DNA of 64,000 bases from Apostichopus japonicus. Taxonomy: Eukaryota > Echinodermata > Holothuroidea > Aspidochirotida > Stichopodidae. The notes beneath the pieces are model-generated. The model saw only the letters and a program-made list of their open reading frames with translations. It did no database searches and was not told the DNA's origin. The stretch is taken from the NCBI RefSeq assembly GCF_037975245.1, contig NC_092569.1, positions 13,646,001-13,710,000 of the forward strand, written 5' to 3'. A program made the position numbers and the translations under genes. Within the stretch, counting starts at the first letter, position 1. Every line of letters starts with the position of its first letter. Below are positions 1-64,000 of the stretch, piece after piece.

Positions 1-3000
1 CTTAAATAACTTTGATTCCACCTCCTCCAAACAGACAATAGCTGAGAAGGTTGGTATTCGTCAGTTCAGTTGACTTTTAGTGCTTTTAAGACACGTCTAA
101 AGGAAGGAATTTAGATACTTTTTTTTACAAGAACCCACGCTTCAGGATACCGTCCGATCCACCAAAAACCTTTCCTTCCAATCTCTCCCGACCACTCCCA
201 CCATTCCTCATACCCCCCACTCCCACCACTTACCACCCTCCCCGAAAATCTTAACACAACAACAAGACTTCCAAGATACTTCCAATTTTACGCACAAATC
301 CGAAGAACCCAAACCATTTGACCCCCACCCCTATCCCATTGCCCCCTCCCTCCAATACCCCACCCGTAAAATTGCACGACAACAATATTACTTCTAAACA
401 TCCTTTAGTGGTTACTGGCTATTTAACTATTGGGATTTTTTATTCTTCATGCTGAACGTTTACTAGAATGCTTTCATATAGGTCTGACTATATACGGATA
501 ACCATTAACTACTAAGGCACCATACCATAACTAGAGTCCAAATCACATCCGCATATCAGTGACTATAAACTTACTGAGCTTAGTGAACACTTAATTATAG
601 TTTCTTCATAATACTGAAACAACAGTAAACTAAAGAAAAGAAAACATACATTTTCTACATTTATAAATTTTGAACGGTCAAATCACGTTAAATGTTCTTC
701 GGTTAAAATATTAGATACATTATTCAGCGATATATAGGTTTTCGAGCCCTATCTACTTTATTTACTAAGAGCGCTCCCATCTTAATACTGCTGTTACGTT
801 GACGGGCGATCAATACTATCGCATATTTCATCAGTTAAACGTTTGCACTCAAGTAACACAATTACTTTGCGTTAGGGTACACCACTAAAAACGCACCTCG
901 TAAAAATTATATATATATATACTAGAGAAAAAAATAAGTCTTTTTAAGCGAATTTAGGACTACAAAGCCAGCTACGAATTCAAAAACCTTAGCCTACCTT
1001 GGTTCGGAATTTATGAACAACTTTCTTACCTCTCAATTTATGTGAACACTTAATCTGCCATGCAATTGGCAGCAGGTCATATTTTCATCTTAATAATTTT
1101 TCACCCCTCCCATCATGATGCAGATTGTAATATAATGATATGTGTAAAATTAAATCTCTGTTGGCTTCATCACATTCAACAAAATGAATAAATTTTTTGT
1201 AGGACTAATGATAATATATGTAATTACAATTTGAATCCGCATATTTTCGCAGTACCCATTACTGTCAAAATTGTTCTCATTTGTGGAACGGAAACACCCC
1301 CAAATCGAACCCCAACTAGTGAAAACCTTGTACATAATGTACGCATTATTTACCATGTGACTAGCACAAGCAACTGGCGATATTTTCATCAGTAGCACCT
1401 TCACCTCACGCAGTGGCGTCGCCAAGGATTGGCCTGGGGGCACGTGCCCTCCCAAAGCAAATCGTGCCCACAATTGCCCCCTAGATGCGATTTGTAATGT
1501 TAAAAAATTACTCAAACAAATTTTTATTTTACAAAGGACGAAACGTATTATGTTCATCAGTAAAACTTCTTTCCCTGACCATCACAATAACCAGTTGTTT
1601 TCTCACTAACAAGGTCACAGAGGCCCCGGCGTGAACCGCTAGTGCTTAAACTTCACTACTACCCTGAACATACAGTTACTTCAAGTTTCAAAATATAGCA
1701 CCAGATTGCACCTAAAGACCCTTAATTAATCAAAAATTTCTCAGGAGGACACCCCTTCTCCTTAGATCCCTCCCGATTGATATCATTCATTCAAATAAAC
1801 ATTGTGCCCCCTTATTAAGTGTTGTGCCCCTGTGCCCCCAAGATTGAAATGTCTGGCGACGCCACTGCCCTCACTCCCTCCCTTCACAGTATGACTTTCT
1901 TGAAAGTAATTGTTCTTTGTAAATTGCAAAAGGTCACATAATTTCGCATTTCAGCATCCTACTTTTTACAGAAGTGGATCAAAATGGGGAGGAGACAACC
2001 CTTCCCGTGAAACCCTGATCAATTGGTTCCTGGTTTTCAGACAGAGATATGAAATAAATATTTTCAAGAGATCGCAACCAATACCATTGACTAAGGCAAG
2101 AATATTACTGAACCACAATAGTTCAGTAGAGTGATATAACACGTTATTTATACTGATTGACCGTGATAACCGCAATTATTGGTATTGCTCGAATCTTGAA
2201 ACACAACTTACTTTTTATTATAAATGTAAATATTGAAGCAAATTAAAACTAAAACAGTAGAATGGAACAAGGAGTTACTAGGACATCGATGTTGTTAAGG
2301 GGCGAATTCAGCACTTAACAATCATCCTTATATATGAGAGTTATGAAACTTAAATTTCAAGTAACTTTCAACATATAGTGTATAGATCCGACATGTTTTC
2401 TCCACATCCATTAAACAATTAATGGAGTCTGACATGAAGCTTCCTTAACATCACATCCGAACATTGCATATCGCTCACACAGACGATGCCATTAAGCGTA
2501 AATGTGTCAATTTCATAAATGTTTAAATTTAATTTTTTAAACGGATATGGTCAAGACATTTTATTGGGGGCTGGGAGTAAGGATTTGGCTACCATTATGT
2601 TATTTCAGGTTAATATATACAATTAACTTGATTTTCTGTTAATCAGATCAGATAATATCACTTGAACACCGGCTTCATAATCACCCCATGCATTATCACA
2701 CAAACACACACTACACGTTTCTATTCCTGTGTCGTGACGTAAAACCCATGCAGTACTTCTTGCACGCGTAGGAGTGTATGTGATTGATAGATACCTTTTT
2801 TAACCAATATCGATTTAGAAAAGGACAGAATGGTATATTAAAAAAAAACTATGACAAAGTAGAAGAAAGTGAGGTGGCTGTAAGTCACATTGTTTTCTCT
2901 AATTTTTAACACCAATATAGAGATAGCATGGCTTGATTCTGGTTTGTAAGATAAGCACGATCGATATCGTTACGGTACTGTACCTATGTCATCATTACCA

Positions 3001-3694
3001 ATACAAGGGTTTGAAACATGAGTATGTTGGAAGTTCTGGCCATTGTTTGGGAGCCCTGGATCAATCTACAAGGGGTAACACCTCCTTGGCGAGAGCCTGT
3101 AGGACAAAACAAACTATATCATCAAAATATATGATCGCGCGTGCATTTGTTCATTACAGTTAACCTTCCGTCCATTTTTAACCTCAGGTTAAGTACATCT
3201 CTGCTTCTTCGCGTGTACCTTGAAGCTGATTTACTGAAGCCAAGCATGATGATCTTCTATAAGTGTTTGTTCGCATCAAAGTACAGTTCCTCTTAAACAA
3301 ATGCATAAAGCCTAGCTGTGATTAAAACAATTAGTCCGTTCTCACAGCCATTAATGAATATACTACTAAAGTTCCCCACCAGCGTCTTTTACTTAGGCTG
3401 AAGAGCATGAGTGTCATAGGGAATTTACTGTCTTGGATCGGGAATTGGCTTGGTAATAGGGAACAGAGGGTGGTAATTAATGGCTGTGCTTCTTCTTGGC
3501 AGAACGTTTCTAGTGGGGCTCCACAAGGGTCTGTATTAGGTCCCCTGTTGTTTGTTGCCTATATAAATGACATCGACGGAGATATTTTGTTTGCAGCTAA
3601 GAAGTTTGCTGATGACACCAAATTGTATTCTGAGGTCTCTTCCAAAAGCGATTCTGAGAAATTTCAAGCGGATTTAGATAAGATTTGTTCCTGG
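1..3694. repeat. Block A, left copy, unit R1 (segmental duplicate of ~50387-55250)
   Basis: Near-identical over long stretches to 50387-55250, starting at the shared CAATAGCTGAGAAGGTTGG motif (about 36 here, 50411 there). No gene is supported: the short open frames are not conserved as proteins beyond the recent duplication. It contains the R-unit landmarks: GGAGGAGACA..CCCTTCCCGTG near 1990 and ATGAGTATGTTGGAAGTTCT near 3018. The downstream copy has 1.25 kb extra DNA (51037-52284) where this copy has only ~18 bp near 696-713. Unit R1 ends abruptly inside a CR1-like fragment joined to Penelope-derived sequence at ~3695. Confidence 0.8.
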
Positions 3695-3698
3695 ACAT
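3407..3698 (+). pseudogene. CR1/L2-like LINE reverse transcriptase fragment
   Basis: Encodes the RT palm region of a non-LTR retrotransposon: a NREQRVVING-type segment, the PQGSVLGPLLF motif (RT domain 4), and FADDTKLY with the catalytic Asp pair. It is the first ~97 residues of the longer copy at 54966-55972, with only a few differences. The frame stops where sequence of Penelope origin (about 3695-3780) is fused to it, so this is a deletion-truncated relic. The clade is inferred from motif style: CR1/L2/Jockey-like elements all read similarly here. Confidence 0.85.
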
Positions 3699-4937
3699 GA
3701 CGTTCACTTCCTGGACACAACTGTGGCCCTACAAAATGGTCCACTCAAAACAGGCTTGTTCAATAAAGTCACGAACAAGCTTGAACATAAAGTTACTTCA
3801 AGTTGCAAAATATAGCACCAGATTGCACCTAAGGACCCTTAATTAATCTAAAATTTCTCAGGAGGACACCCCTTCTCCTTAGATCCCTCCCCATTGATAG
3901 CATTCATTCAAATAAACATCGTGTCCCTTAATTAAGTGTTGTACCCCCTGTGCCCCCAAGATTGAAATGTCTGGCTACACCACTGCCCTCACTCCCTCCC
4001 TCCCACATTATGACTTTCAATTGTTCTTTGTAAATTGTAAAAGATCACACAATTTTGCATTTCAGCGTCCTTACTTTTTACAGAAGTGGATCAAAATGGG
4101 GAGGAGACATCCCTTCCCGTGAAACCCTGATCACTTGGCTCCTGGTTTTCAGACAGTGATATGAAATAAATATTTTCAAGAGATCGCAACCAATACAATT
4201 GACTAAGGCAAGAATATTACCGAACCATAATAGTTTAGTAGAGTGAGATAACACGTTATTTATACTGATTGACCGTGATAACCGCAATTATTGGTATTGC
4301 TCGAATCTTGAAACACAACTTACTTTTTATTGTAAATATTAATATTGAAGCAAATTAAAAATAAAAGAGTGGAATTGAACGAGGAGTAACTACGACGTCG
4401 ATGCTGTTAAGGTGTGAATTCAGCACTTAACAATCATCCTTATATTTGAGAGATATGAAAGTAAAATTTCCAATAACTTACAAGATATAGTGTATAGATC
4501 CGACATGTTTTCTCCACGTCCTGTAAACACTTAATGGAGTTTGCCATGAAGCTTACTTAACATCACATCCGATCATTGCATATCGCTCACACAGACGATG
4601 CCATTAAGCGCAAATGTGTCAATTTCATAAATGTTTAAATTTAATTTTTTAATCGGATATGGTCAAGACTTTTCATTGGAGGCTGGGAGTAAGGATTTGG
4701 CTACCATTATGTTATTTCAGGTTAATATATACAATAAACTTGATTTTCTTTTAATCACATCAGATAACGTCTTTTAACACCGGCTTTATCATCACCCCAT
4801 GCATTATCACACAAACCGACATGTTTCTATTCCTGTGACGTAACGTAAAACACATGCGGTACTCTTTGCACGCTTGGGAGTGTATATGGTTGATGGATAC
4901 CTTTTTGAATCAATATCGATTTAGAAAAGGACAGAAT

Positions 4938-4974
<37 letters not shown>

Positions 4975-5954
4975 CTATGACAAAGTAGAACAAAGTGAGA
5001 TGGCTGTACGTCAACATTGTTTTCTACAACTTTGCAACGCCAACATAGAGATAACATGGCTTGATTCTGGTTTGTAAGGTCAGCACAATCGATATTACTG
5101 TTCCTGTACCATCATTACCAATACAAGGGTTTGAAACATGAGTATGTTGGAAGTTCTGGCCATAGTTTGGGAGCCCTGGATCAATCTACAAGGGGTAACA
5201 CCTCCTTGGCGAGAGCCTGTATAGGACAAAACCAACTGTAGCAGCAAAATGTATGATCGTGTGCATTTGTCTATTACAGTTAACCTTCCGTCCTTTTTTT
5301 AACCTCAGTTTAAATACATATCCGCTTCTCTGCGTGTACCTTGAAGCTGATTTACTGGAGCCAAGAATATTGCTCTTCTATATAAGTGTTTGTTCTCATT
5401 AAAGTACAGTTCCTCTTGAAAAAATACATAAAGCCCTAGCTGTGATTAAAACAATAAGTCAGTTCTCAAAGCCATTAATGAATAAACTAACTGGTGTATT
5501 GAACACAAAAGGAAGCTTTATTAAAGAAGAAATGTTTCCTTCGATTTTTGGTTACCATGGAGAGGCATGGCTATCGAGAGATTTAGAATGGTTTTGTAAA
5601 TATATCTTTGCTGCAGTTGCCAATGAATCAAATTTTAATATGTTCAGATGAGAATCACACCTTATTAAAGACTTCGATTTTCTTCAATTTTATTGATAGT
5701 GAATAACCGAAAATATCATTTATTTATTACGTTGTTGATATCTGATTGGATGATATGTATATCAACCTTTACTGCTGTCTCTGCCCAAGAGTTTAAGCGA
5801 TAATTAATCAACGCCATTAATGAATATTCTGAATGGTATATTGAACACAAAAGAAGATGTATCTCAATACGATATTTTCCCTTCGATTTTAGTTATCACT
5901 TGGCTTCAGAATAACTTATTAAAGATCAACACACCAGAAAAGTTTGCTATGGTG

Positions 5955-5994
<40 letters not shown>

Positions 5995-6526
5995 GTTATA
6001 CACAATTAACCCTAACGAAGACTGAATTTCGACCTGCACAAATCATTCAAACCGAAACGTGCCAAAACCCCCACTTAGGAAGAATTGGCTGAATAGATGC
6101 AACTAATCTTGACCAGCAATAATCTGGTATTTGGCAACAAACACTACCTCCAAATTCATGGCACTGCAATGGGTACCAAAATGACACCGTCTTTTGTCAA
6201 CATCTTTATGGGAAACTTCGAGAAAGAATTTCTATCTCGACAAAACTTGAAACCACACACGTTGTTACGTTTCATTGACGATATCTTCATGATATTGACC
6301 GATGACGATTCAAATCTAAAACTCTTCATTGATGACACAAACTCGTTTCATCTCACAATCAAACTTACTGCAGTCGATTTTGATTCCCGCATTAAAGAAC
6401 TGTCACAACATCTCCTAAACAGACATTATTTTCGGGTACTATTGAAAATGCTATCAAAAGGCTAAAAGCAAACCCCGTACCGATACATTGACGTACAAAA
6501 CTCGTCAAAACAGTTCCAAAAGGGAA

Positions 6527-6528
<2 letters not shown>
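3695..6528. repeat. Composite repeat unit R2 with Penelope fragments at both ends
   Basis: Second R unit. It opens with a Penelope-derived piece (3695-3780, same reading as the GHDVHFLDTT region of the element at 6891-8390). The unit core (~3780-5940) is shared with 57045-59220 and 59672-61840. It then has an (AT)n tract (~4940-4968 and 5957-5990) and a second Penelope RT piece. The core repeats the landmarks of R1 (4080-4290, 5138-5220). Short open frames in the core are not supported as genes. Confidence 0.75.
5996..6526 (+). pseudogene. Penelope-like RT fragment with internal deletion
   Basis: Reads as Penelope RT: an N-terminal piece with a stop near 6090, then HYLQIHGTAMGTKM, FVNIFMGNFEKEFLS and the catalytic FIDDIF. 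Compared with 6891-8390 it jumps from the HLTIKLTA region directly to VDFDSRIKEL, losing roughly 90 residues, and frameshifts again after 6435. The copy at 61888-62430 has the same internal deletion, so the two derive from one already deleted ancestor. Non-functional. Confidence 0.85.

Positions 6529-6559
<31 letters not shown>
6529..6559. repeat. (AT)n tract at the left edge of the Penelope insertion
   Basis: Simple AT dinucleotide run interrupting the R2 Penelope fragment at the GGGAACCAT point. The right-hand duplicate continues at 62425 without it. It marks where ~3.2 kb of extra DNA (6529-9750) sits in this copy. Confidence 0.9.
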
Positions 6560-6561
<2 letters not shown>

Positions 6562-6639
6562 AATAACGGAAAAACTGTTAAACAACTATGCTGCATTTAG
6601 AGAAAGGCTGGATCTCGAGTGAGATACAATAATTGAATT

Positions 6640-6797
6640 AGGTAAGTGATTGGAAGTAAAACAGCCAATGTTTGGTGTTTGCAGAGCTTTCGAGCAAAAC
6701 TAGCTCTTCTTCAGTGCATGATCACCGAAAGTGACAAGGAGTAGCAGGAATTGAAACTGTTTTATAGAGAAGATGTCGGCATGGTTGTAAAGGCAAA
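6640..6797 (-). repeat. Left inverted arm of the Penelope element (3' UTR/pLTR)
   Basis: Begins AGGTAAGTGATTGGAAGT and runs to the GTTGTAAAGGC region. Its reverse complement lies at 8500-8657. It lies 3' of the stop codon of the minus-strand ORF, so it is the element's 3' untranslated/pseudo-LTR region. Confidence 0.85.
6681..6716 (-). ncRNA. Hammerhead-ribozyme-like core in Penelope 3' region
   Basis: On the minus strand the order is CTGAAGA, a stem (GAGC..GCTC around a TAGTTTT loop), GAAA, then GCTCTGC. The hammerhead layout (CUGAUGA, stem II, GAAA, stem III, cleavage site) is recognisable but the first box has A for U (CTGAAGA), and no clear GUC cleavage triplet follows. Penelope elements are known to carry hammerhead motifs in their terminal regions. 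Probably a degenerate or divergent version; activity doubtful. Confidence 0.55.
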
Positions 6798-6840
6798 GCG
6801 ACTTACTGATTTCTGCTGAATAGAGCAGAAGTTTTAGCAT

Positions 6841-6900
6841 TCGGATTATTTTAATCCGCGTCGGATTATTTTAATCCGCGTCGGATTGTTTTAATCCGAT
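6841..6900. repeat. Three exact 20-bp palindromic repeats across the Penelope stop codon
   Basis: Three head-to-tail 20-bp units, each with a 7-bp inverted pair CGGATTA/TAATCCG. The third has one internal G for A and a changed last base. The stop codon of the RT-endonuclease ORF (complement of 6891-6893) lies in the third unit. Confidence 0.95.
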
Positions 6901-8390
6901 TCCGTCGTAATTGTAAAGGAATTGTTTTGGTTTATCTGGGACGGCAAATCGTTTCTGATGTTTAAACCGAATGGTGCCGTGGTCTTTAGGTTTAGTTCCC
7001 AGAAATTTTCTTTCGCTTTCCTAGATTTATCTGTCCAAGAATCGTTCTGGTCAATGGCAATAACACGCAAATTCTCAATTGAATGATTTTGGAGATTGAA
7101 GTGATTTGCAACAGGTTGGTAGATCTTTTTTGTTTTGATCGCCGATCTATGTTGTGTCATTCTCATTCTAAGAGTGTTTTTTGACTCTCCAATGTATTGT
7201 AAGTTACAAATAATGCAGTAGATGAGGTAAATGACATTTTTGGATAGGCAGTTAATTTTGTGCCGAATTTGGAACGTGCGTTTGGTTTGGTTGCTCTGAA
7301 AGGCCCCGGTCGAATCGACAAGTAAGCACGTTTTGCAATTTTGTGTACAGGGCGATGATCCTGTAGTTTCTGTTTTGCTTTCCCCTAATGGGGTGTCATC
7401 CCGAAAGGATGCCCGAACTAAGATATCCAGTAGGTTGCTGGGTCTTTTAAAAGCGATGACAGGTAATTCTGGGAATACTGATTTCAGGCGTTCGGTGCCT
7501 TGAAGTAGGTGAAAATTCTTCTGAATGATAGTAGCCAGTGGTGGGAGACCAGGGTGGAATTCAGTAACCAATGGTACCCTTTTGGAACTGGTTTGACGAG
7601 TTTTGTACGTCAATGTTTCGGTACGGGGTTTGCTTTTAGCCTTTTTGATGGCATTTTCAATAGTACCCCGAAAATACTGTCTGTTTAGGAGGTGTTGTGA
7701 CAGTTCTTTAGTGCGTGAATCAAAATCGACTTCAGAGGAGCAAATGCGTCGAATGCGCAACGCTTGACTGTACGGAATATTTCTGGTACAGTGACGTGGA
7801 TGGCAACTACTTGGTAAGAGGTAGTTGTGCTTGTTCGTGGGTTTATTGAACAAGTCTGTTTTGAGTGAACCATTTTGTAGGGTCACGGTGGTGTCCAGAA
7901 AGTGAACGCCATGTCCAGAAAAATCAGCAGTGAATTTGATAGTGTGATGAAACGAGTTTATGTCATCAATGAAGAGTTTTAGATTAGCCTCACCATGGGT
8001 CCATATCATAAAGATATCGTCAATGTAACGTAACCACGTGTGTGGTTTCAAGTTTTGTCGAGATAAAAATTCTTTCTCGAGGTTTCCCATAAAGATGTTG
8101 GCAAAAGACGGTGCCATTTTGGTACCCATTGCGGTGCCATGAATTTGGAGGTAGTGTTTGTTGCCAAATACCAGATTATTGTTGGTCAAGATAAGTTGCA
8201 TTAATTCGGCCAATTCTTTCTTCGTGGGGGTTTTGCCACGTATCGGTTTGAATGCTTTTGTGCAGGCCGAAATGCCCTCTTCGTTAGGGATATTTGTGTA
8301 TAACGAAGACACATCCAAGGTAACTAACAGAGAGGATAAGGGAAGATAGCGACTGAAAAAATTTCCAAATTCGTGGATCTCCTCATCCAA
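6891..8390 (-). CDS. Penelope-like retroelement RT + GIY-YIG endonuclease (5'-truncated)
   Basis: 499-residue open frame. Residues ~20-160 are reverse transcriptase: LVTLDVSSLYTNIPNEEGI carries the first catalytic Asp region, then HYLQIHGTAMGTKMAPSFAN and WLRYIDDIFMIW with the Asp pair. A thumb and linker region follows. Residues ~380-480 form a GIY-YIG-type nuclease: NVIYLIYC, CNLQYIGES, LRMRMTQHRSAI, then a conserved ENFWELN. This RT + GIY-YIG order is diagnostic of endonuclease-bearing Penelope-like elements. The N-terminus of the family protein is missing: the Met at 8390 lies next to the inversion junction, so it is not a natural start. The frame is otherwise uninterrupted, suggesting recent insertion. 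Confidence 0.92.
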   Translation of the reverse strand: MDEEIHEFGNFFSRYLPLSSLLVTLDVSSLYTNIPNEEGISACTKAFKPIRGKTPTKKELAELMQLILTNNNLVFGNKHYLQIHGTAMGTKMAPSFANIFMGNLEKEFLSRQNLKPHTWLRYIDDIFMIWTHGEANLKLFIDDINSFHHTIKFTADFSGHGVHFLDTTVTLQNGSLKTDLFNKPTNKHNYLLPSSCHPRHCTRNIPYSQALRIRRICSSEVDFDSRTKELSQHLLNRQYFRGTIENAIKKAKSKPRTETLTYKTRQTSSKRVPLVTEFHPGLPPLATIIQKNFHLLQGTERLKSVFPELPVIAFKRPSNLLDILVRASFRDDTPLGESKTETTGSSPCTQNCKTCLLVDSTGAFQSNQTKRTFQIRHKINCLSKNVIYLIYCIICNLQYIGESKNTLRMRMTQHRSAIKTKKIYQPVANHFNLQNHSIENLRVIAIDQNDSWTDKSRKAKENFWELNLKTTAPFGLNIRNDLPSQINQNNSFTITTESD

Positions 8391-8490
8391 CCTCTCGTTT
8401 CGGCCCTACCGTCCTATGTGCAGGACACTACGGATTTCATCCGGAAAATTGGGGAAATAAAAAATCTTCCCTTATCCTCTCTGTTAGTTA
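8372..8490 (+). pseudogene. Inverted Penelope N-terminal RT piece
   Basis: In-frame plus-strand segment reading PLVSALPSYVQDTTDFI then NLPLSSLLVT. This is the RT stretch that should precede the minus-strand ORF at 6891-8390, here in opposite orientation. It breaks off at 8490 into the inverted terminal arm. It shows the head-to-head structure of the insertion. Confidence 0.8.
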
Positions 8491-8499
8491 CCTTTTATA

Positions 8500-9215
<716 letters not shown>

Positions 9216-9751
9216 TTTACTGATTTAACTTTGGACACCCACTCACCCCCTTCTCCCCTCTTACATCCCCTCACCCCATTCTCACCTTCTTACATCCCCT
9301 CTTCCTTAAACTCGATAATTTTGTTCATATACGGTACTTTTCTTTCTACATCTTCTACTATACATATAAGCAATAATACAACCGTCATCTTGCTTGCAAT
9401 TCAGAAAAGGCTTTATAAAAATATAAGCAATGATTGATTCATTTATTAACGTAACGTTGAGTTTGACTTGACAAGACTCTTCGACCGAGGAGCCAAGAAT
9501 TATGGTTCGCTTCGTCTCATATGGGTACAAGAGGAACAAATCAGTAATCGCACAAAATGAACTAAACTAAGGCTATGATTTTTATGATGTAGTAATAATC
9601 TTGAAGCGAGCGATTTTTTTTTTTTTAATATTGTAGAATTTTGAAGCCGTGGTTGCTTCTATCATCCTCCATGCTTTTTGCAAGATTGATTATTTGTACA
9701 CAATGATCAGTTTAAAGACACACTTGACGATATGCAACCATTTATCGTTCA
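9216..9751. other. Gene-free stretch present only in the left copy of block A
   Basis: C/T-rich start (9230-9310), then AT-rich unique-looking DNA. No convincing coding or RNA signal. It lacks a counterpart at 62425, where the other block A copy joins directly to sequence equivalent to ~9752. Confidence 0.5.
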
Positions 9752-11089
9752 TTTTAATTGTCTTTCATTGTGTTTAGAGATAATCGGTTTCAAACTCATG
9801 TGTGCGGCCATTGTACTCTCAGTAGGATATATCTATTGAGACAGAAATGTTCCTTTGAATTGTCCATTCAAGTGATGCAACAAGCGATATATAATATCAA
9901 CATAATACGGTATTAACGGGGGAGGTTTCTGTATCTCTTTAGATTATAACAATTTTTTTTTTTATTATTGTTTGTTATCACCACAAGCATGGTAAATCTA
10001 CTTTGAGGTAAATATATCTATTCTTAGAATTTTCTTTTTATGTTTCCATATTGATATTTTTATCGTCATATGGCTTTATCAATGCTTTGCATATAGGCCT
10101 ATTATTTATAAAAATGAGCAAGGTTCAGTCGTGTTAATTATGGCCTATATACGGTACAGAAAGCGAATTTTGAAGGTAAATGTAGAGAGACCTTTCAGAG
10201 ACATATAATTTTTCTTGATGTCTAGATGGTTTGTATCATAAGACTATTATGTCAGTTTTTAATGTAATATTTCCGCGTAGACGTATATATTCCAGAAAAT
10301 GGAAGAAGAAGTAGGTATTAAAATATTATTAAAAGTAATCGTTTCCTCATATACTTGTAACGAATATAATATATCATGTGCAAATAAAGATTTTTTTTTT
10401 ATATTGTATCCCGTCACTGAACATTTATGTTCATTATATCGTTTTCAATGTTATCTACATAAAAAGAACAGCGAATCAAATTTTATGAGATGCAGGTAAA
10501 CATTTACAGATTTAGATATATAAATCGAAGATAAGAGTGCATGCGTATATAGGTAATGGTTAACCGCCCCCCCCCCACCACCACCACGGACTCCTATAGG
10601 GTTATGCGAGACCTGGATATGAGCATAAAAATGAATTAGTTAGTAGACAGCATACTGCCTTAATGGAAAACACTTTCTTCCCCTTTTCACTAGCTTATCC
10701 TTATACGCGGACTTTTGCTCCATAATTGTTGTAAAATCAAAAATATTGGTTGCGTATACAGTATAGTTTATATTACGATGTACATAAGTGAATATATTGT
10801 CCTATACTTTTAGTTTAGAGTTTTAGAGATTAGTCTTAGGAGGAATCGTCCTATTATTAAGGGAGACACAAACCCACAAACATTATCTTTAGTCTGTTAT
10901 GCTTTCATAGGACAGAGAGCATATCCAATGAACCACTTCTGAATCACTGGGTCCGGGCGTACCGATTTACTGCTGCACCATTAGGTCCTGGGCGCCAGAA
11001 GCATAAGGTCCCGAAGGCGCCGATTTCCTTTTGATTGCCAAAGGTGCTAGTTTTGTACGAGGTGCCATTGTAATCTTTGTTTATCTATA

Positions 11090-11090
<1 letters not shown>
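9752..11090. repeat. Block A tail, left copy (duplicate of ~62425-63735)
   Basis: Starts TTTTAATTGTCTTTCATTG and runs parallel to 62427-63735 with small indels. Both copies keep the poly-C plus CCACCACCACCACGG run (10568-10588; 63238-63258) and the GGAGGAATCGTCCTAT word (10841; 63509). No gene recognised. Confidence 0.85.
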
Positions 11091-11128
<38 letters not shown>

Positions 11129-11135
<7 letters not shown>

Positions 11136-11515
11136 TTTCAGTTTCAGGTTTACAGTCTTGTTCAGGGCCAAGGCCTTCTCACACGACTTTACAACTTAAC
11201 CCTTGTCATTGGTAACTTGTCACACCTACACACCAATGTGCACAATTCAATCAATCTCTCCTGGGGCACCACATTGCACCACAACCACGTGTCCCCCGGG
11301 GTCGGACTTCCCATAGGGTGCAGCCACAAACCGGCGCAAACAACTATTTTTACAAGTTACCTCGCAAGTCCCCATTTATACACCTGGGTGAAGAGAGGCA
11401 ATGGAGATAAAGCGCCTTGCCCAAGTACACAACGTAATGATCTGGCCAGGGCTCGAACCTGTAATCCTTAGATCACAAGTCCACTGTCTTAACCACTTGA
11501 CCACAACGCCCTCAA
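11129..11515 (-). mobile_element. tRNA-derived SINE
   Basis: On the minus strand the head (from ~11515) contains a box A-like TGGTCAAGTGG (11493-11503) and box B-like GGTTCGAGCC (11450-11459), the internal RNA polymerase III promoter of tRNA-derived SINEs. The body then includes a conserved-looking segment around 11360-11430 (AAGCGCCTTGCCCAAG, plus-strand reading) of a kind found in SINEs of many marine animals. It ends in (AT)n at ~11128. The family name is not assigned. Confidence 0.8.
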
Positions 11516-11520
11516 AAAAT

Positions 11521-11603
11521 ATAAATCTATATATCTATCCATCTATCCATTTATCCACCTATCCACCTATTCACCTATCCACCTATCAATCTATCCACCT
11601 ATT

Positions 11604-11638
<35 letters not shown>

Positions 11639-11650
11639 GTATATATATAA
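11521..11650. repeat. (TATC/CACC)n and (AT)n simple repeats
   Basis: ATCTATCCATCTATCC-type tetranucleotide runs followed by (AT)n. A similar combination lies upstream of gene 2 (29366-29480), so it belongs to the duplicated upstream region. Confidence 0.9.
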
Positions 11651-12473
11651 TAACTAAAATCCATGTTCACTCCAAAAGAAAATATTGTTACAGTAAACCA
11701 GAGAAATAAGATATGACTCATAACTGACAAATAAGGAGTATTGTTTTAGAAAATATATTGACCTACGTCAACAATACTTGGCTGTCAAATGCAATAGTAC
11801 AAAATGTAACACAAATGAAAGTATGACGCTAGATAAGTGTAATTTGCATTGATGGAGTTAGAACCAAATCAAATAAAATGATATAAATCTTTTTTTTATA
11901 AATCCATTGTCTTCATCCTCTTATTGGTGGCGGTTTGTAGCAGCTGGTAAACAGCAAAAGGGTAAACGCAACGGGCTAAACGAAAAAAAACCCAACTAAC
12001 GCTGTCCCTAAACTGCATTTGTGTGGGACTACCAATATAACTATAATATGCCGAAATCTGAAGATTAAAACTTATAAACCTAGTACCAAAACACATGGCG
12101 CTAACTTCCAGTTGTTATTTTACTGTGTAATATTTTCAAGATAAAAATTAGATATTATATTTGTAACATTTATAAGTAAGTGTTTTATTTTAATAAAGAT
12201 TAGCGTATTTGTATCACTCGATGTTTTTATATATATCCATCGTTACTATAAAACAATATGTTTATTCATCGCTGTGGCGGTCATATTTGAAACGCAACCT
12301 AATGTTTCTGGGGTTGCTATGGTGAATTAAATAGATATTTAAAGAGTTACACGTATGCATAAATGTACATTCACACTTGACAATCAGAACAGCTGTGTTG
12401 ATGTGATTCTTAGCTCGCATCGTCTGTTTTCCATCAATATACTTCGTAGATTTGAGGCGTCTCGGAAGGAATC
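11640..12473 (+). promoter_or_regulatory. 5' flank of FReD gene 1, conserved with gene 2
   Basis: Closely matches 29480-30538 apart from an (AT)n expansion in the latter (29880-30012). A TATTTAAAG box at 12336-12344 (30401-30409 in gene 2) is a possible TATA element ~130 bp before the ATG. Transcription start and true promoter are not determined; conservation is at least partly due to recent duplication. Confidence 0.45.
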
Positions 12474-24018
<11,545 letters not shown>

Positions 24019-24424
24019 TATACTCATGAACAGTGTTATTGACAAATTATTATCCAATGAATGCCTGGTAGATGAGGTGGAAAATTAGTATTAGAACAGC
24101 TATGTGAGGACGCTTATCGCTTCTCTCTTTAAAAAAAGCTCCATGAAAAGTACGTAGATTCATTGTTCTCTTTTTCATTTTACTTTTTTTTTCATTCTTT
24201 TTTCTCTATTTGGAATAATATAAAGTCTCCATGAACTATGTAGCTTCCGACATTTTCTAGGAATTGTCTGGTGGAAGATTTGATACATTGTTCTCATAGT
24301 TCTGATTGTTCTCTTTCTAACCATGTGAAAATTATCCCCATTTCGACGTTTTCTTCTTGAAGAAATCTGGATCTCAAATTCAGCAGTTTTCTAATCAAAA
24401 GCACAGTTTGGGGGCTTTTTTGGG
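24019..24424. other. 3' flank of gene 1
   Basis: AT-rich, T-run-rich DNA that should contain the 3' UTR. No canonical AATAAA was seen close to the stop. Nothing else recognised. Confidence 0.4.
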
Positions 24425-25300
24425 GTCTATTGGCAGGGGTACCCCACTAATATAAATTACTGGAATTGCCCATCCCTTACATATAGAGTCCTGCTAATTA
24501 TTTTTCGGTAGTTTTTAACTGGATACTTCATGAGCTGACCTAGGTCAATGAGGGGATGGGCTTTTTGGGGGTCTACTGGCACGAATAAACCACTAATAGA
24601 AATTTCTGGAATTGCCCAAACCTTACATATGAAGTGATACCTATCACTCCCAGTACGTTTCAACTGGTTTCATCATGAGTTCACCTAGGTCAATGAGGGG
24701 GATTGGCAATTTGGGGGTCTACTTGCAGGGGTACCCCACTAATATAAATTACTGGAATTGCCCATCCCTTACATATAGAGTCCTGCTAATTATTTTTCGG
24801 TAGTTTTTAACTGGATACTTCATGAGCTGACCTAGGTCAATGAGGGGATGGGCTTTTTGGTGGTCTACTGGCACGAATAAACCACTAATAGAAATTTCTG
24901 GAATTGCCCAAACCTTACATATGAAGTGATACCTATCACTCCCAGTACGTTTCAACTGGTTACATCATGAGTTCACCTAGGTCAATGAGGGGGATTGGCA
25001 ATTTGGGGGTCTACTTGCAGGGGTACCCCACTAATATAAATTACTGGAATTGCCCATCCCTCACATATAGAGTCCTGCTAATCATTTTCCAGTAGTTTTC
25101 AACTGGTTACTTCATGAGCTCACCTAGGTCAATGAGGGGATGGGCATTTTGGTGGTCTACTGGCAGGGGTACCCACCAATAAAAATGACTGGAAATGCCC
25201 ATCCTTTGTATCTGAAGTCCTAACCATCATTTTCCAGTAGATTTCAAGTGGTTACCTCATGAGCTGACCTAGGTCATCCGTGAGGCTGGCAAAGCTATCC
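24425..25300. repeat. Satellite array, ~146-bp monomers in ~292-bp dimers
   Basis: GCAGGGGTACCCCACTAATA recurs at about 24432, 24725 and 25017, and related half-units (GGCACGAATAAACCACTAAT) lie midway. Shared words are GGAATTGCCCA, CATGAG and CCTAGGTCAATGAGGG. Later copies (25130-25300) are increasingly degraded. Confidence 0.9.
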
Positions 25301-27889
25301 CACCACCAATAATTACTGGCGATGGCCATTTGTTGCTCATGGGGCCATACCTGACACATTGTATTTACTTTGATGTGGTTACCATGAAAGCTGATCTAGG
25401 TTAGCTTTTAGGTGACTTTAAAATTGCTTTCCCAGCCACACCCCTTTATAAAGAACATACCTGGAAATATTTTCGATATGAATTTCAACATTTTTTATCA
25501 TTGAAATTTCTTTGGGCATGCACCCAAATGTCACAGATTACTTTTCTTACAAAGGGACCTTTGCAACATAATGTTTTAACAATAGTAATAGATAATGAAT
25601 GTATCTATAAACTCAGTAATTTTTAGGTTGGTGCTCCCTCTTTTTATAATCTTTTTCAGTGAAAACATCTTGAGTGAAGGCATTGAGAGAATATTGGCAT
25701 TAACTATTTCACACAGTGGCATTTCCCTTGTGACTGATGGGACAGAAGCTCTGTGACTGATGGGACGCTATCTCCTCCAAAATTATAGCAAATTTTGTTT
25801 TGCACTAACTTCAGTTTGCATCCACATATAGTGCCAACTAGCATTAAACTTGGGTCATCTAGGCTCTAGCCACCCATAGTCATCACAGGTAGGGCCCACT
25901 CGAGTTGGCCAATGGGGGTGTGGGTCCCACATTGGTTTGCCATATGAGCATCCCATAGAAGCAACTGGCATATGTAGAACTGACACAGGCCCATGGGAAA
26001 ACCTGTTCCATTCCACACTTGCTGTCTCATATAGCCCCATATGACTGAGTCATGTGTGTGTGATCTGTTGGGGCCTCACTGGGAAAGCTGTTTGGGCCCA
26101 TATTTGGTGAGGTATGTTGCCCATGTATGGGACTCATGTCATCCCACTTGTACTGACAACTGGAAAAATGAAACACACTCCATATGCATTTGAAACTTGC
26201 ATTTTATTTACTAACAACAACAGAACGAGCCGAGCCTTGAAACATGCAAACATTGATAATGAACAGGATACTAATTATACAACATTGATGAAGTCATTTA
26301 AGTCACATGAGCTTTCGACAAAATGCTGAGCTTAACCCTGGGCAGCAAAAGTACCGAAATACTTTCAACTGTGGATTAGGATCCAATCTGCCAATCATAT
26401 AGTGAAAGTCTAATACAATTATTTTGAGCCATGTTCTCCATTTCCCCCCAAAATACTAAAGTGGTCAATATCCCATGAGGAAAGAGCCAAAACTAATAGG
26501 CAAAGGGGCATACATATACTATGAAAAGGATCCACCTGGCCTTACCAATGATTGGATTGGACCTTACATCATTTAAGTTACAGCCTAGTGGTTCTGTGAA
26601 AACTTATTCACTTGTGTGACGGGTACTCCTGTGGTGATACTGCCGACCAGGAGTGTTTTGTACAGTGCTTCAGGTTCTTTTCCCCCCTGATAGACCCACC
26701 AGTTCCTTCAACTCGGCCTTATTGTTCTGTGATCCAAGAATATTGCATTCCTCAAATTTTGGACAGCAGGGCCTGTATGCAGTGATCCAGCCCTCTCCAT
26801 AAACCTCTGTGCATGCCACTGCTGTAGATGATAATAGTTGTTATGTCATCCCTTTTTAGGAAATCAGGTTTGAATGGAACGACACTATTCTTATACTAAT
26901 ACTTTTAGGCATTGCAAACTGTCCAATATAGGCTATACTATCTGAACCATCTACTGTGACTGATAGGACAGTAAAATCCAAAGATCTGACATGTATACCA
27001 ATCTTGATTCAGGATAACCCTCACAGGTCAATGAACACTTCATCATGTCACCATCATGTCAGTGACACAAGCTGCTTTCAATAACATGGTCTAACAAATT
27101 AATTTGAAGAGATATACTGTACCTGTATTCTGATTTGCGTTTTTGTACACGTTCTCGGCGCTTCTGTTTTTGTTGTGAAGACATCTCCCGCTTCTTCTTG
27201 TGGGCCCACTATTTGCGATACGCTGATTATGTTTTTTTTATATGCATCATATTTCCCCTCTGCTTTCAAACGTTCCCTCTTGTTTCGCTGTCTTTCAGCA
27301 CTGGATTTCCCCATTTTGCATTGCACCACACATGTAGGCTTATTCTGTGACTGATGGGACAGAAGTTTCAGGTTGTCTTGCACATAACCCTATACACAAT
27401 TGAAGAATCTCTGCTCATGCCAGATTAGGCCCTGAGTAGCACTAGATAGATGGACCCCCAATAACAGCTAAAATCATTCTGTTGGCTTATGACTAAAACA
27501 AATGTTAAAAAACTGTGACTGATGGGACATGTCCACACTCATTATTTCAAGAAATCACACAAAGACTTCTATTCATATAGACACATGTACCTTTGCAGAA
27601 GGTGAAAGGTCTCAAGGAGACTTTCATACTCAAAACAAAGTTGGTCATTTCTAGAATCATGCCAACTATTAAAGGGGCACTCTGAATTTAGGAAATTTTG
27701 CTAATTTTTCGTTCCTGCAGTGCCACTTGACAATTAAATGCATGCCGCAGTGAGGAGAATATATGTTATATATATACGTTATATGCCAGGTGAAACCTGT
27801 TTTTGGTAGTTTAACTGTCATGTATATCAAATATCTCCCTCAAATGGCTGCAACCTTCAGTTGATTTTTAGTGAAAAATGCATCAATTC
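25301..27889. other. Unrecognised intergenic DNA with dispersed TGTGACTGATGGGAC words
   Basis: No splice-supported gene. The 15-mer TGTGACTGATGGGAC occurs near 25729, 25752, 27347 and 27517, with a one-base variant near 26957. This suggests remnants of one repeat family. Only the small open frame at 27099-27383 merits separate mention. Confidence 0.45.
27099..27383 (-). CDS. Small basic hypothetical ORF
   Basis: 94 codons; an internal Met starts KSSAERQRNKRERLKAEGKY, a strongly basic, helix-prone stretch. Similar AERQ-R-x-R segments occur at the start of some transposon-associated or hypothetical proteins, but I cannot name a family. No neighbouring exon or domain supports function, and it overlaps the TGTGACTGATGGGAC repeat word. 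May be an exon scrap of a mobile element. Confidence 0.25.
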   Translation of the reverse strand: MQDNLKLLSHQSQNKPTCVVQCKMGKSSAERQRNKRERLKAEGKYDAYKKNIISVSQIVGPQEEAGDVFTTKTEAPRTCTKTQIRIQVQYISSN

Positions 27890-29050
27890 AATGGAATGTG
27901 TAATAAATTACTTAGTTAATTAAATTATTTGCTATATTTATTTTACAAAGGGATAACTTTCAACAGTACCCATACTGGAGTCCCAACAGTGGTCCAGTGT
28001 GAAGATATAACATTAAATTGCCAATGTCGCTCTAAGTGTTGTTTTTATTCTATGTCGCCCTAAGTGTTGTTAAAAGAGATAAATTCACATAGAACAACTC
28101 ATATATGTGTAATTATTTACTTAGTTAATTAAATTATTTGCTTTATTTATTTTACAAAGGGATAACTTTCAACAGTACCCATACTGGAGTCCTAACAGTG
28201 GTCCAGTGTGAAGATATAACATTAAATTGCCAATGTCGCTCTAAGTGTTGTTTTTATTCTATGTCGCCCTAAGTGTTGTTAAAAGAGATAAATTCACAAA
28301 AGACAACTAATATATGTGTAATTAATAACTTAGTTAATTAAATTATTTGCTATGTTTATTTTACAAGGGATATCTTTCAATAGTACCCATACTGGAATTC
28401 TAACAGTGGTCCAGTGTGATGGAATAACATTAAATTGCCAATATCGCCTATGTGCTGATTTTATGATATGTTGACCAAGTGTTGTGAAAAGAGCTAAATT
28501 CACATACGCCAACATGTATATGTGTTATTAATTAATTAGTTGAAGCACTTGCTATAATGTTTTACAAAGGAATTTCTATCAATAGTACCCACACTGGAGT
28601 CCTTACAGTGGTCCAGCTAACAAAATTGCATTGTATTACATGTGTATGTGTAATTAATTCATTACTTAATTTAATTCCTTGCTATATATATATATATACT
28701 TCAAAGCTAGGGATTATTATAAATGGTACTCATACTGGAGTCCTAACAATCATCCAATGTAATGAAATTACACTAAATTGCCAATGTCGTCCTAAGTGCT
28801 ATTTGATGCGATGTCGCCCAAAGTGCAGTTTCACAGTTAAATTCACTGAGATGCACTTTGTCGCCCTAAGTGTGTTTGTGTACAATTAATTGATTATTTC
28901 ATTAAAATCCTTGGTATTTATATTTTGCAAAAGGATTACTTTTAAAAGCACTCAAACTGGAGTCTTTACAAATTTCCAGTGTGAAACAATAACATTAAAT
29001 TGCCAATGTTGCCCTAAGTGCTCTTTTTATGCTATGTCGCCCAACGGTCT
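27890..29050. repeat. Degenerate tandem array, ~140-225-bp units
   Basis: The phrase CAGTACCCATACTGGAGTCC and variants recur near 27965, 28175, 28380, 28582, 28722 and 28946. Each is preceded by TTTACAAAGGGATAACTTTC-like sequence and followed by TAAATTGCCAATGTCG and CCCTAAGTG. Copies decay to the right. No coding potential. Confidence 0.88.
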
Positions 29051-29057
29051 AATTTAG

Positions 29058-29068
29058 AGATATATATG

Positions 29069-29140
<72 letters not shown>
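29058..29140. repeat. (AT)n tract
   Basis: Pure dinucleotide run abutting the tRNA-promoter element at 29141. Confidence 0.95.
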
Positions 29141-29144
<4 letters not shown>

Positions 29145-29291
29145 TGTGTAGCAAGTGGTATGCCAGATATATGGTACTTAAATAAGGAATAACACACCAG
29201 TTTTATAACCCTCAATGACCCAGTTATACAAAACCAATTTATACGCATTAACACACCAGTAGAATCACTGTGGTCGAGTGGTACGGACTTC

Positions 29292-29293
<2 letters not shown>
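29141..29293 (+). mobile_element. Truncated copy of the tRNA-box A / hammerhead element
   Basis: Matches the reverse complement of ~63838-63990: AATGTGTAGCAAGTGGTATG, GGAATAACACACCAGTTTTA, CCAATTTATACGCATTAACA, then box A-like TGGTCGAGTGG (29271-29281) and TACGGACTTCGG. It breaks into (AT)n just before where box B and the hammerhead should follow, so the ribozyme is missing here. Confidence 0.8.
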
Positions 29294-29335
<42 letters not shown>

Positions 29336-29428
29336 TATATATATATATATATATAGATAGATATATATATCCATCTATCCATCTTTCCATCTATCCATAT
29401 ACCCATCTATCCATCTATCCATACATGT

Positions 29429-29480
<52 letters not shown>
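29294..29480. repeat. (AT)n and (TATC)n-like simple repeats
   Basis: AT runs at 29294-29360 and 29437-29477 around CCATCTATCCATCTTTCC tetranucleotides, equivalent to 11521-11650 upstream of gene 1. Confidence 0.92.
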
Positions 29481-29483
<3 letters not shown>

Positions 29484-29881
29484 TTATAACTAAAATCCAT
29501 GTTAACTCCAAACGAATATATTATTACAGTAAACCAGAGAAATAAGACATGACTCATAACTGACAAATAAGGAGTATTGTTAAAGAAAATATATTGACCT
29601 ACGTCAGCAATACTTGGCTGTTAAATGAAAAGTACAAAATGTAACACAATGAAAGTATGACGCTAGATAAGTGTAATTTGCATTGATGGAGTCAGAACCA
29701 AATAAAATAATATATATAAATCTTTTTTATAAATTCATAGTCCACAGTCGCTTATTATTGGTGGCGAAAACAGAAAAAGGGTAAACGCAAAGGGCTAAAC
29801 GAAAAAAAAAAACAACTGACGCTGTCACTAAACTGCATTTGTATGCGACTACCAATATAACTATAATATACACATATATAT

Positions 29882-29973
<92 letters not shown>

Positions 29974-29975
29974 TA

Positions 29976-30014
<39 letters not shown>

Positions 30015-30538
30015 CAGCAACAGGATAAACGCAAAGGGCTAAACGAAAAAAAAACCAACGCTGTCACTAAACTGCATTTGTATTTGTGTGGGACTACCAA
30101 TATAACTATAATATGCCGAAATCTGAAGATTAAAACTTATAAACCTAGTACCAAAACGCATGGCGCTAACTTCCAGTTGTTATTTTACTGTGTAATATTT
30201 TCAAGATAAAAATAAGATATTATATTTGTAACATTTATAAGTAAGTTTTATATTTTAATAAAGATTAGCGTATTTGTATCACTCAATGTTTTTATATATA
30301 TCCATAGTTACTATAAAACAATATGTTTATTCATCGCTGTGGCGGTCATATTTGAAACGTAACCTATTGGTTCTGGAGTTGCTATGGTGAATTAAATAGA
30401 TATTTAAAGAGTTACACGTATGCATAAATGTACATTCACACTTGACAATCGGAACAGCTGTGTTGATGTGATTCTTAGCTCGCATCGTCTGTTTTCCAAC
30501 TATATACTTCGTAGATTTGAGGTGTCTCGGAAGGAATC
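29480..30538 (+). promoter_or_regulatory. 5' flank of FReD gene 2
   Basis: Counterpart of 11640-12473 with an (AT)n expansion at 29880-30012; the expansion also duplicates the phrase CGCAAAGGGCTAAACG (29787, 30029). A TATTTAAAG box lies at 30401-30409. Promoter function is inferred from position only. Confidence 0.45.
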
Positions 30539-30605
30539 ATGAAGCCATTCACAATAATTGCTGCCATGGTTTGCGGAATTTATTTACTGCTCGAATGGAC
30601 CGAGG
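30539..30605 (+). CDS. Gene 2 exon 1: signal peptide
   Basis: Same peptide and same phase-1 donor (GAGG|GTAAGC) as gene 1 exon 1. The flanking intron is also ~95% alike by eye, so duplication is recent. Confidence 0.85.
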
Positions 30606-33600
30606 GTAAGCTACATCTCTTAACGTTTCAACATCTTTTCTGAACAAAACAGGCTGTTTCAAAGATTAATTCGGGATGATGCGTTACATTATTTTTTATG
30701 AATAAATCTGTCATAACATATGTACATAAAGTATGATGGCAATACCTATAATGATGTAGTGGACGAATAGACTTATCTTGAAACTTAATATAAATATGTG
30801 TCATTTACAAGTTATTATAGGTTCACTGGAAATCAAAATTAAGTTATCCTATCATGGTATGCCATGTTGTTATCGACGTGATTTCAATATATAATATTTG
30901 TGTTTTTGAGTAATGCTGCAACAAAATGAAGGTTTCAATTTTAAATGCTAAAGAGATTAACGTCAATGAAGGAGTAAATGTAACATTTCTGTCGTTTTTT
31001 AGTCGCTGTATTATGACCATAGTTAGTTAAATTGTTATATAAATCACGCTACATTATGTCCACATGAATTTCAGAAAAAAATTCTTCAAACCTTTTTGGG
31101 GTTTGGTATTGACGTCAAATGTTCACCTCAGGCAACGACGCTCTGAAGATTATCAGTTTTAAGCACAAACAGCATGAATGAAGCATTAAACATAAACATA
31201 ACTTTTCAAACATCATCATATCTGCTAAGCCTTTCAAGTTTTTTCTTTAGAGACACAAATATATTTCTAATCGACAGTTTTAGCAACAGGTGATATAACA
31301 CGTTACCTGTGTTGTATTCGCAATATGTGCCTTATATGCTAAACGTGACTAGGTGCGCTAATTTTTGGCAGTAGGTTATTAATTATAACAAAGCTATACC
31401 GTTTTTGTTTTTGTGAAAGCATCAAGTTTAGTTCTGAACAGCGATTTGAACATACTAAGATCTGTAAAATTTATGAAATTTACTTGTGTTTATAAAATAC
31501 AGATTATTTTAATAAATTTCTTCAAAAAGGCTTTGATTCAAACAAATCTGAGTTTTCTTGATGTAAAAGAAAGAACATCTTTTTCACTGACATTCATACA
31601 CGAAAAGCTAAACATATCGCTTTAATAAATTTACTGAATGTTACTCATGGAAATATATAATAAGGTCAAAAATACACCATAAATTATGCAAATAGCAACA
31701 AGTTTCATAATCAACTAGCATACTTTCTCAGGAAAATATATATCGAGAAAACAGATATAGGTAACAAAGAAATAAAACTATCGTTGATGAAGTATAGACA
31801 CTGTGTTAGAACTTAAATGAAGTCATAATTTTTCCATCTAAGGAAGAAAGGTTTGCTATTATACAACAACAATTGACGAGACTGGCGCTACAAAGTGGAC
31901 CAGAGACAAAGGAGATTGTGATGTCATCAAATTTGGGGGTGTTAAGACTACCGCAACACCATTCACAGGTGAGGGTGTTTATCTGAGTATAAATATTAAA
32001 ATGTTTTATGATGACTGGGAGCCATGGCAGACTTGAAACTTTACAAATGTAATATTTTATTGACTTTATTTGTCAAGTAAAAGCAGCAAGTAGATATTTA
32101 CATTCATTGAATTATGTTATTAGTTCATGTTGAAGATGGCTTTTTCCTAATCGGTAAGGTATAGCGCATCCCAAATTCCCATGATGTTTTCCCTCTTTAA
32201 CTTTGAAATTTTTTCATGTTTATACACAAATATTGTTTGCATTCTGACGTATAAGTTTTTTTAACTTTTCAACAAAAAAAATATATTATATACAAATGTA
32301 ATATAGTAAGCTACTTTATAATCATAGCTTCAATCAAGTATTTAAATTAATGCCTCATTATTGTGTTTTGCTTAAATTTGTTAATCACCAGTCAGCATGT
32401 ATTATCTGAAAACTATAATTGGTAACCAATGTGTTAGAATGTAGTATTTTCCGCATCTGTGTTTATTTGGAGAAGGAGTGTTGGTTGAATTATATTTCAT
32501 GACAGGAATATACCATAAACAAGCAAAAATGGTTTCATGGTTTTTTCACGTATATGTTTGTTTAACATTTAACTCATTTTATACCAATAACTGGTTTTAA
32601 CAAATGAGATTATATGACCATTATCATGAATGTCAGTCAATAATATCTCTTATTAATTGACTCTTATACGAAATCGACATTGATTAACCGGCTACTGTAA
32701 GGTTTCAATCAAATATTTAGAGTAATGCCTCAATATTGTGTTTTGCTTAAATTTGTTAATCATAAGTCATCATTTGTTATCTGAAGGTAAAATGAAATAA
32801 TATTTTAGTAACCAATACATCAGTTGATCAACTATAAATGAAACACGCCTATATATAAAGAATCATGTGATAAAAGAAGAAATCACATTAATTATGCACT
32901 ATTAAGTTTTTTTCATAAACATCCTTCCTATCATTTTTTAGGTAAAACAGTGCAAGAATCTGAGGAACCAACTACTGCAGTCACTACTGAACCACAAGGC
33001 TCGACTCTAGGTAAGCCCCGTAGTATATCAAGCGCACAACTCACAGTATGTGTTAATAGAAGAAATCACATTAATGATGCATTATTTAATTGTTCATAAA
33101 CATCCTTCCTATCCTTGTTTAGCTAAGACAATGCAAGAATCAGAGGAACCAACTACTGCAGTCACTACTGAACCACAAGGCTCGACTCTAGGTAAGCCCC
33201 GTAGTATATCAAGCGCACAACTCACAGTATGTGTTAATAGAAGAAATCACATTAATGATGCATTATTTAATTGTTCATAAACATCTTTCCTATCCTTGTT
33301 TAGCTAAGACAATGCAAGAATCAGAGGAACCAACTACTGCAGTCACTACTGAACCACAAGGCACGACTCTAGGTAAGTCTCGTAGCATATCAAGCGCACA
33401 ACTCACATTATGCTTAATAGAAGAAATCACATTAATGATGCATTATTCAAATGTTCATAAACATCCTTCCTATCCTTGTTTAGGTAAGACAGGGCAAGAA
33501 TCAGAGGAACCAACTACTGCAGTCACTACTGAACCACAAGGCTCGACTCTAGGTAAGCCCCGTAGTATATCAAGCGCACAACTCACAGTATGTGTTAATA

Positions 33601-36600
33601 GAAAAAATCACATTAATTTTGCATTATTAAATTGTTCATAAACATCTTTCCTATCCTTGTTTAGGTAAGACAGTGCAAGAATCAGAGGAACCAACTAATG
33701 CATTCACTACCGAACCACAAGGCACGACTCTAGGTAAGTCCCGTAGCATATCAAGCGCACTACTCATATCATGTGATAATAGCAGAAATCACATTAATTT
33801 TGCATTAATGTGCATTATGATTTAATTTACATGCTTTCTTTAAAGTCGCAATCAGCTTTCCGCCGTTAAGTTCATATTAGGATGTTACTACATGGAAAAA
33901 TGAAACAAAACACAATAATCACGACATTTCAAAGCCAAACTGCTCTTATCTCTATGCAGGTTCTTCGATATATACGTGTCCTCCGAACATGATCTATGGA
34001 AACTGCACTTGTGAAGCAACGTGTGAAGATCCCAGAGGAGAGTCTGCTTGTAACAGTACCTGTTTAGGTAGCACGGGTTGTACCTGCAAAGCTGGATTAA
34101 TGCTGAATGGAAGTGACTGTATCAGTGCGAGTAGATGCAGCTGTTTCGTTACAGAGGCCAACTTGGTTATATCGGTGAGTTTGTGTTTCTATTTAAATGT
34201 CAGATGACATTTCTAATGGATATTTGATCATAGAATTAAATTTATCTGACAACATTTTTTGTCTTCCAACTTAAAATTTTACATTTGATCTGTTTTAGAA
34301 TGGTAAAACATACGTTAACGATGACTGCACCCAGAAGTGTTCCTGTAGCAATAACCGACTGATCTGTGAAGATGACTACAGCTGTAGTAATAATGCTGTG
34401 TGTGATGTCCAGAATGAAGTACGACAGTGTTATTGTAATGAGGGATACGAAGGTGACGGTGAAACTTGTGTATCCTTGCCGTATAGAGACTGTCAGGATG
34501 TTTATGACGATGGACATAGGCAAGATGGCGTTTATAAAATCATGCCTAATGGATGGCCTGGTTTACTATTCGACGTATCTTGTAAAATGGAAAACGATGG
34601 AGGATGGACCGTAAGTCTTGATTAAAATAATATGAATATTTCAAGTATGTTTCTGTGAGATTTGTTGATTAAGTCTATTGTGACGGTAATGCAAGTCCAA
34701 GTTTCTTTTTTCGGTTCGGTTGCACTTTAGGCTTACTAGGTATTGAGTGTATCAAAAATACTTTAGTGGAAGAAAAGTGTGACAACACGAAAAATCCCCA
34801 CCCCCTAAAGAAAACAAAAACAAAGAAACGTCCTACATTTATCTTACTGAAAGAGTATTCTATAAATATATATTCGTGCGGTGTTTCTTAAATTAAGTTT
34901 TACTGCTAGCATGCTTCACGACTCTCATCATCAGCTTTCTTTTATTATATTTACTCGCTATGTTTTCAGGTGTTTCAACGTCGTACCGATGGCTCTACGA
35001 GTTTTTATCAAAACTGGGCTGCGTACAAAGACGGGTTTGGTGACAGCAGGAACTTATGGCTAGGAAATGAAAAGCTTCATTACTTGACGAACCAGAGAAA
35101 CTACACGCTTCGCTTTGACATCACTACTTCTAGTGGATCGGCTAAATATGCTGAGTATACAGAATTTCAAGTCGAGTCTGAAAGCAACAAGTACAGAATG
35201 AATAAACTGGGCAATCACAGTGGAAATACAGGTTTGTTACATATTTGATGTTTGCGCCTTGCCTTGGATAATAGGTCAAGTTTGTGTTCACAATAAACTT
35301 TATGAGAAAATGTTGGTCACGGTTTGAACACATCTTGATGTTAAATAATAACTCCAAAATATGCTCTAAGTACACTAGATCAGAAACCCTTACAAAGAGG
35401 GTTTGTTGTAACACCCAACCCCCTTTCACAAGTCACACCACCGTTTCTACGGTTGTATATACGAGATTAGTAAAAAGTCGATGATCCATTTCTGGGTATG
35501 TATGATAAAATTCACGCATTAATTAGAACAGAAAACAAATAGACACAAAACAAAAAAGAATAAATAATACCACGCATATTGAACCATCTTAATAAGTTAC
35601 AATTGACGTGAAGAACCATCCTTACATTCGCCAGTTTTTGTGTCGTAACATTGGAAGAGCAAAGAAGGTTTTGTCCCGAACGTGATTTGAGCAAGTGATC
35701 TGAACAATTGCAAAAAATTCTCGTCCCATCTGGACCCGTTACTTTAAAGAAACAGTATAGTGTTAGATAGTTACCGTATCACAGTATCAATTGGATACCG
35801 GTGGTATCATTTAAAAAATATTGCAGTAGTCTGACTAACCGATGAAAAAGAAAATATATTGCATGAGCAAGCATCAGTCTAAGAACAGGAAATATTATGG
35901 AAGAGACCATATATTTTCACAGAACCATTAACAGACAATAAATATTGAGAGTTTCCAGTGAACACATACTAACAGCATAATGTTTTTTTACAAGATCTGC
36001 GAAACAATTATACCAAGAAGAGTCACACACCGTGTTTGAAGACAAAGACGACCCGAGACATAGATAAAATTGCAATGTGAAAATAATAACTAAAAGCTAG
36101 TTAATGGAAAGCCCAGGATTTAGTTCTCATTTATAATCAAACACAATATTGACTAATTTAAACATAATATTTAATATCATTAGACAATCATTTCCTTGTA
36201 GACAAGCCTATATTTTATATTAAACATCATTAATTTAAATCCAAATAAATCGTCATTTCCTTTAAAAGTTAGCCTGATTAAAGTAAAGAGCAATATAGAA
36301 TAAATCAGCAACAAGAAGTATATATAATGATCACGGAATTATCCCATAAAAAATGAATTCTCAATCTCTATTAATGTGAACCCCCCCCCCCCCTCTTCCC
36401 AATATACTGTAAAACATATTTTATGTCCCAAAAAAGTTTGCAATATATCAGGATACTTACGCTATTGTTTAATGACCAAGTATTAACCATTGATGGTTCG
36501 TGCTGTTTTCCTTCACAGGTGGTGATCTCTATCGTAACAGAGGAAACCAATTCAGCACGCATGACCGAGACAATGACGCATGTGGTAACTTCAACTGTGC

Positions 36601-36826
36601 AGAGAAGCACAGAAGTGGCTGGTGGCACTCGAATGATTGGTGCTCTTATTGTGAGAGTTATAGCTATTGCGATTATTTCCAATACAGCAGCAGCTGCAAC
36701 TCAAGGTGTACTTCTGTAAACCTCAACGGTGTCTACAATGGAGGCAACGGGGAAATGATCTACTCTTATGGTCTAGCTTACTGCAACGTCCAATCTGTTG
36801 AGATGAAAATTCGACCAACCTATTGA
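30539..36826 (+). CDS. FReD gene 2: secreted hinge-TIL-EGF-fibrinogen-domain protein (multi-exon)
   Basis: Exons by GT-AG reading: 30539-30605, 31843-31968, five hinge exons (32942-33010, 33123-33191, 33304-33372, 33484-33552, 33665-33733), 33960-34174, 34299-34610, 34970-35231, 36519-36826. The total is 1635 nt, 544 aa plus stop, and all phases agree. Signal peptide MKPFTIIAAMVCGIYLLLEW; TIL-like Cys cluster; EGF-like CEDDYSCSNNAVCDV..CYCNEGYEGDGETC; FReD from DCQDVYDDGHRQDGVYKI, via GGWTVFQRRTDGSTSFYQNW, to VEMKIRP. The DRDND calcium-site-like motif is present. The last exon has a Cys-rich insertion before VNLNGVYNG. Paralogue of gene 1, with a shorter hinge. Likely secreted pattern-recognition lectin; function inferred. 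Confidence 0.85.
31843..31968 (+). CDS. Gene 2 exon 2: N-terminal Cys-containing module
   Basis: Acceptor TTTTTCCATCTAAG|, donor TTCACAG|GTGAGG, phase 1-1, 126 nt. Same unrecognised module as 13791-13922 with a 6-nt in-frame deletion. Confidence 0.75.
32942..33733 (+). repeat. Gene 2 tandem 69-nt hinge mini-exon array (five copies)
   Basis: Five 69-nt phase 1-1 exons spaced 180-181 bp apart. Each is preceded by TATCCTTGTTTAG or a close variant and followed by GTAAGCCCCGTAG or GTAAGTCCCGTAG. Copies 2 and 3 start CTAAG instead of GTAAG, which changes the junction residue Gly to Ala. Encoded repeat: QESEEPTTAVTTEPQG core. All five frames are open. Confidence 0.9.
33960..34174 (+). CDS. Gene 2 TIL-type cysteine-rich exon
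   Basis: Acceptor CTCTATGCAG|, donor ATATCG|GTGAGT, 215 nt, phase 1-0. Cys pattern CPPNMIYGNCTCEATC, ACNSTCLGSTGCTCKAG, GSDCISASRCSC fits a TIL-like module. Confidence 0.82.
34299..34610 (+). CDS. Gene 2 EGF-like plus start of fibrinogen domain
   Basis: Acceptor ATCTGTTTTAG|, donor GGACC|GTAAGT, phase 0-0, 104 aa. NGKTYVNDDCTQKCSCSNNR has a VWC/TIL-tail flavour, followed by an EGF-like segment and the FReD opening, ending at NDGGWT. Confidence 0.87.
34970..35231 (+). CDS. Gene 2 fibrinogen-domain exon 2
   Basis: Acceptor CTATGTTTTCAG|, donor AATACAG|GTTTGT, phase 0-1. VFQRRTDGSTSFYQNWAAYK, WLGNEKLHYLTNQ, YTLRFDITTSSG: a textbook FReD core. Confidence 0.92.
35232..36518. other. Gene 2 last intron
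   Basis: 1.3 kb AT-rich intron; a C13-type homopolymer run near 36380-36392. No other feature recognised. Confidence 0.6.
36519..36826 (+). CDS. Gene 2 fibrinogen-domain last exon with Cys-rich insertion
   Basis: Acceptor TTTTCCTTCACAG|, stop TGA. STHDRDNDACGNFNCAEKH and SGWWHSND are standard. Then a Tyr/Ser/Cys-rich stretch with five cysteines (CSYCESYSYCDYFQY, SSCNSRC) precedes VNLNGVYNGGNGEM and VEMKIRP. The insertion falls where FReD ligand-binding loops lie. It is conserved in the orphan exon at 49747. Confidence 0.9.
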
Positions 36827-39017
36827 TTTGATGAACAATATGACTGTGAAACTGAGCATTTTACGAAACATTTTACGTAATAATTCAGAAGTTAATTAAG
36901 TCTGACCAAGCGGAGCCTGGTTGGAATATACTTTATGGATAACAACATAAGAAAACATTAAACCTTAAAATTGAAACATTTCACTAAAGAATTTCTTGTT
37001 TGAAAGTGAATGACAACTTGAAAAGTCGGAGCAAAGACAAATATAACATGCATTGCTCTACTGGTGAGTAGGCATCGCTATAAAAATAATTACGAGACAT
37101 CAACAATACTTAAAATACAATAACTAAAGTATTACAAAACAAAAAACGTTTCGAGTTTATATTTAAATTGTAAAAGTTTGTACACAGGGAACCAGAGACA
37201 CTAGTCGTACACACCATCGACACCGAAATTCATAAATAGTTATTAGCATAACATTGCGTGTAGACCTTATACTATTGACATACGGTGTAGTCTAAAATGT
37301 CACATAACTCACCTTTTTTCGTATATTTGATACACCAGAACTCCCCTCCCACACACACACACCCCTATACATGATTAAATGAAATAACAATTTATGTTAA
37401 AAATTGAACATTACTTAACAACGTCAGAATAAAGGCGAAAGTGTATGAACTTACATAATTGGTACTGTTGTGTTTTCTATATCAAAATTCATTCGAAATA
37501 CAGTTTATCAAGTACACATGTCTGTTGTAATACGAGATCCACGTAGAATGTACTTATCTTGAGTTAAACTGACTCTACGTAAGCTTGTTTGCACGCCTGG
37601 AAAACAATAGCAGAGAATGTTGGTATTCGACACCTCATTTATCTTCTCTGCCATTAATGAGGAGACTGACAGAGGGTCTATGGAGCAATCGTCGGCTGAA
37701 GCACTCATTAAGAACTTTTCTCACCACCATTATCAAAATACAACAAAATCGTTTCTGATTATGTTACTGACTATTTCAACAATTAGCCTTTGGTTCTTCA
37801 GGCTCTAATAAAATGCCTCAGTATTGTTTGAATATATAGATATAGTTTCAGTGATAATTTTATTTGGTATTATATTGGTACAAGTATGGTCAATATTTTC
37901 CACGCTGGTATTAATATATAGTATGAAATATTTGTCTATACTGATCTGATATTTTAAATCAATTTAAAAGTAACATGATATTCTTCATTTAAAATAATAT
38001 TCAGTGCGTTCCACCTATGCATCAGTAATAGCTATATAGCCTACGTTGCGAAAGGTAGTAGCGGTGTAGTGAATTCCAGCAATATTTTGCCTAATCCAAA
38101 AAACTGAGAAAAAATAATGCCAGTTCAAGAAAATATGATGAAAGTGAATAACCTATTGCCATTTTTATTTTAAAATTTACTTAAAGACGGTCTCTCGTGA
38201 TCGAAATCGGTGGCGCTATCATATTTCTAAAAGGTTTCCGATATAAGCAAACAATGATAGCTCCATCTAATCAGCTTTGTTTGCAAAAGTTTTGTCATAA
38301 CCTTTGAACCGTAGAGGTGGAACCAATCGTAAGCCGTGCAGAAACCGTTATAAATCAGTGAGTATATCGTGTATACCACTACTACTGTTTGCATGGTATA
38401 GATAATCCCAACTTAGACCTGTTCTTGTTTGCAGAACAAAGAAATTAATAACATATTTTAAAATGAGGCTAGGTCCACTATCTCTGGTCAAATGACGTTC
38501 TAACTGCCTTCTTGCAATAGAAAATAATTCGGCGGACATTTTACCATCAGGAGTTACGGGCATCGAAGTTTACATACCTTTTACTGTTAGGCCTAAATCG
38601 GTAAGTCTCACTCGCTGCACAGTTAGGAAAACGGAAGTACACCCAGTTGGTACTAATTAGCATACACAGGGGCGGCGATTTGTTTCAAAATGGGGGTGGG
38701 GGGGACATCGCTTGGGTGCAGGATTATAGCAACTCATCCCCAAAATTGTTAGCGCACTTCGTGATATTTTGAACATATATATAATCTTTTGGTGATATTG
38801 GGTAAAAAATTAGAAAGGAGCATAGCGAGGAATTTGCCAAGGGAAGGGCGAATCTTTTAGGCAAACTATCTAGGCGTAGCGCCACTATGTATTAACGTGA
38901 AGCGTAAAAGAACATTTTGGCCGAAAATGCCTCCCAGATCACTTGAAATGGCACTTCCCAGGCCTTGTAAGCTGCATCTATTTTCTATTTTGAAATTACC
39001 AGCGATATCATAAAAAA
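36827..39017. other. Gene-free 3' flank of gene 2
   Basis: AT-rich. A phrase around 37600-37630 (ACAATAGCAGAGAATGTTGG) resembles the start of block A at 36 and 50411, consistent with a degraded block A start following a FReD 3' end. A G-rich patch lies at 38690-38703. No gene recognised. Confidence 0.45.
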
Positions 39018-39110
39018 TACAATGGAGGCAACGGGGAAATGATCTCCTCTCATTTAAATTCTATCTGCAACCCCCAATATGTTGAGATTAAAATTCGACC
39101 ATCCTCTTGA
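39018..39110 (+). pseudogene. Orphan 3' fragment of a FReD last exon
   Basis: 31 in-frame codons: YNGGNGEMISS, CNPQYVEIKIRPSS, stop. It is homologous to the end of 36519-36826 and 49747-50059 including some 3' sequence. No upstream part or splice site is present, so it is a truncated duplicate. Confidence 0.85.
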
Positions 39111-40227
39111 GTTGATGACGGATAGTCTGTCATGTGGTTTCACTCGAAACCATTGTAGAAAACGTGAGTTGTAAAACGAAGAGATATTTTTCGTTATGAG
39201 AAAGACAAATCAACTGGACGAAACAAGCACATGGAAGTATCTGACACAAAAAGCCAATTCAATTATGGCATCATCTTCAAGGATTGAAACCTCTCAAGAA
39301 AACTTTAATGAGGAAATTAAATGTTCAAATGTGAGTCGCAGATTGTAATTACAATATATATACATTAATCTTCAGACACACCTTGAATATTCATTTTTTT
39401 GGAATTATTACCTAAGTTGATTATGTTTCAATTTCAGTGAATGTGAATAAATATAATGGAACAGCTTCATATATGTGTATTTATTAGGTTCATTGTGCAT
39501 ATAACTCTAAAATACGTGGAGTAACGAGCGATGGGCAGGGGCAGGAACCCCGCCTCTCCCACTTAAATGTCCCCGGCTTTCCCAACATGAAATTGTTGGG
39601 CAAAAATAAATATTGAACGAAAATAACGAACGCATTTTTAGCCTCTGTTAAACTAGTTCGCAGATGACGTTCATTCTTAATTGACGAGAGTTCTCAAATT
39701 AGTTCCAGCCAATTACACCTAATGTTAAATATCACCCTATCATTTTTCATGATAGCATCGCAATAATAAGCAATAATAAGCAATTCGTTGTGTGTTTGTT
39801 GGAATACATCCGTTGAGTTATTTAATGTAGACTTAAAAGCACACACACAATCGTTCCACTCTGCTTTGAAAACATTCTTGAAGAATGAAAATGGCACCAA
39901 TTGGACGCTACGGACGGCGTCTTGCGTTCATTAAGTCGGTACTTATACCCAATTATTGGGAACTCCATCTTTTTAGCGGCTCCCATCGTCAAGACGAAAG
40001 ACTAGAGAATTTCTGCTACCAATGGGCTGATCTGAAACGTTATGATATTATGAAACAAACTGGTAGATAATTAAAATCTTTCGGTTTGTTGCCTGATCTA
40101 ACTTTCACGTCGAACATTAAATTATTGAATGATTAACGTTTTCTTTAACATGAGTATTCTGAAGATTTGACAGACAAGTTATGCATTCAATCTCGACGGT
40201 CTAACTTCATCTTTTTTTGGTTACCAC
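39111..40227. other. Gene-free stretch
   Basis: 3'-flank-like sequence after the FReD fragment, then AT-rich DNA. Nothing convincing on either strand. Confidence 0.4.
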
Positions 40228-40552
40228 TGATATCAGCAATTAAATGGTGATAACAAATGGCTATCAATTAATTGCTGATATCAATAAATATTTGCTGATA
40301 TCACCAATTATTTGGGGATGTCAGCAAATATTTGCTGATTTCAGCAAATGAATTGGTGATATCAGCAAATCATGTAATGATATCACCAATTATTTGCCGA
40401 TATCAGCAATTAATTGTTAATATTAGCAATTATTTGCTGATATCAACAATGCCAACATATAAAAAAAAATTGTTGATATCAGCAAATCAATTGATGATAT
40501 TGGTAATTGATTTAATGATATCAGCAAATGAACCGTACATATCACTAATGCA
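40228..40552. repeat. Irregular GATATCAGCAAAT minisatellite
   Basis: About a dozen overlapping variants of TTTGCTGATATCAGCAAAT and GATATCACCAATTATTTG. Many are self-complementary around GATATC. Confidence 0.85.
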
Positions 40553-43500
40553 TGCTTTTGCTGGTCAATCGATTGTGGATGAAATTTTAACAATTTTCAA
40601 AAATTCTGGCAACATATTACCGTGATAACATCGTGTCAAAGATGACGTTTTGAAACACTACAGGCTAGATTTTAATGGTAATTCATATAACCTTTGTATA
40701 TATGGGCGGCCATTTGGGCAACAAATACAACGATGAAGCAAGCGACAAACTGACAAGAAAGAAAGATGAAACGAAACAATCATAAGAATGTAGTGCACTA
40801 CAGATAGACTGAAAGGATATACATCTTAACAAGAAGAGAACAAATAAACAGACCAAAATGAAGAAAATTAATATGATCATACAGCAAGACTAAATTTGTT
40901 TGTATTTAAACAATACTACAAGAGAAGAAGAAATGTAAAGTTGGAAAAACAAATATATAAGAATCTTAACAAAGCATCCATTTGCTATCACAATCTCCAC
41001 ACAGTGACAGACCGAATATAAAGCTCGACAATACTACGAAAAAGATGCCCCAAAAAAGAAACTGACTAAACAACCAAATTAAACTACACCAAACCATCGA
41101 TAAACGACATGACTACACGAACTACTGTAAATTGGACAGAATCAAAATGAACAGCCGGTGTGACAGTACAGAGTGTCCCCTGTACAAAGTGTCCGCGGAG
41201 ACACTCTGTACAAGCACATTTAGTCCGGTTGGACATTATCTGCTGAAAATTGTGTCCCCACCTCACAGCAAATATAGTCCCGCCGGACGAAATGTCCTGG
41301 TACAGAATGTCCGCAAATACTACATAGCATATTTTGTCCCGCATAATATTTAGGCATTTCGACATTTAAAGGCAATTAAGTTCATTATATCAATAATTAG
41401 AGTAGATGCATACATATTTAGATATTACAGGAAATAAATGAGACGTTGTGCGTTGCTGCAAAACAAAAAAGTAGAAGGGGTAAGAAAGAAGAAAAGGTAA
41501 TAAGTCTTCCATCTGTAAAAGATGTTAATCATGTTTTTGTTGTAATTGCTGCTATTTAATCCTCAGTATATGTTGCATGTTGTATTCGGCCACTACATTG
41601 CGTTCATAGTGATCTTTACAGAGGGAGAGATCTCATACACCTAACTTCCTCCCCAACGGAGGGCGGGTACGGGATAGGGCAGGCAACAGCTACAACAAAA
41701 ATGATAATTGCAGAGGTAAAAGATTACGAACTTAAAGGAGTTCAAATTTTCATTGTAGCCGTATTTCCCCAACACACAGTGGGTAAGATTTGGTAATTAT
41801 GGTAACTGTACTTCATAGGTCTACGAGAGTTGCCTAGCCAATATGTAATTTCATTCGTGCATAAAGCTCACTATTGGACGGGAACCGAAGGTTTTTTCGA
41901 GTTACATCCTAAACGAAATCGGCAATGCTGTATACAACACTCAGGCCCATACACATAAATTTGAGTGCAAGGATGGGGGGGGGGGGAGGAGTTGGGATAG
42001 TAAGTTATCGATTTGTGGCCTGGGGAGGGGTCTTCTTTTTTTTAATTTTTTTTTGCTAATAACAACCCTGAGGTAGCTGGAAGATACTTCTCTGACCTTG
42101 AAAATATCATCACTGCCACAACCCTCTCCGTACGGGCCTGACACCTATTTATTGACTTTCATTACCGCTTCATTGTTTACTTTTTTACACTTCCTTATTT
42201 TTGTCACCCAATCGTCGAGTCAAGGTTTTCTCCCTCTCAACAAGGTGCAGGGCCATTCCACCACCCTTGCCCCGTAAACCCGTTGTGATGGCCATGCGTG
42301 AAGCATATTTTCATTTGTATAGACAAATGGCATTCCAGGCAATTCCAGTGATAAAGGTTTGTTGTTTCTTATTGTGAATTTTTCTTATTGGACAAAAGTG
42401 GTTCAAATTAGAAAAGATACATTAGAACGATATCCTCTTCAAAAGAGCTGCAAACATACAAGAAACAAAAACAAACCCAAACAAGGAAAAGAATAATGTA
42501 AATAGGACAGAGCAGGATGCAATATGCTAGATTTTTATGTCTCATCATGTTTCTCACACTTTAAATACGTCATTCTTGTAGAGATAAGTTTGTTCAAAGA
42601 AAGTTAATATAGTAAAAATCAAAACATGAAATTGGATGAACGACATGCACAAATACAATATTCTGAATCGATATCAGCCTGGGCAAAGAGTGAAAAAATG
42701 ATTATACATGGGATCAGGGGGTAGGAGCCGGGGGTGGTCGGAGGGCACTGTCTGTACATGCTATTCTTAAAAAGGCAGCCCATATCTTTTTGTAGCACGT
42801 TTAAAAATAAACAATCTCAATAAATAGTATTGATAGCATACTAACACATCATATATATTTAAGTGATATGGCCGGTGTGTATCGGTTTATAGCATAACGA
42901 GTGGTGGTTGTGGAATGAGAAAGTGTCCCTCTGATGTTGTGTGCCAACCCCCCACTTCCTATCCCCTGCATGGGATAATTCATGAGGAAATTTAACTGGA
43001 ATGATGACTCTCCCTTTGTAGCTCTGATACAACTTAAGATAATCGATGCTTTCTATAGAGCATCCTTCAAGCAGGGAGGTATTACTTAATTAGAATGAGA
43101 TACTACTGTCACTCTTCTTCAAACAGTATGTACTTGGAAACTCTCATAATCCACATGAAGAATATCCTCTTTGGAGTTTGGTAAAGACCTCAATAAAACC
43201 ATGCAGAAGTTTTTTTAGGATTTCTCCCTTGAACTGCTTTCCACAAACAGTAGGATTACCTATATAATGCATTAATATGCAACTTGATACCGTCAAAAGT
43301 TTAATCTTGATTGTAAATTACAAATAAAATGGCTGATTCTCAAGTTTCTATAACAGGTTTTTCGTTGAGACTTACACAGAGCTCCATAACAGAAAAAAAG
43401 TACAACAGGAAGCAGAATATTGTCGGTTACATGTTTTTCTATGAGAACTTATCTCGTATCGCGTAACGTAAACAATTCCTGAACGTTTACTATCAAACCT

Positions 43501-43616
43501 ATCAAACCCAACCCCTAAAACACTGATCCATCCTCAAGTTTCCTTAATATTCGGTTCGTATCGCGTAACGTTAACAATTCCCGAACGTTTCCTGACTAAA
43601 GTATCATATTTAATGC
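40553..43616. other. Gene-free stretch with one perfect hairpin
   Basis: No gene recognised. A 12-bp perfect inverted repeat GTACAGAGTGTC (41166-41177 / 41200-41211) lies within a region rich in GTCC/GTGTCC words (41160-41340). Poly-G and poly-C runs occur near 41976 and 42720. Confidence 0.4.
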
Positions 43617-43795
43617 TTTCTGGTCACTTCGCCCAACAATCATTTCGCCCAACTGCCATTTCGCCCAACCAGCCTGGTCATTTCGCCCAACCAGCCTGGT
43701 CATTTCGCCCAACCATACAGCCTGGTCATTTCGCCTAAGCAGCATGGTCATTTCGTCCAACCTTGTTTGTCATTTCGCCCAACCTTTTTTTTTTT
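43617..43795. repeat. CATTTCGCCCAACCAGCCTG minisatellite
   Basis: Roughly eight ~22-24-bp units, each with ATTTCGCCCAAC or a one-base variant; the last ends in a T run. No coding signal. Confidence 0.92.
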
Positions 43796-45345
<1,550 letters not shown>

Positions 45346-45449
45346 TATATGTGTGTGTGTATATGTATATGTGTATTTATATATATATATATGTATATAT
45401 ATTTATATATGCATATATATATATTATATATATATATATGTATATGTAC

Positions 45450-45480
<31 letters not shown>
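45346..45480. repeat. (TG)n/(AT)n compound microsatellite
   Basis: GTGTGTGT then interrupted ATAT runs. Confidence 0.93.
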
Positions 45481-45486
<6 letters not shown>

Positions 45487-45921
45487 AATGAAAATCGTAA
45501 TGAGTTGGAAAATCAAGAACAGTGAAAAAACTTTCAGCTTCCACCGGAATTCGAACCACGGGCCTCCCGCTCTGTACGCGGACACCCTAACCACTAGGCT
45601 ATGGACGCTGATTGTATGTCCAGAGGTTCGAAACCGGTAAGGAAGATCGTAATTCCACTGTAGGCGTTTGTCACCTGTATCGAACAATACTAGTTCTGTT
45701 TTTGGTGACATATTTTGCCTTACTCTAGAGATCAAACATGATGCTAACCAACTCGAAAATCATTTGTGATTCCTAAAGCCGGATCTCGAAAAAGATACTT
45801 TGAACAGACTTTATGTTAATGCAATGGAGGTAAACGACAAAGGCAAATGAATATATATAAATGAAAATCGTAATGAGTTGGAAAATCAAGAACAGTGAAA
45901 AAACTTTCAGCCTCCACCGGG

Positions 45922-45925
<4 letters not shown>
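45481..45925 (-). mobile_element. tRNA-derived SINE-like element with ~71-bp direct repeats
   Basis: A 71-bp segment (ATGAAAATCGTAATGAGTTG ... TTCCACCGG) occurs at 45481-45551 and again at 45855-45925, 374 bp apart, nearly identical. The first is contiguous with a tRNA-like head (45537-45608). The layout suggests a head-to-tail partial dimer or terminal repeats. Confidence 0.65.
45537..45608 (-). other. tRNA-like sequence (SINE head)
   Basis: 72 nt. Box A TAGCCTAGTGG (45591-45601) and box B GGTTCGAATTCC (45546-45557). Acceptor pairing is 6 of 7, the anticodon stem is complete with a 7-nt loop and ACA in anticodon position, but the T stem has two mismatches. It is best read as a SINE promoter and not a functional tRNA gene. 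Confidence 0.6.
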
Positions 45926-46003
<78 letters not shown>

Positions 46004-46015
46004 TATATATATATA
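45926..46015. repeat. (AT)n tract
   Basis: AT dinucleotide run bounding the SINE and the LINE 3' region. Confidence 0.95.
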
Positions 46016-49746
<3,731 letters not shown>

Positions 49747-50059
49747 GAACTAATCTCTATTATAGCAGGGGGGGATCAGCACGTATGACCGAGACAATGA
49801 TGCATGTGGTCACTTTCACTGCGCAGAGAAGCACAGAAGCGGCTGGTGGCATGTCAACTATAGTTATTATTGTGTGAGCTTCTATTATCGTTCTAGCTAT
49901 TGTGATTATTTCCAATACAACGGGAACTGCCACTCATTATGCACTTATGACAACCTCAATGGCGACTACAATGGAGGCAACGGAGAAATCATCTTCTCTG
50001 AGTGGTCTAATAACTGCAACATCAGATCTGTTGAGATGAAAATTCGTCCATCCTCTTGA
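49747..50059 (+). pseudogene. Orphan, frameshifted FReD last exon
   Basis: Acceptor TTCTTTTCCTTTTGCAG|, then sequence highly similar to 36519-36826 including the Tyr/Cys-rich insertion (YSYYCVSFYYRSSYCDYFQY) and VEMKIRPSS stop. Against gene 2 it lacks 4 nt at a G7 run (49768-49774), shifting the frame before the DRDND motif. With no partner exons nearby it is a duplicated pseudo-exon, unless the G run hides a sequencing error plus 3 nt of real variation. Confidence 0.85.
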
Positions 50060-51036
50060 ATGATTTAGCATGTCTTCTGATTCCTCTCGAAACAACAATG
50101 TGAAGACTATTCTCGGAAGAATTATTAATGTTAATATTGTCAGAAAGAAAGATAGCTGTTATCTAAACAAGTACGTTGTGGAGGTTTTAGTGTTCAAACA
50201 CAGGCATTACCAACGTCTTAATGTATCATTATGGTGAAAGTGACATATTCATCATAATTTGTTTACCTTGCATGTAACTAACTCGATTTGTAAAATAACG
50301 GCACTGAATATATCTATTGAACGAGATCTCTATCCGATGTGCTTCATCATTTCCTTCAGCTCATATCACACCGCGTATATAACTTTGTTTCCACCCCCTC
50401 TAAACACACAATAGCTGAGAAGGTTGGTATTCGTCAGTTCAGTTGTCTTCTAGTGCTTTTAAGACACGTCTAAAGGAAGGAATTTAAAAAAAACCTTCCC
50501 TTCCAATCTCTCCCGACCACTCCCACCGTTCCTGATTCCTCCCCCCACTCCCACCACTTCCCACCCTCCCCAAAAATCTTAACACAACAACAAGACCATT
50601 TCTATCGTATAATAGATACTTCCGTGTTTACGCACAAATCGCAAGAACCCACCCATTTGACCCTCACCCCTACCCACTTCACCCTCCCTCCAATTCCCCA
50701 CCCGTAAAATTGCACGACAACAATGTTACTTCTAAACATCCTTTAGTGGTTACTGGCTATTTAACTATTGGGATTTTTTATTCTTCATGCTGAACGTTTA
50801 CTAGAATGCTTTCATATAGGTCTGAATATATACGGATAACCATTAATTACTAAGGCACCATACCATAACTAGAGTCCAAATCACATCCGCATATCAGTGA
50901 CTATAAACTTACTTAGCTTAGTGAAGACTTAATTATGGTGTCTTCATAATACTGAAACAACAGTAAACTAAAGAAAAGAAAACATACATACATTTTCTAC
51001 ATTTATAAATTTTGAACGGTCAAATCACGTTAAATG

Positions 51037-52284
51037 CCCCTTTCAGCATTGGGGGTGGGAAAACAATTAGGGTCTGGGGGCACTTATCTTGTTAGGGCTG
51101 GCTAAAAAGGTTAGGGACAACTTCTCTATTAGAAAGTTGATTTAGATCCATAGGGAACAATATTTGGAATTGATAATTTTATAAAAAATCCAAATATATG
51201 CAAATTATAATATGCAAATTAGGTCGCAATTTAATTTTAATTGGAAAACACCAAAATACAATAAAATCACTACGGACATCAAAATTGACTTCAAATTGTA
51301 TGATAAAGGTTCTTCTGGGGCTGCTCTTTCAGATGATACCTTATTTTCTGAAATCTGTTGAGGATTGACAGAGTTCTGACTGATTTAATTTAGAACAAAT
51401 GTTGTTTACTTTCTACAAATACAGCCTAACGTTGGCATAACGTTAGGCCTAGCCTAGCCATTTTTGTAAAAAACGCTATGGAACTTACAATTTCTGGGTC
51501 CTCAAAGGACCGAACCTTGATAAACTGGTTCGACCAGAAGGTCCTAGACCTCATCAAGGTATCTGACCAATCGTCCCACATCTTTAGGGCCTATTGGGCC
51601 GTAATTTGGGACGCTGTGTGCAGCCACGACCTATTTGAAAATATCCACTACGTTGAAATGTACACTAAACATTCAGTATTGCCGTTCTTACACAGTATTG
51701 CGCAAGAACGTCGGTTGCTATCGACTTACAAAGGAATGTAAGGGCGCTATGTCATAACTATCAATTACAAAGAAGTGAGCGGCCTAAATATCAAAAATAA
51801 GAAGAAAAAACACGTACGTAGGTTGAAGCGTTCGGGAACGAGTGCTTTATCAAAAATGAACGGATCTGGACGATTTTGGTGTCAAATTACAGGAAATTTC
51901 AAGGACATTTGCATTTTTCTCAGAACTCTCTATAGATATATTCCTGAAATGCTCAGAATATGTTCAAAACATGTTAGGGTTTATACCAAATATAATGGGG
52001 GGGGGGTTTGTTCAACTCTTATTTTCTGTCACGATTTAGTTGAAGCGAACATCGATTTTTAGCCAAATTACGTCATTTTCAGATTAACCTTTGACCTTTG
52101 AGCCCCACCCACTAAAAACAAATCACAGTGACCCCCCCCTTTTTATTTGTTTTATACACACACGTATGGTCTTAGATACATTTCAATACCTAAATGAATG
52201 TTGTAGGATGTAAGATGGCTGAGTAATAATTTTTTTAAAATTCAAAGATGAGTTGGGGTCAATCACGACCCCAATTCCCTGAAA
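51037..52284. mobile_element. 1.25-kb insertion with short imperfect inverted ends
   Basis: Absent from the duplicate at ~696-713, where ~18 other bases stand instead. Left end TTTCAGCATTGGGG (51041-51054), right end CCCCAATTCCCTGAAA (52269-52284), inverted with two mismatches/gaps. No target duplication is clear. The interior holds an 87-codon plus-strand frame at 51478-51741 and G-rich start and C-rich end segments. Unclassified element, or the ancestral state lost from the left copy by deletion. Confidence 0.55.
51478..51741 (+). CDS. Hypothetical 87-aa ORF within the insertion
   Basis: MELTISGSSKDRTLINWFDQ start, Trp/His-rich, hydrophobic-charged alternation, no signal peptide or known motif recognised. 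The composition looks protein-like. A second open frame follows at 51775-52062 (basic N-terminus). These could be exons or remnants of an element-encoded protein. Confidence 0.3.
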   Translation: MELTISGSSKDRTLINWFDQKVLDLIKVSDQSSHIFRAYWAVIWDAVCSHDLFENIHYVEMYTKHSVLPFLHSIAQERRLLSTYKGM

Positions 52285-54965
52285 TAGATACATTATTCAG
52301 CGATATAGGTTTTCGAGCCCTATCTACTCTATTTACTAAGAGCGCTCCCGTCTTAATACTGCTGTTACGTTGACGGGCGATAAATAATATCGCATATTAC
52401 ATCAGTTAAACGTTTGCATTCAAGTAACACAATTACTTTGCGTTAGGGTACACCACTAAAAACGCACCTCGTGAAAATTATATATATATACTAGAGAAAA
52501 ACTTTTAAAGTCTTTTTAAGCGAATTTAGGACTACAAAGCCAGCTACGAATTCAAAATCCTTAGCCAACCTTGGTTCGGAATTTATGAACAACTTTCTTA
52601 CCTCTCAATATATGTGTAATCTGCCATGCAATTGGCAGCAGGTAATATTTTCATCTTAATAGTTTTTCACACCTCCCATCATGATGCAGATTGTAATATA
52701 ATGATATGTGTAAAATTGGATCTCTGTTGGCTTCACCACATTCAACAAAATGAATAAATTCTTTGTAGGACTAATGATAATATATGTTTATTTGCAATTT
52801 GAATCTGCATATTTTCGCAGTACCCGTTGCTGTCAAAATGGTTCTCATTTGTGGAACGGAAACACCCACAAATCGAACACCAACTAGTGAAAACCTTGTA
52901 CATAATGTACGCATTATTTACCATGTGACTAGCACTAGCAACTGGCGATATTTTCATCAGTAGCATCTTCAACCCCCACACAGTGGCGTCGCCAAGGGTT
53001 GGCCTGGGGGCACGTGCCCTCCCATAGCAAATCGTGCCCACAGTTGCCCTCCAGATGCGACTTGTAATGTTAAAAAAATACTCAAATTTTTATTTTACAA
53101 AGGACGAAAAGTATTATGTTCATTAGTAAAACTTCTTTCCCTGCCCATCACAATAACCAGTTGTTTTCTCACTAACAAGGTCACAGAGGCCCCGGCGTGA
53201 ACCGCTAGTGCTTAAACTTCACTACTACCCTGAACATAAAGTTACTTCAAGTTTCAAAATATAGCACCAGATTGCACCTAAGGACCCTTAATTAATCAAA
53301 AATTTCTCAGGAGGACACCCCTTCTCCTTAGATCCCTCCCGATTGATATCATTCATTCAAATAAAAATTGTGCCCCCTTATTAAGTGTTGTGCCCCCTGT
53401 GCCCCCAAGATTGAAATGTCTGGAGACGCCACTGCCCTCACTCCCTCCCTTCACAGTATGACTTTCTTGAAAGTAATTGTTCTTTGTAAATTGCAAAAGA
53501 TCACACAATTTCGCATTTCAGCATCCTTACTTTTTACAGAAGTGGATCAAAATGGGGAGGAGACATCCCTTCCCGTGAAACCCTGATCACTTGGTTCCTG
53601 GTTTTCAGACAGTGATATGAAATAAATATTTTCAAGAGATCGCAACCAATACCATTGACTAAGGCAAGAATATTACTGAACCACAATAGTTCAGTAGAGT
53701 GATATAACACGTAATTTATACTGATTGACCGTGATAACCGCAATTATTGGTATTGCTTGAATCTTGAAACACAACTTACTTTTTATTATAAATGTAAATA
53801 TTGAAGCAAATTAAATATAAAATAGTAGAATGGAACAAGGAGTTACTAGGACATCGATGTTGTTAAGGGGCGAATTCAGCACTTAACAATCATCCTTATA
53901 TATGAGAGATATGAAACTTAAATTTCCAGTAACTTTCAACATATAGTGTAAAGATCCGACATGTTTTCTCCACATCCATTAAACAATTAATGGAGTCTGA
54001 CATGAAGCTTCCTTAACATCACATCCGATCATTGCATATCGCTCACACAGACGATGCCATTAAGCGCAAATGTGTCAATTTCATAAATGTTTAAATTTAA
54101 TTTTTTAAACGGATATGGTCAAGACTTTTTATTGGAGGCTGGGAGTAAGGATTTGGCTACCATAATGTTATTTCAGGTTAATATATACAATAAACTTGAT
54201 TTTCTGTTACTCAGATGAGATAATGTCTTTTTAACACCGGCTTTATCATCACCCCATGCATTATCACACAAACCCACACGTTTCTATTCCTGTGACGTGA
54301 CGTAAAACCCACGCGGTACTTCTTGCACGCGTGAGAGTGTACATGGTTGATGGATACCTTTTTGAACCAATATCGATTTAGAAAAAAAGACAGAATGGTA
54401 TATTAAAAACTATGACAAAGTAGAAGAAAGTGAGGTGGCTGTACGTAAACATTGTTTTCTACAACTTTGAAGCGCCAACATAGAGATAACATGTCTTGAT
54501 TCGGGTTGGTAAGTTCAGCACCATCGATATCGTTACGGTACTGTACCTGTACCATCATTACCAATACTAGGGTTTGAAACATGAGTATGTTGGAAGTTCT
54601 GGCCATTGTTTGGGAGCCCTGTATCAATCTACAAGGGGTGTAACACCTCCTTGGCGAGAGTCTGTATAGGACAACTGTAGCAGCAAAACGTATGATCGTG
54701 TGCATTTGTTTATTACAGTTAACCTTCCGTCCTTTTTTAACCTCAGGTTAAGTACATCACCGCTTCTTCTCGTGTACCGTGAAGCTGATTTACTGAAGCC
54801 AAGCATGATGATCTTCTATAAGTGTTTGTTCTCATCAAATTACAGTTCCTTTTGAACTATTGCATAAAGCCTAGCTGTGATTAAAGCAATTAGTCAGTTC
54901 TCACAGCCATTAATGAATGTACTACTAAAGTTCCCCACCAGCGTCCTTTAATTAGGCTGAAGAGC

Positions 54966-55972
54966 ATGGGTATCATAGGGAATTTACTGTCTTGGATCGG
55001 GAATTGGCTTGGTAATAGGGAACAGAGGGTGGTAATTAATGGCTGTGCTTCTTCTTGGCAGAACGTTACTAGTGGGGTTCCACAAGGGTCTGTATTAGGT
55101 CCCCTGTTGTTTGTTGCCTATATAAATGACATCGACGGAGATATTTTGTGTACAGCTAAGAAGTTTGCTGATGACACCAAGTTGTATTCTGACGTCTCTT
55201 CCAAAAGCGATTCTGAGAAATTTCAAGCGGATTTAGATAAGATTTTTTCCTGGTCTCAGGGGTGGCAAATGCTTTTTAACATTGATAAATGTAAGGTAAT
55301 GCACATTGGTAGTAGTAACCAAAAGTTTACATACAATCTAAATGGTGTGAAGTTACAGGCGGTCTCTGTTGAAAGAGACCTAGGTATCTACATTGACTCA
55401 ACTCTGCAACCTTCCAAACATTGTCTTGAAGCTGCTAAAAGAGGTAATAGGGTTTTAGTTATGATCAAGAGGAACTTCAGTTTTCTGAAAGAGGAATTCG
55501 TAGTTAGGCTTATAAGCAGTTGGTTAGGCCTCATCTGGAGTATGCTGTGCAGGCTTGGAACCCTTATTTTGCTAAGGATAAGGAAGTACTTGCAAAGGTC
55601 CAGAGGAGGGCTACTAGGATGAGTAGTTCCTTAAAGAGGGTTCCTTATTATAGGCGGTTACAACTTGTGAATCTCACCGCACTGGAGCTTAGGAGGTTAC
55701 GTGGGGACTTGATCCAGGTTTTCAAGATTGTGTATGGTTTCGACAATTTATCCTTTACCGACTTTTTCATGTTTGCAAACAGTAGTTGTACTAGAGGTCA
55801 TTGTCTTAAACTTCAAAAGTCGCATAGTAGGATTAATATTCGGCATAACATTTTTTCAAATAGGGTTGTGAATGAGTGGAATGGTTTGCCTGTGAAAGTT
55901 GTACTTGCAAGTAGTGTCAATGGGTTTAAGAATGCTTTGGACAAGCACTTTAAGCATTGTAATCGGGTCTGA
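54966..55972 (+). pseudogene. CR1/L2-like LINE RT, 3' part, one frameshift
   Basis: Starts in the RT: NREQRVVINGCASSW, GVPQGSVLGPLLFVAYINDI, KKFADDTKLYSDVSS, then FNIDKCKVMHIG. A one-base loss at about 55508-55510 shifts the frame, and the thumb/C-terminus continues in the next frame: VRPHLEYAVQAWNPYFAKDK, KVQRRATRM, to the typical C-terminal end FSNRVVNEWNGLP. 5'-truncated; the endonuclease domain is absent. The same insertion, more truncated, is present in R1 (3407-3698). Confidence 0.88.
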
Positions 55973-56616
55973 GTGTTTGTGTCTTCAGTTTTTTCCCTCT
56001 CTTTATAGGGTCCTTGATGGGGACTTAAGTGTCCCTCCTGATCCTTTTTTCTACTAAACTAGACTACTAACTGGTGTATTGAACACAAAAGAAGCTGTAT
56101 TAAAGAAGATAAGTTTCCTTCGATTTTTGGAATAATGGACAGGCATGGCTATCGAGAGACTAAGAATGGTTTTGTAAATGTATCTTCGTTGCAGTTGCCA
56201 TTGAATCAATTTTTAATATGTTCAGATGATAATCACACCTTATTAAAGACTTCGATTTTCTTCAATTTTATTGATACTGAATAACCGAAAATATCATTTC
56301 ATTTATTACGTTGCTGATATCTGATTGGATGATATGTATATCAACCTTTACTGCTGTCTCTTCACAAGAGTTTGAGCCATAATTAATCAACGCCAATAAT
56401 GAATATTCTGAATGGTATATTGAACACAAAAGAAGATGTATCTCAATACAATATTTTCCCTTCGATTTTAGTTATCATGGAGAGGCATGGCTTCAGAATA
56501 AATTAAAAACCAAGACACTCCAAAAGTTTGTAAGCTGATATATATATATATATGTTTATATATATGTATATATATATATATGTTTATATATATATATATA
56601 TATATGTATGTATTCG

Positions 56617-57044
56617 CAATCCACAATTAACCCTTACAAAGAGGGAATTTAGGCCTGCACAAAAGCATTCAAGCCAAAACGTGCCAAAACCCCCACTAAG
56701 GAAGAATTGGCTGAATTGATGCAGCTAAGCTCGACCAGCAATAATCTGCTATTTGGCAACAAACACTACCCCCAAATTCATGGCACTGCAATGGTCCCAA
56801 AATGACACCGTCTTTTGCCAACATCCTTATGGGAAACCTCGAGAAAGAATTTCTATCTCGACAAAACTTGAAACCATACACGTGGCTACGTTTCAATGAC
56901 GATATCTTCATGATATGGACCCATGGCGAGGCAAATCTAAAACTCTAAAGATTTTTCTGGACATGACGTTCACTTCTTGGACACAACTGTGGCCCTACTA
57001 AATGGTCCACTCAAAACAGGCTTGTTCAATAAAGTCACGAACAA
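56617..57044 (+). pseudogene. Penelope RT fragment in R3/R4 junction
   Basis: Equivalent to residues ~28-190 of the 6891-8390 protein with several breaks: ACTKAFK-like, FLSRQNLKPYTWLRF, DIFMIWTHGEANLKL, stop, then MTFTSWTQLWP in a shifted frame (GHDVHFLDTT reading). A segment of ~17 codons is deleted between the two pieces. Confidence 0.75.
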
Positions 57045-59239
57045 GCTTGAACATAAAGTTACTTCAAGTTGCAAAATATAGCACCAGATTGCAGCTAAGG
57101 ACCCTTAATTAATCTAAAATTTCTCAGGAGGAAACCTCTTCCTCTTAGACCCCTCCCCATTGATGGCATTTATTCAAATAAACATCGTGTCCCTTAATTA
57201 AGTGTTGTACCCCCTGTGCCCCCAAGATTGAAATGTCTGGCTACACCACTGCCCTCACTCCCTCCCTCTCACATTATGACTTTCAATTGTTCTTTGTAAA
57301 TTGTAAAATATCACACAATTTTGCTTTTCAGCGTCCTTACTTTTTACAGAAGTGGATCAAAATGGGGAGGAGACATCCCTTCCCGTGAAACCCTGATCAC
57401 TTGGCTCCTGGTTTTCAGACAGTGATATGAAATAAATATTTTCAAGAGATCGCAACCAATACAATTGACTAAGGCAAGAATATTACTGAACCACACTAGT
57501 TTAGTGGAGTGAGATAACACGTTATTTATACTGATTGACCGTGATAACCGCAATTATTGTTATTGCTTGAATCTGTGCAGAACACAACTTACTTTTTATT
57601 GTAAATATTAATATTGAAGCAAATTAAAAATAAAACAGTGGAATTGAACGAGGAGTAACTACGACGTCGATGCTGTTAAGGTGTGAATTCAGCACTTAAC
57701 AATCATCCTTATATTTGAGAGATATGAAACTAAAATTTAAAGTAACTTACAAGATATAGTGTATAGATCCGACATGTTTTCTCCACGTCCTGTAAACACT
57801 TAATGGAGTTTGCGATGAAGCTTAATTAACATCACATCCGATCATTGCATATCGCTCACACAGACGATGCCATTAAGCGCAAATGTGTCAATTTCATAAA
57901 TGTTTAAATTTAATTTTTTAAACGGATATGGTCAACAAGACTTTCCATTGGAGGCTGGGAGTAAGGGTTTGGCTACCATTATGTTATTTCAGGTTAATAT
58001 ATACATTTAACTTGATTTTCTGTTAATCAGATCAGATAATGTCTTTTTAACACCGGCTTCATAATCACCCCATGCATTATCACACAAACCCACACGTTTC
58101 TATTCCTGTGACGTGACGTAAAACACATGCGGTACTTCTTACACGCGTGGGAGTGTATATGGTTGATGGATACCTTTTTGAACCAATATCGATTTAGAAA
58201 AAAAGACAGAATGGTATATTAAAAACTATGACAAAGTAGAAAAAAGTGAGGTGGCTGTACGTAAACATTGTTTTCTACAACTTTGAAGCGCCAACATAGA
58301 GATAACATGGCTTGATTCTGGTTGGTTAGGTCAGCACCATCGATATCGTAACGGTACTGTACCTGTACCATCATTACCAATACAAGGGTTTGAAACATGA
58401 GTATGTTGGAAGTTCTGGCCATTGTTTGGGAGCCCTGGGTCAATCTACAAGGGGTATAACACCTCCTTGGCGAGAGTCTGTATAGGACAAAACCAACTGT
58501 AGCAGCAAAACGTATGATCGCGTGTGCATTTGTTTATTACAGTTAACCTCCCGTCCCTTTTTAACCTCAGTTACAGTACATCTCTGCTTCTCCGCGTGTA
58601 CATGAAAGCTGATTAACTGAAGCCAAGAATATTGCTCTTCTATATTTTGTTCTCATTAGGGTACAGTTCCTCTTGAACAAATACATAAAGCCTAGCTGTG
58701 ATTAAAACAATTAGTCAGTTCTCACAGCCATTAATGAATATACTAACTGGTGTATTAAACACAAAAGAAGCTTTATTAAAGACGATATGTTTCCTTCGAT
58801 TTTTGGTTACCATGGAGAGGCATGGCTATCGAGAGATTTAGAATGGTTTTGTAAATATATCTTTGCTGCAGTTGCAAATGAATCAAATTTTAATATGTTC
58901 AGATGAGAATCACACCTTATTAAAGACTTCAATTTTCTTCAATTTTATTGATACTGAATAACCGAAAATATCATTTCATTTATTACGTTGTTGATATCTG
59001 ATTGGATGATATGTATATCAACCTTTACTGCTGTCTCTGCACAAGAGTTTAACGATAATTAATCAACGCCATTAATGAAAATTCTGAATGGTATATTGAA
59101 CACAAAAGAAGATGTATCTCAATACAATATTTTCCCTTCGATTTTAGTTATCATGGACACGCTTGGCTTCAGAATAACTTATTAAAGATCAACACACCAG
59201 AAAAGTTTGCTATGGTGGTATATTTATATATATATTTAT
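57045..59239. repeat. Composite repeat unit R4
   Basis: R core with landmarks at 57354 and 58397; lacks the CR1 insertion. Closest in layout to R2 and R5. No gene. Confidence 0.78.
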
Positions 59240-59672
59240 TCGTAATAAACAATTAACCCTAACGAAGAGGGAATTTCGACCTGCACAAAAGCATTCAAAC
59301 CGAACGTGCCAAAACCCCTACTAAGGAAGAATTGGTTGAATTGATGCAGCTAAGCTTGACCAGCAGTAATCTGCTGGTTGGCAACAAACACTACCTCCAA
59401 ATTCATGTCACTGCAATGGTTCCAAGATGACACCGTCTTTTGCCAACATCTTTATGGGAAACCTCGAGAAAGAATTTCTATCTCGACAAACCTTGAAACC
59501 ACACACATGGTTACGTTTCATTGACGATATCTTCATGATATGGACCCATGGCGAGGAAAATCTAGAACTCTAAAGATTTTTCTGGACATAACGATCACTT
59601 CCTGGACACAAGTGTGGCCCACAAAATGGTCCACTCAAAACAGGCTTGTTCAATATAGTCACGAACAAGCTT
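59240..59672 (+). pseudogene. Penelope RT fragment in R4/R5 junction
   Basis: Same two-piece fragment as 56617-57044: EGISACTK region, YRHDIFMIW-type segment (FIDDIFMIWTHGEENLEL), stop, then DTSVAHKMVHSK in a shifted frame. Multiple frameshifts. Confidence 0.75.
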
Positions 59673-61840
59673 GAACATAAAGTTACTTCAAGTTGCAAAA
59701 TATAGCACCAGATTGCACCTAAAGACCCTTAATTAATCTAAAATTTCTCAGGAGGACACCTCTTCCTCTTAGACCCCTCCCCATTGATGGCATTCATTCA
59801 AATAAACATCGTGCCCCCTAATTTAGTGTGGTACCCTCCTGTGCCCCCAAGTTTGAAATGTCTGGGGACGCCACTGCCTCACTCCCTCCCTCCCTCCCAC
59901 AGTATGACTTTCTTGAAAGTAATTGTTCTTTGTCAATTGTAAAAGATCACACAATTTCGCATTTCAGCATTCTTACTTTTAACAGAAGTGGATCAAAATG
60001 GGGAGGAGACATCCCTTCCCGTGAAACCCTGATCACTTGGTTCCTGGTTTTCAGACAGTGAAATGAAATAAATATTTTCAAGAGATCGCAACCAATACAA
60101 TTGACTAAGGAAAGAATATCACTGAACCACAATAGTTTAGTAGAGTGAGATAACATGTTATTCATACTGATTGACCGTGATAACCGAAATTATTGGTATT
60201 GCTTGAATCTTGAAACACAACTTACTTTTTATTGTAAATGTAAATATTGAAGCAAATTAAAAATAAAACAGTAGAATGGAACGAGGACTTACTGGGACGT
60301 CGATGCAGTTAAGGGTCGAATTCAGCATTTAAAATTCACCCTAATATATGAGAGATATGAAACTTAAATTTCCAGTAACTTACAACATACAGTGTATAGA
60401 TCCGACATGTTTTCTCCACATCTATTTAAACACGTAATGGAGTTTGACATGATGCTTCCTTCACATCACGTCCGATCATTGCATATCGCTCACACAGATC
60501 ATGCAATTAAGCGCAATTGTGTCAATTTCATAAATGTTTAAATTTAATTTTTTAAACGGATATGGTCAAGACTTTTTATTGGAGGCTAGGGAAAGGGTTT
60601 GGCTACCATTATGTTATTCAGGTTAATATATACAATTAACTTGATTTTCTGTTAATCAGATCAGATAATGTCTTTTTAACACGGTCGGCTTCATAATCAC
60701 CCCATGCATTATCACACAAACCCACACGTTTTTATTCCTGTGACGTGACGTAAAACACATGCGGTACTTCTTGCACGCGTGAGAGTGTACATGGTTGATG
60801 GATACCTTTTTGAACCAATATCGATTTAGAAAAAAAGACAGAATGGTATATAAAAACTATGACAAAGTAGAAAAAAGTGAGGTGGCTGTAAGTCAACATT
60901 GTTTTCTACAACTTTGAAGCGCCAACATAGAGATAACAAGGCTTGATTCGGGTTGGTAAGGTCAGCACCATCGATATCGTTACGGTACTGTACCTCTACC
61001 ATAATTACCAATACAAGGGTTTGAAACATGAGTATGTTGGAAGTTCTGGCCATTGTTTGGGAGCCCTGCGTCAATCTACAAGGGGTATAACACCTCCTTG
61101 GCGAGAGTCTGTATGGGACAAAACCAACTGTAGCAGCAAAACGTATGATCGTGTGCATTTGTTTATTACAGTTAACCTTCCGTCCTTTTTTAACCTCAGT
61201 TTAAGTTCATATCCGCTTCTCTGCGTGTACCTGAAAGCTGATTTACTGGTGCCAAGAATATTGCTCTTCTATATTTTGTTCTCATTAGGGTACAGTTCCT
61301 CTTGAACAAATGCATAAAGCCTAGCTGTGATTAAAACAATTTAGTCAGTTCTCACAGCCATTAATGAATATACTAACTGGTGTATTGAACACAAAAGAAG
61401 CTTTATTAAAGACGATATGTTTCCTTCGATTTTTGTTTACCATGGAGAGGCAAGGCTATTGAGAGATTTAGAATGGTTTTGTAAATATATCTTTGCTGCA
61501 GTTGCCAATGATTCAATTTTTCATATGTTCAGATGAGAATCACACCTTATTAAAGACTTCGATTTTCTTCAATTTTATTGAAAGTGAAAAACCGAAAATA
61601 TCATTTCATTTATTACGTTGTTGATATCTGATTGGATGATATGTATATCAACCTTTACTGCTGTCTCTGCACAAGAGTTTAAGCGATAATTAATCAACGC
61701 CATTAATGAAAATTCTGAATGGTATATTGAACACAAAAGAAGATGTATCTCAATACAATATTTTCCTTTCGATTTTAGTTATCACGTGGCTTCAGAATAA
61801 ATTATTAAAGATCAACACACCAGAAAAGTTTGCTATGGTG

Positions 61841-61887
<47 letters not shown>
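59673..61887. repeat. Composite repeat unit R5
   Basis: R core with landmarks at 59989 and 61027 and an (AT)n at 61843-61886 where R2 has its own at 5957-5990. No gene; the open frames near 60826-61305 repeat in other units only because the DNA is duplicated. Confidence 0.78.
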
Positions 61888-61888
<1 letters not shown>

Positions 61889-62426
61889 GTTATACACAAT
61901 TAACCCTAACGAAGAGGGAATTTCGGCCTGCACAAAAACATTCAAACCGAGACGTGCCAAAACCCCCACTCAGGAAGAATTAACTGAATTGATGCAACTA
62001 ATCTTGACCAGCAATAATCTGGTATTTGGCAACAAACACTACCTCCAAATTCATGGCACCGCAATGGGTACCAAAATGACACCGTCTTTTGTCAACATCT
62101 TTATGGGAAACTTCGAGAAAGAATTTCTATCTCGACAAAACTTGAAACCACACACGTTGTTACGTTTCATTGACGATATCTTCATGATATTGACCGATGA
62201 CGAGGCAAATCTAAAACTCTTCATTGATGGCACAAACTCGTTTCATCTCACAAACAAATTTACTGCAGTCGATTTTGTTTCCCTTACTAAAGAACTGTCA
62301 CAACATCTCCTAAACAGACATTATTTTCGGGGTACTATTGAAAATGCTATCAAAAGGCTAAAAGCAAACCCCGTACCGAAACATTGACGTACAAAACTCG
62401 TCAAAACAGTTCCAAAAGGGAACCAT
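61888..62426 (+). pseudogene. Penelope RT fragment with internal deletion (partner of 5996-6526)
   Basis: HYLQIHGTAMGTKMTPSFVN, FIDDIFMILTDDEANLKLF, then a jump to VDFVSLTKELSQHLL and a stop at ~62386. The deletion junction is identical to that in R2. Confidence 0.85.
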
Positions 62427-63735
62427 TTTAATTGTCTTTCATTGTGTTAAGAGATAATCGGTTTAAAACTCAGGTGCGCGGCCATTGTACTCTCAGTAGG
62501 ATATATTTATTGAGACAGAAATGTTCCTTTGAATTGGCCATTCAAGTGATTCAACAAGCAATATATAAACTCAGCATAATACGGTATAAACGGGGGTGGT
62601 TTCTGTATCTCTTTAGATTATTATATATATTTTTTTATTATTGTTGTTATCACCACAAGCATGGTAAATGTATATACTTTGAGGTAAATATATCTATTCT
62701 TAGAATTTTCTTATTATGTTTCCATATTGATATTTTTATCGTCATATGGCTTTATCAATTCTTTGCATATAGGCCTATTATTTATAAAATTAGCGAGGTT
62801 CAGTCGTGTTAATTATGGCCTATATACGGTATAGAAAGCGAATTTTGAAGGTAAATGTAGAAAGATCTTTCAGAGACATATAATCTTTCTTGATGTCTAA
62901 ATGATTTGTATCAAGAGACTAATTATTTCAGTTTTTAATGTAATATTTCCACTTGACGTGTATATTCCAGAAAATGGAAGAAGAAGTAGGTATTAAAATA
63001 TTATTAAAAGTTATCGTTTCTTCATATACTTGTAACGAACATAATTTATGATGTGCAAAGATTTATTTTCAATATTGTATCCCGTCACTGAACATTTATG
63101 TTCATTATATCGTTTTCAATGTTATCTACATAAAAAGAACAGCGAATCAAATTTTATGAGATGCAGGTAAACATTTACAGATTTAGAGATAAAGATCGAA
63201 GATAACAGTGCATGCGCATATAGGGAATGGTTAACCACCCCCCCCCCACCACCACCACGGACTCCCATGGGGTTATGCGAGACCTGGATATGATTATTAA
63301 AATTAATTAGCAGACAGCATACTGCCTTAATGGAAAACATTTTCTTCACCTTTTCCCTGGCTTATTCTTATACACGGAGTTTTGCTCCATAATCGTTGTA
63401 AAACCAAAAATATTGGTTGCGTATACCGTATAGTTTGTATATTACGATGTACATACGCGAGTATTGTCCTATACTTGCGTATCTGTCTCGACGCTTGAGA
63501 TTAGTCTAAGGAGGAATCGTCCTATAATTAAGGGAGACACAAACCCACAAACATTATCTTTAGTCTGTTATGCTTTCTGAGGACAGAGAGCATATGCAAT
63601 GAACCACTTCTGAATCTCTGGGGCGCCAGAAGCATGAGGTCCTGAAGGCGCCGATTTCCTCTTGATTGCGAAAGGTGCTAGTTTTGTACGAGGCGCCATT
63701 GTAAACTGTGTTTATCTTTAATTGTATATATAAAT
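62427..63735. repeat. Block A tail, right copy
   Basis: Parallel to 9752-11090 with small indels; contains a poly-C/CCACC run at 63238-63258. No gene. Confidence 0.85.
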
Positions 63736-63746
63736 ATATATAAATT

Positions 63747-63942
63747 AAGAATAACACACCAGAAAAAATCCACTTCACGACCGGTTTCGTCCTTTTTGAG
63801 ACTCATCAGTCGAACCCCAATCTTTGTGTCACGAACCGAAGTCCGTACCACTCGACCACAGTGATTCTACTAGTGTGTTAATGCGTATAAATTGGTTTTG
63901 TTTAACTGTCATTGAGGGTAATAAAACTGGTGTGTTATTCTT
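63747..63942 (-). mobile_element. Small element: 16-bp inverted ends, tRNA-type promoter and hammerhead ribozyme
   Basis: Ends AAGAATAACACACCAG (63747-63762) and CTGGTGTGTTATTCTT (63927-63942) are perfect inverted copies. Minus-strand order: left end, AT-rich segment, box A TGGTCGAGTGG (63848-63858), box B GGTTCGACTGA (63806-63816), hammerhead (63772-63816), right end. Box A to box B start distance is 42 nt, in the tRNA range. A related sequence without the ribozyme is at 29141-29293. This resembles a small non-autonomous retroelement (SINE or retrozyme-like). No coding capacity. Confidence 0.8.
63772..63816 (-). ncRNA. Hammerhead ribozyme, type I-like, with palindromic short stem III
   Basis: Minus strand: CTGATGAG (63802-63809), stem II GTCT/GGAC with AAAAA loop region, GAAA (63785-63788), then CCGGTC (63779-63784) giving the A-U closing pair and the C17 cleavage position. 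All core nucleotides match the hammerhead consensus. Stem III ACCGGT is self-complementary with no loop, so it would work as a dimer of two RNAs, as known for short-stem-III hammerheads of retroelements. Stem I is weak: G-U, C-G, U-A, U-A, with an A-G mismatch next to the core. Confidence 0.8.
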
Positions 63943-63966
63943 TATTTATTTACCATATATCTGTCA

Positions 63967-64000
63967 TACCACTTGCTACACATTCATATATATATATATA
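63967..64000. repeat. (AT)n at window end
   Basis: ATATAT run after CTTGCTACACATTCATATAT; the same junction occurs inverted at 29139-29150. Confidence 0.9.

Follow-up and report, generated by a model that had tools for sequence, protein, structure and literature searches.

The window (the whole 64-kb stretch of DNA that was analysed, G000:C9:13646001-13710000, in a genome of 671.6 Mb and 35 contigs) codes for a fibrinogen C domain and several reverse transcriptases, one of them with a GIY-YIG domain, a content that makes an animal origin probable. The element described here lies at the edge of the window. Alignment by blastn with the majority sequence of its copies (85% identity) places its body at 63730..63918 on the minus strand, where it corresponds to positions 85-287 of the family unit, is 5'-truncated, and contains a tRNA-like part, a hammerhead and a 3' tail. 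The consensus of box A is TRGYNNARNNG and that of box B is GGTTCGANTCC. On the minus strand, the body carries the box A word TGGTCGAGTGG (63848..63858), which fits this consensus and takes family position 145-155, and a damaged box B, GGTTCGACTGA (63806..63816), which reads GGTTCGATTCC in the family and differs from the consensus at its final two letters. The hammerhead box CTGATGAG (63809-63802, minus strand) follows in the sequence, and the four bases CTGA, which the original prediction had assigned to both boxes, are indeed common to them on this strand, within the joined string GGTTCGACTGATGAG.

The type I hammerhead extends over 63773..63815 (minus strand) and was matched by the Rfam model Hammerhead_1 with 27.5 bits, short of the 34 bits that the model sets as threshold; over the 64 kb of the window the E-value is 0.016. 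Its core had been taken to be intact. This is true of the letters, since CTGATGA, GAAA, GTC and the palindrome ACCGGT are all present on the minus strand and cleavage is predicted between 63779 and 63778, after the C at 63779; stem I is damaged, as two of its six pairs cannot form. Directly behind the ribozyme stands a run of six T (63763..63768, minus strand; five T in the family), a possible Pol III terminator. An internal arm, TAACACACTAG (63870..63880, minus strand), can pair with one mismatch with CTGGTGTGTTA at 63762-63752, and in the family unit folded as a circle this pairing would close the domain made of the tRNA-like part and the hammerhead.

The perfect 16-bp inverted repeats noticed at 63747..63762 and 63927..63942 do exist, within 26-nt arms of 92% identity, and nevertheless do not bound the element. 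The right arm is the 3' tail of the body itself, and the left arm belongs to an inverted copy of that tail, a 60-nt piece (unit 254-313, plus strand, blastn 96.7%) which runs from 63927 on to 63986 and abuts body position 85, that is the 5' side of the body, with an 8-nt filler (63919-63926) in between. A second, truncated copy at 29141..29294 (plus strand), which breaks off within the tRNA-like part at (TA)n, has the same inverted-tail junction, so that one of the two copies probably arose by duplication or remobilisation.

The stretch 63740-63960 was used to search its own genome and gave at least 86 matches, among the best 40 of 975 candidates scored; 30 loci were fetched, read and aligned (L027 and L028, which look like duplicates, were both counted). 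The majority unit is about 340 nt long, numbered from TAAAGAGTGG, with a GC content of 42.1%, i.e. below 50%. Box A occupies 145-155 and box B 188-198, both words being perfect, followed by TACCTTCGC and by the ribozyme core from 208, 9 nt downstream of box B. Cleavage is predicted after C237, and the T5 run at 249-253, directly behind the ribozyme, is the sole run of four or more T in the unit, the tail extending to 324. Genome-wide, the core pattern CTGATGAGTC-N4-12-GACGAAACCGGTC was found at 281 places (140 + 141), against none for the reversed control, and GGTTCG followed within 28 nt by CTGATGAGTC at 338 places (176 + 162), against one. Among the matches listed, the family length of 30 was seen in 85 of the 99 linked places compared, and an upstream box B was linked to 52 of the 75 cores that lie where the two lists overlap. 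Changes of CTTCGC to CTTCAC or CTTTGC among the linked places look like CpG decay. The hammerhead family RF00163 gave at least 59 matches in the genome, at least 50 of them over the cut-off (among the best 74 of 66,307 candidates scored, family membership not being checked for each), and no match in 14 control genomes. Copies often form tandem units (for example L005, L030, L034, L038, L089 and L107), and many are single. No copy was present in eleven 10-kb loci taken at fixed places (L040-L050), and the plasmid collection held no match to the element. Since the linked words recur at 338 places and a piece of the unit was present in all 20 further loci picked from the GGTTCG-CTGATGAGTC list, the arrangement is a genome-wide multi-copy element and not a one-off junction of two repeats. 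As read from these copies, Pol III-type boxes are joined directly to a type I hammerhead.

The four-base overlap itself has another origin. Alignment of the window copy with the family revealed the loss of 13 nt between GGTTCG and CTGATGAG (deletion site 63810..63815, minus strand). On re-alignment this loss falls between two TTCG words, and because TTCG is repeated its exact point is ambiguous. The overlap is private to the window copy among 34 aligned copy rows (row L001 being the window copy) and was absent from the linked places compared (99, the shortest of 25 letters, all on contigs before C9). In L012 the identical 13 columns are missing, yet a C is retained before CTGATGAG. With its 13 nt the window copy has lost the last part of box B together with the outer stem, and its stem I is weaker. 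When a free core and stem II were imposed, the fold of the window copy (59 nt) cost 6.7 kcal/mol, versus 2.6 for the family (71 nt); in a longer window stretch of 112 nt, the cost of the free core was only 2.8 kcal/mol. Hammerhead stem I was missing from both constrained folds of the window copy, and a co-fold of two such copies gave no double hammerhead. Given these failed folds and the damage to box B and stem I, the overlap is best read as decay, and its reading as a functional design was rejected. The window copy probably no longer cleaves well or binds Pol III factors well. The related idea that the T-loop region doubles as a strand of stem I does not hold for the overlap in the window; it survives in another form in the family, where the closing letters of box B, ATTCC (194-198), and the GGAAT that follows the ribozyme (245-249) are predicted to form the outer part of stem I. 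As a separate observation, the identical loss in L012 and in the window copy points to a possible deletion hot spot in the element.

The original prediction had proposed that copies be folded with a hammerhead covariance model. Of 20 loci taken from the 30, 18 contained Hammerhead_1 matches at or above threshold, at 22 places in all, or 20 distinct places, as L005 and L029 overlap; L006 and L012 remained below, and in L026 only a neighbouring copy passed. The HH9 model scored 40 bits, below its 52-bit threshold, and aligned the whole extended stem I, formed by CUUCGC/GUGAAG, a UAC bulge (UACCU) and AUUCC/GGAAU. AUUCC being the last five bases of box B, these would belong in the family both to box B and to the outer stem. 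The aligned copies (L001, L029, L039 and identical sequences left out) were too alike to show covariation, and the outer-stem pairing is a prediction. Core letters outside the search pattern vary like the spacer (14/131 vs 72/656), and selection on the core is therefore not visible in single copies; better kept is the 3' strand of stem I (3/132 changed). The 5' ends of truncated pieces lie near position 238 in L002 (236 and 241), L035 (235) and L027/L028 (242), none exactly there, and they form no exact pile-up at the cleavage site.

Stem III of the ribozyme is the palindrome ACCGGU. In single copies the predicted fold partly mispairs the core, and the unconstrained co-fold of two 43-nt copies gave a double hammerhead with both cores free. 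A tandem transcript of 464 nt had as its minimum-energy fold two mispaired monomers and not the double hammerhead. In newt satellite 2 RNA, two tandem type I hammerheads are described as acting together through an elongated helix III (PMC6155905). The co-fold and the existence of tandem copies favour the dimer route that had been suggested for cleavage. A pairing of 123-133 (TAACACACCAG) with 254-264 (CTGGTGTGTTA) is possible within the unit and would enclose the tRNA-like part and the ribozyme in one domain. As a circle, the unit folds with z = -3.0 and is more stable than its shuffles, only one of 100 being as stable, but its paired fraction is 60%, as in the shuffles.

Box A at unit position 145 and box B at 188 have the spacing of a tRNA, and words A and B at tRNA-like spacing occurred in only one of 40,000 shuffled strands of the unit. 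Variation among the copies was compared between parts of the unit, with p-values that are optimistic because the copies are related and not independent: in the 20 further loci, box A carried fewer changes than the A-to-B spacer (11/234 vs 74/687, p 0.006; p 0.03 when the spacer was taken together with the 5' part), and among the copies obtained first, ranked by similarity, the two boxes taken together had 9/726 changes against 43/1045 for the spacer (p 0.0003). The further loci had been chosen by GGTTCG and CTGATGAGTC, a choice that leaves box A, and whatever stretches fall outside those two words, as the only unbiased parts there. No recognisable tRNA lies at the 5' end: box A lies 145 nt from the start of the unit, and the tRNA model RF00005, run on one locus (L005) with E-values of up to 10 admitted, did not match the tRNA-like part. 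Transcription by Pol III would yield only about 130-253, and this stretch by itself folds (z = -2.1) into two hairpins, of which the ribozyme is the second. As a stop at the T5 run would omit the 5' part and the tail, a mobilised RNA would need read-through or another polymerase.

Rfam tRNA matches at window 45536 and 11438 were considered and discarded, as they are not the element. The sequences at window 45535-45609 (minus strand) and L012 1014-1086 (minus strand) are near-identical and tRNA-like (Rfam 41.4 and 47.2 bits); ARAGORN read the former as tRNA-Cys with anticodon aca, and the pair may perhaps represent another tRNA-derived repeat of the genome.

A hammerhead-like core directly behind a tRNA-like word was also encountered in viral contigs of IMG/VR. 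Among 36 stretches with a box B-like word and CTGATGA...CGAAA, 16 had a stem II of at least four pairs, against 0/31 for two scrambled cores (L052, L054, L056, L057, L060, L062, L066, L069, L071, L076, L077, L079, L080, L082, L083 and L084; some of these contigs are near-copies of each other). Rfam was used to scan 16 viral loci. A tRNA ends right at that place in 12 (L054, L056, L057, L058, L060, L062, L067, L071, L076, L077, L079 and L082) and no tRNA ends there in L052, L069, L080 and L083, while no Rfam hammerhead family reached its threshold in the 16. In L056 the order is a tRNA (5948-6021), the hammerhead-like core and a match to the Y RNA-like YrlA (6096-6224; 69.7 bits, threshold 69), and in L052, L054 and L076 a similar ACCTTGTGGTGTA word stands behind the core. 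These viral cores possibly serve in ribozyme processing of phage tRNA transcripts.

To describe how copies end, L001, L029, L022 and L039 (same or near-identical places) were left out beforehand and the remaining matches were grouped into 43 clusters, reduced to 40 by dropping three 33-nt pieces of another window repeat. In 16 of the 40 clusters the 3' side points outward on both flanks. Both outer ends lie within the tail (272 or beyond) in 12 of the 40 (L002, L007, L010, L015, L018, L030-L035 and the window copy) and elsewhere in L005, L011, L019 and the 29-kb copy of the window. The pattern with both outer ends in the tail was also found in five of the 20 further loci (L090, L091, L098, L099 and L101). 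Neighbouring pieces on the same strand, in tandem arrangement, and 5'-truncated copies are present in the family. Copies mostly meet TA repeats, and the TA-richness of the outer flanks (57/80) masks target site duplications. A Penelope-like enzyme has been described to cut and extend both DNA strands, with a preference for AT-rich DNA, and to start inside its RNA, hammerhead cleavage not being needed for insertion in vitro (PMC11167929). By analogy, an enzyme of this type could give inserts with inverted tails. The tandem and partial-tandem copies, the AT-rich target and the traces of two-strand priming found here are consistent with a Penelope enzyme, without being proof of it. Among the pieces in the window, no tail common to the element and an identified autonomous Penelope element was established.

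Three 33-nt stretches of the window (5912-5944, 59175-59207 and 61798-61830) are 82-85% like the tail (unit 247-279). Each lies near TA-rich DNA and a Penelope-type piece, a possible trace of a mobilising partner. A Penelope-type ORF at 6891-8405 (minus strand) combines the domains of a reverse transcriptase and GIY-YIG, and is surrounded by TA repeats and inverted pieces.

Taken together, copy number, linkage, architecture, the deletion and the junction pattern establish at the level of sequence that the family is real, and from its copies the element looks mobile. Folding of the ribozyme is predicted; we infer transcription, cleavage, circles and a Penelope partner. The unit appears to be a non-coding, retrozyme-like element of about 340 nt with hundreds of copies. 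The explanation that we regard on balance as probable is that the window holds a decayed copy of such an element, with a putative Pol III promoter of its own, a ribozyme acting as a dimer and probable mobilisation of the Penelope type. Pol III would start shortly upstream of box A and transcribe the tRNA-like part together with the ribozyme. Two ribozymes would come together when the T5 run is read through or tandem copies are transcribed; joined by the palindrome ACCGGU as a double hammerhead, they would release a unit-length RNA with ends suited to ligation. This RNA would then be copied by a reverse transcriptase, most likely that of a Penelope-like element, cutting and priming both DNA strands at TA repeats, and the inverted 3' tail in the window would have been left by priming from both strands.

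A bolder form of this explanation, which we put forward only tentatively, sees a retrozyme with its own Pol III gene, in which boxes, ribozyme and terminator form one 120-nt unit and the last five bases of box B are a strand of the outer stem. The ribozyme would cut off its own U-tail, or excise unit circles on read-through, so that promoter and processing signal would be one structure, and the inverted tails would record two-strand priming of the Penelope type.

A rival reading, which we hold to be rather unlikely, is a retrozyme carrying a fossil piece of a tRNA, the boxes being relics, promoters outside the element reading through it, and the hammerhead alone making circles. The position of box A deep inside the unit, the T-run after it and the lack of a tRNA model match in L005 would fit such relics, and so would a review according to which promoters seem to be absent from the retrozymes of plants and animals alike (PMC7761336); for a plant retrozyme, an LTR promoter has since been reported (PMC9695139, PMC12029980). 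Against it, both boxes are perfect in the majority sequence; in addition, box A varies less than the spacer, in copies which are not independent, and box B stays together with the hammerhead at the 338 places.

That the element is an ordinary tRNA-derived SINE, moved by a LINE and bearing a hammerhead by happenstance, appears improbable. Such a SINE would have box A and box B words, 5' truncations and no coding capacity, as here, and has a precedent in the schistosome repeat Sm-alpha (PMC2770079); its promoter would not be expected away from the 5' end, and the tandem and inverted arrangement, the TA-rich flanks and the share of copies with 3' ends outward on both sides also argue against it. 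A MITE-like DNA transposon was suggested by the perfect 16-bp arms as terminal inverted repeats, and was rejected as very improbable: in 37 of the 40 best places the alignment starts no earlier than query position 42-44, the left arm missing there, the tail extends beyond the arms, copy ends vary, and terminal inverted repeats were not found at both copy ends. A chance junction of tRNA-like and hammerhead-like words was likewise rejected, as next to impossible. Taken singly, such words should turn up by chance in the window (mean 1.58 for CTGATGAG alone, 0.88 for CTGATGA...GAAA alone), but the linked words number 338 against one in the reversed control.

Returning to the retrozyme-like element with a putative Pol III promoter of its own, its interest lies in the question of how animal retrozymes are transcribed, which a family with Pol III words joined to a ribozyme makes testable. 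The outward 3' ends on both sides may also record how such RNAs are inserted in genomes, a record that would link retrozymes to the two-strand cutting described for the Penelope enzyme (PMC11167929). Metazoan non-LTR retrozymes are reported to have type I hammerheads in tandem repeats of 150-450 bp, with a GC content below 50% and many copies, and to coexist with Penelope-like elements; they lack LTRs, a primer binding site and a polypurine tract, their target site duplications, when present, exceed 4 bp, and dimeric action is reported for those of vertebrates (PMC7229834). The present family resembles them in its type I hammerhead, its unit of about 340 nt occurring in tandem, its GC content, its many copies and its coexistence with Penelope-like elements. 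Linear and circular RNAs have been shown for these retrozymes and are a prediction for the family described here, within which the window copy, L006 and L012 fall below the Hammerhead_1 threshold, unlike 18 of the 20 loci. It differs from retrozymes that, according to the review cited above, seem promoterless (PMC7761336), in having box A and B words linked to its ribozyme, with a T-run behind. With Penelope-like elements that carry hammerheads it shares tandem or partial-tandem copies and AT-rich targets; those elements encode their own enzyme (PMC11167929), and the present unit does not. Newt satellite 2 has a type I hammerhead in repeats as well, and no tRNA-like part is mentioned in the accessible portion of that report (PMC6155905).

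The closest parallel is found in schistosomes, where Sm-alpha and Sj-alpha combine a tRNA or tRNA-derived part and a hammerhead in one short repeat (PMC2770079, PMC4918200). Sm-alpha is described as a tRNA-Gln-derived SINE with a hammerhead (PMC2770079), and where animal repeats were screened for motifs of the primer-binding and polypurine type, schistosome repeats with a full tRNA-Gln were the exception (PMC4918200). The present family has, instead of a full tRNA-Gln, the box A-to-box B stretch only, which Rfam does not recognise as a tRNA in L005 and which runs straight into stem I. In the literature covered, mostly by titles and abstract openings and with few subscription journals, an arrangement of Pol III boxes with a hammerhead or retrozyme was not found outside schistosomes. 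For this reason, and because the element agrees with animal retrozymes in the features that could be compared, we class it as retrozyme-like, with a putative built-in Pol III promoter.
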